Part shown: positions 1-64,000 of the stretch, piece after piece
How the letters are laid out: every line of letters begins with the position of its first letter
Numbering within the stretch: position 1 is the stretch's first letter
From: an uncultured Cytophagales bacterium
GTDB taxonomy: Bacteria > Bacteroidota > Bacteroidia > Cytophagales > Thermoflexibacteraceae
Assembly (NCBI GenBank): GCA_938039675.1
Contig: CALHUI010000015.1
Location: 62,001-126,000 of the forward strand
DNA: 64,000 nucleotides
Direction: 5' to 3'
The notes under the pieces: generated by a model
Told to the model about the DNA's origin: nothing
The model's input: only the letters and a program-made list of their open reading frames with translations
Database searches by the model: none
Program-made: the position numbers and the translations under genes

Positions 1-111
1 GCTAAATTTTAAGCAAAACATTTTGTAAATCAACTATATTTTTGCAAGGTGAGAAGACTTAGGCATTCTTTTATTTTTACACGAATGCGCCGAGGTCTCA
101 ATTAGATTTTT

Positions 112-2091
<1,980 letters not shown>

Positions 2092-2110
2092 TCAAATAAA
2101 AAATTACCTG

Positions 2111-2142
2111 CAAAATTATACAAAAAATGGCTGTCGGACAAA
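2111..2142 (-). promoter_or_regulatory. gyrB promoter (Bacteroidota sigma-A type)
   Basis: Read on the minus strand, TTTG (plus 2139-2142) is followed by a 20-base spacer and TAATTTTG (plus 2111-2118). This matches the Bacteroidota consensus of a -33 TTTG and a -7 TAnnTTTG. The predicted transcript would begin near 2104, leaving a leader of about 20 bases before the gyrB ATG at 2085. It is the best promoter match I found, and it supports the taxonomic reading of the window. Confidence 0.68.
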
Positions 2143-2190
2143 TGATTCAGGCGGCAACACAGACTTTTATCCATGCTGCCGCCGTTAATT

Positions 2191-2526
2191 TTATTGGAAA
2201 AGCCACTGTAAAATGGTGCCTACTACCGAAAGAGCGATGCTGTAAATAATGGCTGGAATAAACCCTTCTACCTTGAAATCGTCCAAAGCGGCAGCCACAA
2301 TTTGGACAATAAATGCGTTGATTACAATTAGGAAAAGCCCAAGCGTGAGTATTGTTACAGGGAGCGTAATCAGTACGAGAATAGGCTCGATGGTATATCG
2401 CGCCAAAATGAGCAGAAGCCCCGCGATAACGGCCGTGCCAAAACTCTTGATTTTGATACCCGGCACAATAAAAGCCGTTGTGTAAACAGCCGCAGCATAA
2501 ACCAAAAAATTGATGATAGCAGACAT
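2191..2526 (-). CDS. Small four-helix membrane protein, phage_holin_4_2 family
   Basis: The 111-residue protein is almost entirely hydrophobic, with about four transmembrane segments (roughly 3-22, 28-50, 53-78 and 88-109). The motif GLLLILARYTIEPILVLITL and the short loop VAAALDDFKVEGF resemble the phage_holin_4_2 / YvlD group of bacterial inner-membrane proteins. These are common outside phages, and no phage genes lie nearby, so a lytic role is unlikely. It sits upstream of gyrB on the same strand but gyrB has its own promoter. A longer reading in another frame over the same DNA lacks this family pattern and was set aside. Function is unknown. Confidence 0.8.
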   Translation of the reverse strand: MSAIINFLVYAAAVYTTAFIVPGIKIKSFGTAVIAGLLLILARYTIEPILVLITLPVTILTLGLFLIVINAFIVQIVAAALDDFKVEGFIPAIIYSIALSVVGTILQWLFQ

Positions 2527-2569
2527 TGTGTGTAAAGTTTAAGTTCAATAGTTTGTACGCAAAGCATGG

Positions 2570-3361
2570 TCAGAGGTTTTGCAAAAACTCGTCTAATCGG
2601 CGATTTACCTCTTTGGGCGCTTCTACGGTTGATGTATGCCCGGCAGCAGGTATGCGGTAGAGTTTTGCTTGCGGAATCTGACTTTTGATGCGCTCTGCTT
2701 TTTCCGGTACGGTTGCAACGTCTTCATCGCCTACCAAAATCAGTACGGGCAACTGAATGCGCTTCAACTCGTCAAAAACAGCGCGCCTGCCGATAACAGC
2801 CTCTACGGAGCGGGTAATACTTTTTCTGTTGGCTTCCAATTTGTCCGTCCATTCGGCACGAAGCCCGGCTTTTTGTGGATCCTTGAGGAAGGATTGCCCA
2901 AACATAATGGGCATAACTTTGGACGTAACAGCCTTTACACCAAATAATTTGACAATCGTATTGAGCAGCGTGTATTTGAATTTGTTTGGTTCTTCGTCGG
3001 CAGAAGTTTCCATCAGAATGCAACTTTTGAGCAGGTCGGGGCGGCGGGCTGCCAAACGCATGGCAATAAATCCTCCCATAGAAAGCCCTACAAAATGACA
3101 TGGTGTGCATTGGAGGTGCAACAGCAGTGCTACGGCATCATTATAGAGGGTTTCCATGTCGAAAGGCGTCTTACTGTCGGCGCTGCGCCCTTGCCCGCGG
3201 TGGTCGTAAGTGATGCAGGTGTAGCGGTTTTTTAGGTGGTGTACCTGTTCGCGAAACATTTCCCCACTCCAAAGCAGACCGTGCGAGAAAACAATGGTCT
3301 CTGGGGCATTGCCGTGTATTTCGTAGTAAATTTCTGTTCCGTTTACCTGTGCTATTGGCAT
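2570..3361 (-). CDS. Alpha/beta-hydrolase
   Basis: A 263-residue protein of the alpha/beta-hydrolase fold. It shows the oxyanion HG motif (FSHGLLWSGEMF, about 25-36), the strand-turn YDHRGQGRS, the nucleophile elbow GLSMGG (Ser about 94), an acidic residue after strand 7 (LVGDED) and the catalytic histidine near the end in AAGHTS. It has no signal peptide, so it is probably cytoplasmic. It resembles 3-oxoadipate enol-lactonase-like and general esterase families, but nothing in the context fixes a substrate. It lies 29 bases from hldD on the same strand and may be co-transcribed. Confidence 0.87.
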   Translation of the reverse strand: MPIAQVNGTEIYYEIHGNAPETIVFSHGLLWSGEMFREQVHHLKNRYTCITYDHRGQGRSADSKTPFDMETLYNDAVALLLHLQCTPCHFVGLSMGGFIAMRLAARRPDLLKSCILMETSADEEPNKFKYTLLNTIVKLFGVKAVTSKVMPIMFGQSFLKDPQKAGLRAEWTDKLEANRKSITRSVEAVIGRRAVFDELKRIQLPVLILVGDEDVATVPEKAERIKSQIPQAKLYRIPAAGHTSTVEAPKEVNRRLDEFLQNL

Positions 3362-3384
3362 ATGTTTGTAGGTTAATTTGATGA

Positions 3385-4356
3385 CTAAAAGTAGCGGTTT
3401 TTCATTAAAAATTCCTGCACATATTCTATTACGCCTACCTCGAGGCTGTAAAACGGCTGTGAGTAGCCTACGGATAACAGTTTGGTCATATCGGCTTGGG
3501 TAAAATATTGGTACTTGTCGCGGATGTCTTCGGGCGTATCGATGAAGCTAATGTTTTCAGGTATGTTCATTGCTGCAAAGGTTGCTTTAGCCAAATCCAA
3601 AAAGGTGCGCGCTTTGCCTGTGCCTACGTTGTAAAGCCCCGATTTAGGCTTGTTGTCCATCAGAAAACGGCAAATATTGATAACATCTTTCACATAAATA
3701 AAGTCGCGCAACTGCTCGCCATCTTTGTATTGCGGGTTGTGTGAGCGAAATAGTTTCATTCCTCCTGTTTGTCTGATTTGGTTGTAGGCATGAAAAATTA
3801 CCGAAGCCATGCGGCCTTTGTGGTATTCATTAGGGCCATACACATTAAAAAATTTCAAACCGTACCAAAAAGACGGTTTTTTAGGCTGTGCAATTGCCCA
3901 TTTGTCAAAATTATTTTTAGAATCTCCGTAGGGGTTAAGCGGCTTTAGTTGATTGACAATATTTTCATCGTCTTTGTAGCCTATTTCGCCTAAGCCATAG
4001 GTAGCGGCTGAGGAAGCATAAACCAGCGGAATATCTTGTTTTGCGCATATCCGCCACAATTGCTGGCTGTATGTAACATTGAGTTGTTCCAGAATGCGGT
4101 AGTTAAATTCGGTGGTATCTGTCCGCGCACCTATGTGATATAAGCAACTAATATGAGCCGCATTTACGGTCAGCCATTCGGGGAAAACGGTTCTTTCAAT
4201 GCGGTGTGATATTTGCTTGCCTATCAGATTTTTATTTTTTTCCGGATTATCAAAAAGGTCAATGGCAACAATGTTGTCATAGCCTGCCCGATTCAACTCC
4301 GCAATCAGGCAACTGCCGATGAAACCTGCCGCACCGGTTACTACTATGTAAGACAT
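3385..4356 (-). CDS. hldD: ADP-L-glycero-D-manno-heptose 6-epimerase
   Basis: This cytoplasmic NAD(P)-dependent short-chain epimerase makes the heptose donor for the lipopolysaccharide inner core. The ATG at 4356 begins MSYIVVTGAAGFIGS, placing the Rossmann GxxGxxG at residues 8-14, so I chose it over a longer upstream reading that has no family similarity. Further motifs are the YASSAATYG segment and the catalytic YxxxK in NPYGDSKNNFDKW. The extended HGRMASV and QLRDFIYVKDV regions are typical of HldD. The resulting 323 residues fit the family. The gene is divergent from the GAF-domain gene, with about 80 bases between starts. Confidence 0.9.
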   Translation of the reverse strand: MSYIVVTGAAGFIGSCLIAELNRAGYDNIVAIDLFDNPEKNKNLIGKQISHRIERTVFPEWLTVNAAHISCLYHIGARTDTTEFNYRILEQLNVTYSQQLWRICAKQDIPLVYASSAATYGLGEIGYKDDENIVNQLKPLNPYGDSKNNFDKWAIAQPKKPSFWYGLKFFNVYGPNEYHKGRMASVIFHAYNQIRQTGGMKLFRSHNPQYKDGEQLRDFIYVKDVINICRFLMDNKPKSGLYNVGTGKARTFLDLAKATFAAMNIPENISFIDTPEDIRDKYQYFTQADMTKLLSVGYSQPFYSLEVGVIEYVQEFLMKNRYF

Positions 4357-4435
4357 AATTTTGTTCAGTTTTACTTCAAGTGAGCAAATATCCAATTTTA
4401 GGCTTAGATTTAAGGACTTAATTGGCAAATCATTT

Positions 4436-6157
4436 ATGCGCTTCTTCAATCTGGCAAGTTTTAAGGGGCAACTAAACCTTGTATTTACGCTGCTTCTAAC
4501 GTTCAATGTCATCAGGTTTGGAACTCTCATTTTTTCTACTGCCACTTTACAAACACAGGCAACTCAATTGCGTCTGCTGAATAATATCAGAGCAAATCTA
4601 AAAGACATCGAGACAGAATTTAACAGTGCCAAATTGTCGCTGATGCATTTAATGCAAGGGTTCATGCAAGATGACAGGCAGTCGTGGCAAGTGCGTTTTA
4701 AGCGCAATATTTTGAATATGAATGACTTACAAAAGGCTATTGCGCTTAACTTTGATTCGCTTAATTTGGTTGAAAGCAAAATCATTACCGATTCGCTTGC
4801 CTCTATTATTAAAGATTTTGAGAACAACGGCTTACAAATATTTGCAAAGGCTGATACGGACTCTATAACCTACGAGCAGCGCAAGGGAATTTATGAGGAG
4901 ATTTACTTGGGTAAAATCGAGGATGAGATTGAGCCCATATTGCTAAAATTGCTTTATTTCAATTTGGGTAAAAACCATGTAGATGACAGGAGGTTGGTGT
5001 TATTAGAAGAACAATCTACTATGATAGGTGCTTCTAAGAATGTGAGTGTTACTGTCTTACTTATCACAATGGCAGTAATTATTTTATTCTGGTATCTGCT
5101 CACACGGCATGTGAATTATTCCATCAGCAAAGTGTACAACAAACTCCGCAATATTCTGACGGGAAAACTTGTAAAAAGTAATACGGATTTGTTGCGCAAC
5201 GAACTAAAAATATTGGATAAAATATCAGACCAAATTACGGACAAACTCATCCAAACCGTTCATTTTGTAGATGCACTTGGTCAGGGCAAATACGATGTTG
5301 ATTTAGAGAAGTTTAATGATGATGACTACTACTCGTCGTCGCTTTTGAAAATGCGTGATGCGCTTCGCGAATTGGCCATCAGAGACAGCAAGCGCAATTG
5401 GGCTAACGAAACTACTGCCCGTTTCTCCGTGTTGCTGCGCGACAATACCAAAACTGTTCAAATGCACGCACGCAGTTTCCTGCAATTGATGGTTGCCGAA
5501 CTACATGCACAAGTAGGAGGGATTTATCTGGCACAAAATGCAGTCGGAGAAAAGCAACACTTGGCTTTGACGGCTGCTTATGCCTACGGCCGCAATAAGA
5601 GTTTACAAAAAACAATTGCTCCGGGTGAAGGGTTGTGCGGACAGTGCTATTTGGAAGGAGAAACGATTATTATTAGAGCCACTCCCAAAAACTTTTTCAC
5701 TATTCCGGCAGGTATTGGCGATATAGAGCCAACCGCAGCAGCCTATGTTCCCATTAAACTGAACAACAAAACGCTGGGTGTGCTGGAAATTGCTTCCATA
5801 AAACCTTTTGAAGAGCATCAGATAGATTTGATGGAAAAATTATGCACGCTTCTTGCAGCTACCGTAGAGTCTATCCAAAGTTTTGAAACGAACAGCCGCC
5901 TGTTGAAACAAAGCCAGATGCTGGCCGAAGACCTTCGTTCACGTGAAGAGGAAATGCGCCAGAACATGGAGGAACTGACCGCTACGCAGGAAGAAATGAT
6001 GCGTTCGCAAACCGAACTTTTCAACAAGGTTGAGGAGTTGGAGCAGGCAAAACTTGCCGCCGAAGAAAAACTAAGAGCCGAACAGCAGATATTTCAAAAA
6101 ATTATTTTGGAAAAAGAACACATCATCAAACAACTTACTGCAAAAATTCATTCCTAA
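4436..6157 (+). CDS. Two-TM sensor-like protein with GAF domain and C-terminal coiled coil, no kinase
   Basis: From the ATG at 4436 the protein has 573 residues. A first membrane helix (about 12-36) is followed by a ~170-residue presumably periplasmic helical region, then a second membrane helix (about 203-224). A HAMP-like linker, a GAF domain (about 335-485, with the core APGEGLCGQCYLEGE and VLEIAS) and a strongly charged coiled coil reaching the C terminus complete it. This layout resembles Bacteroidota sensor proteins, but histidine kinase, cyclase and response-regulator domains are absent. An in-frame TTG at 4361 could extend it by 25 residues; the ATG gives a better membrane-protein N terminus. 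It may act as a scaffold or sensor; the output partner is not visible. Confidence 0.78.
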   Translation: MRFFNLASFKGQLNLVFTLLLTFNVIRFGTLIFSTATLQTQATQLRLLNNIRANLKDIETEFNSAKLSLMHLMQGFMQDDRQSWQVRFKRNILNMNDLQKAIALNFDSLNLVESKIITDSLASIIKDFENNGLQIFAKADTDSITYEQRKGIYEEIYLGKIEDEIEPILLKLLYFNLGKNHVDDRRLVLLEEQSTMIGASKNVSVTVLLITMAVIILFWYLLTRHVNYSISKVYNKLRNILTGKLVKSNTDLLRNELKILDKISDQITDKLIQTVHFVDALGQGKYDVDLEKFNDDDYYSSSLLKMRDALRELAIRDSKRNWANETTARFSVLLRDNTKTVQMHARSFLQLMVAELHAQVGGIYLAQNAVGEKQHLALTAAYAYGRNKSLQKTIAPGEGLCGQCYLEGETIIIRATPKNFFTIPAGIGDIEPTAAAYVPIKLNNKTLGVLEIASIKPFEEHQIDLMEKLCTLLAATVESIQSFETNSRLLKQSQMLAEDLRSREEEMRQNMEELTATQEEMMRSQTELFNKVEELEQAKLAAEEKLRAEQQIFQKIILEKEHIIKQLTAKIHS

Positions 6158-6176
6158 AACCGTTGTTTATTCTCTC

Positions 6177-7898
6177 ATGAAAATGAAAAACTTACTACCG
6201 GGAGTTGCCTTTTATTGTTTGGCAGCATCATTTGCTGTGTCTGTACGGGCACAAGACCGCATTACAGGTAAAACTTTTGCCACCCGTTCGGAAGTCATTG
6301 TACAAAACGGCATAGTAGCAACCAGTCATCCGCTTGCCACACAAGTCGGTTTAGACATTCTGAAAAGCGGCGGCAATGCCATTGATGCGGCTATTGCAGC
6401 CAACGCAGCCATTGGCTTGATGGAACCCACAGGCTCAGGTATTGGCGGCGACCTTTACGCCATTGTATGGGATGCCAAAACGCAGAAATTATACGGTTTG
6501 AATGCCAGTGGACGCTCTCCCAAAGGGCTTACAATCGAATATTTCAAAAAGAACGGCTACAAAAGCATTCCTTCCTATGGGCCACTGCCCGTAAGTGTGC
6601 CGGGTTGTGTAGACGGTTGGTTTATGCTGCACGGCAGATTCGGCAAAATGAAGATGGAGAATATCTTAGCCCCTGCCATCAACTATGCTGAAAATGGTTT
6701 TCCTGTAACCGAATTGATTGCCTATTATTTGCAAGGGGCAGCCGCACGATTCGGCAATAATCCCAAATATCCTAACTTTACAGAAACCTACATGCCGGGC
6801 GGTAAACCCCTCCAAAAAGGCGATGTGTTCAAAAATCCAGCCCTTGCCAACACCTTGCGCCAAATAGCCAAAAGCGGTCGTGATGCTTTCTACAAAGGAG
6901 TCATCGCCCAAACCATTGCCAAATTTATTCAAGAACAGGGAGGCTTTTTGACTGTGGAAGATTTGGCTGCCCATACAAGCGATTGGGTAGAACCCGTAAG
7001 TACCAATTATCGCGGCTATGATGTATGGGAGTTACCACCCAACGGGCAAGGCATCGCCGTATTGCAAATGCTGAATATTTTGGAAGGTTTTGATTTTAGC
7101 AAAATTCAATTCGGCAGCCCTGAACACATTCATTTGGTAACGGAAGCTAAAAAACTGGTTTTTGAAGACCGCGCACGTTATTATGCTGACCCTGCATTTG
7201 CCAAAATACCTGTAAAACAGTTGATTAGCAAAGAATATGCAGCAGAGCGCCGCAAACTGATTAACCCCAACCGTGCCAGTTATAATTTTCAGGCCGGCGA
7301 AGGATTTGCACAAGAAACAATCTACCTAACTACTGCCGACAAAGAAGGCAACATGGTCTCATTAATCCAGAGTAACTATCGCGGCATGGGCAGCGGTATG
7401 GTGCCTCCCGGCTTGGGCTTCATGTTGCAAGACCGCGGCGAGTTGTTCAACCTCGATGAAAACCACGCCAATGCCTACGCACCCGGCAAGCGCCCGTTCC
7501 ATACCATTATTCCAGCCTTTATTACCAAAAACGGCAAACCATGGGTTAGCTATGGTGTTATGGGTGGCGACTACCAGCCGATTGGCCATACGCTGATAGC
7601 CATGAACCTGATTGACTTTGGCATGGGCTTGCAGGAAGCCGGAGATGCGCCCCGAATAGACCACCTCGGCAGCACAGACCCTACCGGCGCAAACCCGCGT
7701 ATGCCTCGTGGTGGACAGATTACCCTTGAAAGCGGCTTCCCGTATGAAACTATTCGCGAATTGATGCGCATGGGACATCAGGTAGGTTTTGGTTTCGGCG
7801 GATACGGCGGCTATCAGGCTATTATGTACGACGCGGAAAAGAGAGTCTATTATGGAGCTTCTGAAAGCCGCAAAGACGGACATGCTGCCGGTTATTAA
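6177..7898 (+). CDS. ggt: Gamma-glutamyltransferase, secreted
   Basis: A secreted or periplasmic member of the N-terminal-nucleophile gamma-glutamyltransferase family (573 residues), which cleaves gamma-glutamyl bonds such as those of glutathione. A signal peptide covers about residues 1-25 (ending VRAQ). Family segments include SGGNAIDAAIAANAA, GSGIGGDLY, ASGRSP and a C-terminal GG-rich region. The autocleavage nucleophile would be Thr381 in QETIYLTTAD; the usual TTH there is T-I-Y, so this is a divergent subfamily and the substrate could be different. It starts 19 bases after the GAF-protein gene and may share its transcript. Confidence 0.88.
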   Translation: MKMKNLLPGVAFYCLAASFAVSVRAQDRITGKTFATRSEVIVQNGIVATSHPLATQVGLDILKSGGNAIDAAIAANAAIGLMEPTGSGIGGDLYAIVWDAKTQKLYGLNASGRSPKGLTIEYFKKNGYKSIPSYGPLPVSVPGCVDGWFMLHGRFGKMKMENILAPAINYAENGFPVTELIAYYLQGAAARFGNNPKYPNFTETYMPGGKPLQKGDVFKNPALANTLRQIAKSGRDAFYKGVIAQTIAKFIQEQGGFLTVEDLAAHTSDWVEPVSTNYRGYDVWELPPNGQGIAVLQMLNILEGFDFSKIQFGSPEHIHLVTEAKKLVFEDRARYYADPAFAKIPVKQLISKEYAAERRKLINPNRASYNFQAGEGFAQETIYLTTADKEGNMVSLIQSNYRGMGSGMVPPGLGFMLQDRGELFNLDENHANAYAPGKRPFHTIIPAFITKNGKPWVSYGVMGGDYQPIGHTLIAMNLIDFGMGLQEAGDAPRIDHLGSTDPTGANPRMPRGGQITLESGFPYETIRELMRMGHQVGFGFGGYGGYQAIMYDAEKRVYYGASESRKDGHAAGY

Positions 7899-8140
7899 AC
7901 AGTTGGGCTAACTATACATAAACCCGAGAGATCTAAAAAAAACTTTTCAGGATTAAATAGCTGATTTTCAGTAATTTAAGTAAAGTGTTTTTCGCAAATC
8001 TCTTGTGTTTTTGTATAAAATGCGCTGTCTAAATCTGCTTGTCGCTTAATTAGGTAAATCTATGGATGACTGCGGGGCGTTTTCACTGATGCTTCAATCC
8101 GAAATGCCAAATCCAAATTCTGAAATTAATTATAACAACT

Positions 8141-8629
8141 ATGACAAAACTTGAATTGGTAAAGCAGGCATACAATCGCCTTGTTAATAATATCTACAAA
8201 TCGTTTGATAAAATTGTAGCAGCTGTGCCCGATGAGAGGTTAGACATGAAACCTTCTACCGACAATATGTCTTTTAAACAAATTGCCATCCACGTGTACC
8301 AAACCGCATTAATGGTGGGGCATTCTATGAAAACCGGACAAATGGATAAAGCCGATTTACAACTGATTCCGTTCTCCGAAGATGATGTACACAGTGCGGC
8401 GCAAATTGTGGACTACGGCAACAAAGTAAAGGCATACCTGCAACAGATTGTAGAATCAATGAATGAGGATGACACCATAAAGCCAATTGCCACCACCTTT
8501 GGCGTTACCATGAACCCGTTGCGAATGTTGAATGTATTGCAGGAAGAAGCCATCCACCACCGCGGGCAATTGACCATCTGTTTGCGGATGGAAGGAATCA
8601 AGCCACCAAGTATTTATGATTACAGCTAA
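8141..8629 (+). CDS. DinB-family protein
   Basis: The 162-residue protein has the four-helix DinB/YfiT fold. The spaced histidines expected to bind a divalent metal are visible in AIHVYQTALMVGHSM (about 49-63) and EAIHHRGQL (about 142-150). Members include metal-dependent thiol transferases and damage-inducible proteins of unknown reaction. No membrane or signal segment is present, so it is cytoplasmic. The gene stands alone, with about 240 bases of non-coding sequence upstream in which I see no RNA gene, and a strong hairpin downstream. Confidence 0.84.
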   Translation: MTKLELVKQAYNRLVNNIYKSFDKIVAAVPDERLDMKPSTDNMSFKQIAIHVYQTALMVGHSMKTGQMDKADLQLIPFSEDDVHSAAQIVDYGNKVKAYLQQIVESMNEDDTIKPIATTFGVTMNPLRMLNVLQEEAIHHRGQLTICLRMEGIKPPSIYDYS

Positions 8630-8674
8630 ACAGGCTTGACTTGCATAAGTCTTTTGTGTATGTTTATACATCCG

Positions 8675-8709
8675 AACATCCTAAGAGTTACAAAAACTCT
8701 TAGGATGTT
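8675..8709. terminator. Perfect 15-bp hairpin after the DinB gene
   Basis: AACATCCTAAGAGTT (8675-8689) and its exact complement (8695-8709) enclose a 5-base loop. It begins 45 bases after the DinB stop and ends 38 bases before the phosphosugar mutase start. There is no clear T-run after the stem, so it may act as a terminator, an mRNA stabiliser or a dispersed palindrome. Confidence 0.55.
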
Positions 8710-8747
8710 ATCTTACGCACAAAAAACTCTTCTTAAATAGCTTAAAT

Positions 8748-10466
8748 ATGGATGTAACTATTCAGCAAAAAGTAAACACTTGGCTTTCAGGAAATTATGA
8801 TGAATCAACCAAAGCCGCTATTCACCAAATGAGCGAGGAGGAACTGACCGAATCGTTTTATCGCGACCTTGAATTCGGTACGGGCGGCCTTCGCGGCATC
8901 ATGGGGGTAGGGTCTAACCGCATGAACAAATATACAGTAGGTGCAGCCACACAAGGGCTGGCCAATTATTTGAAAAAAATATTTCCCAACGAGCAAATTA
9001 AAGTAGCCATTGCATATGACAGCCGCAACAACAGCCCTGAGTTTGCACAGATTGTAGCAGATGTTTTCTCTGCCAACGACTTCAAAGTGTTCTTCTTTGA
9101 ATCTCTGCGGCCTACTCCCGAACTGTCGTTTGCCATTCGTCATTTGGGATGTCATAGCGGCGTTGTAATCACTGCCTCCCATAACCCCAAAGAATACAAC
9201 GGCTACAAAGCCTATTGGACAGACGGCGCACAGGTAACACCTCCGCACGACAAAAACATTATTGCAGAAGTTAATGCCATCACATCGGTAGATGCCATTC
9301 ACTTCAACGGCAAGCCTGAAAATATTCAACTGATTGGGGCTGATGTGGACGAAGTCTATCTGAACGAGATACTGAAACTGTCTATATCAAAAGATGCCAT
9401 TGCCCGCCATCGCGATTTGAAAATCGTATTTTCACCCATCCACGGTACAGGTATTACCCTTGTGCCTAAGCTGTTAGAAAAAATGGGCTTTACCAATGTG
9501 CACATCGTGGAAGAGCAGGCAACGCCCGACGGTAATTTCCCGACGGTAATCTATCCGAATCCGGAAGAGCAGGAAGCTATGAACTTGGCACTTGCCAAAG
9601 CCAAAGCCATTGATGCGGATATTGTAATGGCAACCGACCCTGATGCCGACCGCGTGGGTATCGGTGTAAAAAATCATAAGGGAAAATGGGTGTTGCTCAA
9701 CGGCAACCAAACAGGCAGTCTGCTCATCGGCTACATGATTCAGGCATGGAAAAATGCCGGAAAAATTGACGGCAATCAGATGATTATCAAAACCATCGTA
9801 ACCTCCGAGCTGATAGACCGCATGGCAGAAGCCAACGGCGTTAAGTGTTACAATACGCTGACGGGCTTTAAATACATTGCCCAGTTGATTCGTGAAAAAG
9901 AAGGTGTTGAAAAATTTATTGCCGGCGGCGAAGAAAGTTATGGCTACATGATTGGCGACGCAGTGCGCGATAAAGATGCTATTGCTTCCTGTGGAATGTT
10001 GGCGGAGTTATGCGCCTATGCCAAAGACAAGGGTATGAGTTTGTTTGACATGCTGCTCGATAACTACATGAACTACGGCTTTTTTTATGAAGGATTGGTT
10101 TCTCTGACCAAAAAGGGCAAAGGTGGCACCGAAGAAATCAAGACCATGATGCAAAACTGGCGCAACAATCCACCTAAAACCATTGATGACAGCCCTGTAA
10201 TCCGTATGCTGGATTACGAAGCGCAAAAAGAATACGATTTGCTGAATGGAACAGAAAATCCTATTACATTAGAGAAGAGTAATGTATTGCAGTTTTACAC
10301 AGCTGACGGCTGCAAAATCTCTGCCCGCCCGTCGGGTACCGAACCTAAAATAAAGTTCTATTTCAGCGTTAATACTCAATTGCCCAATAAGGAAATGTTT
10401 GACACCATAGAGCAGCAATTAAAAGACAAAATAGCCCGTATTGTAGCAGAAATGCATTTGAAATAG
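8748..10466 (+). CDS. Phosphosugar mutase (phosphoglucomutase/phosphomannomutase family)
   Basis: A 572-residue alpha-D-phosphohexomutase that interconverts sugar 1- and 6-phosphates in the cytoplasm. All family signatures are present: the phosphoserine loop TASHNP (142-147, Ser144), the metal-binding DPDADR loop, the sugar-binding GGEESYG and the C-terminal phosphate-binding RPSGTEPKIKFY. The length and the N-terminal EFGTGGLRGIMG place it with the PGM2-like phosphoglucomutase/phosphopentomutase group. The exact sugar cannot be read from motifs. It is a single gene bounded by hairpins on both sides. Confidence 0.93.
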   Translation: MDVTIQQKVNTWLSGNYDESTKAAIHQMSEEELTESFYRDLEFGTGGLRGIMGVGSNRMNKYTVGAATQGLANYLKKIFPNEQIKVAIAYDSRNNSPEFAQIVADVFSANDFKVFFFESLRPTPELSFAIRHLGCHSGVVITASHNPKEYNGYKAYWTDGAQVTPPHDKNIIAEVNAITSVDAIHFNGKPENIQLIGADVDEVYLNEILKLSISKDAIARHRDLKIVFSPIHGTGITLVPKLLEKMGFTNVHIVEEQATPDGNFPTVIYPNPEEQEAMNLALAKAKAIDADIVMATDPDADRVGIGVKNHKGKWVLLNGNQTGSLLIGYMIQAWKNAGKIDGNQMIIKTIVTSELIDRMAEANGVKCYNTLTGFKYIAQLIREKEGVEKFIAGGEESYGYMIGDAVRDKDAIASCGMLAELCAYAKDKGMSLFDMLLDNYMNYGFFYEGLVSLTKKGKGGTEEIKTMMQNWRNNPPKTIDDSPVIRMLDYEAQKEYDLLNGTENPITLEKSNVLQFYTADGCKISARPSGTEPKIKFYFSVNTQLPNKEMFDTIEQQLKDKIARIVAEMHLK

Positions 10467-10483
10467 ATTGCCTGTATCAAAAG

Positions 10484-10518
10484 TCGGAGGTGCAATAGGA
10501 AACTTACTGCACCTCCGA
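10484..10518. terminator. Hairpin between convergent genes
   Basis: TCGGAGGTGCA (10484-10494) pairs perfectly with TGCACCTCCGA (10508-10518) around a 13-base loop. It lies between the stop of the phosphosugar mutase and the stop of the convergent redoxin gene, so it probably terminates both. No strong T-run follows. Confidence 0.6.
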
Positions 10519-10546
10519 TAAATGCAAATGTTGACAGTGGAAGAGA

Positions 10547-11161
10547 TTATTCGCGCCACTTAATTGTGCATCCGATAGCCTTTGTGGTGGCTTTGCTAAC
10601 CATGCGACCTGCCTGCAACTCCTCAATGGCACGTTCTACATACTTTTCTGTGGCATTAGCAGCATCTTCCGGATTGTTGTCTATGCCGCCTACATACACA
10701 ACTTTGAGTTTGTTATCTTGCTTTTGTAAAATCCATACATGAGGCGTACGTGCTGCCCCATAGGTGCGTGCTACTTCCTGTGTTTCATCTTGCAGATACA
10801 CATAAGGAAAGGACTTTTCCTGTGCGCGTTGCACCATCATCTCAAAGTTATCTTCCGGTTGTTTGGTCGCGTCATTTGGGTTAATCGCCACTACCGGATA
10901 GCCTTTGCTTGCATACTTATTGTGCAGTGCTATAATGCGGTCTTCGTATAGCTTGGCAAACGGGCAGTGATTACAGGTGAAAACGATGATAAATCCTTTT
11001 GCCTGTTTGTAATCTGCCAACGAAACCATTTGATTATCAATGTTTTTTAATCGAAAGTCAGGAGCATCATCACCAGGTTGCAAGCCGCCTGTGCGCTGTG
11101 TCCATCCTATGCAAGCCAGCCCCAATAACAGGGTTGTCAGCAGTAAAACTTTACCTTTCAT
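10547..11161 (-). CDS. Secreted AhpC/TSA-type thioredoxin-fold protein
   Basis: With the ATG at 11161 the product has about 204 residues, beginning MKGKVLLLTTLLLGLACIG, a signal peptide (possibly a lipoprotein signal at the Cys). A longer start at 11206 adds 15 polar residues and spoils the signal. The redoxin domain runs from PGDDAPDFRLKN, with the active-site motif FTCNHCPFAK. This CNHC form is typical of the extracytoplasmic redoxin family with a CxxCP site. It is the second gene of a two-gene unit of thioredoxin-fold proteins. The role is likely thiol-disulfide chemistry in the periplasm; the partner is unknown. Confidence 0.85.
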   Translation of the reverse strand: MKGKVLLLTTLLLGLACIGWTQRTGGLQPGDDAPDFRLKNIDNQMVSLADYKQAKGFIIVFTCNHCPFAKLYEDRIIALHNKYASKGYPVVAINPNDATKQPEDNFEMMVQRAQEKSFPYVYLQDETQEVARTYGAARTPHVWILQKQDNKLKVVYVGGIDNNPEDAANATEKYVERAIEELQAGRMVSKATTKAIGCTIKWRE

Positions 11162-11212
11162 CTTCTTGCGGAGGGTTTGGTTCAAATATGTATGTTCTAA
11201 ATTCATACCAAT

Positions 11213-11707
11213 TTAAAACATTTCCTCCAAAAGTTGTTCAAGCCGTTGATAGTCCGTTTCGCCACTAATCGTTACCTTTTGGTTGCGTTGGTTATTGAAA
11301 ATCAGGGTGAAAGGAATATCACCCTGCCAGTTGCCGTCTATCAACGGAATCCATTTGTCGTAGTCGGTATTGTTTAATAACCAGACAGGCTGTTGAATAT
11401 TTTTACTGCGAAGAAAAGGCTTCAATTTTGTTTCAAGAGACGACCGGAAGTCCATGCTAATTAACCACAAGCAAACGTTCTTATGGCCGAATTTTTCACC
11501 GATGCGTATAAAATCGGGCAGTTCTTTTACGCATGGTGCACACCATGTAGCCCAAAAGTTTACAATATGAAGCGTATCCGACTGATTTTTAAGGAGTTGT
11601 TCTACTTTGTCTACACCAACCACTTCTACTTGCTGACTTTGGGCGTTGAGCGAATACAGAACTGTTATTAGGAATATAAGCATAAACAGACTTTGGCATA
11701 CTTTCAT
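11213..11707 (-). CDS. TlpA-like periplasmic thioredoxin
   Basis: Starting at the ATG at 11707, the protein has 164 residues with an N-terminal signal or anchor (MKVCQSLFMLIFLITVLYSL) and a TlpA/ResA-type thioredoxin domain. The CxxC site is in NFWATWCAPCVKEL. It likely reduces periplasmic disulfides, as TlpA/ResA proteins do in cytochrome c maturation. Longer in-frame readings run back into nuoD and were rejected. The gene is divergent from nuoD across about 60 bases and is followed 51 bases later by another thioredoxin-fold gene, forming a probable operon. Confidence 0.87.
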   Translation of the reverse strand: MKVCQSLFMLIFLITVLYSLNAQSQQVEVVGVDKVEQLLKNQSDTLHIVNFWATWCAPCVKELPDFIRIGEKFGHKNVCLWLISMDFRSSLETKLKPFLRSKNIQQPVWLLNNTDYDKWIPLIDGNWQGDIPFTLIFNNQRNQKVTISGETDYQRLEQLLEEMF

Positions 11708-11731
11708 AGCAGGTGATTTAGCAAACAACAT

Positions 11732-11739
11732 CAAATTTA
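11732..11739 (-). promoter_or_regulatory. Candidate -7 box for the TlpA-like gene
   Basis: On the minus strand TAAATTTG matches TAnnTTTG exactly and lies 25 bases upstream of the TlpA-like ATG. A TTG occurs 23 bases upstream of it, longer than the usual spacing. On the plus strand TAATTTTG at 11755-11762 is only 6 bases from the nuoD ATG, so the nuoD message could be nearly leaderless. Short AT-rich boxes occur by chance. Confidence 0.4.
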
Positions 11740-11768
11740 TACAAATTCCTGTATTAATTTTGCAACCT

Positions 11769-12986
11769 ATGCCTGCCATTACATACGATTTTGCAGAAGA
11801 TAATTTACGCAATTCCGAGCCTTCCAAATACAAAACAGAAGAACTGGGCGAGGGGCGTTTTATCCTCAATTTGGGGCCACAGCATCCTTCAACTCATGGC
11901 GTATTACGCCTAGAAGTACTCACCGATGGTGAAACCGTAATAGATGTAGTACCGCATTTGGGCTATTTGCATCGCTGTTTTGAAAAGCACGCCGAGCATC
12001 TGCCCTACAATCAGATTATCCCTTTTGTAGATAGGCTGGACTATGTGGCCGCCATGAATTGCGAGCATGCCTATGTGCTGGGCGTTGAGAAAATGCTCGA
12101 TTTGGAAGACAAAATACCGCGCCGCGTGGAGTTTATCAGAGTGTTGGTTGCTGAACTGAACCGTCTGGCTTCCCACTTTGTAGCAATCGGGACGTATGCC
12201 ATTGACATGGGTGCATTTACTCCATTTTTGTGGATGATGCGCGACCGCGAGCACATACTCCGCTTGTTGGAATGGATTTGCGGTGCACGGATGCTTTATA
12301 ATTATATGTGGGTCGGCGGCTTATATTATGACCTGCCGCTTGGCTTTGAGGAGCGATGCCGAGATTTTATACAATATTTGCAACCTAAATTATCAGAATG
12401 TGAGCAACTGCTGATTGAAAATAAGATTTTTATTCAACGCACAGCAAATATTGGCGTGCTGCCCTTAGAAACGGCTATTAACTACGGCGTAACAGGGCCA
12501 ATGTTGCGCGCATCGGGGCTGAAATACGACCTGCGTAAAGTGGATGGTTATTCTGTTTACCCTGAATTGGCATTTGATGTGCCAATCGGGCAAGGGTTGA
12601 TGGGTACACAAGGCGACTGCTGGGACAGAACCTATGTGCGGCTGTTGGAATGTCGCCAAAGTGTTAGCATTATTGCACAATGTTTGCAACGACTCACTAC
12701 CGATTGCGCCCGCACCCGTGATTTTGACCCGCAAGCAGCAGTTCCTAAAAATCTGCGTGTGAAAAAGCAAATGGAAATTTATTCGCGTGCAGAAACCCCC
12801 AAAGGAGAATTGGGCTTCTTTTTCCGAAGTCAGCTCAATAGCGATGTACCTTGGCGGGTAAAATGCCGTTCTTGCTCTTTTTCCAATCTTTCGGTTATTG
12901 CAGAGATGGCTCGCGGGGGGCTAATTGCCGATTTAATTGCCGTTTTGGGCTCAATTGACATAGTTTTGGGAGAAATTGACCGTTAG
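11769..12986 (+). CDS. nuoD: NADH-quinone oxidoreductase subunit D
   Basis: A 405-residue homologue of complex I subunit D (49-kDa subunit), part of the quinone-site arm of NADH dehydrogenase on the cytoplasmic face of the membrane. Recognisable segments are LNLGPQHPSTHGVLRLEV, GYLHRCFEKHAEHLPYNQ, DRLDYVAAMNCEHAY and the C-terminal GSIDIVLGEIDR. The ATG at 11769 gives the standard N terminus; upstream codons overlap the divergent gene and look unlike the family. No other nuo gene is in the window, so it is separated from the usual nuoA-N cluster. It overlaps the following glycosyltransferase gene by one base. Confidence 0.93.
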   Translation: MPAITYDFAEDNLRNSEPSKYKTEELGEGRFILNLGPQHPSTHGVLRLEVLTDGETVIDVVPHLGYLHRCFEKHAEHLPYNQIIPFVDRLDYVAAMNCEHAYVLGVEKMLDLEDKIPRRVEFIRVLVAELNRLASHFVAIGTYAIDMGAFTPFLWMMRDREHILRLLEWICGARMLYNYMWVGGLYYDLPLGFEERCRDFIQYLQPKLSECEQLLIENKIFIQRTANIGVLPLETAINYGVTGPMLRASGLKYDLRKVDGYSVYPELAFDVPIGQGLMGTQGDCWDRTYVRLLECRQSVSIIAQCLQRLTTDCARTRDFDPQAAVPKNLRVKKQMEIYSRAETPKGELGFFFRSQLNSDVPWRVKCRSCSFSNLSVIAEMARGGLIADLIAVLGSIDIVLGEIDR

Positions 12987-14191
12987 TGAGAGTACTGCTG
13001 ATTACACCGAGTTTTCCTCCTGATAGGGGGGCTTGTCCGCGCCACATGCAAGGAGTGGTAGATGGTCTTGTTCAGGCAGGACACGAGGTAGTAGTACTTA
13101 CAGCACTGCCTCACTATCCGCAAGGGAAGATTGACGACCATTTTCGCGGAAAATTATTTCATCAAGATTTTTTTAAGGGTTACGAGGTTTGGCGATGCGC
13201 TTTAATGCCTTCGGCTGCGGTTAGCATATTACCGCGCCTGTTTTCGGTGCTTTCGCTCATGTTTTCTATGCTTTTGCGCAGCAAAACGGTAGGTACTTTT
13301 GCGCCCGAGTGGGTAATTGTACAATCGCCGCCGCTGCCTTTGGCACTGCTTGGGTGGTGGTTGGCCCGACAAAATCAGGCACGCTTAATACTCAATATTT
13401 CCGATTTATGGCCGGATGTGCTTGCTCAGATGGGGGTAATTTCGCGAAAAAACCTGCTTTTCCAATGGGCAAAGCAAACCGAGTTGCTGCTGTACGAAAA
13501 GGCGGATATTATCATAGCCCAATCAGAAGAGTCGGTCGCCTACATTCAGCGGCATGTACCAGAAAAACAGGTTTTACTCTACCGCGTGGGCATTTTGCCC
13601 GAAAACTACATAAGCAAAAAAACGCGAACGCACCAACCGCGCCGTTTGATTTATTTTGGACTGATAGGTATGGCGCAAGGGTTAGAAGATATTTGCCAAA
13701 CTATTCCTTTTGCCCAATTGGGTGTAGAGTTGCACATTTTCGGCGACGGGCCTTTGCGCAACCGTTTGCAAAATTCCTTGACGGGAACTCTCAATGAGGC
13801 GTTTTGTCATCTGCACGAATCGGTAGACCATACGGCCATACCAACCTTGCTGGCCAATTTTGACGGCGCATTAATCCCTCAGCAGCAGCGTTTGTATGGC
13901 ACTGTTCCGTCTAAATTGTATGAGGCAATGGCAGCAGGCTTGCCTGTCATTTTTTCGGGGGAAGGAGAAGCAGCACAAATTGTGCAGCGGGCATCTTGTG
14001 GATGGACAGCCTCAGCAGGCAATTGGCAGCAACTTAGGCAGTGTATCTATGAATTTGCCGCCGCTGATGACGAACAACTACGTGCTCTTGGCAATGCGGG
14101 CAGACTGTTTGCTAGGCAGCATTTTCACTTAGATGCTCAAAACAAATTGCTGGCAGATGTAGTGCAACCGACTAACTGCCTGACTTTCTAA
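12986..14191 (+). CDS. Glycosyltransferase family 4, WcaI/WbuB-like
   Basis: A 401-residue GT-B glycosyltransferase beginning MRVLLITPSFPPDRGACPRH at a GTG whose G is the last base of the nuoD TAG. The N-terminal half has the WbuB-like pattern (AGHEVVVLTALPHYPQGK; a hydrophobic stretch near 85-95; ISDLWPDVLAQMG). The C-terminal half has a nucleotide-sugar site with the YEAMAAGLPVIFSGEGEAAQ motif. It probably adds a sugar in the synthesis of a surface polysaccharide. Its coupling to nuoD seems a positional accident rather than a functional link. The 3' end overlaps a convergent small gene by 20 bases. Confidence 0.87.
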   Translation: MRVLLITPSFPPDRGACPRHMQGVVDGLVQAGHEVVVLTALPHYPQGKIDDHFRGKLFHQDFFKGYEVWRCALMPSAAVSILPRLFSVLSLMFSMLLRSKTVGTFAPEWVIVQSPPLPLALLGWWLARQNQARLILNISDLWPDVLAQMGVISRKNLLFQWAKQTELLLYEKADIIIAQSEESVAYIQRHVPEKQVLLYRVGILPENYISKKTRTHQPRRLIYFGLIGMAQGLEDICQTIPFAQLGVELHIFGDGPLRNRLQNSLTGTLNEAFCHLHESVDHTAIPTLLANFDGALIPQQQRLYGTVPSKLYEAMAAGLPVIFSGEGEAAQIVQRASCGWTASAGNWQQLRQCIYEFAAADDEQLRALGNAGRLFARQHFHLDAQNKLLADVVQPTNCLTF

Positions 14192-14363
14192 GGTTTTCTA
14201 TTTTTTTCATCACTTCTTCCGCTTCCTGTGTTTTAAGAGCAAAGGCCTTAATATCGCCTTTGCGTTGCAGTTGCATGGCCTCTTCCGAGAGTTGCGCATA
14301 GTGTTTAGTCAGGCGCGTGATTTCCTTTTCAGTGGTATTCTTTTTTGAAAATAGTCCGAACAT
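14172..14363 (-). CDS. Lacal_2735-type small protein (DUF6435)
   Basis: A 63-residue protein starting MFGLFSKKNTTEKEI, followed by one charged helical hairpin (RLTKHYAQLSEEAMQLQRKG and AEEVMKKIENLRKSGS). This is the pattern of the Lacal_2735 family of small Bacteroidota cytoplasmic proteins, which have no known function. The last 20 bases overlap the 3' end of the convergent glycosyltransferase gene. It lies 47 bases after DUF5683 on the same strand and could be the last gene of the par operon. Confidence 0.7.
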   Translation of the reverse strand: MFGLFSKKNTTEKEITRLTKHYAQLSEEAMQLQRKGDIKAFALKTQEAEEVMKKIENLRKSGS

Positions 14364-14410
14364 GGCTTATCTAATCAGTTTACTCTTTAACCTCTTGTAA
14401 GCCAATTTGT

Positions 14411-15079
14411 TTAGAAGGGGCGTTCAAATCGGAAAGCAACACTAATACCTAAAGCAGGTATGCCTTGCATCGGAACAGGCTCTATGCTGGGTTTGAAATG
14501 CATGGAAAGTTCGTCAGATACATCAAAAGTTTTCAGGTGTGCGGTAGTGGCTGCTTCTGCTATTTGGAGTAAATACAACCCAATACCAAGAATAATGGTA
14601 TAATCGCGTTCGCGCCTGAATCGGTCGCGTTGCGAGCGGATACCGTCGTCGTTGCCCGTATTGAATCGCGCATCGGGGGTTGTAAAAGGGTTCTTGTCAA
14701 GTCTGTATTGGTAGGCATCGCGAAAGCCCGTGTAATTGCGTTGGTTAAAATTCAAGGTGAAGGCCAGAATGCCTGCTGCGGCATAAATAGCGGGTACTTT
14801 GAGATACCAGAAATTTTTGTTGTATATTTGACCTAAACCCGGCAAGACAGCTGACAGCAGAGCTGCTTTGGTAGGCTCTGAAATAGGTTTGGGGCCTTCT
14901 ATCAGGCGGGTTAAAGAATCCAGTCGCTTTTTGAGTGCCACGGTATCCATGCCGATATCGTTGGCAGATGTTATTTGTGCATCGGCAAATTGGCTGATGC
15001 TGCCTAACAGAAACAACAGCAAATAAGAGTACCACTTTTTAGCAAATCGGCGCTTTTGTGTGTTCTTTTGTTGAATCAT
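14411..15079 (-). CDS. DUF5683 membrane protein of the par operon
   Basis: The 222-residue protein has an N-terminal signal or anchor (about 18-35) and the DUF5683 core. The segment AALLSAVLPGLGQIYNKNFW precedes a membrane helix (YAAAGILAFTLNFNQ) and a second one (IILGIGLYLLQIAEAATTAHL). DUF5683 genes usually sit directly after parA-parB in Bacteroidota, as here with only a 5-base gap. The function is unknown; the placement suggests an envelope role linked to chromosome segregation or the adjacent biosynthetic genes found in other genomes. dapB and lepB, common neighbours elsewhere, are not present. Confidence 0.85.
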   Translation of the reverse strand: MIQQKNTQKRRFAKKWYSYLLLFLLGSISQFADAQITSANDIGMDTVALKKRLDSLTRLIEGPKPISEPTKAALLSAVLPGLGQIYNKNFWYLKVPAIYAAAGILAFTLNFNQRNYTGFRDAYQYRLDKNPFTTPDARFNTGNDDGIRSQRDRFRRERDYTIILGIGLYLLQIAEAATTAHLKTFDVSDELSMHFKPSIEPVPMQGIPALGISVAFRFERPF

Positions 15080-15084
15080 TGGCG

Positions 15085-15999
15085 TTAAGAAAGTTCCAGT
15101 AGTTCCAATATGCGGTTAAGGTCTTCGTCGGAAAAGAAAGGGATTTTGATTTCGCCTTTGCCTTGCTCATCGCGACTTATCTGTACGCGCGTACCATAGC
15201 GGTTAGAAAGCCTGTTTTGTAACTGAATGATTTCTGGATGAATGCGGGGGGCTGCCTTTTTAGCAGTTTCTGAGGCTTGGGGTTTGGTCAGCAGCGACCT
15301 TACGACTTCTTCTGTTTTGCGGACAGACCATTCCTTATCAACAATTTTCTTAAACAGTGAGAGCTGTATATCAATATTTTCGACATTGATAAGTGCACGG
15401 GCATGTCCCATAGATATTTTACGGTCGCGCAGCCCTGCCTGAATATCGGGAGGTAGCTTCAGCAGTCGCAGATAGTTAGTAACGGTGCTTCGGTTTTTAC
15501 CCACGCGGTCGCCGAGTTCTTCCTGCTTCAAATTACATTCAGTCAGCAACCGCTGATAGCTGAGCGCAATTTCAATGGCATTGAGCTCTTCGCGCTGAAT
15601 GTTTTCTATCAGTGCCATTTCCAGCATCTGCCGGTCGTTAGCAGTGCGTATATAGGCTGGTATGTGCGTTAAACCTGCCAACTTGGAGGCTTTCAGGCGG
15701 CGTTCACCCGAAATCAGTTGGTAGCTGCCCGGTTCTAATTGTCGGACGGTGATGGGCTGAATAATTCCCTGTACACGAATAGATTCGGCAAGTTCTTCCA
15801 ATGCCATCCGGTCAAATTCCATGCGGGGCTGAAAGGGATTTACCTCAATTTGCTCGAGCGGAATTTCATGGATGCGACCAACGGAAACTACTTCCGTGAT
15901 GGCATCGGTAGAAAGATGTTCGGTTGTATTGTCTTCCAGTAAGGCACTCAGTCCTTTGCCCAGACCGGTACGCTTTTTCAATTGTGGTTTGTCGGACAT
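15085..15999 (-). CDS. parB: Chromosome partitioning protein ParB
   Basis: A 304-residue ParB/Spo0J CTP-dependent DNA clamp that loads at parS and helps segregate the origin. The N terminus KKRTGLGKGLSALLED is the conserved ParA-interacting region. The ParB-like nuclease fold holds NPFQPRMEFD and the CTP-binding GERRLKAS. The helix-turn-helix region includes LKQEELGDRVGKNRSTVTNY and ISMGHARALI. The C-terminal dimerisation domain follows. It begins 3 bases after parA, so the two are translated from one message. I saw no perfect parS site in the window. Confidence 0.94.
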   Translation of the reverse strand: MSDKPQLKKRTGLGKGLSALLEDNTTEHLSTDAITEVVSVGRIHEIPLEQIEVNPFQPRMEFDRMALEELAESIRVQGIIQPITVRQLEPGSYQLISGERRLKASKLAGLTHIPAYIRTANDRQMLEMALIENIQREELNAIEIALSYQRLLTECNLKQEELGDRVGKNRSTVTNYLRLLKLPPDIQAGLRDRKISMGHARALINVENIDIQLSLFKKIVDKEWSVRKTEEVVRSLLTKPQASETAKKAAPRIHPEIIQLQNRLSNRYGTRVQISRDEQGKGEIKIPFFSDEDLNRILELLELS

Positions 16000-16002
16000 G
16001 GG

Positions 16003-16776
16003 TTACTTCGTAATACTGTTTTTGTTAAGAATTTCACGCGCTAAGTTCAAGTAGCTGAGTGCACCTTTGCTCTCCGCATCGTGGGCAATGGCAGGCATGC
16101 CGTAGCTCGGTGCTTCGCTTAGGCGGATATTGCGAGGAATCATGGTTTGAAACACCAGATTTTTGAAGTGCATATTGACCTCTTCTACCACCTGGTTGGA
16201 AAGCTTCAGGCGCACATCATACATGGTGAGCAAAATGCCTTCGATTTGCAATTCGGTGTTGAGCCTTGTTTGAATAATCTTGATGGTATTCAGCAACTTA
16301 CCCAAACCTTCCAACGCAAAATATTCGCATTGTACCGGAACGATGACTGAATGGGCAGCCGTCAGTGCATTAACCGTTATCAAACCCAGAGAAGGCGAAC
16401 AGTCTATAAATATGAAATTGTATTTGTCTTTGACCGGTTCAAGCGCGGTTTTCATTCGCTCCTCGCGATGCGGGATGTTAATCATCTCTATTTCAGCACC
16501 TACCAAGTCTATATGTGAAGGAATAAGGTCTAAAAATTCAAACGAAGTTTCTTTAATGACCTCACTTACAGGGGTTTCATTAATCATGCAATCGTAGATG
16601 CTTTTTTGCACTTCGCGTGGATTAAAGCCAAGCCCGGAAGTGGAGTTGGCCTGAGAGTCTGCATCTACTACTAAGCATTTGTATTCCAATGCTGCTAAAC
16701 TGGCCGCAAGGTTGATGGCTGTCGTGGTTTTGCCCACACCGCCCTTTTGGTTGGCAATAGCTATGATTTTACCCAT
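16003..16776 (-). CDS. parA: Chromosome partitioning ATPase ParA/Soj
   Basis: This deviant Walker-type ATPase works with ParB to move origin regions. From the ATG at 16776 the protein starts [19 protein letters not shown], with the deviant Walker A at residues 11-18. The switch region is [16 protein letters not shown] and Walker B is [18 protein letters not shown]. The length of 257 residues is that of chromosomal Soj. An in-frame ATG six codons upstream is possible but less usual. First gene of the parA-parB-DUF5683 operon. Confidence 0.95.
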
Positions 16777-16827
16777 GGAAGGTCTGATAATCAATTAGTT
16801 AAATGAAAAGCGTGCTTGTAAGCATTG

Positions 16828-16859
16828 CAAATATATGATTTTATCCCCTGAAAACTAAA
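16828..16859 (-). promoter_or_regulatory. parA operon promoter
   Basis: On the minus strand TTTA (plus 16856-16859), a 20-base spacer and TATATTTG (plus 16828-16835) give a good Bacteroidota promoter with one mismatch in the -33 box. It would leave a leader of about 45 bases before parA. The same intergenic region carries a divergent candidate. Confidence 0.55.
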
Positions 16860-16949
16860 CAGTTAGTCGCGTACTTTCCGGCACGCACCGAACCATAAAA
16901 AAAGTCATACTCAACGCAACAAATTCACAACCTTGAGCGTTATAATGTT

Positions 16950-16968
16950 ACAAAATTGTTAATTTTGT
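16950..16968 (+). promoter_or_regulatory. Candidate -7 box within an 8-bp palindrome
   Basis: ACAAAATT (16950-16957) and AATTTTGT (16961-16968) form an inverted repeat with a 3-base centre. Its right half contains TAATTTTG (16960-16967), a perfect TAnnTTTG box about 43 bases upstream of the TTG start of the transglutaminase-like gene. No clear -33 element is at the right spacing, so an activator or chance is possible. Confidence 0.4.
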
Positions 16969-17009
16969 GTTAAAAAAAGATTGTATGACATAGCTAATCC
17001 CTTACGCCG

Positions 17010-17822
17010 TTGAGAACTCTATTGTTATTCTTTATCGTCTTTTGGCTGTATGCCTTCGCACAGGCGCAAATTGCACCTGAATTTTTCCTTTGTGAGGCAC
17101 AATTGGCAGATACAGCGCAATTGCAGGCCAATTTGATTGCACTTTCGGACAATGTATTGAAAGATTTGCCCGAATCGGAAGAAAAGCGATTGCGAACCAT
17201 TTTCAGGAGGATTTTCAATAAGTATCTCAAACATTACAGGCAGGGGAGTACGCTCGCCAGTGTTTTACAGTCAGGCCACTATGACTGCCTCAGTGGAACA
17301 ATCGTGTTTGCCCACGTTTTACGGCAGGCAGGTTTCCAAACGGTTGTGTATGAAACCAATATCCATGTGTTTCTTACGGTAGTTCTTAGTAATGGGGGTG
17401 AGGTGCTGATAGAAACCACAGACCCTATTAACGGACTGGTAACATCTCCGATGATGGTTGCGCGGCGCAAAGAAGATTATATCCGTCGGTTTGCGGCCTA
17501 TCAGGAGCAGGAACTTTCTCACTATCGCTCCGAGTTTCAAATTATGCGTGCCATCCCGTTCGAGGAGTTAGCCGATTTGCAATGTTTCAATCGGGCGGTA
17601 ACGGCCTATAACAAAAAACAGTTTGTGCTTGCCGCCGATTACCTGTTCCAATTGCAATCGCTGATGGCTACCGAAAGAGGCATGGAGCTTATGATATTGT
17701 CGTTGGAAGGAATTTTGGCGCATCATCCGCTGACAAGTGAAGAGCAGTGGACATTGCTGGATGCCATTGAGCAGTATAAGTCTAAGCTCAGCCGCTTGCC
17801 CAAGTGGGCTGTCTATAAATAG
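17010..17822 (+). CDS. Secreted transglutaminase-like protein
   Basis: The 270-residue protein starts at a TTG and reads straight into a good signal peptide (MRTLLLFFIVFWLYAFAQAQ). No in-frame ATG upstream gives a better start, because stop codons intervene. A papain/transglutaminase-like core is suggested by Cys in SGHYDCLSGTIVF, His in ETNIHVFLTVV and Asp in IETTDPING, in the order C-H-D. The C-terminal part is helical. It is presumably exported to the periplasm. The substrate is unknown and neighbours do not help; catalytic activity is inferred only from the triad. Confidence 0.75.
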   Translation: MRTLLLFFIVFWLYAFAQAQIAPEFFLCEAQLADTAQLQANLIALSDNVLKDLPESEEKRLRTIFRRIFNKYLKHYRQGSTLASVLQSGHYDCLSGTIVFAHVLRQAGFQTVVYETNIHVFLTVVLSNGGEVLIETTDPINGLVTSPMMVARRKEDYIRRFAAYQEQELSHYRSEFQIMRAIPFEELADLQCFNRAVTAYNKKQFVLAADYLFQLQSLMATERGMELMILSLEGILAHHPLTSEEQWTLLDAIEQYKSKLSRLPKWAVYK

Positions 17823-17862
17823 CGAATTTTACAGTTACAAAGCATTGGATTTTTTATCTGTC

Positions 17863-17901
17863 AAGCCCAATCTTGCTAAAAGTTTGGGCTTTTGTTTTTT
17901 T
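17863..17901 (+). terminator. Rho-independent terminator
   Basis: AAGCCCAA (17863-17870) and TTGGGCTT (17884-17891) form an 8-bp stem with a 13-base loop, followed by TTGTTTTTTT. It lies 41 bases after the transglutaminase-like gene and ends it before the symporter start at 17956. Confidence 0.75.
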
Positions 17902-17955
17902 GGGAGCTATTTTTTTGCTTGTTTTACTGTATCCAAAGCTCCTACCGATTTTCTT

Positions 17956-19398
17956 ATGTCGCCTATACTGGTCTTGACAATAATTGTTATTTACTTTTCC
18001 ATGCTGATGGCTGTGGCTTGGTACACTTCGCGCGGCGCTACTACCAATACTTTTTTCACGGCCGACAAGTCTGCCTCATGGTACTTGGTTGCTTTCGGCA
18101 TGATTGGTACTTCTCTTTCGGGGGTAACGTTTATTTCTGTACCAGGGGCTGTAGGCAAACAAGCGTTTTCTTATTTTCAGATGGTGCTGGGCTACTTGCC
18201 CGGTTATGCGTTCATAGCATTCGTGCTGATGCCGCTCTACTATCGCCTGAATTTAGTATCTATTTACACCTATCTGGAAGAAAGATTTGGATTTTGGTCA
18301 TATAAAACCGGTTCGTTTTTCTTTATCCTCTCGCGTTCCATCGGCTCGGCATTTAGGTTGTATCTGGCAGCATTGGTATTGCAGCTCGGCATTTTTGAGC
18401 ATTGGGGCGTTCCTTTTGAAATTAATGTAATGGTAACCATTGTCCTCATCTGGATTTACACATTCAAAGGCGGCATTAAAACCATCATTTTTACCGATGC
18501 ATTCCAAACTTTTTTCTTGGTCAATGCGCTGATTGTCAGTGTTTTTCTGATAGCAGGCGAGCTGAATCTGGATTTTATGGGATTAGTGAAAAGCGTAGAG
18601 CAAAGTCCGTATTCTCGAATCTTTTTCTGGGATTGGAACGACGATAAAAACTTTTTCAAGCAGTTTTTGGCAGGAACTTTTATTGCCATTACGATGACGG
18701 GTATGGATCAGGACTTGATGCAGAAAAATTTGACCTGTAAAAACTTGCGCGATGCACAAAAAAACATGTTTTCTTTCTGCGTGGTGCTTGTATTTGTCAA
18801 TTTTCTTTTCCTTACGTTGGGTTCACTGCTCTATGCCTATGCAAATAGTCGCGGTATTGAGATTCCCGCCAAAACTGACAATTTGTATCCCATGCTGGCG
18901 TTAAACTATTTCGGTCTGCCGGTGGCTGTATTTTTCCTGTTGGGTATTACGGCTTCCTCTTATGCCAGTGCCGATTCGGCTTTGGCATCGCTGACTACAG
19001 CTTTTTGCGTGGATTTTCTCAATTTTAAAAATCGTTCGGATGAAGCCGAAAAAGCCCGTTTGAAATTATGGGTACACGTGGGTTTTTCCGCACTGCTGTA
19101 TTTTATCATCCTGATTTTCAAGTGGATTAATGATGATGCTGTTATTAATGCGGTGTTTAAAGTTGCAGGCTATACCTACGGCCCGTTGCTGGGTTTATTC
19201 ACATTGGGCTTATTTACCAAAGTCAAAGTGCAAGATTGGGCAGTACCTTTTGTGTGTGTGGCTTCACCTGTGATTTGTTACATTCTGAATGTCAATTCCG
19301 AAGTATGGTTCAATGGATTTAAGTTTGGCTTTGAATTGTTGGTTGTGAATGGGGCTATCACGTTTTTGGGTTTGTTGCTGTTCAGCCGGCGGGGATAA
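17956..19398 (+). CDS. Sodium:solute symporter family protein
   Basis: A 480-residue inner-membrane transporter of the SSS family with about 12-13 membrane helices, starting MSPILVLTIIVIYFSMLMAV at the ATG at 17956. Earlier in-frame codons overlap the terminator of the upstream gene. Family features are the TTNTFFTADKSASWYLVAFG segment after helix 1, SLSGVTFISVPGAVG in helix 2, and the TFKGGIKTIIFTDAFQ loop. It imports a solute with sodium; SSS substrates (sugars, amino acids, sialic acid, others) cannot be told from the sequence. It is a single gene. Confidence 0.87.
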   Translation: MSPILVLTIIVIYFSMLMAVAWYTSRGATTNTFFTADKSASWYLVAFGMIGTSLSGVTFISVPGAVGKQAFSYFQMVLGYLPGYAFIAFVLMPLYYRLNLVSIYTYLEERFGFWSYKTGSFFFILSRSIGSAFRLYLAALVLQLGIFEHWGVPFEINVMVTIVLIWIYTFKGGIKTIIFTDAFQTFFLVNALIVSVFLIAGELNLDFMGLVKSVEQSPYSRIFFWDWNDDKNFFKQFLAGTFIAITMTGMDQDLMQKNLTCKNLRDAQKNMFSFCVVLVFVNFLFLTLGSLLYAYANSRGIEIPAKTDNLYPMLALNYFGLPVAVFFLLGITASSYASADSALASLTTAFCVDFLNFKNRSDEAEKARLKLWVHVGFSALLYFIILIFKWINDDAVINAVFKVAGYTYGPLLGLFTLGLFTKVKVQDWAVPFVCVASPVICYILNVNSEVWFNGFKFGFELLVVNGAITFLGLLLFSRRG

Positions 19399-19618
19399 TC
19401 GGAAATATGCCTGCTGATGCCACGACTTGGGCAGATTTTTGTGGATAATTCTATAAAAACGGTGTAAATCTGCCTGAGTTGCTTTATCGGTGTTCTATCT
19501 CTGCCGATTTTTCAAAATCGCACAGCGGGTATTATGATTGGGACTTTATCAAACACTTACCGAACTCAGCGCGTTTGGTTGCTTTCCTCATGCCGCTAAG
19601 TTCGCGATTATGGACTTG

Positions 19619-20023
19619 TTACGCTGTTAGCCATTTTTTGGCTTCCGATTCGCTAGCAAAGTAACGCGGGGCACTGTACTTGTCGGCAATGCCTTCTTCT
19701 TCCATCAACTGTTCCAGTGATACCTGTGCAAAGATGTCATTGCTTACCAAAATAGCCATGCGTTGCAGGCTGGTTGTGCGTGGCGCTATCTCTTTGGCTG
19801 TCCATTCCTGCAAATCGGGTGTGATGGTAAATCGCAGGTGGCGCAGGTCAATCAACAGACGCTCGGGTTGATATTTTTCGCAGAAGTTTCCGTAGGCTGT
19901 CATGTTGTACTTGAAATCGTAGGCTGTCATGCGTTCATCTGCATCGGGTGTGTAGATGTAGCTGATAATGGAAGTTGAGGGTTCCCAGTCAATAATTACG
20001 TACTTTGACTCATGTAGTTTCAT
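19619..20023 (-). CDS. STAS/SpoIIAA-like small protein
   Basis: A 134-residue cytoplasmic protein with alternating strands and helices like the SpoIIAA/STAS fold. An N-terminal sheet (ESKYVIIDWEPSTSIISYIY) is followed by YQPERLLIDLRHLRF in the position of the STAS core strand, then RMAILVSNDIFAQ and a C-terminal helix ending FASESEAKKWL, typical of STAS-like domains in Bacteroidota. No partner gene is adjacent. A regulatory or lipid-related role is conceivable but not shown. The 220 bases between it and the symporter hold nothing I can identify. Confidence 0.65.
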   Translation of the reverse strand: MKLHESKYVIIDWEPSTSIISYIYTPDADERMTAYDFKYNMTAYGNFCEKYQPERLLIDLRHLRFTITPDLQEWTAKEIAPRTTSLQRMAILVSNDIFAQVSLEQLMEEEGIADKYSAPRYFASESEAKKWLTA

Positions 20024-20038
20024 AGTGAAATATTTTTA

Positions 20039-20046
20039 CAAAACTA
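20039..20046 (-). promoter_or_regulatory. Candidate -7 box for the STAS-like gene
   Basis: On the minus strand TAGTTTTG matches TAnnTTTG exactly, 15 bases upstream of the ATG at 20023. No TTTG is present at the expected -33 spacing. The rest of 20047-20314 shows only a short imperfect palindrome around 20191-20204 and no gene. Confidence 0.38.
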
Positions 20047-20314
20047 CAAATGTGGCTGCTAAAATTTCCGCTTTTCTACCCCCCAAAAAGTACTGTTGTT
20101 ATGCTTTTTCAGTTTCGCTTTTGACGTGTATAATGCTTTTTGTGAGGTTGGCTTACCTTTTGCACATACTTGTTTTGAGCCTTTGTGCACAAACCTGACA
20201 GGTCTTAAAGAATTTTCATGTTTCAATCGCGTGTTTTGCAGCAACTTATACAAACAGGTCTGCAAATCTCTTGCACTTTTATATACACGTTGTGGCTATT
20301 GGCGAAGTATTGAA

Positions 20315-21547
20315 TCAATGGAAAAACAAATAGGCGAGCAAAATAGCCGCAAGAATACCTGCCGCATCGGCAATTAGTCCGCAGGTGAGTGCATAACGGG
20401 TTTTGCGGATACCCACCGAGCCGAAATAAACAGCCAATACGTAAAAAGTGGTTTCAGTAGAGCCCTGAATCATAGCGGAAAGCCTGCCTGCAAAGGAATC
20501 TGCCCCGTAGGTTTTCATCGTGTCGAGCATCATGCCGCGCGCTCCGCTTCCGCTGAGAGGTTTCATAAAGGCAGTAGGCATTGCAGGCACAAAATCGGTA
20601 TTGAAACCTGCTGCCGCTACTGTCCATTGCAAACCTTCAATCAAGTAGTCCATTGCACCTGAGGTGCGAAAGACGCCTACCGCTACTAAAATTGCTACCA
20701 GATAGGGGATAATGCCTATGGCTACCTGAAAACCGTCTTTGGCACCTTCAATAAACGATTCGTACACATTGACTCCTTTATGCCAAGCGAGCAGGAAGAA
20801 ACCAATGATGATGGAAAACAGAATCACATTGCTTGTTATGGCAGATACCGCCCTGATTTTTTCTTGCGGAAGGGTGCTGAAATAAGCAATAACAGCGGCA
20901 ATAAAAAAGCTCAAACCGCCTAAATAGGCAAATACTACGGGATGTAACAAGTTAATTTTCTGATAAAAAGCAACAGCAATTAAACCTATGAGCGACGAGA
21001 AGAAAGTTGCCAGCAGAATTGGAATAAATACATCCGACGGGTCAGCCGCTCCCATTTGCGCCCGATATACCATAATGTTAATCGGAATGATGGTTAGCCC
21101 CGAGGTGTTGAGCACCAGAAACATAATTTGTGTATTGGAAGCCGTGTCTTTGTCGGTATTGAGTTCCTGCATTTCACGCATGGCTTTCAGGCCGAGCGGA
21201 GTTGCGGCATTGTCTAACCCCAGCATATTAGCGGAGAAATTCATCAAAATTGAGCCAATAACAGGGTGATTTTTAGGTAGTTCCGGGAATAGCTTGTGGA
21301 AAAACGGGCTTACCAATCGGGCTAAAATTTGTACTGTACCACCTTTTTCGCCAATGCGCATCAGCCCTAACCAAAGGGTCATTATGCCCGTCAGCCCCAG
21401 CGATATTTCAAAGGCGGTTTTAGAGGTATCAAAAGTATTGGCAACAATTTTTTGGAAAATTTCCGTATCGCCAAAGAAGATGAGCTTTACAAGCGCAACA
21501 ACAAAAGCAATCAGAAAAAACGCCAGCCAGATATAGTTTAATGCCAT
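20315..21547 (-). CDS. SpmA-SpmB-like nucleoside-recognition membrane protein
   Basis: A 410-residue membrane protein with two homologous Gate (nucleoside-recognition) halves. The N-terminal half (about 1-200) includes LGLTGIMTLWLGLMRIGEKG and GLDNAATPLGLKAMREMQEL, as in SpmA. The C-terminal half (about 240-410) includes KDGFQVAIGIIPYLVAILVA and the SGSGARGMMLD and QGSTETTFYV motifs of SpmB. SpmA and SpmB are separate spore-maturation proteins in Bacillus; fused forms occur in non-sporulating Bacteroidota and their function is unknown. No sporulation genes are nearby. Confidence 0.86.
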   Translation of the reverse strand: MALNYIWLAFFLIAFVVALVKLIFFGDTEIFQKIVANTFDTSKTAFEISLGLTGIMTLWLGLMRIGEKGGTVQILARLVSPFFHKLFPELPKNHPVIGSILMNFSANMLGLDNAATPLGLKAMREMQELNTDKDTASNTQIMFLVLNTSGLTIIPINIMVYRAQMGAADPSDVFIPILLATFFSSLIGLIAVAFYQKINLLHPVVFAYLGGLSFFIAAVIAYFSTLPQEKIRAVSAITSNVILFSIIIGFFLLAWHKGVNVYESFIEGAKDGFQVAIGIIPYLVAILVAVGVFRTSGAMDYLIEGLQWTVAAAGFNTDFVPAMPTAFMKPLSGSGARGMMLDTMKTYGADSFAGRLSAMIQGSTETTFYVLAVYFGSVGIRKTRYALTCGLIADAAGILAAILLAYLFFH

Positions 21548-21637
21548 GAAGTAGTTTTGAATTTAAAAATAACGCAATGGGTCTGCTGTTTTTGGCAGAA
21601 AATCATTGCGTCATTTGTGATAAACGAATCGGGAATA

Positions 21638-22348
21638 TCATTTCAGCGTACCCATGCCGCCATCTACGCCGACAATTTGTCCGGTAATCCAACCAGCAGC
21701 GGGAGACAGCAGGAAGATAGCAGCGTCTGCCACATCCTTGGCTTCGCCCACGCGCCCAATAGGATGGCGTTTGGCAGAAGCCTCTTCTTTTTCGGGAGAA
21801 GACAGTAACTGCTGCGACAATGGTGTTTTGGTTAGCGAGGGTGCAACAACGTTCACGCGGATTTTGGCAGGTGCCAACTCTGCCGCCAGCGAGCGGGCGA
21901 GCCCTTCAACGGCACCCTTTGCGGCGGCAATACTGGTGTGAAATCCCATCCCTACTGAAACAGCAACTGTACTGAACAGCACGATAGCTGCTCCTTGGGG
22001 TGCTTTTTTCAAATAAGGCAGTGCAGTTTGAATAACTTTTACAGCACCCAAAACGTTAATTTCAAAGTCTTTGCGAAAATCTTCGGGAGTCAGGCGGTTG
22101 AAAGGTTTCAGCGTGATGCTGCCCGGGCAATAGGCCAAGCCGTCTAAGTAATCCGGAAGATTTTCCAATTTGGCATTGGGGTCTAATACGTCGTAGATGA
22201 TGTGTCCCGCAATATCCAACCCTGATGGGAAACTGCGCGAAGCCGAGTAAACATTTGCGCCTGCGTCAATCAGCCGATGCGCCATGGCATAGCCGATGCC
22301 GGAACTTGCACCGATAATTAAGATATTTTTTTCGTGAAAATTGAGCAT
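21638..22348 (-). CDS. Short-chain dehydrogenase/reductase lacking the usual Tyr
   Basis: From the ATG at 22348 the protein is 236 residues with an SDR Rossmann fold. The cofactor loop is ILIIGASSGIGYAM, the catalytic-Ser region is IVLFSTVAVSVGMGF, and the C terminus is the usual GQIVGVDGGMGTLK. Where classical SDRs carry YxxxK, this protein reads TSIAAAKGAVEGL: the Lys is present but the Tyr position is Ile. It may belong to a non-classical subfamily. The upstream in-frame extension to 22402 is unlike the family. No pathway is evident from neighbours. Confidence 0.84.
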   Translation of the reverse strand: MLNFHEKNILIIGASSGIGYAMAHRLIDAGANVYSASRSFPSGLDIAGHIIYDVLDPNAKLENLPDYLDGLAYCPGSITLKPFNRLTPEDFRKDFEINVLGAVKVIQTALPYLKKAPQGAAIVLFSTVAVSVGMGFHTSIAAAKGAVEGLARSLAAELAPAKIRVNVVAPSLTKTPLSQQLLSSPEKEEASAKRHPIGRVGEAKDVADAAIFLLSPAAGWITGQIVGVDGGMGTLK

Positions 22349-22576
22349 GGTTGAGATGGTTTTAGGTCTTGTATATCGCAAGGTAAGTAATGATTGCCGC
22401 AAAACCCTGATGCTGTCGGCATCGTTTGTCCCTTTAATAACTCAACGGAGTATTACATGTAGGTACTTAGGCAATTTGAGCAGTTGAGCAAATTGAATGT
22501 ACAAGCACGCAAGTGGCTACCGACAATATTTTTCACTGATTTTGCAAATCCAAAATCCGAAGTCCCGATTTACTTA

Positions 22577-23746
22577 TCAGCCTTTGTAGGTAATACGATA
22601 AATTACGTTAGCTTTATCATCGGAAACGAGCATAGAGCCGTCGGGCATTAGTTGTATGTCCACGGGGCGTCCCCATGCTTCGTCGGTTGTGCTGTTGAGC
22701 CAGCCTTCTGCAAAGGTTTCATAACCTGCCGATTGGTTGTCGGGCGTAACACGCACCAAGCTGACGCGATAGCCTGATTTCTTGGAGCGATTCCATGAAC
22801 CGTGTTCGGCAATAAACAAGTGCTTTTTGTAGGTATCGGGGAACATATTGCCGTCGTAGAAGCGGCAGCCCAATGCGGCTACATGTGCGCCGAGCACCTG
22901 CGTAGGCGGCGGAAAGTCCGAACAAGGGCGCTTTTTTCCAAATTCAGGGTCAGGTATGTCGCCCTGATGGCAATAGGGGTAGCCAAAGTGCATACCTGCC
23001 TGCGGTACGTGATGCAGCACATCGCCCGGGATGTCATCGCCCATCATATCGCGTCCGTTGCTGGTAAACCACAGGTGTTTGTCGTCAGGATGCCAAGTGA
23101 AGCCCACGCTGTTGCGGATACCGTGCGCATAAATCTCAAAGCCCGAACCATCGGGGTTCATGCGGGTAATGGTAGCGTAAACGGGGTTATCTAAGCGTTC
23201 GCAGATGTTGCAAGGCGCACCAACGGGTACGTAGAGTTTATCGTCAGGCCCGAAAGCAATAAACTTCCAGCCATGGTGCTTGTCGGTCGGGAATTGGTCG
23301 TAAATCACCACTGGTTGGGGTGGATTGTCCAAATTAGCCTCAATATTATCAAAGCGCAAAATGCGACTTACCTCCGCCACGTAGAGGCTGCCGTTGCGAA
23401 AAGCCACGCCATTGGGCATCTCCAATCCCGAAGCAATCACTCTTACCTCATCGGCGCGAAAGTCCTTGTCTTTGTCAATAACGGCATAAACTTTATCGCC
23501 TTGGCGATTGCCCACATAGAGGATACCCGAAGGCGACAAGCACATCGAGCGGGCGTTGTTTACTTCGGCAAAAACGCTGATGGAGAACCCTTTGGGCAGT
23601 TTAATTTGGTCTAAGGGCAGTTTTTTGTCGAAAGGATGTGGCTCTGCCTGTGTGGCAGTAGTGTTTTGTGTATTTTCCGCAGTACCGCAAGCCAACAGGC
23701 TGAATACGGCAAGCGAGGCGCCAATTTTTTTTACTAATGGTAACAT
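22577..23746 (-). CDS. PQQ-type sugar (sorbosone) dehydrogenase lipoprotein
   Basis: A 389-residue exported beta-propeller related to soluble glucose/sorbosone dehydrogenases. The N terminus has a lipoprotein signal with the cysteine in FSLLACGTAEN. Propeller motifs include KLPKGFSISVFAEV, MPNGVAFRNGSLYVAE, HHGWKFIAFGPDDKLYVPVG, the disulfide-like CNICERL, and ARNSVGFTWHP-type repeats (here GIRNSVGFTWHPD). The segment ALGCRFYDGNMFP near the end fits the family. It would oxidise sugars or aldoses in the periplasm using PQQ; cofactor use is inferred. It lies 21 bases after the dipeptidase gene, so the two may be co-transcribed. Confidence 0.85.
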   Translation of the reverse strand: MLPLVKKIGASLAVFSLLACGTAENTQNTTATQAEPHPFDKKLPLDQIKLPKGFSISVFAEVNNARSMCLSPSGILYVGNRQGDKVYAVIDKDKDFRADEVRVIASGLEMPNGVAFRNGSLYVAEVSRILRFDNIEANLDNPPQPVVIYDQFPTDKHHGWKFIAFGPDDKLYVPVGAPCNICERLDNPVYATITRMNPDGSGFEIYAHGIRNSVGFTWHPDDKHLWFTSNGRDMMGDDIPGDVLHHVPQAGMHFGYPYCHQGDIPDPEFGKKRPCSDFPPPTQVLGAHVAALGCRFYDGNMFPDTYKKHLFIAEHGSWNRSKKSGYRVSLVRVTPDNQSAGYETFAEGWLNSTTDEAWGRPVDIQLMPDGSMLVSDDKANVIYRITYKG

Positions 23747-23767
23747 GCTGACAAAGAGATTAATAAA

Positions 23768-24412
23768 TTACTGACAAGGAATCGGGAAATTACTGATTGC
23801 GTATAGGTTGCGGTGCGAAAAATGCCACCATTCTGTTTTAATTGTTTTAAAGTTATGCTTTTTCATAGCATCCTGCAAAATGCGGCGGTTTTCCATTACC
23901 TGCGGGCTGTGCGGAAAGTCCAGATGGGCTTCTTTTCCGAAAAAGTCAAACGGAGAGCCCATGTCAAGTTCCTTGCCTTGCGCATCTACAAGTGTTAAAT
24001 CTACTGCGCAGCCGCGATTGTGCATCGAGCCTTTGCGAGGGTCGGCTACATAGTTTTTGTTCGGCGTTTTTTTCCACATTCGCCACTGCACCGAAAGGGG
24101 GCGATAGCCGTCGTAAATTTTCATGCGGTAGCCTTTGGCTTTTACGAGTTGGTGGGCTTTTACCAAATCCTCTGCCACTTTTTTGCGCAACAAAATCTTG
24201 CCGCAGTCGTACAATACATCGCCCGTAAAGTTGTCGGTGGTGGCATATTTTACATCCAACACAAAGGTAGAATCTAAGGTTAGCAGTTCTACCCACGAAG
24301 TATCGGGAGGTAACAGGATTTGAACCTGCAACCTTTTGCCGGTGCTGTCGGGTATTTGCCATGCAGTAAGCAACAAGACAAGCGGCAACCATATCCATCG
24401 GTATTGTTTCAT
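23768..24412 (-). CDS. D-alanyl-D-alanine dipeptidase, VanX/DdpX-type (M15D)
   Basis: A 214-residue exported zinc dipeptidase that cleaves D-Ala-D-Ala. The N terminus is a signal peptide (about 1-20). The zinc ligands of family M15D are clear: SMHNRGCAVD (His131, Asp138) and TEWWHF (catalytic Glu194, His197). The substrate-binding Arg is in YDGYRPLSVQ (Arg104). Unlike VanX it is secreted and has no van genes around it, so it is more likely a peptidoglycan-recycling enzyme than a resistance determinant. It is probably co-transcribed with the downstream sugar dehydrogenase. Confidence 0.9.
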   Translation of the reverse strand: MKQYRWIWLPLVLLLTAWQIPDSTGKRLQVQILLPPDTSWVELLTLDSTFVLDVKYATTDNFTGDVLYDCGKILLRKKVAEDLVKAHQLVKAKGYRMKIYDGYRPLSVQWRMWKKTPNKNYVADPRKGSMHNRGCAVDLTLVDAQGKELDMGSPFDFFGKEAHLDFPHSPQVMENRRILQDAMKKHNFKTIKTEWWHFSHRNLYAISNFPIPCQ

Positions 24413-24522
24413 AGTATCAACAATTACAAATAAAGTTTGGAAATCCCGTAAATATGCGTAACTATTGCCTATTGGCAGAGCCTACGACTATATAATATTT
24501 ATATTAAACATTCTTTCAACAA

Positions 24523-27189
<2,667 letters not shown>

Positions 27190-27256
27190 GAAGCGATGCA
27201 TTGGGAGAACCGTATATCTTTTGTTATCGTTATTTTCACAACAGTTAACTCAGTTT

Positions 27257-27457
27257 ATGAAGGTGATTCAAATTGAAGTAACCCGACGAAAAACAAGCCT
27301 TCCTGAGGCAACTTTTATCTGAACTTACTTTTGTGTATGAGATAAGAAAAATTACATGCGAACAGCTCCGATAGCAATTATTACAGGAGTCGCGTGCTGT
27401 TGCTGCTAACTCAATGGAAATATTGCAGTAACTGAAAAAATGGAAGATAAATTATGA
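27257..27457 (+). pseudogene. Broken antitoxin gene upstream of mazF
   Basis: The ATG at 27257 starts MKVIQIEV. After removal of one base in the GTAACCC stretch (about 27278-27284) the reading continues PDEKQAFLRQLLSELTFVYE and then KITCEQLR. A TAG follows at 27372-27374, then QLLQESRAVAANSMEIL. A second frameshift near 27428 leads to VTEKMEDKL, whose TGA overlaps the mazF ATG in the ATGA form typical of toxin-antitoxin operons. The pieces read as one small helical antitoxin with two frameshifts and one stop. The family name is not certain. The coupling and position support an antitoxin role before decay. Confidence 0.5.
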
Positions 27458-27786
27458 AGCAATTTGAAATCTATTGGGCTGATTTAAATCCTTCTTTTGG
27501 TACGGAGGCTGGTAAAATCCGACCAGTGGTGATTATTCAGACAGACCTTTTAAATGGCTTCCACCCTTCTACCTTAGTCTGTCCGGTAGCATCACAAATA
27601 ATTGCCGGGGTATCTGTTTTAAGAATTCATATCCCATCCGGCAAATCCGGTTTGTAATAGGCAAATTATATTATGATTGACCAGATTCAGGCCATTGATA
27701 ATCGCAGATTCAAAAATAAAATTGGTGAACTTTCACAAGAAAATATAGCAGCACTACGCAAAGCTGTCTGTATTTTAGACGTGTAG
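27454..27786 (+). pseudogene. MazF/PemK-type toxin gene with tandem stop codons
   Basis: The frame encodes a MazF/PemK endoribonuclease: it starts MKQFEIYWADLNPSFGTEAG, continues KIRPVVIIQTDLLN, STLVCPVAS and LRIHIPSGKSGL, and is then broken by TAA (27655-27657) and TAG (27658-27660). The same frame resumes with ANYIMIDQIQAIDNRRFKNK and ends at a TAG at 27784-27786, giving the normal length of about 110 codons. The C-terminal MIDQIxAIDNRR motif is part of the functional domain, so the 67-residue remnant should be inactive. No frameshift is needed, only the two stops. The antitoxin next to it is also broken. Confidence 0.82.
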
Positions 27787-27804
27787 TCCGCCTGTCCTGA
27801 CCCT

Positions 27805-28359
27805 ATGACTAAACCAATACTACTATTGCTTGGTCTCTGTTTTTTGTGGATTGCTCCGCTGTTTGGGCAGGGTGTGGCAGACAGCCTGATGCAAGTGCTC
27901 CAAACCACACTTTCAGACGCTGTGCGATGCGAGGTGCTCGTACAATTGGCAAGTGCGCAGCAGCAAAAAGGAGACTACCGCCGTGCAGAGCAAGCGGCGC
28001 GTGCAGCTTATGATTTGTCGGTTCAGAAACTTGCTGCCAGTCAACAGGCGATGGCAGCCATGCGGTTGGGAGTCATCCTCGGCGACCGTTCACAGCACAA
28101 GCAAGCACTGGATTTTTTGTTTAAAGCGGCTGAAAATTTCAATAAATCAGGCGATTAGCTCAACCGTGCCCGTGCCCTGAACAACGTGGCTGCTATTTAT
28201 CACGAACAGCAACAGTATCCGCTGGTGCTCCAATACATGGAACAGGCGCCGCAAATTGTTGAAAAATTGCAGGCCAAACCCGCCATTGCCGTGATTAGTG
28301 GCAATCTGGGCAACCTGTACGCTCAGTCGGGCGATTTTACCAAGGCAAAGCAGCTCTAA
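27805..28359 (+). pseudogene. Truncated TPR protein, probably a sensor-kinase N terminus
   Basis: A signal peptide (MTKPILLLLGLCFLWIAPLFG) is followed by TPR repeats (QQQKGDYRRAEQAARAAYDL, RSQHKQALDFLFKAAENF). A TAG at 28156-28158 interrupts the frame, which then continues LNRARALNNVAAIYHEQQQY and NLGNLYAQSGDFTKAKQL to a TAA at 28357. Intact Bacteroidota proteins with this start usually have several more TPRs, a membrane helix and a LytS-type histidine kinase or a LuxR/HTH part; none of that is present. The sequence then runs directly into an antisense gene fragment. I infer an internal deletion; the original output domain is unknown. Confidence 0.72.
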
Positions 28360-28360
28360 C

Positions 28361-28509
28361 TTATCAACGCCTGCGGGTACGTTGCTTACCAGCGCTTCAC
28401 CCGACTTGCCTTTTACTTTTTCTTTCAGTTTGCCTAACTGCGCTGTAGCCGGAGTAGCTGCCAACGCTACCATAGCGATTACTAAACTTTGTTTAATGAA
28501 ACCTTTCAT
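28361..28509 (-). pseudogene. N-terminal fragment of a small secreted protein
   Basis: On the minus strand an ATG at 28509 opens a signal peptide (MKGFIKQSLVIAMVALAATP) and a charged stretch (QLGKLKEKVKGKSGEALVSN, then VPAGVDK). After about 46 codons the reading passes into the antisense of the TPR pseudogene, so the native 3' end is lost. The frame stays open to 28147, which could give a chimeric 120-residue product, but the second part is only antisense TPR sequence. The promoter region upstream (28534-28604) looks intact. Confidence 0.6.
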
Positions 28510-28533
28510 TGACTTTCAATTTGGTTGATGATG

Positions 28534-28541
28534 CAAAACTA
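28534..28541 (-). promoter_or_regulatory. -7 box of the truncated secreted-protein gene
   Basis: On the minus strand TAGTTTTG matches TAnnTTTG exactly, 25 bases upstream of the ATG at 28509. There is no TTTG at the expected -33 position. A tandem repeat lies 29 bases further upstream, so the promoter may depend on an activator. Confidence 0.5.
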
Positions 28542-28570
28542 TGGCTACACTTTAAGCCATAAAGCGCTAC

Positions 28571-28604
28571 TGAGGGAACGTTGGCATCTATTGAGGGAAC
28601 GTTG
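28571..28604 (-). promoter_or_regulatory. Tandem 13-bp direct repeat, LytTR-like operator
   Basis: TGAGGGAACGTTG occurs at 28571-28583 and again, identically, at 28592-28604, a start-to-start distance of 21 bases or two helical turns. LytTR-type regulators bind two short direct repeats in this register upstream of weak promoters. The repeat sits about 60-95 bases upstream of the ATG of the minus-strand fragment and upstream of its -7 box. It could also serve the plus-strand gene at 28733, about 130 bases away. The regulator is not identified. Confidence 0.5.
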
Positions 28605-28732
28605 AAAAATTGGTAAAATCAAATTCTCATAGAATCCGTGCATATTCTCATACATATTCTCCGCTTACTCATTTGCTAAAAAAAAGTTGCGGCAAGCCTG
28701 TACTTTCGTATCATCAATCAATGATTAACCCA

Positions 28733-29674
28733 ATGAAAAAAGTACCATTCTTATCAACCTTAGTGCTTGCTCTGTTTTGGCTGGCAGCTATCGCACAGGC
28801 GCAAACACCGCAGCAAATGGCAGCTTGGCTGACCTCAGACAACTGGGTCGCCGACCTGAAATCTATGGAAGTAGCGCTAAAGGAAAAATTCAAGGCAGCA
28901 GAAGCACAGCAACTGACACGCGCACAGCGCGAGGAACTGCAAAGAAAAAAGAGCGAAGCCTATCAGGCCTTGTTCGTTTTTCAGCAGGTACAGATGCAAT
29001 TCAACCGCAATGGCTCTTACAACCTGCGTGTGCAGAATACCGACGTTCAGCAAGGTGTCTGGCAGGTGGCAGCCGATGGCAAGAGCGTTATTTTTGACGG
29101 CACGCCCACACCGTTTATCAAGCTCACAGACACGCACTTTGCTTATCCGATAGATGAGTTTATGAGCCTTTATCTGGTGGCAGAAAAAAGAAAAGGTGAG
29201 TTTCTGTTAGAAGAAAACGAACACATGGCAATTCCTTTGATGATGGCGGGTTCCTATCCCAAAAGTCGTATGAAAATAGTTCCTGCACCTGATGGCAAAA
29301 CGTTCACGGTTTACACTTACACCACTACGCTTCAGGAATTATACTATTGCGAATGTCGCGTGGAAGGTGTGCGCGAAGGCATAGAAACCGGAGCCTGCAA
29401 AGGTCAGCGACTGACACACTATGAAACCCCGGATTATATGGAAGGCAGCGCCATTGGCTTCTACGGAAGAGACCCCAACACTGGCATTTACATGTTTGGT
29501 CATTATGTGCGCCCAATCACACCTTTTATAGGTAACGAAATATATTTAAACTACCTGACCGCCCCTGCCGATAGCATGATAGATGAAATTGTACCTGTTA
29601 TCGGTACGAAAGATGAGCCTGCTGCGCTGACGAATATGGCGACCAAACTACGCAAATGGTGGTGGATTAAGTAA
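28733..29674 (+). CDS. Secreted protein of unknown function
   Basis: From the ATG at 28733 the product has 313 residues with a signal peptide (MKKVPFLSTLVLALFWLAAI, cleaved near AQAQ). A charged helical segment (about 40-80) is followed by a beta-rich part resembling a lipocalin-like sheet (FNRNGSYNLRV, QGVWQVAADGKSVIFDG). Later segments include TFTVYTYTTTLQELYYCECR and GFYGRDPNTGIYMFGHYVRP. Earlier in-frame codons lack a signal and were rejected. I do not recognise the family. It is the first gene of the co-directional small exported-protein array and ends at a terminator. Confidence 0.72.
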   Translation: MKKVPFLSTLVLALFWLAAIAQAQTPQQMAAWLTSDNWVADLKSMEVALKEKFKAAEAQQLTRAQREELQRKKSEAYQALFVFQQVQMQFNRNGSYNLRVQNTDVQQGVWQVAADGKSVIFDGTPTPFIKLTDTHFAYPIDEFMSLYLVAEKRKGEFLLEENEHMAIPLMMAGSYPKSRMKIVPAPDGKTFTVYTYTTTLQELYYCECRVEGVREGIETGACKGQRLTHYETPDYMEGSAIGFYGRDPNTGIYMFGHYVRPITPFIGNEIYLNYLTAPADSMIDEIVPVIGTKDEPAALTNMATKLRKWWWIK

Positions 29675-29708
29675 ACAACTCAACCCTTTCTATAAAACAC
29701 ACGCTTCG

Positions 29709-29735
29709 GCACAGGTTGGCAATAATAACCTGTGC
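29709..29735 (+). terminator. Hairpin terminator
   Basis: GCACAGGTT (29709-29717) pairs with AACCTGTGC (29727-29735) around a 9-base loop and is followed by TTTTC. It lies 35 bases after the secreted-protein stop and 18 bases before the next start, so the next gene needs its own promoter or read-through. Confidence 0.65.
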
Positions 29736-29752
29736 TTTTCAAAAAATTACCT

Positions 29753-30496
29753 ATGAAAAAGCTGTATATATTTCTGACACTGCTGCTGCTGAGCAGCCCA
29801 ATGTTTGCTCAACAGCCGTTTTTATTTGGCGGCTTGTATGTATTGCCGGATAATCAAGAGGTTATTATGGTGCAATGCGATACCAAAGATGGAATGATAA
29901 GCGCGGTTTATCATGCACCCAAAGGCGGCAAATACCTGCGCTACGAAATCATGCGTCAGGAAGACAAGCCGACTGCTAACAAAATGCCGCAAAAAGCACT
30001 GCGCCTCTACCACGAAAAAGCCCCCAACGTAGTCTATGAAATGACGCTGACGCATACGGGCAAAGACAAATGCATGCTGCAATTCAATACCTTGCGCCAA
30101 AACAACCAACGCACATTAGTGCGTTTGGCACAGGAAGATAACATGTCTTTTGATGAGGAAGACCCTGCAACTGCTACGATGGCAACTGCCATGCAAAGTA
30201 TGCGTATGCAGTTCTATGACCCTGCCAATGATGTTTATGCAGATAATATCCCGATAGCTTTCGGTGTACTGGAAGACCCTAGCATGTTTGAGCTGGCAAT
30301 TGGCGAAAGCGAGCAACGCGCCGTTTTCTACTGCGCTTTTGACAAAGATTTGACCGTGCTGATGGGCAACGATAATGTGATGTACACCCAAAAAGAGTTT
30401 ATCGGCAAACTCAAACTGCTGAAAGACAACCGCTGGATGCTTTCTCTGTTTGACAAAAAAGGCAACGCGCTGGGTACGCTGGCAGAACCGAAATAA
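29753..30496 (+). CDS. Secreted protein, paralogue of the lipoprotein array
   Basis: The 247-residue product starts MKKLYIFLTLLLLSSPMFAQ, a signal peptide without a lipobox. The mature part begins FLFGGLYVLPDN, aligning by eye with FSGVYAGRG and FSGLYYDLN in the proteins at 31448 and 32310. Its C-terminal half has RAVFYCAFDKDLTVLM, like ITYHCEVYNDFTMSC and ATFTCEVQKDNSIRC in those two. I infer a shared two-part beta-rich fold. No enzymatic motif is seen. The function is unknown. Confidence 0.68.
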   Translation: MKKLYIFLTLLLLSSPMFAQQPFLFGGLYVLPDNQEVIMVQCDTKDGMISAVYHAPKGGKYLRYEIMRQEDKPTANKMPQKALRLYHEKAPNVVYEMTLTHTGKDKCMLQFNTLRQNNQRTLVRLAQEDNMSFDEEDPATATMATAMQSMRMQFYDPANDVYADNIPIAFGVLEDPSMFELAIGESEQRAVFYCAFDKDLTVLMGNDNVMYTQKEFIGKLKLLKDNRWMLSLFDKKGNALGTLAEPK

Positions 30497-30516
30497 GTAT
30501 TAAATTGCCGGTAGGG

Positions 30517-30536
30517 ACTTTGTCTGCTGACAGAGT
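30517..30536 (+). terminator. Short hairpin after the 29753 gene
   Basis: ACTTTGTC (30517-30524) and GACAGAGT (30529-30536) form an 8-bp stem with one G-T pair and a 4-base loop, then TTGCTT. It lies 20 bases after the stop. The following 85 bases hold small direct repeats (ATAAGTATTAAA at 30493 and 30587; CCTGCCAGC at 30551 and 30570) and no gene. Confidence 0.45.
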
Positions 30537-30621
30537 TTGCTTAGATTATCCCTGCCAGCGGCTGCAAGCCCTGCCAGCAGATTGAGATAAGTATTAAAAT
30601 TGATTTAAAATCACTTCCATC

Positions 30622-31425
30622 ATGAAACATAAATTAACTATTTTCCTGCTTGTCCTTTTGCTTTGGAATTGCAAGGGCAAAACCGCTGCCACAGAAGAAA
30701 CTGCTACCGATGAAACAACAGCAGCAACGGAGGCTGACTATTCAGACCGAGAGAACCTCATCGGCGTTTATCCATTAGACGACTTAGACGGTGATGACAA
30801 ACCCGAAACCATTGTCCTCTCCGGCAAGCCGCAAGATGCAGGCGTTTTTACCCTCATCCAGATTTACTATTCCAAAGGTGGAGCCGTGGGGCACACCTAC
30901 GAGGGGGGTTACGATAAAATCAGCGAGCCTCAACGGTTCACGAGCCTTGCGCAAGGCGATGTAACGGTAAGCAATGTATTTGGCGGTAAAGAATGTCCTT
31001 ATCTGCTTCGCTTGCAGCACAAGGGTACAAAAGAGGCTTTTCTGCTACTGGAAGGTTACGGCTATGCCAACGAAAGCCGCCTGACGGTCATAGACTTAGT
31101 TCCCAAACAAGGCGAAACTCTCATGCTTGATGACCACTTTATCTTGCGTGATGTTTTGGTAGAAAAATCGCTGCCCGGCTACAACCAACCTGCCTTTGTG
31201 CTGATAGGAAAAAAATCAATGGATGAGTTGCTTGGACAAAACGAAGACGGCTCTTACAGTATGATGTACTGCCCGTATCTGACGCTTCCGCTTGCACCTG
31301 TCGGCAATGATGTAAAAATGGCTTACATGAAAGCCTACAACGAAAAGCATTACCTCTGGGACGGTCCCGAATGTAACGAGCACATCATATTTTTCCCTGC
31401 CAACGGCAAGCCCTATTTTCAGTAA
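30622..31425 (+). CDS. Putative lipoprotein
   Basis: A 267-residue protein with a lipoprotein-like start (MKHKLTIFLLVLLLWNCKGK) and a Thr/Ala/Glu-rich linker (about 20-40). The mature domain is soluble and rich in strands, with VYPLDDLDGDDKPETIVLSG resembling the acidic repeats (DxDGDxxPE) of FG-GAP/VCBS-like calcium-binding loops. The last quarter includes two Cys (MMYCPYLTL, GPECNEHII). The signal is almost identical to that of the gene at 31448 (LTIFLL and WNCKGK are shared), which suggests tandem duplication of at least the N terminus. Function unknown. Confidence 0.7.
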   Translation: MKHKLTIFLLVLLLWNCKGKTAATEETATDETTAATEADYSDRENLIGVYPLDDLDGDDKPETIVLSGKPQDAGVFTLIQIYYSKGGAVGHTYEGGYDKISEPQRFTSLAQGDVTVSNVFGGKECPYLLRLQHKGTKEAFLLLEGYGYANESRLTVIDLVPKQGETLMLDDHFILRDVLVEKSLPGYNQPAFVLIGKKSMDELLGQNEDGSYSMMYCPYLTLPLAPVGNDVKMAYMKAYNEKHYLWDGPECNEHIIFFPANGKPYFQ

Positions 31426-31447
31426 TGATAAAACAACCGCAGAAAAC

Positions 31448-32278
31448 ATGCAAAATAAATTAACTATTTTTCTGCTTGCCCTTTTACTTTTTTGGAATTG
31501 TAAGGGCAAAACCACTGCAACAGAGGAAGGCAAGCAAGATGAAGAATATTTTCCCGATACAGAATCTGCCGAAGCTGCTAATGAAAACACAGCTACCGAC
31601 TTTGACTTTAGCGGCGTATATGCCGGGCGCGGCGAAGGCTTTGATGCTTTTCATGTTACCTGGCAAAACGGCAAACCAATAGCCGTTCGTTATTCGTTAA
31701 ACGGCGGCGGCTATCAGGAATGTCAAATCGTTAAAGAAGCACCTTCTCAGGAAGTTGCCGAGTATGCCGTTGCCGAACACAGCCTGACCGTTCGCCTGCA
31801 AGGCAAAACGCACCGACTCACGTTGATTAAGCAATCCGAACAGGATTTGCCGCTGCTCTACGTGCAATGGCATGGCGAAAGAGTGCAGTATCCGCTCATG
31901 CAAATTGCCGATGCTAAATCAGATGTAGGCAAAGGTGATGTGTTTACACACTATGATTGGGCCGCAGGATTAGCCAATCACCGCTGGGTGTTGTTAGACG
32001 ATGCAACGGGCAAACCTTCTGCTGCCAAAGTAAGTGTCAAAAAAGAAGCGATGGAATTAGTAATGCTGGATTTTACCATTGCCGATGGCAGCAAAAAGAT
32101 TACCTATCACTGCGAGGTCTATAACGACTTTACCATGAGTTGCAAGCCCGAAGGCGATACCAAATTTAGCATGACTCCTACTGTAATGCCCTATCAGCTT
32201 GCAACCTGGAGCATTGCGTTTGATACCAACGAGGGGCAGCGCCTGTTTACGCTGGTACAAGACAGCCCGATTTTCTAA
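31448..32278 (+). CDS. Putative lipoprotein, array paralogue
   Basis: The 276-residue product starts MQNKLTIFLLALLLFWNCKG with the presumed lipidated Cys at 18, then an acidic linker. The mature part begins FDFSGVYAGRGEGFDAFHVT, and the second half ends with ITYHCEVYNDFTMSC and IAFDTNEGQRLFTLVQD. The proteins at 32310 (ATFTCEVQKDNSIRC, LHFDAPTGEEIMTLMHQ) and 29753 share this layout, so I regard them as diverged paralogues. The gene is 22 bases after its upstream neighbour and 31 bases before the next, consistent with one transcript. No function is assigned. Confidence 0.7.
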   Translation: MQNKLTIFLLALLLFWNCKGKTTATEEGKQDEEYFPDTESAEAANENTATDFDFSGVYAGRGEGFDAFHVTWQNGKPIAVRYSLNGGGYQECQIVKEAPSQEVAEYAVAEHSLTVRLQGKTHRLTLIKQSEQDLPLLYVQWHGERVQYPLMQIADAKSDVGKGDVFTHYDWAAGLANHRWVLLDDATGKPSAAKVSVKKEAMELVMLDFTIADGSKKITYHCEVYNDFTMSCKPEGDTKFSMTPTVMPYQLATWSIAFDTNEGQRLFTLVQDSPIF

Positions 32279-32309
32279 TTTGAAACAACCATCATCAAAT
32301 TTTCAACCC

Positions 32310-33149
32310 GTGAAAAACAAATTTCTTTCTATTCTGATTGCCGCATCGCTGTTGATGCTGGCGGTTGCATGTGGCAAAAAGCAAGACAACCAAACAGGTG
32401 AAAGTACGGCTACTGAAAACACCGTACCCGACACGGAATCTGCATTTGAAACAGAAACAGGCGGCGACGACCGACAGCCCGAAAAAGTACCTTCTTTCAT
32501 CAATTTCAGCGGCTTGTATTATGATTTGAACACTGCCACCGGCTACTACATTTATTGGGATACACAAAAAGGCGAAGCTACTTCCGTATATATGAATGAT
32601 GCCAAGGGCAACTGGCAGAAAGCCGCTATTCGCTCGCAAAAGCCTTCTGCTTTCTTTGAATACCAAGAAGCCGAACAAACCATAGAAGTTACTCTGCAAA
32701 ACCAACCCGTGAAACTGATTGTACACAAGGAAAATGACGGTGCGAAAAGCATTGCCAAGTTTGTCAGCGAAGTGCAACAAGGAACGGCTGTTATGCTTGC
32801 TGATGCTTCTGTTATTCCAATCACGGAGAGTCAGCCATTATACCAGCACCTTGCCGAAGCCTTTGCCGGTATGAAATGGCAAATCCGCGACCCTAAAACT
32901 TTTCAGGGTTCTACTATTACAAGCGTAAGTGCTACGCAGCAAGGCAACCGCGTTATCTTCACCCTTACCGAAGGCGGCACAAAAGCCACTTTCACCTGCG
33001 AAGTGCAAAAAGACAACAGCATCCGCTGCGCTACCGAAGGTTTTGAAGATTTTTCTGTCAAAGTAAAAATGGTTTACGGGAGCGGCTTGGAACTGCATTT
33101 TGATGCGCCGACAGGGGAAGAGATAATGACGCTGATGCATCAGAAATAA
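32310..33149 (+). CDS. Putative lipoprotein, array paralogue (GTG start)
   Basis: Translation most likely begins at the GTG at 32310, which gives a clear lipoprotein signal (MKNKFLSILIAASLLML then AVACGKK). Upstream in-frame codons overlap the previous gene and lack a signal. The 279-residue protein has an acidic linker (about 22-60). A first beta-rich half is marked by NFSGLYYDLNTATGYYIYWD, and a second half ends with ATFTCEVQKDNSIRC. Architecture matches the neighbours at 29753 and 31448. Function unknown; presumably anchored to the outer membrane or periplasmic leaflet. Confidence 0.7.
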   Translation: MKNKFLSILIAASLLMLAVACGKKQDNQTGESTATENTVPDTESAFETETGGDDRQPEKVPSFINFSGLYYDLNTATGYYIYWDTQKGEATSVYMNDAKGNWQKAAIRSQKPSAFFEYQEAEQTIEVTLQNQPVKLIVHKENDGAKSIAKFVSEVQQGTAVMLADASVIPITESQPLYQHLAEAFAGMKWQIRDPKTFQGSTITSVSATQQGNRVIFTLTEGGTKATFTCEVQKDNSIRCATEGFEDFSVKVKMVYGSGLELHFDAPTGEEIMTLMHQK

Positions 33150-33178
33150 TATTCATTCCCCCATACCGACATAGCACA

Positions 33179-33778
33179 ATGGCTTACAATCGCTTTATTG
33201 CAACCGATGTAAACAAGTTGCCGGCACAAGGCAGGCTAAAAGTAGAGCGGCGAGGTTCTGAATTGTCTATCCGCCTTAACTTTTTCTGCGCCTATCATCA
33301 GGTGTTAATTATACGTATCGCTGCGATTTATCTCTTTATCGTAGCTGCATTCTATTTTTCCTCTGAGGTAGCAGAAGCATAAAACAGCGTAAAAACTGCG
33401 TTGATTGCAGCAAGCCTTATCAGTTCAAGAGACCTCATCTGGCTACTGTACGGCTTTGTCAATCGGTCGGTTTTTACACTTATGCCTACCGAATTTCGCC
33501 TTCGTTTTGGTCTGCTGCCCATGCCGGGCGGGCTGAAAATCGCCGCTTCCGAAATAGAGCGATTGGTGGTAACAGATAAGCATCTTACTTATCGGACAGA
33601 GGCAGGCGGCTCTGTAACAAGCATTTACCATATCCTGTTTTTGATAGGTAAGCAAGGCAAAGCACACCATCTCATCTCTACAAAATATGCTATGGGCGAA
33701 GTGTTTAGCCTGAACCATATTGCCAGAGAAATGGCAAACTTTCTGCAAGTGCCTTGCAAACTTTTCCCAACTAAATAA
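33179..33778 (+). pseudogene. Two-TM membrane protein split by a TAA
   Basis: A 200-codon frame from ATG 33179 to TAA 33778 is interrupted only by TAA at 33380-33382. Before it lie a soluble start and the membrane helix QVLIIRIAAIYLFIVAAFYF. After it lie a second hydrophobic helix (TALIAASLISS, RDLIWLLYGFVN) and a soluble tail (IAASEIERLVVTDKHLTYRT) that looks like a PH-like sheet. The continuity of frame and topology indicates one gene broken between its two helices. I do not recognise the family. The tail could be expressed from an internal start, but none is obvious. Confidence 0.6.
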
Positions 33779-33813
33779 AAATTGTTGAAGCATAATCCAA
33801 ATTTTTTACTCAT

Positions 33814-34467
33814 ATGAAACAATCCATTCTCACCCTTGCCGTGGCTGCCTTACTACTGACGACAGCCTGCGGCAAAAAGCAAGCGGAAACTGCTGCCGAA
33901 ACAACAGGTACGGAAACAGTTGCCTCAAATTCCGATTCGGAAGTTGCACCCCAAACCTCTGATGAAGGCAAGCAATACAGCGCTTTTGTGGAAAGTGTAC
34001 GCACCAAAACCACCAAGCACCCCGACCTGAAAACCCTTCTGAGCAATTACGGCGACTACCAGATTATTGAGGCACCCTATGACGGAACACCCGAGTCCTT
34101 CATCCAGCCTACTACTGAGGAGGGCGCAGTGAACGAGGCACAAATATACGGCTACGCAGTTGTCAATGATTTTACTTTCGTATTGGGCAGTATCATAGGC
34201 TTGCGCGGGCAGCAGTTTACACATTTGCTTGTTTTTGATAAAAACAACACCGAAATTGTCGGCGAATTTATCGTAGGCGGCGGTATGTCAGACATTATGA
34301 ATACCTACACAACCGATGCTGCTGTTGCACCGGACAACGTTATCACCATTACAGAAACAGTTACCAAACTAGAAGATGATAACGGCAACAATGCAAAAGA
34401 TTATGCAGTCAGCAAAAAGCGTTACCGCTTTGACTTTGCGCAGAAAAAATTTGTTGAAGTAAAGTAA
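33814..34467 (+). CDS. Putative lipoprotein
   Basis: A 217-residue protein with a textbook lipoprotein signal (MKQSILTLAVAALLLTTACG, Cys19), then a Thr/Glu-rich linker to about residue 50. The mature domain includes DGTPESFIQPTTEEGAVNEA and IYGYAVVNDFTFVLGS, and ends with a strand (YRFDFAQKKFVEVK). It starts 35 bases after the split membrane gene. It shares signal and linker style with the other array members, but I see no convincing core alignment. Function unknown. Confidence 0.72.
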   Translation: MKQSILTLAVAALLLTTACGKKQAETAAETTGTETVASNSDSEVAPQTSDEGKQYSAFVESVRTKTTKHPDLKTLLSNYGDYQIIEAPYDGTPESFIQPTTEEGAVNEAQIYGYAVVNDFTFVLGSIIGLRGQQFTHLLVFDKNNTEIVGEFIVGGGMSDIMNTYTTDAAVAPDNVITITETVTKLEDDNGNNAKDYAVSKKRYRFDFAQKKFVEVK

Positions 34468-34491
34468 CTTGCAACCAAACATTTATTCAGC

Positions 34492-34899
34492 ATGAAAAAA
34501 ATCACCCTTTGGGCAACAACTGTTGCCGTCATGTTTTTTGCCGCAGCCTGCGGCGGTGCTAAGCAAGGAGAAAGCACCGAAACCGCTACTGCCGCTACCG
34601 AAGCAGCACCTGCCAAATCCTACTTAGACATGCTGCAAGGCAGTTGGGAAACCGGCGACCCCAACAGCGATACATGGGCTTCCATGATTGTTACAGGCAA
34701 TCAGGCAGCCTCCAATGTGAGCGAAGAGTATGGCCCTGATAAAATCAGCATTGAAGGCGATATTATCACCTACACCAATGAAACGCTGGGCGGTGAACCA
34801 CGCCAAAATAAAATCATCAAACTGACCGAAACGGAGTTTGTGGAGCAAGCCTTAGACGGCAGCTATACCAACACCTGGCGCAGACAAAAGACGCAATAA
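34492..34899 (+). CDS. Small lipocalin-like lipoprotein
   Basis: A 135-residue protein with a lipoprotein signal (MKKITLWATTVAVMFFAAAC, Cys20) and a short Thr/Ala-rich linker. The mature part (about 95 residues) starts LDMLQGSWETGDPNSDTW and continues through alternating strands to YTNTWRRQKTQ. The opening LQGxW and the short strands are typical of lipocalin-like domains in Bacteroidota lipoproteins. It is the last gene of the array, 24 bases after its neighbour, and is followed by a strong terminator. Ligand unknown. Confidence 0.72.
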   Translation: MKKITLWATTVAVMFFAAACGGAKQGESTETATAATEAAPAKSYLDMLQGSWETGDPNSDTWASMIVTGNQAASNVSEEYGPDKISIEGDIITYTNETLGGEPRQNKIIKLTETEFVEQALDGSYTNTWRRQKTQ

Positions 34900-34916
34900 A
34901 GCGTTGTTTAAAAGCA

Positions 34917-34948
34917 AAACCCTTTCGGGACAACCGCCGAAAGGGTTT
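34917..34948 (+). terminator. Rho-independent terminator of the lipoprotein array
   Basis: AAACCCTTTCGG (34917-34928) pairs perfectly with CCGAAAGGGTTT (34937-34948) around an 8-base loop and is followed by TTGATT. It lies 18 bases after the last lipoprotein and also precedes the 3' end of the convergent OhrR remnant, so it may work in both directions. Confidence 0.8.
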
Positions 34949-34973
34949 TTGATTGGATAACCAGTATTTTGAC

Positions 34974-35418
34974 TTATTTCAGCCGTTCGCCAAGCACGTG
35001 TATGAGTTTATGCAGTGTCTGTTGCAGATGCATAATTTCTGTCATACTGATGGAATCGTTGCGGAACGAGCTGATAATTTTCTCTGGAATATGCATGGCA
35101 TCAGCTTTTAACAGCTGGCCTTTTTCAGTCAGAGCAATAACTACTACCCGCTCATCATCGGCTGACCTGCTGCAAGAATGAATTTTTTTCTTCCAAACTT
35201 TTTAAAAGTGGAGTCAATGTATTGAATTCCGATAACAACCGTTTGCCAATTTCATTGACCGACTGGCTGCCGAACTGCCACAAAATCAGCAGCACGAGAT
35301 ATTGCGGGTAGGTCAAATCCAATGCTTTCAGTAATGGCGTGTAAATCTGATTGGTCAGTCTTGCTGTGGCATACAGGGGAAAACATAACTGATTTTCCAA
35401 ATAAAGCTAGGTTACCAT
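34974..35418 (-). pseudogene. OhrR-type MarR regulator with frameshift and early stop
   Basis: The frame reads ENQLCFPLYATARLTNQIYT, PLLKALDLTYPQYLVLLILW and NTLTPLLKSLEEK, matching OhrR organic-peroxide sensors including the reactive Cys of the NQLCFxLYA motif. A run of seven A (plus T at 35183-35189) shifts the frame; with six A it continues RSADDERVVVIALTEKG and ends GERLK at 34974. The span is one base over a multiple of three, as expected. The natural ATG at 35418 is followed by TAG as codon 4 (35407-35409), so only a TTG at 35400 could start it. The ohr gene is not adjacent. A homopolymer sequencing error could explain the frameshift but not the TAG. Confidence 0.78.
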
Positions 35419-35424
35419 CGTATT

Positions 35425-36877
35425 CTATGCCTGCCAATCGGTTTTCGGCAAAGGTAGTTGCCGGTTTGCACCGTTAGTGCTGTTGTAAAGCGCTACCAAT
35501 GTGAGCCAATCGGTTACTTCTTGATATACCCCAATACTGATTTTCTGTTCCGGCTCAACCTCGCAACCCGAGTCAATTTTTTTGGCAAGGATGTAATAGA
35601 CAGAGTTGCGGAGAAGTGGTTCGGTGTTGAAAGTAAGAGTAGCCCCGGCCGTGCCACTTTGCCCTTGTCCAACCTGTACGGTGTCGCGCATCAGGCGATA
35701 GCTGACACCTGCCTGAATGTCTTGTACGCCAATGGTGATGATTTCGTCGGGGTCGGCTTCCGTTTCACCTGTTACGGCTAAATTCGCCGCAGGGCGGAGG
35801 GCATCAGGCATGACTTGGTTCAGCGGCAGCGCCTCCGATGCGCAACTGCTGACGGTATCAATTACCTTAACGGCGGGCAGCGCTGTCTTTTCAGCGATTC
35901 CTTCTACTGAAATGATGCTGTCGCTTTGCAGGCGCAGGTTGCTAATTGACAACACCGTTGCCGATTCGCAGCAACAGTTTGCCGTCGGGTGCGGTGTCTG
36001 CGGTCGGACGAGTAGTTTCCGCAGCCAGAATGACGGGTTTTTTACCCCTGACGGTCAGATTGAAAGGGAAGTAGGCAGAAATACAGTTTGTCCCCCAAAC
36101 CCGTACTATTAAGTTGTTAATAATGGTTCCTGCTGGCAACTTATCCCCTAACAATACAGAGCTGTTCAACGGCAAAACATGGGTGCGTTCCCAAATGCCT
36201 TCGCCGTTGAGGTCTATATCGTACAGTGCACCTGTCGTAACAGAGGCTTATTGCAGGCGGATAGCAACTCTTCCCAAAGTTGGCGAGCAAAGGAAAGCAC
36301 TTTGGTCTTGCACCAGACTAATGACAGGCGTTATACAGGCATTGGAAAATATGGTAAAGTTTTGCGATGTGCCGCTGAATGTTACAGGGCTTGCCGTGGC
36401 ATAGGGTGGCCTTACAGGCAGCGTAGGCACTAACACCCACTGTTTGTTGGAACTGTAAATTTCGGAAGTACTATTAGCCGTTCCGCCAACACCGGCAAAG
36501 GTTAGATGCTTTGCAATGGCAGGCGAGTTGATGCTCCACATGCCTGCTGCAATATTGGCAGCCGTAACAGTAGGGCTGATAGTGTTGGTAAATGCAACTT
36601 GTGTATTGCCTGTTACAGTAGTATCCACAGTTACGGGACGCACTGCCGTTGCATCTCCCACGGGGAACACCACATTCACACCTGCACCCCGACCAATCAG
36701 CCTGCCGCTGCCGTTGGTTTTGCCCCTGAGTTGATTGGCTACAATCCCGTTGGCGAGCCTTAGGTTGTCCTTGTTGAGTTGCAGCCTGCCCTCCGGTTGC
36801 AACTGCCCGAAAATTTCAGAGTTTACAACCGTAAAAAAAGCAAACAACAATACCACCTAACGTAGATTTGCTCTCAT
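35425..36877 (-). pseudogene. Remnant of a large secreted surface protein with LRR-type start
   Basis: From ATG 36877 the frame reads MRANLR, a TAG (36857-36859), then VVLLFAFFTVVNSEIFGQ, together a plausible signal peptide. It continues through Thr/Val-rich beta sequence typical of Bacteroidota surface proteins (TTVTGNTQVAFTNT) to a TAA at 36248-36250. The same frame resumes (DIDLNGEGIWERTHVLPLNS), then shifts by one base near 35950 (RIGNGV to LSISNLRLQSDS). It ends DWLTLVALYNSTNGANRQ and a TAG at 35425. The VALYNSTNGAN motif normally opens an LRR domain that is missing here, so the 3' part is lost. Function before decay unknown. Confidence 0.7.
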
Positions 36878-36955
36878 ATGAAGCCTAATAATATCATAGG
36901 AGCACTCCAAAAAACGATTCGGCACGCTGTAAAAACAAAGGGCAAGCAAGTACAG

Positions 36956-39900
36956 CTATTTTATAACCACAAAGCTATGTACATAGTGCTGACTTGCATA
37001 AAGAGTTTGCACATGATACACACCTGCGCTAAAACTTTGTATATCAATGCGCTGTATGCCTGTCGCATCTTTTAATTGCCATTCCTGCAAGACTCTGCCC
37101 AAGTTGTCTATTATCCTGACCTGTGCACCCGGCATACTTTGCCATTGCAGAAAAATATATCCCAATGCAGGGTTGGGAAATAATTTTAACATTTGCCGTG
37201 CTGAAATCATATCGGGCAAATTGGCCACAACTTCCGATGGGCGGTTCAGCCATTCGGTAAAAGGCCCTGCGTTGTTGTGGTAGCCCCATGCCCGCACTCG
37301 AAAACGAATATTAGCCTGCATCAGCTCGGCGGGTAATGCAAAGTTCTCCTCGGCAGTAAAAGTTTGAATCACAAGGAATTCACTGCCTATAATTTGTGCC
37401 TGTACTTCGTAATGCCGTATGTTGCCTTGCAAAGGTTTTTCCCATTTTAGGTGATTAATGGCAATTTGCAAGTTTTGCGGTGCTGAAATAGGCGCTAAAC
37501 GGACTTGCAGCGATACCGTGGCGGGTGTTGCAGCTGTAACTACACCCGCACCTGCGGTAAACAGGAAGCCGTCTGTACCGATGAACTCTCTAAATGGCTG
37601 ATAGCTCAGTTGTGCCGCTTCACCCATGGTATAAGTATTGCCTGCCCTTACAGGTGTGCTGCCCATCCGGAGCGTACCATAGGCAGGGAGCGAAAGGATG
37701 CGGATAAACTCAGGTTGTTCGTTGCGGTAGTCGTAGTTGCTTGCAAAGTCAGCACTGCTGAATAAATACGCTTGATTTTCAGTTACTTCTCTGCTGAACG
37801 AACTTACCTGTGGCAGTATATCAGGCTGAACGTTCAAATCAATGACCGCTGCATTTGACACATCCACGCCGTCGGATGCCTGCCAGCCGATGCGGTCGGG
37901 TTGCGGTTGCGCTGTATTGCGGGGGATGTAGCGCAGTTTATTCAGTTGTGTTATTGCAAGCGTTACGGGTTCGCTTAGGGGTAAACCCTTCCACAGCAAC
38001 TGCCCGAACTGTGGCAATGCCGTAATGCGCACTGTTCCCATAGGGTCATTATCCGCATCGGCATAGGCAGCTTCAAACCAATGTGCTGCAAATTGAATTT
38101 CTCCTATTCCTGTAAGAGAGAAGTCCTGTATGGCAGGAGGCGTGTTCCATACTGTAATATTTAGCGCGGCAAAATTTTCTGCCCAAATAGTGCCGTCGGA
38201 GGCATTCCAGAACAGGCGCAGTGTGCCCGTAGCTCGTTCAGGTCGGAAGGCGATGACAGTTGAGCGGTCTAAAGGCAAGGGGGCGCCTGCAACTATTGGG
38301 CGGTTATTGTACTGCCATTGGCGCGGCTGCACATCACCCGTCAGTTGAACAGCAGCAGGCAAATCGCCGTCGAGGTCTGTAAATGCAGCCAACCAGTCCG
38401 CATAGCTCAGGCTTAGTGTCTGCCGCCAGTGTATGCGTTTTGTAAGTGTACTTACTTGCGGCGGTGTATTCCATACTTGTACGCGCACTTGCGCCACATT
38501 GCTGAAATCGGTGCCGTCGGAAGCCTGCCATTCAAAACTGTCATCGCCTGTGAAACCTTGTGAGGGTTCGTAAATTAAGCGTCCTGTCAAATCTCTGCTT
38601 AATACAACAGGCGCATGAGTTATCGGGTGCTCGCCAATGCGTAGGCGGCCATTTCGTGGCAACTGCATAATGCGTATTTGTGCAAGTGGCTCATTTTCAA
38701 TATCACGGTAAAGCGAATCAAAAAAGGTGACGGTAAATGTAAAATCCCGTCCCGATTTAGCACGTACAAAAGAGGAGGTAACTAAAGGGGTATCGTTTAC
38801 GGGTTGTACATGTATGTTAAATTTCTTGACAGCACCGTTTCTTCCGTTGCTTACAACAATCGTAACCTGTGTGCTGCCAAAGCGATTGGCGGCAGGAGTA
38901 ATTATCAGTCGGCGGGTAGCATTGTTGCCTGTCCATCGGAATGAACTGACGGGTAAAAGTATATAGTCATCGGCAAAAACCTGAATAGTGAGTTGTTCGT
39001 CAGAAAGGTCGCCATAGTTGATGCGCACCGGAACAGAAACGGGGCTGTCCTCTTGTGTCGTAACATCGGCAATGGCATCAATAGTTGGAACAGGCAATAT
39101 GAGTTCAGGGTGTTTGATTACTCGCAAATTTACAAGGGCGGGCACATCGGCAAAGTCAGTACCATCGGAAGCCGTCCATTGAAAACTATCGATTCCCAAA
39201 AAGTGAAGATTGGGCTTGTATGCCAATAGCGGTAACTGTGCGGTAGGGATGATGGTACCTGCAATAATTGGCACACCATTAAACAGCAACTGCCCGTTTG
39301 CAGGTAAGCTTACAATTTTTACGCTTGCCATAGGAGAACCCTCCACGTCGCTGTATTGGGTGATAAACATTGTCGTGTTAAAATACCTCAGGCTGTTTTT
39401 AAACAACTCAAGGCTGAAAGAGCTGACAACGGGCAGGTCATTTACGGGGGTAACTGTAACCTGAAAAGTCCTTGCGGCGGTGTTAATACCGTCAGTAGCG
39501 CTAACAGTGATTTGTGCAACACCGTTTTGGTTGGGTAAAGGGGTAATTTGCAACTGTCGGCTTGCACCTGTGCCCACCCAAACCAGATTGGCGTTGGGAA
39601 TCAACGACGGATTATCGCTGGTTGAGGTAATGGTTAGCAAGGTTTCTGAAAGGGTGCCGTAGGTGATGGCAACAGGTATGCTGACTGTTACATCTTCGGG
39701 CGTAATAACATCAGTGATGGGTGCGACTGCCGGAACATCGGCACTGTTGCAGATATTCACGTCCTGTTCAATCATACAGCCATTGCGTTCGTAGCGGAAA
39801 CGGTAAGTGCCCGCTGCCGTAAACAGGCGCACTGTGGAGGTACTGCTGTTGTCTAACCATATAAAATTGTTGACCACGGGCGTAAAAGCCCATGCCTGAT

Positions 39901-42900
39901 TGATAATATCACTGGCAATGCTCTGGTTATTCATGTTTGGCAGGGCAATACCTGTTGTACCCTCACGGTTTTCAATACCTGCAATAATAGTTGCCAAAGG
40001 TGAGGCATCAAGTCTTGCAAAGTGCAGTTCTATGCGGTTAAAACTTTCATACAGCATAATTTGACCGCTGAGGCGCTTGCTGTTATCGTTCTTCTGCGCC
40101 ATATCCAGAAACTCGACTACAAACTTCCGCTGCGGTGCCGTGCCAAAGGTTTGGTAACGAATCTTACTGCTTGCCACAAAGCTCATGTTATTCCAAGCCA
40201 AGGCAATAAAATCATTAACCAACAGCGTGTTGGGAATAGCGCGTTGCAAGAGGTTGATGTAGTCAAAATCTATGCTGCGGAAGGTAATAAAACCCTCCGC
40301 GCTGATGTAAACGTTTTCAAAAGAGTTGTTGTAAAATCTGAAAGGAAAGCCGATGGGTACGGCACCGGAAACACCGTCATCACTTATTGTAATTTCAGTA
40401 GCACCGCTCATGTCCTCTGTTCCAAACGCAATGGCTTCCAGTTGATAGCCGTCGTCGGGAATGTTGTCAATTCTGACCAATGTCGGCACGGTGCAGGAAC
40501 TAAGCCCGGGCATCGCGCTGATAATCGGTAAAGGTGCAGCCGGAATTTGTACAGTTGCTACACGGCTATTATTGGTGAAAACCATGTCCGCAGCCCATGA
40601 ATTTTGTGCTTCTATGCTTATCTCGCCGGTTGTCGAAGGAGTAAATGTTTGTATAAATGTGTAGGCAACCATCTGATTAACACCCAATTCTGCCGATAAT
40701 GTAAGGTCTTCGCTAACCCATATGCCGTTATTGATGCGGTAAGATACAGGTATGACAGTACTGGCAGGAATAGGATTTATCCCCTTGTTGCGAAGTGTAA
40801 TCAGTACTTGTAGCGGTTGCATGTGCGCAAGACAGCCTCCTGTGGGTATTTGGTGTGTTACCTGTGCAAGTTCTATGTCTTGACTTGCGCCTGCGCCCGT
40901 AGGAGTGCCAAAACCCGCATAGGCAAAAACGCCCGATGCATTGAGAGTATTATTGCGCGTTCTTACCGACAGCCAGTGCCGAACCCCGTTTTCAAGTCCT
41001 GTAACCGTGTAGGTGGTGGTGGTAGGAGGAACGGTTGCAATGACTTCCCATGCGCCTTTTTGCAGATTGAGCCATAAAATCTCATAGGCTTCGGCTCCCC
41101 ATGCAGCTGACCATGAAAAAGTCAGGCTATTATTACCTGCTGTGTAGGGGGTAGTATTGGGATTGGGGGTAATATTTGGTACTCCTAAAAACACTAAGGG
41201 CGGCGAAGTTTCCGAGAGCGAAGCGCCGCTTTCACCTGTTGCCGAAATGCGGATGCGTGCATTGTCGGTAACAATGGCAGGCGGTGTCCAGTTGAATCTT
41301 CCCTGTGAGGCAGGAACACTGCCGAGCGTTGTCCATGACGAACCGTCAAAAAACTCAATGGTTACATTGCCCGCAATGCCTCGGCCGTCCCAATAAACGG
41401 TGGAAATATCGCGCTCAGTAGTAGTAGGATTGCGCAGGGCAAGAAATTCACCTTCCGACTGCCAAGTAAGGGCATAGCTCTGTTCATTGCCCATGGCAAT
41501 GGTTGCACCAGTTACAGTGATTTCCCATACACCGGGTTCGGGAAGGCTGACCACTACCTGTTCATTATTATTATGGTTATCAATGCCTTGAACGGCTACA
41601 TTTGCCGGAATGGCAGGGTTGAGCACTAACGGCAGCACAATCGTTCCTGAGGGCGACTTGGCTTGCAGGTTCAGGTTATTGACAAGTGAGGGAGATGCGC
41701 CGGGGAGCGCAGCGGGGTCGTTCCATGAAAGCATCACTTTCAACTCCCGGCTGCCCGAAGGCACGTTGATATAGTGGGTATTTGTTTGACTTTGGGCTAC
41801 TGAATTTATGAGGAAGCGATTCTCCGTAATAGCAGCCGCAGCATTTACGGCGTTTACTTTCCCATAGCCGAAAACATAATCGGGGCCGGGGTTTCCTAAG
41901 TCGTTGGCGCTGTTGAGCAGTACTGCGCGGATAAGCGCGGCGGCAGGTGTTTGTCCTCCGTTGAGCTCGCGGTAGCGCTGATAGAGTAGGGCAGCTATGC
42001 CCGAAACGTGAGGAGCAGCCATTGAAGTACCGCTCCATCCGCTGCTTGCATAAAAATGGTCGGGTGTGGTAGAGAATATATTCACTCCGGGCGCAGCAAT
42101 ATGCGGTTGCAGGCGACCGTCGCGGGTAGGGCCTCCCGCACTTTGCATGAAAGCCAACCACATGCGCTGGTCGGCTGCGTTCAGGCTGGCAACGCTAATG
42201 ATGTTTTTAGCACCGTTTACAGTATTGTAATACCCGCCACAAGCACCGCCATTATTACCTGCCGCAAATACGTGCAGCAGCTCAGGAAAGGCATTAGCCA
42301 CCAAATCCTGAGAGCGATTGGTGGTGCTGTAAAGAATGCCGCCTGCACCACAGGTATGTGAAGGGCCGTAGGAATTTTGTGTGATAACAATGCTGTGTTG
42401 CTCAGCAGCTTTGAGCATTTCAAAAGGGATGTAACCTTCTGCCGTACTTGTGGACACAATGTTGTAGTTAAACAATTGAGCTTCGGGGGCTATCCCTCTT
42501 CCATGAATAAAGCGCAAACCCGCACTCGCCAATGTTCCCGATATGTGCGTGGCATGTTCGCGCCAACTGAAAGGCTCGCCCATCAAAGGCTCTTCCTGCG
42601 AAGTGCGATTGACAAAATCCACATGAGGGCCAATCCATGCGCTGCCATCCCAAACACCTACATTAACTCCTTTGCCTGTCAGTTGGGGCAAATGGAACTG
42701 CAAACTGCCTGCCCGCGTAGTGGTTACGCCAAATTGATTGTTCAATTCATCGGGCATCACATAGTCTGCCCAAAGAACCCATGGTTTTTCAAGCAGTTTT
42801 CGGGTGTTTTTCTTGGCAATACGGATTCTTGCCAGTTGAAAATCGGGGTAATAATGTAGTAATTGTGCACCCGCAGGCAAGTTGGTTTCAATATCCTCGC

Positions 42901-43351
42901 GGGTGCTTTGCGGAACGGTCAGTACATCTATCCAAACCTCAAATTTACTTTGTTTGGCTTCCACGGGTACAGCCTCCCAAAATTCGGGAGCGGCTTTTGC
43001 AAATACATCAAAATCAACGATTTCTGCTACAAACGGCAAGGTCTGTACTTTGGCAAGTGCCTCGGCAGGGAAGCGCATCAGGTAGAAGCCATTGCCCCGA
43101 TAGCCGATTTTTTCGCCGCCATAGGTTTCCAGCAGATAGTGCTGTGCAGCGGTCAGCTCTTGTCGGAAGCGTACCGATAGGGTTATTTTATTCTTGTGGG
43201 TGTTTTTTCGGATGTATGCAATACCTTGTTTGCTTTGCCAGAAATCAGGCGGAAATACCGTGCGTTCACGCGCTGCCTCATCCATATTTTGGGCAAACAG
43301 AGGCAGCAATACAGTTGATAGCAGTAGTAACAGGGTTAATTTTCGGGACAT
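36956..43351 (-). CDS. Giant secreted subtilase with tandem cadherin/CSPG-like repeats and T9SS sorting domain
   Basis: The 2131-residue protein has a signal peptide (1-20), a propeptide region (to about 200) and an S8 peptidase domain. The triad is Asp235 (GVWDGS), His266 (REHATHISGT) and Ser443 (GTSMAAP), with the oxyanion Asn366 (AAGNNGG). Next come a P-domain-like sheet, a fibronectin III-like module and an Ig-like region. In the second half are about five to six repeats of roughly 95-130 residues, several ending WxASDGxD (WTASDGTDF, WQASDGTDF, WNASDGTIW, WQASDGVDV). The C-terminal 80 residues (RIIDNLGRVLQEW, GVYHVQT) match a type A T9SS sorting domain. It is probably exported and surface-attached. 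The substrate is unknown. Confidence 0.9.
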   Translation of the reverse strand: MSRKLTLLLLLSTVLLPLFAQNMDEAARERTVFPPDFWQSKQGIAYIRKNTHKNKITLSVRFRQELTAAQHYLLETYGGEKIGYRGNGFYLMRFPAEALAKVQTLPFVAEIVDFDVFAKAAPEFWEAVPVEAKQSKFEVWIDVLTVPQSTREDIETNLPAGAQLLHYYPDFQLARIRIAKKNTRKLLEKPWVLWADYVMPDELNNQFGVTTTRAGSLQFHLPQLTGKGVNVGVWDGSAWIGPHVDFVNRTSQEEPLMGEPFSWREHATHISGTLASAGLRFIHGRGIAPEAQLFNYNIVSTSTAEGYIPFEMLKAAEQHSIVITQNSYGPSHTCGAGGILYSTTNRSQDLVANAFPELLHVFAAGNNGGACGGYYNTVNGAKNIISVASLNAADQRMWLAFMQSAGGPTRDGRLQPHIAAPGVNIFSTTPDHFYASSGWSGTSMAAPHVSGIAALLYQRYRELNGGQTPAAALIRAVLLNSANDLGNPGPDYVFGYGKVNAVNAAAAITENRFLINSVAQSQTNTHYINVPSGSRELKVMLSWNDPAALPGASPSLVNNLNLQAKSPSGTIVLPLVLNPAIPANVAVQGIDNHNNNEQVVVSLPEPGVWEITVTGATIAMGNEQSYALTWQSEGEFLALRNPTTTERDISTVYWDGRGIAGNVTIEFFDGSSWTTLGSVPASQGRFNWTPPAIVTDNARIRISATGESGASLSETSPPLVFLGVPNITPNPNTTPYTAGNNSLTFSWSAAWGAEAYEILWLNLQKGAWEVIATVPPTTTTYTVTGLENGVRHWLSVRTRNNTLNASGVFAYAGFGTPTGAGASQDIELAQVTHQIPTGGCLAHMQPLQVLITLRNKGINPIPASTVIPVSYRINNGIWVSEDLTLSAELGVNQMVAYTFIQTFTPSTTGEISIEAQNSWAADMVFTNNSRVATVQIPAAPLPIISAMPGLSSCTVPTLVRIDNIPDDGYQLEAIAFGTEDMSGATEITISDDGVSGAVPIGFPFRFYNNSFENVYISAEGFITFRSIDFDYINLLQRAIPNTLLVNDFIALAWNNMSFVASSKIRYQTFGTAPQRKFVVEFLDMAQKNDNSKRLSGQIMLYESFNRIELHFARLDASPLATIIAGIENREGTTGIALPNMNNQSIASDIINQAWAFTPVVNNFIWLDNSSTSTVRLFTAAGTYRFRYERNGCMIEQDVNICNSADVPAVAPITDVITPEDVTVSIPVAITYGTLSETLLTITSTSDNPSLIPNANLVWVGTGASRQLQITPLPNQNGVAQITVSATDGINTAARTFQVTVTPVNDLPVVSSFSLELFKNSLRYFNTTMFITQYSDVEGSPMASVKIVSLPANGQLLFNGVPIIAGTIIPTAQLPLLAYKPNLHFLGIDSFQWTASDGTDFADVPALVNLRVIKHPELILPVPTIDAIADVTTQEDSPVSVPVRINYGDLSDEQLTIQVFADDYILLPVSSFRWTGNNATRRLIITPAANRFGSTQVTIVVSNGRNGAVKKFNIHVQPVNDTPLVTSSFVRAKSGRDFTFTVTFFDSLYRDIENEPLAQIRIMQLPRNGRLRIGEHPITHAPVVLSRDLTGRLIYEPSQGFTGDDSFEWQASDGTDFSNVAQVRVQVWNTPPQVSTLTKRIHWRQTLSLSYADWLAAFTDLDGDLPAAVQLTGDVQPRQWQYNNRPIVAGAPLPLDRSTVIAFRPERATGTLRLFWNASDGTIWAENFAALNITVWNTPPAIQDFSLTGIGEIQFAAHWFEAAYADADNDPMGTVRITALPQFGQLLWKGLPLSEPVTLAITQLNKLRYIPRNTAQPQPDRIGWQASDGVDVSNAAVIDLNVQPDILPQVSSFSREVTENQAYLFSSADFASNYDYRNEQPEFIRILSLPAYGTLRMGSTPVRAGNTYTMGEAAQLSYQPFREFIGTDGFLFTAGAGVVTAATPATVSLQVRLAPISAPQNLQIAINHLKWEKPLQGNIRHYEVQAQIIGSEFLVIQTFTAEENFALPAELMQANIRFRVRAWGYHNNAGPFTEWLNRPSEVVANLPDMISARQMLKLFPNPALGYIFLQWQSMPGAQVRIIDNLGRVLQEWQLKDATGIQRIDIQSFSAGVYHVQTLYASQHYVHSFVVIK

Positions 43352-43430
43352 TTCTTGAAATGATTACCGCACGTAAATTTACGGAATATAGCAGAAATAC
43401 CCAGTGATTAACACTTGATTTTCAGAAGGA

Positions 43431-44438
43431 TTACAGCAGATGCTTAATTTTCAACCGCAACCGCTGATTCAAGCTGAGCAGTTGTCGGGAAAGCGGTGTG
43501 CAGGCATATTTGCCCCTTATTCGAGGCGCGATGCCTTCCTGTGTCAAAATGGCTAGCCAGAATTTACCCAGTACTTGGCGCATCGCTTCTTTTAGTGCCG
43601 GTTGCGAGGCATAATGTTGGGCAAAAGCCGTCTGGAGCTTTAAAAGCCAGATATTGGCTGCTTCTACAAATGCTCCATCGGGGCTGATAGCCTGATCGCC
43701 GATAGACAAATGCAGGTCAAACTCTTGTGGCGATGGTTGCAGCCCCAGCACTTCCAATTCCCGAAGCACAATCCGACGGGTAAATTGACGTGCTCTTTCT
43801 TGTTTTGATGCGGTAATGCTTTCTGTATGGATGCGGTAATAGGTCAGGATTCGGGGAATCACTGCTGCCTTTGTTATTTTAACAAGCCGCATCCAGAACT
43901 CATAATCTTCTTGGATGGGGTAGTTAGCCGCATCATATTTCAGTTGGGCATATCGGCGCCGCAGCATCACGCTGGTATGAGAGAAACAGTTGTGAAAATA
44001 CATGTGTGCGTGAATAAGTTCAGGAGTGAGTTGCATGACCCACTGCTCGCCTGTCAATTGTCCGTTGGCATCCATAAGGGCTGTCCACGTACCGCAAAAC
44101 CCGATATCGGGGTTGGCATCCAAAAAACCAGCCTGTATTTCCAATCGTTGTGGCAGTGAAAGGTCATCCGCATCCATGCGGGCAATGTACTCACCTCTGC
44201 AAAGGTCTATGGCTTTATTCAGTGTAGCTGTCAGTCCTAAATTCTGCGGGTTCTCAATCAGCCGGACGCGCCTGTCTTGTGCTGCGTATCTTTCCAAAAT
44301 AGCGCCACTGCCGTCAGTAGAGGCATCATTTATCAGCAGCAATTCAAAGTCGATAAAGGTTTGCTGCAGGATGCTGTCAATGGCAGCCGATACATACTTT
44401 TCGGCATTGTAAACAAGTAGTATAACGCTGATTTTCAA
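43431..44438 (-). CDS. Glycosyltransferase family 2
   Basis: A 335-residue GT-A glycosyltransferase. The N terminus is MKISVILLVYNAEKYVSAAI, followed by LLINDASTDGSGAILERYA and the metal-binding DxD in IARMDADDLSLPQRLE. A QEDYEFWMRL motif holds the likely catalytic Asp/Glu region. The C-terminal part is helical and has no membrane helix. It is the last gene of a three-gene operon (gap 6 bases after the methyltransferase), so it probably contributes a sugar to the same surface glycan. Confidence 0.9.
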   Translation of the reverse strand: MKISVILLVYNAEKYVSAAIDSILQQTFIDFELLLINDASTDGSGAILERYAAQDRRVRLIENPQNLGLTATLNKAIDLCRGEYIARMDADDLSLPQRLEIQAGFLDANPDIGFCGTWTALMDANGQLTGEQWVMQLTPELIHAHMYFHNCFSHTSVMLRRRYAQLKYDAANYPIQEDYEFWMRLVKITKAAVIPRILTYYRIHTESITASKQERARQFTRRIVLRELEVLGLQPSPQEFDLHLSIGDQAISPDGAFVEAANIWLLKLQTAFAQHYASQPALKEAMRQVLGKFWLAILTQEGIAPRIRGKYACTPLSRQLLSLNQRLRLKIKHLL

Positions 44439-44444
44439 TGGATT

Positions 44445-45317
44445 TTATTTTTTATGCACGATAGCGGCTATGTGTTTGGATTGACTTTTACCCATTTTTT
44501 TTGCAAGATGCTTTAAAAATAGTGCAAAAGATTTATTTGCAAGGGCTTTTTGTGCCCAACCTCTATGTCGGAATGTTTTCAGCAGGCTTTCAAAGCGATA
44601 CCAAAGGCGGTCATAAAGCAGTTCTATGCGGTCAATGTGCCAAGGCACATTGCACAGGGTCGGTTCAATTTTGGCATGTAGGCGCGGATGCAGATAGTCT
44701 GTAAAAATAGCATAGGAAACAGGCTTCATCACGCGGTAAATTTCTTTGACTACTCTTACCTGCAAATTATCGGAAAGATGCCAGCCGTGTAAACCATCGG
44801 AGGCTACTACCATGTCAAAAAAGTTACTCTTGAAAGGCAGCTCGGTGGCGCTTCCTACCACAAACTGATACGGATTGTTTTGTCCGGCTATTGCCTGCAA
44901 ACAGTGTTGTCTTGCCTTTTGGATGGCCGTAATGGAAATATCCATACCTACCAGCAGTTCTGCATAGGGGTGCAGCCGTGCGGTAATATGCCCTAAACTG
45001 CAACCAATATCTAAAATAACTGCTTTGCGCCCCAGCAATTTGCTGAAATTGGCTACTTGTTCCACTACATAGTCGTGGCGGAGCAGTTCGGCTGCACGTT
45101 CGCTGTATTCCCATGGCTCTTCGGTGCTTTGGTAGAAGTTCTCAAAAAAAACAGTGGCATTTTCTTTTTCCATCCACTCTTTTTTGAGCATAACCGGTAT
45201 GCCATCTATTAGCAGATAGCTTGTGTTATCTGTTGCAATTATTTGATTATCGGTTATTTGGGTGATTTCGCTTTGTGAGTCGGGAGCACAAAGAAAACTT
45301 GTAAAAGAGTATGTCAT
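44445..45317 (-). CDS. Class I SAM-dependent methyltransferase
   Basis: A 290-residue methyltransferase with SAM-binding motif I in VILDIGCSLGHITARL (about 105-120), motif II AELLVGMDISITAIQKARQH and the post-motif FKSNFFDMVVASDGLHGW. The first 50 residues (LLIDGIPVMLKKEWMEKENA) look like the short Trm112-like or UbiE-type lead found before methyltransferases acting on small molecules. It lies between the GT4-NodB fusion and the GT2 gene with gaps of 20 and 6 bases, so the acceptor is probably a glycan or lipid-linked sugar. The target is not determined. Confidence 0.86.
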   Translation of the reverse strand: MTYSFTSFLCAPDSQSEITQITDNQIIATDNTSYLLIDGIPVMLKKEWMEKENATVFFENFYQSTEEPWEYSERAAELLRHDYVVEQVANFSKLLGRKAVILDIGCSLGHITARLHPYAELLVGMDISITAIQKARQHCLQAIAGQNNPYQFVVGSATELPFKSNFFDMVVASDGLHGWHLSDNLQVRVVKEIYRVMKPVSYAIFTDYLHPRLHAKIEPTLCNVPWHIDRIELLYDRLWYRFESLLKTFRHRGWAQKALANKSFALFLKHLAKKMGKSQSKHIAAIVHKK

Positions 45318-45337
45318 ATTATCCGGTGATAGTCATT

Positions 45338-47185
45338 TTAAATGTTGCGTTTCCATTTGTAATACTTCCTGTACCACGAAGAAGTCTTTTTATACATCTG
45401 TATCCACATATCTTGCGGGAAAATGCTGGTTCGGAAAACTTCAAACCGGTCGTCTTCTATGTGCATACCGCCTTTGTCGGTTGCAATTGCCATTTCAAAT
45501 CCTGCCTGTTGTACCATTTGTTTAATTTTTGTATTATAAAAGCCGAAAGGATAGGCAAAAGTCTGTACGGGCTGACCTGATTCATTTTCAAGGACTTTTT
45601 TGCTGTTGATTATTTCCGCTATCGCCTCTTCGTCACTAAGTTGTGTCAGGTTAGGGTGAGTCATGGTGTGTGCACCAATTTCCCAGCCCGCCTGAATAAA
45701 GGCTGCACGTTGCTGTGCATTCATCAGTTCATCGCGGTGGTCGCCCTTGTCTGCATCCCAGTAATTGTAACTGATACGTGTATCACCCAAAAGGAATAGG
45801 ACTCCTTTATAGCCAAATTCGTTCATTAGAGGCAGCATGTTTTCGTAGTTGTCCTTATACCCGTCGTCAAAAGTTAGGATAATGGGGTGCTTGGGAGCAG
45901 TTCTATTCAATTTTTCACCTTTGACATATGCCAAATACTCACGGAAGGTGATGGGTTGCAATCCTCTAAATTTGATGATTTGCAGGTGCTTTCGGAGTAT
46001 ACTTTTGGTAACAAATATCTTGTGTCGGCTTTCAATAGGCTCACTGGGTACTTTGTGATACATCAGCACGGGGATAGGCTTAGGCCACAACCTGCGCGCA
46101 ATAGCTTTTTCATAGACGCGTTGGATAGCCCGATATACTTTTTCTACATCGTAGAGATTGATTACATGGTCTTTGATTTTTTGGGAAGGTAAATAAGAGT
46201 CTTCTGCAAGGTGTTTATCCAAATCTTTTCGGAATTGTTGCCAATTAAACCCTGGAAAATCCTTGGTAGGCAAAATATCGCCGTAGTTGGAATCAATCGC
46301 TTCTTGCAGATTTTGTTCGGTAATTAACCCGTGATAACAGGCTTCGCCAATGGCAAACAGTGGTTTTTGCAGTGCCAAAGCTCCCAAGCCGACCCTGCCT
46401 GCACCAATGATGGTATGGGCAGTCAGCATTCGCTTAGGTACGTCATTAATAAAGCCTGTTATTATGATACGCCGGTTGTATTGGCTATTGAGTTCATCTA
46501 TCGCATGGCGGTAGGGCGCAGCAAGCTGCTCGTAGCCGCCGCCAATCAAAAACAGGCGTATATCGGGATATTTGGCCAGCAGTTCGGGGAAAACCACAGT
46601 GGCAATTTGGGCAGCAACTTCGCCCTTTCTGCCGTTGAGCCGCCCGATGAGTAATATATTGCGATAAGCGGGATGGCTGTTTTGGGCATCTGCTCTAAGT
46701 TCGGGAATAAGACCAAACTCTGCTCCGTTGGGAATGTCGTGTATTTTATTGGCCCGCATTCCCACTTCTCCAATCAAATGTTTAGTCAAATTGGGACAAA
46801 TCGAAATGACTTGGTCGCCGTATATATCAAAAAATTTGACAGACGCATGCAATTTCTGCCTGCCGTGAATGGTAGAAACAAGCGGTGTTTTCAACCCAAG
46901 TGTGGCAAAATAGCATACCCAACTGGATGCCCGCGAGTGGGTATGTACCACATGAACATCATTGGCTAAAATAAATTGCCGAATGAACCGAACATTTTTA
47001 AACCTCTGGGCATATGACCTGTCAGATATAGACAAAGAAATCAAGAAAGCCTCCGTTTCTAACGTGCCGTCATCAGTAATGATAGATACGCGGTGGCCTT
47101 CTTGTATCTGCCTTTTCACTAAACTGAGGACATAATTGGTAGAACCTGATAAAAAGTTCGTACACATTACATGTAAAATATTCAT
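45338..47185 (-). CDS. GT4 glycosyltransferase fused to a NodB-type polysaccharide deacetylase
   Basis: The 615-residue protein joins two domains. Residues 1-370 form a GT-B family 4-like glycosyltransferase (MNILHVMCTNFLSGSTNYVL; VHTHSRASSW; ILLIGRLNGRKGE; GAGRVGLGALALQKPLF in the nucleotide-sugar region). Residues 371-610 form a NodB deacetylase (PIPVLMYHKV; metal Asp in LTFDDGYKDN, 437-446; HTMTHPNLTQL with the histidines at 506 and 510). There is no signal peptide, so the fused enzyme would act in the cytoplasm, for example adding and de-N-acetylating an aminosugar. No stop or frameshift lies between the domains. It is the first gene of the glycan operon. Confidence 0.88.
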   Translation of the reverse strand: MNILHVMCTNFLSGSTNYVLSLVKRQIQEGHRVSIITDDGTLETEAFLISLSISDRSYAQRFKNVRFIRQFILANDVHVVHTHSRASSWVCYFATLGLKTPLVSTIHGRQKLHASVKFFDIYGDQVISICPNLTKHLIGEVGMRANKIHDIPNGAEFGLIPELRADAQNSHPAYRNILLIGRLNGRKGEVAAQIATVVFPELLAKYPDIRLFLIGGGYEQLAAPYRHAIDELNSQYNRRIIITGFINDVPKRMLTAHTIIGAGRVGLGALALQKPLFAIGEACYHGLITEQNLQEAIDSNYGDILPTKDFPGFNWQQFRKDLDKHLAEDSYLPSQKIKDHVINLYDVEKVYRAIQRVYEKAIARRLWPKPIPVLMYHKVPSEPIESRHKIFVTKSILRKHLQIIKFRGLQPITFREYLAYVKGEKLNRTAPKHPIILTFDDGYKDNYENMLPLMNEFGYKGVLFLLGDTRISYNYWDADKGDHRDELMNAQQRAAFIQAGWEIGAHTMTHPNLTQLSDEEAIAEIINSKKVLENESGQPVQTFAYPFGFYNTKIKQMVQQAGFEMAIATDKGGMHIEDDRFEVFRTSIFPQDMWIQMYKKTSSWYRKYYKWKRNI

Positions 47186-47238
47186 GTGGGATTGTAGGTT
47201 GCTTTTTACAAAATTAGTTTATCCCGATTGAATAGTCT

Positions 47239-47246
47239 TAATTTTG
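47239..47246 (+). promoter_or_regulatory. Candidate -7 box for the GT2 gene
   Basis: TAATTTTG matches TAnnTTTG exactly, 23 bases upstream of the ATG at 47270. A TTTA lies 17 bases upstream of it, a weak -33 match with short spacing. The divergent GT4-NodB gene starts 54 bases to the left, so the region may serve both strands. Confidence 0.42.
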
Positions 47247-47269
47247 CAATTCGTTTATCATTTGTTTAA

Positions 47270-48160
47270 ATGAGTATTTTGCCTTTTCGCCCCAAAATCA
47301 GTGGCTTTACAATTGTTCGCAATGCCATTAAATATGACTACCCGGTTGTTGAATCTATCACCTCTATCTTGCCTGTGTGCGATGAGATGGTTGTTGCTGT
47401 CGGTAAGTCGGAAGATGATACACTGGACTTAATCCGAAGTATTCCGTCTGAAAAAATCAGGATTATAGAAACTGTTTGGGATGAGTCGTTGCGTACCGGA
47501 GGCAGAGTGCTTGCCGCCGAGACTAACAAGGCTTTTGATGCAGTTTCGCCCGATGCCGACTGGGCGTTTTATATTCAGGCCGATGAGGTAGTGCATGAAA
47601 AATACCATCATACTATTTTGGATGCCGCCTGTATGTATGCCGATGACCGCAACGTTGAAGGGCTGCTGTTTCACTACACGCATTTCTACGGCACATACCG
47701 GTTTGTAGCCGATTCGCGCGACTGGTATCGCCACGAAATACGCATTATTCGCAACTTGAAAGATGTACGCTCCTATCGAGATGCACAAGGTTTCCGTCGC
47801 AATAATCGGAAATTGCGAGTAAAACTGATAGATGCACATATTTACCACTACGGATGGGTAAAAAATCCTTACCAACAACAACTAAAAATGCAAGATATGC
47901 ACGCTTATTGGAGTGATATAAACATGCCGCGCCATGTATTGGAGGCCAATGAGCTATACGACTATGGCAGCATAGATTCGGTTGCACTTTTTCAGGGAAC
48001 GCATCCTTCGGTCATGCAAAACCGTATTAATAATGCCGACTGGGAGGTGAATTTAGACCCGGGTGTAAAAAACCTGAGCCTGAAAAACCGTATCCTTGCC
48101 AAAGTGGAACAACTCACAGGCAAGCGGCTGTTCGAATATAAAAACTATCAATTAATCTGA
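47270..48160 (+). CDS. Glycosyltransferase family 2-like protein
   Basis: A 296-residue GT-A-type protein beginning MSILPFRPKISGFTIVRNAI, with a donor-binding sheet (CDEMVVAVGKSEDDTLDLIR), a DxD-like motif in WAFYIQADEVVHEKYHHTI and a following YRHEIRIIRNL segment. This pattern is that of the bacterial GT2 proteins annotated as glycosyltransferases of lipopolysaccharide or glycan cores. It is divergent from the glycan operon at 43.4-47.2 kb and probably belongs to the same pathway. Its TGA overlaps the ATG of the next gene by one base. Confidence 0.84.
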   Translation: MSILPFRPKISGFTIVRNAIKYDYPVVESITSILPVCDEMVVAVGKSEDDTLDLIRSIPSEKIRIIETVWDESLRTGGRVLAAETNKAFDAVSPDADWAFYIQADEVVHEKYHHTILDAACMYADDRNVEGLLFHYTHFYGTYRFVADSRDWYRHEIRIIRNLKDVRSYRDAQGFRRNNRKLRVKLIDAHIYHYGWVKNPYQQQLKMQDMHAYWSDINMPRHVLEANELYDYGSIDSVALFQGTHPSVMQNRINNADWEVNLDPGVKNLSLKNRILAKVEQLTGKRLFEYKNYQLI

Positions 48161-48531
48161 TGAGCTATCTGAGGCAAACCTTTGCAATTGTTACATTCTT
48201 TCTGAGTATTTCTGTGGCTGCTGCACAACAAAAACAGCCTATCGGAGCAGAAGCCAATGCAGGTAAAGAAAAGACCATTGTGTTCAACTTGCGCCAAGAC
48301 AACGACCAGCAAATGACTTGTTTGCTTAGTCAGGATATAGTTTATACTTTTGAAATCACCCTGCCCGAAGAAAGCAAGGCACAACGCATCGTATTAAAAT
48401 TGTACGATGGAGATATGAATGAAATAGCCTCTTCTTCTACGGTACTAAAAAATAATCCCCGACCATCGTTAAAATATGCTTCCAAAAAATCGGGATTGTA
48501 TTTGTTAAAGGCTTTTCCGTTTGCCAAATAA
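48160..48531 (+). CDS. Small secreted protein coupled to the GT2 gene
   Basis: The ATG overlaps the stop of the GT2 gene (TGATG). The 123-residue product has a signal peptide (MSYLRQTFAIVTFFLSISVA, cleaved after AAAQ). The mature part is about 100 residues and looks beta-rich: KTIVFNLRQDNDQQMTCLLS, IVYTFEITLPEESKAQRIVL and GLYLLKAFPFAK. The strands suggest a jelly-roll-like domain, but I do not recognise the family. The tight coupling suggests a role with the glycosyltransferase product; this is inference. A bidirectional terminator follows. Confidence 0.68.
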   Translation: MSYLRQTFAIVTFFLSISVAAAQQKQPIGAEANAGKEKTIVFNLRQDNDQQMTCLLSQDIVYTFEITLPEESKAQRIVLKLYDGDMNEIASSSTVLKNNPRPSLKYASKKSGLYLLKAFPFAK

Positions 48532-48566
48532 GCAGCATCAATCACCTCACTTAGGTGCATTTTGCA

Positions 48567-48599
48567 ACACTGGCCATGGCCGTAAGGCATGGCCGGTGT
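48567..48599. terminator. Bidirectional terminator between convergent genes
   Basis: ACACTGGCCATG (48567-48578) pairs with CATGGCCGGTGT (48588-48599), with one G-T pair and a 9-base loop, followed by GTTTTATTT. It lies 35 bases after the small secreted gene and directly abuts the 3' end of the convergent amylase gene. Confidence 0.78.
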
Positions 48600-48602
48600 G
48601 TT

Positions 48603-50465
48603 TTATTTCAACTCAATAATTACGGCGCTGTGGGCAGGCAGTTCCAGTTTTGATAAATCATTAACGACTTTACCGCCAATTACCTCTTTGCCTTGTTTAA
48701 AGCGCCCCAGTATTTCGGTGAAAGGTTGGGTGTCTAACAACTTGGGTTCATTGCCATTGTGCAAAACCACCATCACTGCCTCTTTTTCGTTGTGGCGGAA
48801 GTAAACATAGCAGTTATCGTAAGGAATGAAGTGCGTCAGTTTGCCCGTGTGAATAACGCTCTTATTTTTCCGCCAGTTACCCAATGCAGCCAGATAGTTC
48901 CACAGCTCATTCTGTGCGGTGGTGCGACCTTTCGGAGTGAAAGCATTTGTTGTATCACCCGGCCAGCCGCCGGGAAAGTCCTTGCGAACGTCAGGATGAA
49001 AGCCGCCGTCGCCGGGCATCATGAGTTCCGTACCGTAGTAAATTTGAGGAACGCCCCGTGTAGTCAGCAAAAAAGCTAACCCCATTTTCATTTTGTTCAA
49101 ATCTTGCCCCACAGCCGTGGCAAAACGCGTAACATCATGATTGTCAAGGAAAATGACATTTTCATTAGGTTTTTCGTACAGAAAATCTTCTGCCAGCACG
49201 TGGTAGAGCCGCGAAAGACCACTGCCCCAACCTGTCGGTTCGTTCAAAGCCGGTGCAATGGCCTCAAACAGGGGAAAATCGGTGATAGAGGGCAAGGGGG
49301 AGCGATATCCGTCGCGATTTTGTGTGCCTTTGACCCAATAGGCCTCCATCGCTGCCGAGTGTATCCACACTTCGCCGACAATATTAAACTGCGGATATTC
49401 TGCCAGTACGGCAGCCGACCACTGCGCCATAAAGTCGGGGTTAGGGTAGGGGTAAGTATCCATGCGAATGCCGTCTATGCCAAATTCTTCAATCCACCAT
49501 AAGGTGTTCTGAATCAGATATTTGGCAAGTCTTGGGTTGCGCTGGTTCAGGTCGGGCATGGTGGTGTCAAACCAACCGGTGTTCATCAGGTTGCGGTCGT
49601 GTTCGGAGGCGTGCGGGTCGGAGATAGTAGCCAGCCGATAGTTAGAGTGCGTAAACTCGCCAAACTGATTAATCCAATCGGAGTAGGGCAGGTCGTCCAT
49701 CCACCAATGATACAGGCCGCAGTGGTTCATCACCATGTCTTTGATTATCTTCATGCCGCGCTTGTGGCTTGCCTCAATCAGTTCACGGTATTTTCCGTTA
49801 CCGCCCAAACGTCTGTCCACTCGATAAAAATCGGTAATGGCATAGCCGTGGTAGGAAGAAGTCGGCATGTCATTTTCCAACACAGGATTGAGCCACAGGG
49901 CTGTTATGCCCAGTGATTGGATATAGTCAAGTTTTTGCAAAATGCCGTCAATATCGCCGCCGTGCCTGCCAAAAGGAGCGGTTCGGTCAGCTTTTTCGCG
50001 CATGCCTTCTATGTTGTCTATGGCGGGGTTGCCATTGGCAAAGCGGTCGGGCATAATCAGGTAAATTAAGTCCTGCGGGCCGAATCCTTGAATGCGGTTG
50101 GCTGCCTGCTGCTTGGCTTTCAGCGTATAGCTGACAGTGGTCGAAGCGCCGGTGCTGCTTGTAAATGTGAAACTAATACTGCCGGGGCGGGCATTGGGTT
50201 GAATATCTAACTGCAGGAAAACATAATTACTGTTTTGCGGCCGCACGGTTTCAATCAGGTGCACGCCTTCGTAGGGCTTCATGGCAACTTGTGTTTCACC
50301 GATGTTTTTGCCGTGAACCAAAATTTCCAGAGACCGGTTTTTCATACCTACCCACCAGTTGGGTGGTTCTATGCGGTCAATGGCAGGTTGTCCATAAATC
50401 AGTGAAGCAAGTGAAAATTGCATGAGCAAAAGGCATAGTGAGAAAGTTAAACTTTTGAGTTTCAT
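48603..50465 (-). CDS. Secreted GH13 alpha-amylase / neopullulanase-like
   Basis: From the ATG at 50465 the protein has 620 residues with a signal peptide (1-25). An N-terminal beta-domain (RIEPPNWWVGMKNRSLEI) is of the cyclomaltodextrinase/neopullulanase type. The GH13 barrel carries nucleophile Asp336 (GIDGIRMDTYPYP), acid/base Glu365 (NIVGEVWIHS) and Asp444 (FLDNHDVTR). A C-terminal sheet domain follows. The start nine codons earlier (50492) would damage the signal peptide. It resembles SusA-type periplasmic alpha-glucan hydrolases, but no SusC/SusD pair is in the window. It stands alone, with a hairpin upstream. Confidence 0.9.
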   Translation of the reverse strand: MKLKSLTFSLCLLLMQFSLASLIYGQPAIDRIEPPNWWVGMKNRSLEILVHGKNIGETQVAMKPYEGVHLIETVRPQNSNYVFLQLDIQPNARPGSISFTFTSSTGASTTVSYTLKAKQQAANRIQGFGPQDLIYLIMPDRFANGNPAIDNIEGMREKADRTAPFGRHGGDIDGILQKLDYIQSLGITALWLNPVLENDMPTSSYHGYAITDFYRVDRRLGGNGKYRELIEASHKRGMKIIKDMVMNHCGLYHWWMDDLPYSDWINQFGEFTHSNYRLATISDPHASEHDRNLMNTGWFDTTMPDLNQRNPRLAKYLIQNTLWWIEEFGIDGIRMDTYPYPNPDFMAQWSAAVLAEYPQFNIVGEVWIHSAAMEAYWVKGTQNRDGYRSPLPSITDFPLFEAIAPALNEPTGWGSGLSRLYHVLAEDFLYEKPNENVIFLDNHDVTRFATAVGQDLNKMKMGLAFLLTTRGVPQIYYGTELMMPGDGGFHPDVRKDFPGGWPGDTTNAFTPKGRTTAQNELWNYLAALGNWRKNKSVIHTGKLTHFIPYDNCYVYFRHNEKEAVMVVLHNGNEPKLLDTQPFTEILGRFKQGKEVIGGKVVNDLSKLELPAHSAVIIELK

Positions 50466-50487
50466 AGTGGTATTGGTACAATAAATC

Positions 50488-50513
50488 CCCAAGGAATGTC
50501 TCTGTTCCTCGGG
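50488..50513 (-). terminator. Hairpin between the 50537 gene and the amylase gene
   Basis: CCCAAGGAA (50488-50496) and TTCCTCGGG (50505-50513) form a 9-bp stem with one A-C mismatch and an 8-base loop. It lies just after the stop of the upstream minus-strand gene at 50537, so it would terminate that gene before the amylase start. Confidence 0.45.
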
Positions 50514-50536
50514 AATTGGTGAGTGATTATATGGGT

Positions 50537-51736
50537 TTAAAATTTACGTCCGATGAGCTCGTAAAATTCTTTGACTTCGTCTTTGGAAAAATCCCAGCCG
50601 TATTTGGGCAAATATTTTTCTTTGACAATCATAATGGCATCGTGGTAGTCTTTACAACTGTCAATTGTGGTAATAGCCTCGTTGAAATCGGCTGTACTGC
50701 CTCCAAAGAGTTCGTTAATGAATTTGTAGCGGCGGTTCAGCGGTATAAAATCGTTGAGACTCTGTATTTTGGCATTTTTATACATGTCTGAAACCGAAGG
50801 GGCTTTTGTCTGCTGCTGTGCCAGCAATTCATTTAGCGATGGTTTTTTCTGCTCGGGTTCGCTTGTAAACTTGCTGTTGAGAGGTGTAAACTTGGGTTCT
50901 TCCTTAGGCGGCTGAACAGGTTGAGAGCTTGGTTTTGCCGTTTGTTTGAAGAAAGACTGAACGACGGTTTTATCTTCGGTGTGCAGCGGACTGTGTGGCG
51001 GCTCGTCGTTTTCAACGCCAAAACTCATTTTTGAAATTTCAAAAGACATGCTGTTGATGCTGTCATTGCTGAAATCCAGCGGGTCTTCTGGTGTTTCGGG
51101 GGAGACAATCTGCGCCAGATGGTTTTTATCGAGCGGAAGGGTATTGCTCAGCGAAGCAATAATTTCGTCTTCATTGTCCAGCAGTGCTTTTTGTTGGGCA
51201 ACTTGTTGCACCAATTCCTGTGCAAAAGGGATGCTCAAAGGGCTGACGGTTGCACTCATGCGGCGTACTAACTCATCAGCCATGCGGCGGTGGACTTTAA
51301 AATATTTCAGCAATGGTTTTATGTCTGTTTCTGCGGAAACAGCCTGACTTTTTTGGGTGAATAAATTACTGAAATAGCCGCTGGGAGTAAGCGTGAGCAC
51401 TAATGTTTCTTTCACGGCATCTGCCAGTAAGGGTTCAAAGTGCTTCCTATCGATGCTGATGTGCTTAGAAACAACATTCATAAAGGCAGCAAGTGCTTTT
51501 TGCACATCAGCCGATGTGTAATCAAAAAAAGGACTGCGCAAGTTGGCTGTTTCTTTCTGCCATTGCAGAAATATGTTTTTAATTGCTAGCAGGCTAACCT
51601 GTTTTTCTATGGGCAGTGCTACAATTTCCTGCCCGCTGATTCGGTCTTTTTGAGCAAAAAAATTATTACAAACGATATTGGCAAATCGGCGAGCGTATTT
51701 TTCTGTTTCCGTAATATTCAATTGGCGTTGTAACAT
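50537..51736 (-). CDS. Conserved Bacteroidota protein of unknown function
   Basis: A 399-residue cytoplasmic protein with no signal or membrane helix. The first 210 residues are helical (MLQRQLNITETEKYARRFAN; KHISIDRKHFEPLLADAVKE). A low-complexity Pro/Glu/Ser-rich stretch follows (about 240-320). The C-terminal 70 residues (DFIPLNRRYKFINELFGG; YLPKYGWDF; EFYELIGRKF) have the pattern of a conserved domain found across Bacteroidota next to metallophosphatase genes. The function is unknown. The gene is divergent from the 5'-nucleotidase, with 150 bases between starts. Confidence 0.75.
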   Translation of the reverse strand: MLQRQLNITETEKYARRFANIVCNNFFAQKDRISGQEIVALPIEKQVSLLAIKNIFLQWQKETANLRSPFFDYTSADVQKALAAFMNVVSKHISIDRKHFEPLLADAVKETLVLTLTPSGYFSNLFTQKSQAVSAETDIKPLLKYFKVHRRMADELVRRMSATVSPLSIPFAQELVQQVAQQKALLDNEDEIIASLSNTLPLDKNHLAQIVSPETPEDPLDFSNDSINSMSFEISKMSFGVENDEPPHSPLHTEDKTVVQSFFKQTAKPSSQPVQPPKEEPKFTPLNSKFTSEPEQKKPSLNELLAQQQTKAPSVSDMYKNAKIQSLNDFIPLNRRYKFINELFGGSTADFNEAITTIDSCKDYHDAIMIVKEKYLPKYGWDFSKDEVKEFYELIGRKF

Positions 51737-51846
51737 ATAATCAGCGTTGGCTAATAATAGCAGAAAAAAGATGCATAAATATATTGCAAAGTAGCATATT
51801 TCTTTCGGAATTAAAGATTGGCGGCAATCCTTTATGAGCGTTTTTT

Positions 51847-51854
51847 TAGCTTTG
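51847..51854 (+). promoter_or_regulatory. Candidate -7 box for the 5'-nucleotidase gene
   Basis: TAGCTTTG matches TAnnTTTG exactly, 32 bases upstream of the ATG at 51887. The nearest upstream TTG is 26 bases away, so the -33 element is not convincing. Confidence 0.4.
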
Positions 51855-51886
51855 CTGAATTATTTCATTTCTGATGTGTTGTTACT

Positions 51887-53371
51887 ATGAAAAAAAGCCC
51901 CTTTGTACCGCTGTTGCTGGTGCTTGTCGTTTTATTATCGGGCAGTTGCCGGACTTACTGCACAGCGCAGTTTTTTGCTATCAATGATACCTATGAAATC
52001 GCACCGCTGGCTAACGGTACGATAGGAGGCATGGCACGTGTAGCTACGGCCTATCAACAGGAAAAGACCAAGCAACCGCAAACTTTTTTTGTTCATGCCG
52101 GCGATTTTGTCAGCCCATCGGTTATCGGAACGCTGCGCAACGAGGGCAGACGCATTGCAGGCCAACAGATGATAGAAGCCATGAATGCGGCAGGCGTACA
52201 ATATGCTACATTTGGCAATCATGAGTTTGATATTGATGAGGCTAACTTGCTGTTGCGCATAGAAGAATCTGATTTTCAGTGGATTGTTGCAAATCTAAAA
52301 TATAAAAAAGACGGCGAAACGGCTTTGTTTGTACAGCGGGGCAAACCTATGCCTGCTTCGGTAATTTTACAGACCGATAAGCTGAAAATAGGTATGCTGG
52401 CCGTTGTCATTCCGGTAAATAAAGCCTATGCAGATTTTGAGGACTTTTGTGCTGCTGCCGAGAGAGAGTATCGGTTGCTTGCGCCGCAATGCGATGCGGT
52501 AGTGGCACTCACGCACTTGGAGTTGGCGCAGGATATGGAACTGGCACGTCGCCTGCCCGGGCTGTCGCTCATCATGGGCGGCCACGACCATGAAAATATG
52601 TACTACAAAGTCGGTAAAACGGTGATTGCCAAAGCTGATGCCAATGCCAAAACGGCATATCTGCATCGCTTACGGGTAGCACCGCAAGCCAAAAAGTGGA
52701 AGGTTAATTCCCGATTGGTTGCCATTACGCCTGCACTGGCCGATGAGCCTAAAACAGCCGCAGTTGTGCAAAAATGGCAACAGATTGCAGAAAAAAGTTT
52801 CAGCGATATGGGATTTAATGCCTCCCAAGTGGTTACCGTTACCCGCGAGCCGTGGGACGGCTTGGAAAAAAGCGTGCGCAACGCACCAACCAATCTCAGC
52901 AAATTGATTGTGAAGGCCGTAAAAGCAGCCATCCCCGAGGCGGATGCAGCTATCATCAATACGGGTTCTATCCGCGTAGATGACAAATTAGAAGGTAACA
53001 TTACCCAATATGACATTGTACGCATTCTGCCTTTTGGCGGCGGGCTTTCCAAAATGAAAATTACAGGTGCACTATTGATAGATGTGCTGGAAGGCGGGCT
53101 TAAAAATAAAGGTTTGGGTGGCTATTTGGTACACGCAGGTATCACGCAAAATACTAACGGCGAATGGCTCATCGGCGGCGAACCAATTGATAAAACAAAA
53201 ACCTACACACTGGCAAGTACCGATTTTTTGGTGAGCGGTAAAGAATTTAATCTGGAATTTTTTAATGCCAATAATCCCCAAATAACTGATTTGCAGATTT
53301 TTACCGATAATTCCGACATCCGCTCCGACATTCGGAAAGTATTTATCCGGTACCTGCAGCAAAAAAATTAG
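51887..53371 (+). CDS. 5'-nucleotidase / UDP-sugar hydrolase-like lipoprotein
   Basis: A 494-residue exported enzyme with a lipoprotein signal (LVVLLSGSC, Cys about 21). The metallophosphatase domain has FFAINDTYEIAPL, VHAGDFVSPSVIG, TFGNHEFDIDEANL, VALTHLEL and IMGGHDHENMYYK, the usual dimetal ligands. The C-terminal 5'-nucleotidase substrate domain (from about residue 330) has ADAAIINTGSIRVD, DIVRILPFGG and YLVHAGI. The enzyme would release phosphate from nucleotides or nucleotide sugars in the periplasm. The first motif is FFAINDTYE rather than the canonical DxHG, typical of a Bacteroidota subgroup. It is convergent with tilS. Confidence 0.88.
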   Translation: MKKSPFVPLLLVLVVLLSGSCRTYCTAQFFAINDTYEIAPLANGTIGGMARVATAYQQEKTKQPQTFFVHAGDFVSPSVIGTLRNEGRRIAGQQMIEAMNAAGVQYATFGNHEFDIDEANLLLRIEESDFQWIVANLKYKKDGETALFVQRGKPMPASVILQTDKLKIGMLAVVIPVNKAYADFEDFCAAAEREYRLLAPQCDAVVALTHLELAQDMELARRLPGLSLIMGGHDHENMYYKVGKTVIAKADANAKTAYLHRLRVAPQAKKWKVNSRLVAITPALADEPKTAAVVQKWQQIAEKSFSDMGFNASQVVTVTREPWDGLEKSVRNAPTNLSKLIVKAVKAAIPEADAAIINTGSIRVDDKLEGNITQYDIVRILPFGGGLSKMKITGALLIDVLEGGLKNKGLGGYLVHAGITQNTNGEWLIGGEPIDKTKTYTLASTDFLVSGKEFNLEFFNANNPQITDLQIFTDNSDIRSDIRKVFIRYLQQKN

Positions 53372-53386
53372 ACAACTGCACACAGG

Positions 53387-54742
53387 CTAACGAACCGCTA
53401 TTTTTGCAATGGCAGCCGTATCGTCAGATATGCGGGCAAGTTCGGAAAGACGATAACCAATCAGCCATAAAATCTGCCCCTGTGCATTACACAGCACGTA
53501 TGCAGACTTTTTTTCATGCAGTGCAACCTTCAAATCGGTCAGTATATCGCTGATTTTTTTGCTCCCGCGCATGCCCAGCGGTTGCATTTTGTCGCCTGCC
53601 TGCCAATAGCGAACGGTTAGTGGAAACACTAAAGCGGCAGCATCAACCCATACGACAGCAGGGTTTTCGCTATGAAGGGCTGCATCTTTCGGCTGCTTTA
53701 AATGTATGGATATAACTTTTTGATTATCCAAACTGTAAGTGCCGAAATTTGGAATGGATACGGAGTAATCGGAGGCTTTGTCGCTGCTTAAAGAGCTTAT
53801 CACAATTTGCCCGCGATTAATTGCTGCCCGATGGGTATTAGACAGAAATTGCGTACCGCTTTGGCTGTGCAGGTGTTTAGCAATAAGCACTGCCGTTTGA
53901 TAATTAAATCCCCATTTTTTGAGATATTCATAAAGGAATAAGCGCGGTGAGTGGAGTTGCTCCAAAGCCTTGATATTTAGGTAAAAAATACCGTCAGATT
54001 CATGCACAACCTGTTTTTCAGCATCGGCAATTGCTGATTGAAGCCACTGAGCGGCATCGCTCAATCGTTGGTGCGTGTCAGCAAAACCCTGAACAACCGA
54101 AGGGTTGATTTTTTCCAGTAGGGGTACAATCTGATGACGGATAAAATTGCGGGTGTAGTAATTGCTCGTATTGGAACTATCTTCGCGCCATTGCAGATGA
54201 CTGGCATGTGCATATTGTACAATTTCCACTCTACTGAATGCCAACATCGGTCGTACTACTGCCCCCTGTCGGAGTGGAATACCGCGAATGCCTTTAATAC
54301 CACAGCCTTTGACAAGCTGATACAGACTTGTTTCCAAAGCATCGCTAAGGTGATGTGCCGTTAAGATATGTGTAAAACCGTATTGTTTTTGCAGTGCCCC
54401 AAACCACTCATAGCGCAGTTTTCTTGCCGTTTCTTGGATGCCCTGTTTGTTGTTTTTTGCCTGTTGCTGTGTGTCAAATCGTTGAACAAACAGTTTAACA
54501 TTAAGCTTTTCAGCAAGTTGTCTAACAAACTGTTCGTCTCCGTCCGATTCGCTGCCCCGCAATTGATAATTGACATGTGCCAAAGTTACCGCATAACCCA
54601 ACCGACAGAGCGCTGCACTCATCACCACAGAATCAACGCCGCCGCTTATGGCAAGCAGCAAGGAATCATTTGTAGTAAACAGTTGATTATCAGCAATAAA
54701 ATCTGATAACTTTTGCTCAAAAACGGTCTTGAACGGCATCAA
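53387..54742 (-). CDS. tilS: tRNA(Ile)-lysidine synthase
   Basis: The 451-residue enzyme attaches lysine to C34 of tRNA-Ile(CAU), needed to read AUA codons. The N-terminal PP-loop ATPase has SGGVDS (33-38) in LLLAISGGVDSVVMSAAL, followed by ILTAHHLSDALETSLYQLVK and IRGIPLRQGAVVRPMLAFSR. The C-terminal TilS substrate domain has PLGMRGSKKISDILTD and KKSAYVLCNAQGQILWLIG. The start overlaps the end of the rhomboid gene by 4 bases, so the two are probably translated together. Confidence 0.94.
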   Translation of the reverse strand: MMPFKTVFEQKLSDFIADNQLFTTNDSLLLAISGGVDSVVMSAALCRLGYAVTLAHVNYQLRGSESDGDEQFVRQLAEKLNVKLFVQRFDTQQQAKNNKQGIQETARKLRYEWFGALQKQYGFTHILTAHHLSDALETSLYQLVKGCGIKGIRGIPLRQGAVVRPMLAFSRVEIVQYAHASHLQWREDSSNTSNYYTRNFIRHQIVPLLEKINPSVVQGFADTHQRLSDAAQWLQSAIADAEKQVVHESDGIFYLNIKALEQLHSPRLFLYEYLKKWGFNYQTAVLIAKHLHSQSGTQFLSNTHRAAINRGQIVISSLSSDKASDYSVSIPNFGTYSLDNQKVISIHLKQPKDAALHSENPAVVWVDAAALVFPLTVRYWQAGDKMQPLGMRGSKKISDILTDLKVALHEKKSAYVLCNAQGQILWLIGYRLSELARISDDTAAIAKIAVR

Positions 54743-55293
54743 TACGTAGGACGGCGGCGGAAGCTAAACCCGAAAACAGCACCACATATGCCCCCAATGA
54801 TATGGGCAAATTCCGAAATATTATTTTGCTGAAACATGTTGATAAATTCTTTGCCAAGAAACAACACAACTACCAACACAAATGTCAGTGGTATGCGCCC
54901 GCGTTGCAGATTCACGATAGAACTCAGTAGAATCATCATAAAAACAACGCCGCTTGCGCCTAACAAACCGGACGAGAAAAAGAAAATATTCAGTATGCCG
55001 GTTACAAATGCGGTAATGAACATCATCATCAACAAACCTGAAGAGCCATATTTTTCTTCCAGAATAGGCCCCAGCAGCAAAATAAAAGTCAGGTTATTGA
55101 GCAGATGCCCCCAATCTCCATGACCAAGAACATGCGAAAACAACCGAAAAAAATCCAGTGGATTGGAAACATCCATTGTCCCCGAAACGCTGAACATTGG
55201 CATCAGGTTAATTCCCATACCTTGCAACGCCACCAAGAAGGTGCAGATAAATGCAAAGGTTAGCACAACAGGCGCATTGTATTGTATTTTCAT
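54739..55293 (-). CDS. Rhomboid-family intramembrane serine protease
   Basis: From the ATG at 55293 the protein has 184 residues and about six membrane helices. Rhomboid hallmarks are HLLNNLTFILLLG (HxxxN type) in helix 2, GASGVVF with the catalytic Ser, and HIIGGICGAVFGF with the catalytic His. The size is that of a minimal bacterial rhomboid. The substrate is unknown. It overlaps tilS by 4 bases and may be part of the same transcript as the preceding gene. Confidence 0.86.
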   Translation of the reverse strand: MKIQYNAPVVLTFAFICTFLVALQGMGINLMPMFSVSGTMDVSNPLDFFRLFSHVLGHGDWGHLLNNLTFILLLGPILEEKYGSSGLLMMMFITAFVTGILNIFFFSSGLLGASGVVFMMILLSSIVNLQRGRIPLTFVLVVVLFLGKEFINMFQQNNISEFAHIIGGICGAVFGFSFRRRPTY

Positions 55294-55406
55294 GAGCATG
55301 CTTGTTTGCAATAAATAGTAATTGAGCGGTTTATGGCGAACTTGTATCAGCAGCGTGCAACGGCAAAATCCGATTGCTTATGAAATACACCTAAATTTGT
55401 TTATCA

Positions 55407-56855
55407 TTATTTTAGTTTTTTGCGTTCTAAAGCGGCTACCAGCACGAGCACAATGCTTACAATGGCCGAGGCAGCAAGCACAAAACTTACAACCGATATC
55501 CAAATGTCGGTGCTTTCCAAAGAACTGAGGCTGTTGTCCAATTTATAAATGTTGTCATAATAAGCCCCGCTGCCTGTATTGCTGATGCTGTTGTCTGTGC
55601 GACTCTCCCCCTCCACACGAATACTTATTTGCGGCTTTAGCGTATCATAAGTCTGTTTTTCGGTATTGAAAAAAATCCATTGGAAGTAGTCCGACATATT
55701 ATATGCACCCGGTTCATTGGGTATAATCATGTATGTAAACTTTTTGCTGCCCGTAACGCGGCTGTTCTCACGGTTAATTTGCTGCTGAACATTGGGCGGA
55801 TACACTTCAAGCGCAGGTGTGCGGCGTGTATCGGGTTCGCGAAGAAAGGCAAAATTGCCCTGTCCACTGATTTGAAAGTCATAATTGACACTTTGGCCTG
55901 TTTGCAGCGTCGTTTGGCCGATTTTTTCTTCTAACTTAAACAGACCAACGGCTACTTTCTCTCTTAGCGGATGAGGCGGCAGAGGCTTAACCTTGATTTT
56001 AATAGGCTTTGAATTGTAATTTTTCGCCTCTTCACGCCCATATTTACCCGGATGCAGTTTGATGAGCGGCAGCGAAATTTGCGGCAGTTCTACCTCGCCT
56101 GCCTGATTGAGGTAATAGTTAGACTGATAGATTTTATATTGCTGGTAATCTTTGCCTCTTATGTTGACAATTGTCGGAATAATTTGACCGCCAACGTTAA
56201 AGTTTTCTTCCCAACAATTTTCAGGCTTTAATTTTTTTACAACTGCCGATAGTTGCTGAAAAAGGTTATCGGGAAATTTCAATAAGTAAGGGCTGCTTTG
56301 CAAGGCATAAAAAGCAATGATAACATTTATGCCTTCACCTGCATATATCTCCTTGCGGTCGGTAGCCACAGCCAAAAATACATCTTCGCGCACTACTTCA
56401 ATTTCAGATTCCAAATCGGGGGCTGACCAAAAGTCATAGGCAGAAGAGCTTGATACAGAAGCAGTTACGGTAATGGTTGCGCCCTGAAAACTCACTTGTT
56501 TGCCATTAACGGTAAGTGTAAACGGAGCAATGGTGTAAATACCTTCTTTGGTAGGGCGATAGTTTTGTACCAACTGCGAAATCTGAGTCAATCGTCCACT
56601 GATGAGTGCCTGCCTGTCTCCCGACGAAATATCGGACTTGGTAAATCCTTTAATGGTTGGAAAACTGCTGTAATCATTCACTTTCCCGTTGATAACCGAA
56701 ATCTTGATTTGCAGCGATTCATTCATCGCAATTTCGGTTTTGGGAATTTCTATCTGAATTTCCTGTGCAAACACCGCAAAGCCCAACAGCCAGCCAAACA
56801 GCAATCCCACTATGTGCAATTTGTATTGGTTGATTTTGATAAAGTTCGGAAGCAT
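55407..56855 (-). CDS. batD: BatD-family protein
   Basis: A 482-residue protein with an N-terminal signal (about 12-32), long beta-rich extracytoplasmic modules (IQIEIPKTEIAMNESLQIKI; GKQVSFQGATITVTASV; QSVNYDFQISGQGNFAFLRE) and one C-terminal membrane helix (WISVVSFVLAASAIVSIVLV). This is the layout of BatD, part of the aerotolerance batABDE cluster. The other bat genes are not in the window, so this is an isolated or paralogous copy. The ATG at 56855 gives a signal peptide; an in-frame ATG at 56879 is possible. It lies 29 bases after queG. Confidence 0.84.
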   Translation of the reverse strand: MLPNFIKINQYKLHIVGLLFGWLLGFAVFAQEIQIEIPKTEIAMNESLQIKISVINGKVNDYSSFPTIKGFTKSDISSGDRQALISGRLTQISQLVQNYRPTKEGIYTIAPFTLTVNGKQVSFQGATITVTASVSSSSAYDFWSAPDLESEIEVVREDVFLAVATDRKEIYAGEGINVIIAFYALQSSPYLLKFPDNLFQQLSAVVKKLKPENCWEENFNVGGQIIPTIVNIRGKDYQQYKIYQSNYYLNQAGEVELPQISLPLIKLHPGKYGREEAKNYNSKPIKIKVKPLPPHPLREKVAVGLFKLEEKIGQTTLQTGQSVNYDFQISGQGNFAFLREPDTRRTPALEVYPPNVQQQINRENSRVTGSKKFTYMIIPNEPGAYNMSDYFQWIFFNTEKQTYDTLKPQISIRVEGESRTDNSISNTGSGAYYDNIYKLDNSLSSLESTDIWISVVSFVLAASAIVSIVLVLVAALERKKLK

Positions 56856-56884
56856 GTAAAGCCCGTAATAGTTAAACAAAAGTA

Positions 56885-57823
56885 CTATTTTTGTTCAGTA
56901 ACGAAGGTTATGTTGCGCCGAAGCCCTGTCAGTTTGGTGCGTTTAACGGCAGATTTTTTGAACAACTCATGGAAGAGTTCCTCTGTAAGTTCTTGCCAAT
57001 CAGAGGTTTTCATGTGTTCCAGTTGCGGGTGCGGCTCAAATGCAGGTTCGCGGTGCGGGGCAGCAAATCGGTTCCACGGGCACACATCTTGGCACACATC
57101 GCAACCAAAAATCCAATTGTCCATTTGGCCGGCAAATTCATCGGGTATCTTGTCTTTCAGTTCAATGGTTAGATAAGAGATACATTTACTTCCGTCCACC
57201 ATGTAAGGCTCAACAATTGCATCGGTCGGGCAGGCATCTATGCAGCGTGTGCAAGTGCCGCAATAATCTTTAGTAGGTGCATCGGGTTCTAAATCAAGGT
57301 CAATAATCAGTTCGGCAATAAAGAAAAAACTGCCCAGTTTTCTGTTGATAATATTGGTGTGCTTACCAAGCCATCCTGCGCCGCTGCGGGCTGCCCAAGC
57401 CTTATCCATCACAGGGGCAGAATCTACAAAAACACGCCCGTCGATATCACCGATTTCCTGACGCAAAGCCTCTAATAACGACTTTAACTTATCTTTTACA
57501 ACAAAATGATAATCAGTTCCATAGGCGTATTTAGATATTTTCAGTTCATCGTCTTGGTGTAGTATTTTTTTGGCGGGATAATAGTTATAAAGCAACGATA
57601 CTACCGACTTTGCCCCGGGCACCAGCAGGCGCGGGTCTAAACGTTTGTCAAAATGATTTTCCATGTAACTCATCTGCCCGTGCATGTGTCGATTGAGCCA
57701 GTTTTCCAGCCGCGGCGCTTCTTCTTCCAAAAAAGTTGCAGCCGATATACTGCAAAAATCAAAGCCCAATTCTGCTGCCTTTTGTTTGACTATATTTGTA
57801 TGTCGGATGCGTTGAAGATTCAT
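56885..57823 (-). CDS. queG: Epoxyqueuosine reductase
   Basis: The 312-residue cobalamin- and [4Fe-4S]-dependent enzyme performs the last step of queuosine biosynthesis in tRNA. It carries the cobalamin-proximal YGTDYH and [19 protein letters not shown] segments (Asp134) and two ferredoxin clusters ([12 protein letters not shown] starting at 188, and [11 protein letters not shown]). The length is that of the short Bacteroidota form without the C-terminal HEAT repeats. It is divergent from the ECF sigma factor gene. The downstream BatD gene follows at 29 bases. Confidence 0.93.
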
Positions 57824-57897
57824 CTTGGCAGGTTTTGGACAAAATTATTACAAATTTTTTTCCTTTGGGGGTTACTTATCTCTGTCTAAACGTATTA

Positions 57898-58464
57898 ATG
57901 AAAGCAGCAATGAAAAAAACTGCCTTGTTTAACGAAGAGAGTTTTGTCAAAGCATTTCGCGAAAATAACGAGGCGGTCATGAGCAAGATATACAAGCTTT
58001 ATTTTCCGATGGTGTTACACTTTGTGCTGGTCAATAGCGGAACGGAAGATGAAGCCAAAGATATTTATCAGGAAGCATTTATCGTGCTTTACGAAAGTTT
58101 GCAACGACCTGATTTTCAGTTGCGATGCAGTATTAAAACTTTTCTGTATTCGGTCAGCCGCAACCATTGGCTGAAACGATTGCAGGCAAAGAAAATCAAA
58201 ACTGACCTGAAAGACGTGGAAGAATTTATTCCTTTTGTAGAGGATAGCGTCAGTATTGAAAACGAAGCACGCTTAGCAACGATAGAGGCAGCCATGCAGC
58301 GGTTGGGTGAACCGTGTCGTACTATTTTGGAGGATTACTACCTCAACAAAATGAGCATGACAGACATTGCTGAAAAAATGGGCTATACGAATGCAGACAA
58401 TGCCAAAACACAGAAATACAAGTGTTTTAACCGGTTGAAGAAACTAATAAAAGAACTCAAATGA
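57898..58464 (+). CDS. ECF sigma factor
   Basis: From the ATG at 57898 the protein has 188 residues. Sigma region 2 includes MSKIYKLYFPMVLHFVLVNS, EDEAKDIYQEAFIVLYESL and FLYSVSRNHWLKRLQ. Region 4 includes CRTILEDYYLNKMSMTDIAE, KMGYTN and QKYKCFNRLKKLIKEL. Earlier in-frame codons overlap the divergent queG gene. It directs RNA polymerase to a small regulon not identified here. The stop overlaps the start of the membrane protease gene by four bases, the usual coupling of a sigma factor to its anti-sigma. Confidence 0.9.
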   Translation: MKAAMKKTALFNEESFVKAFRENNEAVMSKIYKLYFPMVLHFVLVNSGTEDEAKDIYQEAFIVLYESLQRPDFQLRCSIKTFLYSVSRNHWLKRLQAKKIKTDLKDVEEFIPFVEDSVSIENEARLATIEAAMQRLGEPCRTILEDYYLNKMSMTDIAEKMGYTNADNAKTQKYKCFNRLKKLIKELK

Positions 58465-59579
58465 ATATTGAAGAGCAACTCCGACTGTGGGATAAAATAG
58501 AACGCTATGTTGAAGGCAAGATGAAAACAGAGGAGTACCTTGCCTTTGAGAAAGAAATTGCTTCCAATTCTGAGTTAGCACAGCAAATTGCTGACTATCA
58601 GGCATTGCGCACATCTCTGGACTTGCTCAAAGAACGTCGGCAACTCCGTGCCAAACTCGACCGGTTCCATGCCGAAATAGCCCCCGTTGAACAGCAGGCG
58701 GCACTGAAAGTGTATAAAAATAAGGACACTTGGCGCACTTACACTTCCAAATATTTACCGACAATTGCCGTAGCTGCAAGCGTTGCGCTGATTACGGTAC
58801 TGAGTACACTTTTTACGCTTGGCTACCTAAAAAGCATGGAGCGCAGCCAGCAAAGCAATCTCAAACTGTTGCGCCGCGAGTTAGATCAAATCAAACGCGA
58901 TATAAAGAGTACCAAAGACACGCTGAATCGGGCTATCCCGCGGGCTATGGCAGCATCGCAGCGATTTGAAGGTACTTGCTTTGCCATTTCGGAGAAAGGG
59001 TACTTAATCACCAGCTATCATTTGGTGGCAAAAGCCGATTCTGTTTTCATAGAATCTACCACTCAGCCCGGATTGCGCTATAAGGTAGAATTAGCCTTTG
59101 GCGATGAACGAACAGACCTTGCCGTATTAAAAGTAGCGGACAGCACTTTCCATGAATTTGGCAGAATTCCTTACACACTGAAAAAAGGAACAGTAGATTT
59201 GGGCGAAGAAATCTTTACGCTGGCATATCCGAAAAATGATATTGTGTACGGAGAAGGCAGTATAAGTGCTCGCACGGGTTTTGAGGGCGACTCTGTCGCT
59301 TATCAAATCTCTATTCCGGTGAACCCGGGAAACAGCGGAGGCCCCGTGTTTGACACCAATGGCAACCTTATCGGCGTGGTTTCGGGTAAGCTCTCAGGTG
59401 CTGAGGGTGTGGCTTTTGCCCTTAAATCATCGGTCATCTGGCGCACTTTGAAAGACAGTGTGCCTAACAAACTGGATAAGATGTTTGACCTGCCAAAGCA
59501 AAGCAAACTTGCAGGCCAAAAGCGGACAGTACAACTGAAAAAAATACAGGATTACGTTTTCCAAGTGAAAGTCTATTAA
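58461..59579 (+). CDS. Membrane protein with anti-sigma-like N terminus and trypsin-like protease domain
   Basis: The 372-residue protein has an acidic helical cytoplasmic part (1-95, MNIEEQLRLWDKIERYVEGK, SNSELAQQIADYQALRTSLD) of the kind seen in anti-sigma factors. A single membrane helix (about 98-123) and a coiled coil (about 125-165) follow. The S1C/DegS-like protease domain has His187 (TSYHLVAK), Asp219 (RTDLAVL) and Ser292 (GNSGGPVFDTNG). No PDZ domain is present. The gene is ATGA-coupled to the sigma factor. I infer a fused anti-sigma and extracytoplasmic protease; the N terminus is not assigned to a named family. Confidence 0.84.
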   Translation: MNIEEQLRLWDKIERYVEGKMKTEEYLAFEKEIASNSELAQQIADYQALRTSLDLLKERRQLRAKLDRFHAEIAPVEQQAALKVYKNKDTWRTYTSKYLPTIAVAASVALITVLSTLFTLGYLKSMERSQQSNLKLLRRELDQIKRDIKSTKDTLNRAIPRAMAASQRFEGTCFAISEKGYLITSYHLVAKADSVFIESTTQPGLRYKVELAFGDERTDLAVLKVADSTFHEFGRIPYTLKKGTVDLGEEIFTLAYPKNDIVYGEGSISARTGFEGDSVAYQISIPVNPGNSGGPVFDTNGNLIGVVSGKLSGAEGVAFALKSSVIWRTLKDSVPNKLDKMFDLPKQSKLAGQKRTVQLKKIQDYVFQVKVY

Positions 59580-59586
59580 ACCCGCT

Positions 59587-62082
59587 TTATACGGGGTCAA
59601 CATTGACAACGACCTTCAATTCTTTGAAGGTCTTGTTTTTTATGAGATTGTCCATAGTAGTGCCGATGTATGTTTTCACTGCTTTAAGTGAAGTACCTTG
59701 TCGCTCAATTTTGACGAGCACGTTGCGCAAATATTGATTGCGGATGCGCTCAATGGGAGGGGTTTGCGGCCCTAACACGCGGTTGCCTCCTAAACCGTTG
59801 CGCAATGCCACAGCAAGGTTCTGTGCCGCTTTTTCCACCTCTTCCGCCGACTCTCCTTTAACGGTCAGTTCTATCAGTCTGGTAAAAGGCGGGTAGTGGT
59901 AATGCTTACGCTGTGGCAGTTCATCTCTGTAAAAGTCTTCAAAATGATGAGCTGCCACATGCTCGAGTATCGGGTGGTGCGGGTTTCTCGTTTGAATGAT
60001 AACCGTTCCTTGTGCGGCTTTTCTGCCTGCTCTTCCTGCTACTTGCGTCAATATCTGAAATACGCGCTCATGTGCCCTGAAATCGGGATAGCACAAGGCA
60101 CGGTCTATGTCAAACACTACTACCAGTGCTACATGGTCAAAATCGAGCCCCTTAGTAACCATTTGCGTGCCTACTAATATGTCAATTTTATGGGCAGAAA
60201 AATCCTCAATGATATTTTGCAGGCCATACTTTCCGCGCGTAGTATCTAAGTCCATGCGCTGCACCACAGCATCGGGAAAAAGTGATTTAACGGTATCCTC
60301 TATTTTTTCGGTACCATACCCCACTGTCTTGATTTCATGCGAGCCGCACTGTCGGCAGGTGTGCGGCGGATTTTCTCTGTAACCGCAATAGTGGCAGCGC
60401 AATTCGTTGCTGTGCATGTGAAACGTGAGGCTGACAGCGCAATTTTGGCAATGAGGCACCCAGTTGCAAGTCTGGCAGGAGAGATGAGGTGCGTAGCCAC
60501 GCCGATTTTGAAACAAAATCACCTGCTTTTTTGCCTCGATTGTTGCACGTATGGCTTGTAATGTGGCCGGTGCAAATTCGCCTATCATGCGCTTGGCTTT
60601 GCTTTCATTTTTTATATTAACAAACTGAATATCAGGAAGTTGTGTATCGTTGAACCGCTGTGTTAGCTGCACATAGCCGTAGCGTTTTTCGGCTGCATGA
60701 TAAAAACTCTCGAGCGATGGCGTAGCTGTTCCCAGTAGTACTTTTGCGCCGTGCATATGCGCCAACATCATAGCTGCATCGCGGGCGTGGTAACGCGGTG
60801 CAGGGTCGTATTGCTTATAAGAACTGTCATGCTCCTCATCAATAATAATCAAACCTAAATGACTGAAAGGCAGGAAGATAGAGGAGCGAACGCCAATAAT
60901 TACATCAAAACGCCCGTCCATTATGCCATACCATACTTCCACCCGTTCATTGTCTGAGAATCGGGAATGGTAAACGCCCAACCGATTGCCGAAAACACGC
61001 CGCAAACGGGCGACAATTTGCGTTGTCAAAGCAATTTCTGGCAGCAGCAGCAGCACTTGATTGCCTGACTGCAACATTTGGTCTATCAAGTGTATGTAGA
61101 GTTCGGTTTTACCCGAGCCTGTAACGCCGTGCAGTAATACAGTCTGTTTTTCGTCCCATAATGAGGTGATTTTTTGCAGTGCATTGCTTTGTGCATCAGT
61201 GAGTTGCGGGAGCTGAGAGTCGCCTGTCGGTAACTCTTCTAACCGCGAAACAATTGTTTCAAACTCTTCCAGTACTTCATTTTTCAGGAGTGTCTTGTAT
61301 GCACTTTCCGACAGATTGGCAGTAAGCAGCGTGCTTTTGGGAATGCCGTTGAGTTGCTGCTCCGGTTCGGCCTGCCAAGGAACCAGCGATAAATACCTGA
61401 GAATCAAGGCTTCTTGTTTGGTGTGTTTAGAAAGCCTTTCTAACAGTTTGCTCAGGGAAGCCTCATTTTTACTGCGCCAGTTGGCATGCAATCGAACTTT
61501 TTTGATGGTTTTAGGCTTATATTTTTCTTTTAGTTCCTCGAAAATCAGAATACATTCTTTCTGCAAAAGCGATTTTAACAGACTGAAAATCTGTTTTTTA
61601 CCCGAAATTTTAACTGCCTCTTCATAGCACAAGGTCTCATTTTGCCGCAGTGCATCCAGCAGCAGCAGTTCCTTTTCGCTGAAATCGTCAGGGTTGAGGT
61701 TATCTGCCGCAAAAGCCGGATGGAGTTGAATGCGCGATTCGCTGCTGAGTTTCAGCCCTGCAGGTACGGCCACGTTCATTACTTCGCCCCATGTGCAGAG
61801 GTAGTAGTCGGATACCCATTCCCAAAATTGCAACTGTAAGGGGACGGTAATGGGCTGAAGGTCTATCAAATCCAGAATCATTTTGGTTTGATAGTCGCGT
61901 GGCGGGTTTTCGTGGATGCGGATAACGATGCCTGTCAGGATGCGCTTTTGTCCGAATTGTACAACTACTCTTGTGCCCCGGGTAATGGTATCGTTCAAAG
62001 CAAGGGGCACTCGGTAGGTAAAAGTGCCTTTAAGCGGGAGCGGGAGAAGAATATCTGCAAAAAAAGTCTGACGCATTGACAA
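59587..62082 (-). CDS. priA: Primosomal protein N' (PriA helicase)
   Basis: The 831-residue replication-restart helicase carries the PriA N-terminal DNA-binding part (LPLPLKGTFTYRVP), Walker A (LHGVTGSGKTELY), the Walker B DEEH (LIIIDEEHDSSYKQYDP) and helicase motifs (GTATPSLESF; AGRAGRK). A two-zinc CxxC cluster (CQTCNWVPHCQNCAVSLTF; CHYCGY; CRQCGS) precedes motif IV. All functional regions look intact. It is convergent with the sigma/protease operon, with only 7 bases between stops, and lies downstream of hpf on the same strand. Confidence 0.95.
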   Translation of the reverse strand: MSMRQTFFADILLPLPLKGTFTYRVPLALNDTITRGTRVVVQFGQKRILTGIVIRIHENPPRDYQTKMILDLIDLQPITVPLQLQFWEWVSDYYLCTWGEVMNVAVPAGLKLSSESRIQLHPAFAADNLNPDDFSEKELLLLDALRQNETLCYEEAVKISGKKQIFSLLKSLLQKECILIFEELKEKYKPKTIKKVRLHANWRSKNEASLSKLLERLSKHTKQEALILRYLSLVPWQAEPEQQLNGIPKSTLLTANLSESAYKTLLKNEVLEEFETIVSRLEELPTGDSQLPQLTDAQSNALQKITSLWDEKQTVLLHGVTGSGKTELYIHLIDQMLQSGNQVLLLLPEIALTTQIVARLRRVFGNRLGVYHSRFSDNERVEVWYGIMDGRFDVIIGVRSSIFLPFSHLGLIIIDEEHDSSYKQYDPAPRYHARDAAMMLAHMHGAKVLLGTATPSLESFYHAAEKRYGYVQLTQRFNDTQLPDIQFVNIKNESKAKRMIGEFAPATLQAIRATIEAKKQVILFQNRRGYAPHLSCQTCNWVPHCQNCAVSLTFHMHSNELRCHYCGYRENPPHTCRQCGSHEIKTVGYGTEKIEDTVKSLFPDAVVQRMDLDTTRGKYGLQNIIEDFSAHKIDILVGTQMVTKGLDFDHVALVVVFDIDRALCYPDFRAHERVFQILTQVAGRAGRKAAQGTVIIQTRNPHHPILEHVAAHHFEDFYRDELPQRKHYHYPPFTRLIELTVKGESAEEVEKAAQNLAVALRNGLGGNRVLGPQTPPIERIRNQYLRNVLVKIERQGTSLKAVKTYIGTTMDNLIKNKTFKELKVVVNVDPV

Positions 62083-62133
62083 TCAAGGGTTAGGAGTTAA
62101 AGACAACCAAGTGCCCTTAACCCCAACGCTAAA

Positions 62134-62439
62134 TTATGACTTTGCAGTCAGTTTCTCCTTGTATTTTTTCAACTGTGCTTTCAAGGATTCAACTGCTTCA
62201 TCCATTGCGGCTTCGAAAGAGATATTTTGCTCTTTGGCAAAAATGCTTCCACCCGGGATGAATAATTTAACTTCCACTACTTTGTTTTCTCTGCTGTGCT
62301 CGCCTTTTTCTAAGCGCAGATAAACTTCACCACCGGTGATGCGCTCGAAGAAAGTGTCCAACTTATCAGCTTTTTTCTGAATAAAATTCAACAGCTTGAT
62401 GTCAGCATCGAAATGGATGGAATGAATCTGCAGTTTCAT
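62134..62439 (-). CDS. hpf: Ribosome hibernation promoting factor, short form
   Basis: The 101-residue protein has the HPF/YfiA beta-alpha-beta-beta-beta-alpha pattern: MKLQIHSIHFDADIKLLNFI, KKADKLDTFFERI, VYLRLEKGEHSRENKVVEVK and NISFEAAMDEAVESLKAQLK. It binds the ribosomal decoding region in stationary phase. The C-terminal extension of long HPF is absent. The ATG at 62439 gives the family N terminus; an ATG three codons earlier is less likely. It follows xerC by 88 bases, an arrangement common in Bacteroidota. Confidence 0.9.
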   Translation of the reverse strand: MKLQIHSIHFDADIKLLNFIQKKADKLDTFFERITGGEVYLRLEKGEHSRENKVVEVKLFIPGGSIFAKEQNISFEAAMDEAVESLKAQLKKYKEKLTAKS

Positions 62440-62527
62440 AATACACAAATGTTTAAGTGGAAAATAAAAAATAAAACCCGTTTACAGAGGGATTATGTCT
62501 GTTGTTACGCCCAATATTAACAAAATG

Positions 62528-63448
62528 TTACGAACGTGGATGAGTGTCTTTAAAAACTTTTCGGAGTTTCTCGATGGTGGTGTGTGTGTACACCTGTGTA
62601 GCGGCAAGACTACTGTGCCCCAACAATTCTTTCACGGCGTTCAGGTCAGCGCCGCCATCCAGCAGATGGGTGGCGTAGCTGTGTCGCAATACGTGCGGGC
62701 TGCGGCGTTCAATGGTGGTAATCATATCCAGATGTTTTCTTACCGTTCTGTAAATCAGCATGGGGTAGGCTTCTTCGCCTTTGTCGGTGCAGATAAGCGG
62801 GCTGTGAATAGCTTCCCCGAATAATTGTGATTTAATTTGAATATAATTTTCCAATAAAGCAAATATTTGGGGAAGTAGTGGCACAATTCTTTGCTTGCTT
62901 CCCTTGCCCCATACTTTTATTTGCCGATTGGGAAAATCTATATCGCTGATTTTCAGATGTATCAACTCGGAAAGCCTGATGCCGGTGGTGTATAGCAGAA
63001 TCAGTATCACCTGTTCTCGTGCCGCGATAAAATCATCGGCCGGCAGTTCGGTAAGCGCTTGCCACAGTTGCCGTGCATCGGTTTGCGGCAAAAAAGGGGT
63101 AATTTTTTTATCTGCTTTCAGTGCTTTCAGTTTCCGCAAAGGTGATTCTTCTATCAGTTGCTCTTGTATAGCAAACCGATAAAAACTGCGCAGTGCCGAA
63201 AGTTTGCGATTAATGCTTCGGGCTGTAATCTGTTCGTCGTCTAATAAAGAAATCACCCATGCGCGCACATCGTGATAGTCGGCTTGGGTGATTTGCTGTT
63301 TTTCACCTTCTAAAAGGGTTTGTAAAAACGACTCAAACTGTTCTAAATCAGTGAGATAGGCGGTTTGTGTGTGTTTGCTGTAACGCCGCTGTAATGCAAT
63401 AAAATCTATGAAACGGCGGATTACTTCTGAGATTGGTTTATTTCCCAT
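62528..63448 (-). CDS. xerC: Tyrosine recombinase XerC-like
   Basis: From the ATG at 63448 the protein has 306 residues. The N-terminal SAM-like domain (FIALQRRYSKHTQTAYLTDL) is followed by the catalytic domain with Arg158 (TTGIRLSELIHL), Lys182 (WGKGSKQR), His252-x-x-Arg255 (HVLRHSYATHLL), His278 (LLGHSSLAATQVY) and Tyr287. It would resolve chromosome dimers with a XerD partner. It is not next to any att site or phage gene, so an integrase role is unlikely. The start overlaps the end of the preceding gene by 28 bases. Confidence 0.88.
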   Translation of the reverse strand: MGNKPISEVIRRFIDFIALQRRYSKHTQTAYLTDLEQFESFLQTLLEGEKQQITQADYHDVRAWVISLLDDEQITARSINRKLSALRSFYRFAIQEQLIEESPLRKLKALKADKKITPFLPQTDARQLWQALTELPADDFIAAREQVILILLYTTGIRLSELIHLKISDIDFPNRQIKVWGKGSKQRIVPLLPQIFALLENYIQIKSQLFGEAIHSPLICTDKGEEAYPMLIYRTVRKHLDMITTIERRSPHVLRHSYATHLLDGGADLNAVKELLGHSSLAATQVYTHTTIEKLRKVFKDTHPRS

Positions 63449-64000
63449 CGGAAGCCTGTTTGACTCCAAGTTACGGAAAATTCTTTTTTCTCGCCTTTGT
63501 AGGTTTCCAACTTACCATTGTACACCGTATCTATGGCAGATTTTTCTAAGTTGAAGAATTTAATGCTGTCGTTAGCGCCTAAGAGTGTGTGCTGCATCTG
63601 TTTTTTAGTTAGGAAATTGAGTGTGTTGAAATCGTTGGCAGGTCGCCAGCCGAGTTCTTCATGGGCGAATAGTTGTATTTTTTCTCCGCTTTTAAATACT
63701 GCTTCGCCTTGCAGTTCGTTGGGTACGCGGCTGTTTTCTATGGGTCTGAGCGAAACACCGACGCAGGCTTCATGCATTTCTTTGCTCAGGCGGCGCAACA
63801 TGGTAGAGTTGATGGTTTCTTTCAAGGCTACCGAATCGTCTTTAATCAATACCATAGCCTGAATGGGCATGCCGTTTTCCATCATGGCATCGGCAAAGTA
63901 GAGGTTTTCCTGCGGCTCGGGTGTAAGTTTCAGTTCCTTGATTATGCTGCCTCCTATAACGCTCAACTTTTTACGTACCTGACGGTCTATTTCTATCTGC
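63421..64000 (-). CDS. Partial gene of unknown function at the window edge
   Basis: The frame is open from the right edge of the window to the stop at 63421, so the true start lies outside. The visible part has about 192 residues: a basic start (QIEIDRQVRKKL), KELKLTPEPQENLYFADAMM, AMVLIKDDSVALKETINSTM, a Cys in HEACVGVSLRPIEN, and a C-terminal beta-rich stretch ending SVTWSQTGFRWEINQSQK. I do not recognise the family, and no membrane helix is seen in this part. It overlaps xerC by 28 bases and is probably co-transcribed with it. Confidence 0.6.
   Translation of the reverse strand, partial: QIEIDRQVRKKLSVIGGSIIKELKLTPEPQENLYFADAMMENGMPIQAMVLIKDDSVALKETINSTMLRRLSKEMHEACVGVSLRPIENSRVPNELQGEAVFKSGEKIQLFAHEELGWRPANDFNTLNFLTKKQMQHTLLGANDSIKFFNLEKSAIDTVYNGKLETYKGEKKEFSVTWSQTGFRWEINQSQK

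Follow-up and report, generated by a model that had tools for sequence, protein, structure and literature searches.

A conserved Bacteroidota protein joining a putative class I-like anti-sigma domain to a PDZ-free S1C protease behind an ECF sigma factor gene

Introduction

In the sigma-E system of E. coli, the anti-sigma factor RseA and the protease DegS are separate proteins, and DegS bears a PDZ sensor. The locus described here raises the question of whether the two activities can reside in a single polypeptide. The window, by which we mean the whole stretch of 64,000 nucleotides analyzed (positions 62,001 to 126,000 of contig CALHUI010000015.1, an uncultured Cytophagales bacterium), contains a gene that an earlier note had read as an anti-sigma-like protein fused to a periplasmic trypsin-type protease and coupled to an ECF sigma factor. 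We examined the gene pair, its relatives within Bacteroidota, the promoter motif preceding it, and the genes found behind the same motif elsewhere.

Gene organization of the locus

The features on which the following sections draw are all on the forward strand of the window.

57870..57897 (G000:C15:119870-119897), +, predicted own-sigma promoter GGTTAC-N16-GTATTA, a conserved motif
57910..58464, +, ECF sigma factor gene (TIGR02937 and PF04542 matches), with an alternative ATG at 57898
58461..58464, +, ATGA stop/start overlap of the sigma gene with the fusion gene, read directly
58461..59579, +, anti-sigma/S1C protease fusion gene, 372 aa, ATG start
58461..58745, +, class I-like anti-sigma domain, residues 1-95 (structure model, fold matches and reuse)
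58755..58826, +, transmembrane (TM) helix, about residues 99-122 (hydropathy and structure model)
58827..58964, +, periplasmic stem, residues 123-168, predicted helical and the least conserved of all blocks
58965..59459, +, S1C (HtrA-like) protease domain, residues 169-333 (PF13365; DegS fold)
59019..59021, +, His187 codon, same in 34/34 copies
59115..59117, +, Asp219 codon, same in 34/34 copies
59334..59336, +, Ser292 codon, same in 34/34 copies
59511..59576, +, conserved C-terminal tail, residues 351-372 (R..Q.KK..DYVF.VKVY; alignment conservation)
59611..59632, +, terminator-like hairpin 3' of the fusion gene, a 9-pair stem followed by a T run

The upstream frame matched the ECF model TIGR02937 with an E-value of 1.7e-18 (66.8 bits; cut-off 42.9) and PF04542 with an E-value of 1.4e-7. 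Its start is probably the ATG at 57910 and not that of the longer open frame, since the -10-like box of the conserved promoter ends at 57897, directly before the ATG at 57898. The hairpin downstream of the fusion gene is weak evidence for a terminator, as shuffled sequences gave 2.5 sites of this kind (sd 1.8) compared with the four observed. No sigma-70-type promoter and no Rfam match were found in 57700-59700, and no tRNA in the whole window. Altogether, the layout claimed previously, namely an ATGA overlap with an ECF sigma factor gene, a helical N-terminal part, a single membrane helix and an S1C protease with a complete triad, was right.

Protease domain, membrane helix, stem and tail

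PF13365 (Trypsin_2) spans residues 171-306 with an E-value of 6e-21 (76.1 bits; cut-off 27.6). The top fold match of the protease part of the structure model was DegS-deltaPDZ (Z 12.6, rmsd 3.5, 166 residues aligned), and the remaining fold matches listed were likewise HtrA/Deg-type proteases. The triad of His187, Asp219 and Ser292 is identical across all 34 aligned copies, the window copy counted. No PDZ model of Pfam matched the window protein at E up to 1, in agreement with the absence of this domain asserted before, and residues 339-372 are all that remains C-terminal to the Deg-aligned part. This remainder includes the tail, of which the mean top-residue frequency (0.64) is comparable with that of residues 169-310 (0.62).

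Hydropathy peaked at 2.27 over residues 102-120, the model helix covers residues 99-119, and a single TM-like peak was found in all of the 34 copies. The stem was predicted to be helical, so that the coiled coil proposed in the earlier note is plausible, albeit with pLDDT mostly below 50 in the full-length model. We noticed no conserved cleavage motif in the stem by eye. The full-length model was poor (pLDDT 60), the worst parts being the cytoplasmic linker, the TM helix and the stem; the C-terminal tail was thus given no position in the structure.

The protease was also found without the N-domain in seven proteins (L039 and L226-L231), with no sigma gene within the fetched DNA. A similar C-terminal tail was recognized by eye in each of them but L229, the frame of which is broken off. 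As the protease occurs without the N-domain and, in the fetched DNA, without a sigma gene, the protease module of the fusion looks recruited.

Distribution of the fusion and its linkage to the sigma gene

Relatives were sought within Bacteroidota, using a sample of 395 genomes. Twenty-nine genomes possessed a relative, with an E-value of 5.4e-48 or better, and were clustered in a few families: the genome of the window itself, all three sampled of family f3, two of the three of f4, all 10 of f5 and all 13 of f6. None was detected in the eight genomes of family f2, and the best match in the other genomes sampled never reached an E-value of 1e-42. Those weaker matches that were listed begin at residue 123 or beyond, that is, in the stem or the protease. 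The genome of the window encodes one fusion copy, and its four further matches cover the protease domain only. Five more relatives came from named MAGs, two of which are Bernardetiaceae (82% and 68% identity). As far as these genomes tell, the fusion is standard equipment of several Bacteroidota families.

A same-strand ECF sigma gene was found at -20 to +94 bases from the fusion gene in 34 of the 35 loci, the 35th (L039) being the protease-only relative without a sigma gene. The 34 copies include that of the window (L006) and a near-identical pair (L003 and L004). The earlier note suggested looking for the same fusion beside ECF genes in other Bacteroidota; it lies beside one in 34/34 copies, that of the window included. 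The layout is not a matter of chance, as the sigma gene is kept upstream in every copy examined. The fusion of the N-domain and the protease in one chain is real and conserved.

The N-domain and its probable assignment as an anti-sigma domain

The AlphaFold2 model of the N-domain comprises helices at residues 3-18, 23-35 and 37-98 (mean pLDDT 84). The N-terminal part had been described as acidic, but overall it is neutral to slightly acidic, with a net charge of -3 over residues 1-60 and 0 over residues 1-95. A Foldseek search of the N-domain against PDB returned 16 weak rows, seven of which were anti-sigma chains with E-values from 5.4 to 9.9; RslA (3hug) accounted for six of these and RskA (4nqw) for one. 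When 17 chains were given to VIA-align, 3hug RslA ranked first (Z 5.2, rmsd 3.9, 56/56 residues). RskA (4nqw) came next at Z 4.2 with an rmsd of 10.7, level with helical rows of unrelated proteins at 3.7. The RslA and RskA scores are supportive but weak and in themselves not decisive, lying below the level where helical bundles become distinctive.

Within residues 1-119 of the window protein, Pfam gave nothing above cut-off, and the NCBIfam model NF052375 ("anti-sigma factor") scored 21.7 bits against a cut-off of 100. We extended the comparison to 31 N-domains taken from alignment A1 (31 rows; L004, L029 and L033 omitted). At E up to 0.1, NF052375 matched seven of them (best 7e-5), PRK13920 ("putative anti-sigmaE") two, and Pfam zf-HC2 six (best 9.5e-4), and unrelated families matched about equally, e.g., Hemerythrin in 4/31 with a best E-value of 0.0025. 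Thus, the proposed comparison with anti-sigma profiles yielded weak matches in a minority of relatives, while the window protein stayed below cut-off. A FecR-type anti-sigma factor was considered and rejected, as Pfam listed no FecR model for the window protein with an E-value of up to 1. When the N-domain profile was compared with PDB sequences, no anti-sigma chain was found in the best 60 of 127 matches; nearly all of those 60 were nuclear-receptor chains (best E-value 0.017), which we regard as chance. As no anti-sigma family model scored above its cut-off, the domain is termed "class I-like" here and not filed as a class I (ASDI-type) member.

The reuse of the N-domain is more informative on its role. 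The N-domain profile was searched in 22 of the 29 system-positive genomes, and nine of the 11 best rows from outside the fusion family were examined (one of the other two lies in a 714-residue frame). All nine proteins (L217-L225) share the same N-domain and a TM-like segment followed by another C-terminal part, TPR-like by eye, and all nine are encoded directly behind an ECF gene. From this recurrence, the N-domain behaves as what we take to be a swappable anti-sigma module. Altogether, comparison supports the anti-sigma identity, as the earlier note supposed: the conserved linkage and the reuse behind other ECF genes speak for it, while the fold match to RslA/RskA is weak. Two fusion copies (L029 and L033) have no helices 1-2 of the N-domain and retain the sigma gene, the sigma promoter and a divergent lipoprotein promoter.

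A conserved promoter motif upstream of the sigma gene

Of the 34 loci, 33 have the pattern GGTTAC-N15/16-GnATTA, in which one position is relaxed, ahead of the sigma gene, compared with a mean of 0.005 and a maximum of one in shuffled sequences. The test covered 240 nt upstream of the conserved part of the sigma gene, and L038 had no pattern in the 240 nt tested. The strict GTATTA form precedes the sigma gene in 31 of the 34 loci. In most of the relatives seen in family f5, a GTG start lies 3-4 nt past the -10-like box, and a leaderless mRNA is suggested for these relatives. The promoter was found in none of the nine stretches tested before the ECF genes of the other N-domain proteins in system-positive genomes.

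Genes behind the promoter motif elsewhere in the genomes

In the genome of the window, the strict pattern matched three times, namely at the sigma promoter, before a small lipoprotein gene (C13:43810), and at one site preceding neither. Across 28 system-positive genomes, 124 matches were found against 62 of the reversed pattern, while 28 system-negative genomes of the same class, chosen by hand, gave 14 against 52. The promoter pattern is thus rarer than its reversed control in the latter genomes, which may reflect avoidance or sequence bias. None of the eight system-negative matches inspected, out of 14, precedes a sigma or lipoprotein gene.

Of the 124 matches, all of which were classified, 25 lie ahead of the sigma gene, 31 ahead of a gene for a small lipoprotein and five ahead of a CBM48-like gene, while 63 precede none of these; a false lipobox (G099:C20) was manually reassigned to the last class. 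The 31 lipoprotein sites correspond to 30 distinct proteins in 20 genomes, one being a second site of the same gene. These lipoproteins are of low complexity with 36-59 mature residues, and A, D, K, S, T and V make up on average 81% of the residues past the cysteine. None of the six lipoproteins scanned had a Pfam family above cut-off, and the same was true of all eight target proteins scanned. Thirty-two sites start with GGTTACCTTT, 26 of them before lipoproteins and three before the CBM48-like gene. Under the same loose rule, a lipoprotein-like frame followed 2.7% of 12,594 other positions, and one of like make-up 0.43%; these control positions skipped the lipoprotein-rich loci L081 and L083-L087 as well as the vicinity of promoters, and some of the loci overlap. 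In several genomes, tandem lipoprotein copies adjoin the sigma gene.

The five CBM48-like targets (L089, L090, L092, L100 and L117) are AMPK/CBM48-like proteins of 96 aa behind the promoter in family f6 genomes (PF16561, E-value 1.6e-5, 25.5 bits vs 26.8). Separately, two loci (L088 and L091) encode proteins of about 140 aa with a signal-peptide-like start, from which the promoter is +177 to +185 nt away; the one of this type scanned had no Pfam match. Further targets, chance or composition effects may lie behind the 63 matches left unexplained. As these target-less matches likewise outnumber the 14 found in all negative genomes, base composition may contribute. Both the promoter motif and the target set are new predictions.

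Proposed mechanism and alternative explanations

We lean, with modest confidence, towards an autoregulated two-gene envelope-stress switch in which a site-1 protease forms part of the anti-sigma factor; in other respects, the order of the components parallels sigma-E signaling. The gene layout, its conservation, the linkage, the promoter motif and the genes behind that motif are read directly from the sequences, from which we infer that the sigma factor uses the promoter and that a signal, self-cleavage and a site-2 step govern its release. Through the GGTTAC...GTATTA promoter, the sigma factor would drive its own operon and, elsewhere in the genome, genes encoding short low-complexity lipoproteins. 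Residues 1-95 would hold it on the cytoplasmic face of the membrane with the S1C protease on the periplasmic side, quiet while stress is absent. A periplasmic signal, perhaps a misfolded protein or a mis-sorted lipoprotein, would activate the protease; as there is no PDZ domain, we propose that this signal reaches the active-site cleft directly. The activated protease would then cut the stem, either within its own chain or in a neighboring copy, replacing a separate site-1 protease such as DegS, and a site-2 protease together with cytoplasmic proteases would complete the release. The genome of the window encodes an M50 (site-2 type) protease (E-value 1.4e-60), and self-processing has a precedent in an HtrA-like protease that severs its own membrane anchor, as described in part of PMC5359297. 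Stem cleavage, whether by the same chain or by a neighboring one, is favored because a triad that is kept in 34/34 copies and tethered to its presumed substrate would otherwise be hard to explain. Release of the sigma factor by self-cleavage or by cleavage of partners, as raised in the earlier note, would be compatible with all of the observations. For the lipoproteins, a protective role is conceivable, as is one as substrates or feedback ligands.

The linkage and the N-domain evidence would equally fit an anti-sigma factor in which the protease is a sensor or effector rather than a self-cleaving site-1 protease. The protease part would bind or degrade misfolded periplasmic proteins, and a change in its shape or load would loosen the cytoplasmic domain, or another protease would cut the anti-sigma factor. 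The poorly conserved stem, in which no common motif was noticed, is in line with this possibility, as are the proteins that have the protease and, mostly, a similar tail (L039 and L226-L231), for which the fetched DNA showed no sigma gene and from which the protease appears able to work as a general one. Being one protein, such a sensor would nevertheless have to pass its signal through a single helix, and the membrane-spanning anti-sigma factors known so far usually signal via proteolysis. We consider this version, the strongest of the alternatives, rather unlikely. A further departure from the favored reading denies the anti-sigma role itself: the gene would encode an HtrA-like quality-control protease anchored in the membrane, the only tie of which to the sigma factor is co-transcription. 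The two copies devoid of N-domain helices 1-2 (L029 and L033) and the weak scores of the N-domain against anti-sigma models are consistent with this idea, which we nevertheless judge quite improbable given the RslA-like fold rows, the immediate ECF linkage in 34/34 copies, and the nine of nine loci in which the N-domain sits behind an ECF gene even with a different periplasmic part.

The promoter side of the switch can be doubted independently. The GGTTAC-N-GTATTA sites might belong to another regulator, in which case the lipoprotein genes would not be targets of this sigma factor, which would agree with the 63 of 124 matches that have no evident target. The excess over the reversed pattern is, however, confined to the genomes holding the system, the promoter also precedes lipoprotein genes at a distance from the sigma gene, including one in the genome of the window, and it was not seen before nine other ECF genes in system-positive genomes, so that assignment to another regulator strikes us as very improbable. 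Returning to the two-gene switch, we tentatively advance a stronger form, with a chance slightly short of even: an active site-1 protease housed in the anti-sigma chain, free of PDZ and with a regulon largely of tiny disordered lipoproteins, would constitute a core envelope-stress system in several families of Bacteroidota. In this PDZ-free form, the regulon lipoproteins may be substrates or feedback ligands of the protease.

Comparison with known systems

RseA and DegS share with the fusion an ECF sigma factor, a membrane-spanning anti-sigma factor and a periplasmic S1C protease (for DegS, PMC8103513). On the other hand, the fusion is one chain, free of PDZ, and has a conserved C-terminal tail. 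The S1C fold and the triad are present; membership in DegS/HtrA (S1C with PDZ) was nevertheless rejected, as the C-terminal PDZ domain is absent. The likeness to the Dma anti-sigma family extends to the Bacteroidota host, an N-terminal anti-sigma domain, one TM helix, a long periplasmic part and an adjoining sigma gene, as far as the portions of PMC13088901 and PMC9308784 available to us describe it. According to the same portions, Dma ends in an outer-membrane beta-barrel, whereas the fusion ends in a protease; with the beta-barrel missing and a protease in its place, the fusion was not assigned to Dma.

RsgI of Clostridium thermocellum and Bacillus is cut outside the membrane first and then by a site-2 protease, the first cut of C. 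thermocellum RsgI being autocleavage, according to parts of PMC12203970 and PMC10202637. In these accounts, RsgI has its own kind of periplasmic autocleavage domain, unlike the trypsin-type protease of the fusion, and is thus a precedent for an anti-sigma factor performing the first cut on itself, albeit with another kind of domain. The name RsgI was absent from the Pfam and NCBIfam rows of the window protein.

RslA and RskA (PDB 3hug and 4nqw) are the best anti-sigma fold matches of the N-domain, weak ones and without a significant sequence match; neither is known to have a protease domain. MarP spans the membrane several times and is not known to have a sigma partner. The membrane S1C model of MarP (NCBIfam NF033740) covers residues 110-332 of the fusion with 62.8 bits, and membership was rejected, as this score is far under the 250-bit cut-off and the fusion has one TM-like peak.

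Among the titles and beginnings of abstracts listed in a literature search, none described an anti-sigma factor fused to a trypsin-type protease, which is not a claim of absence from print, and no such fusion was found in the portions of the ECF reviews PMC8103513 and PMC8999054 available to us. The fusion is best filed under membrane-spanning anti-sigma signaling, as a new variant.

Significance

A class I anti-sigma gene lies nearby for only 6% of Bacteroidetes ECF sigma factors, which leaves open how most of them are regulated, according to the portion of PMC7406223 available to us. For one such sigma factor, the fusion family provides a partner that is conserved, along with a promoter motif and putative target genes, which together make the pathway directly testable. 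If self-cleavage is true, two proteins of the textbook sigma-E cascade would be merged into one, and an S1C protease would sense without PDZ.
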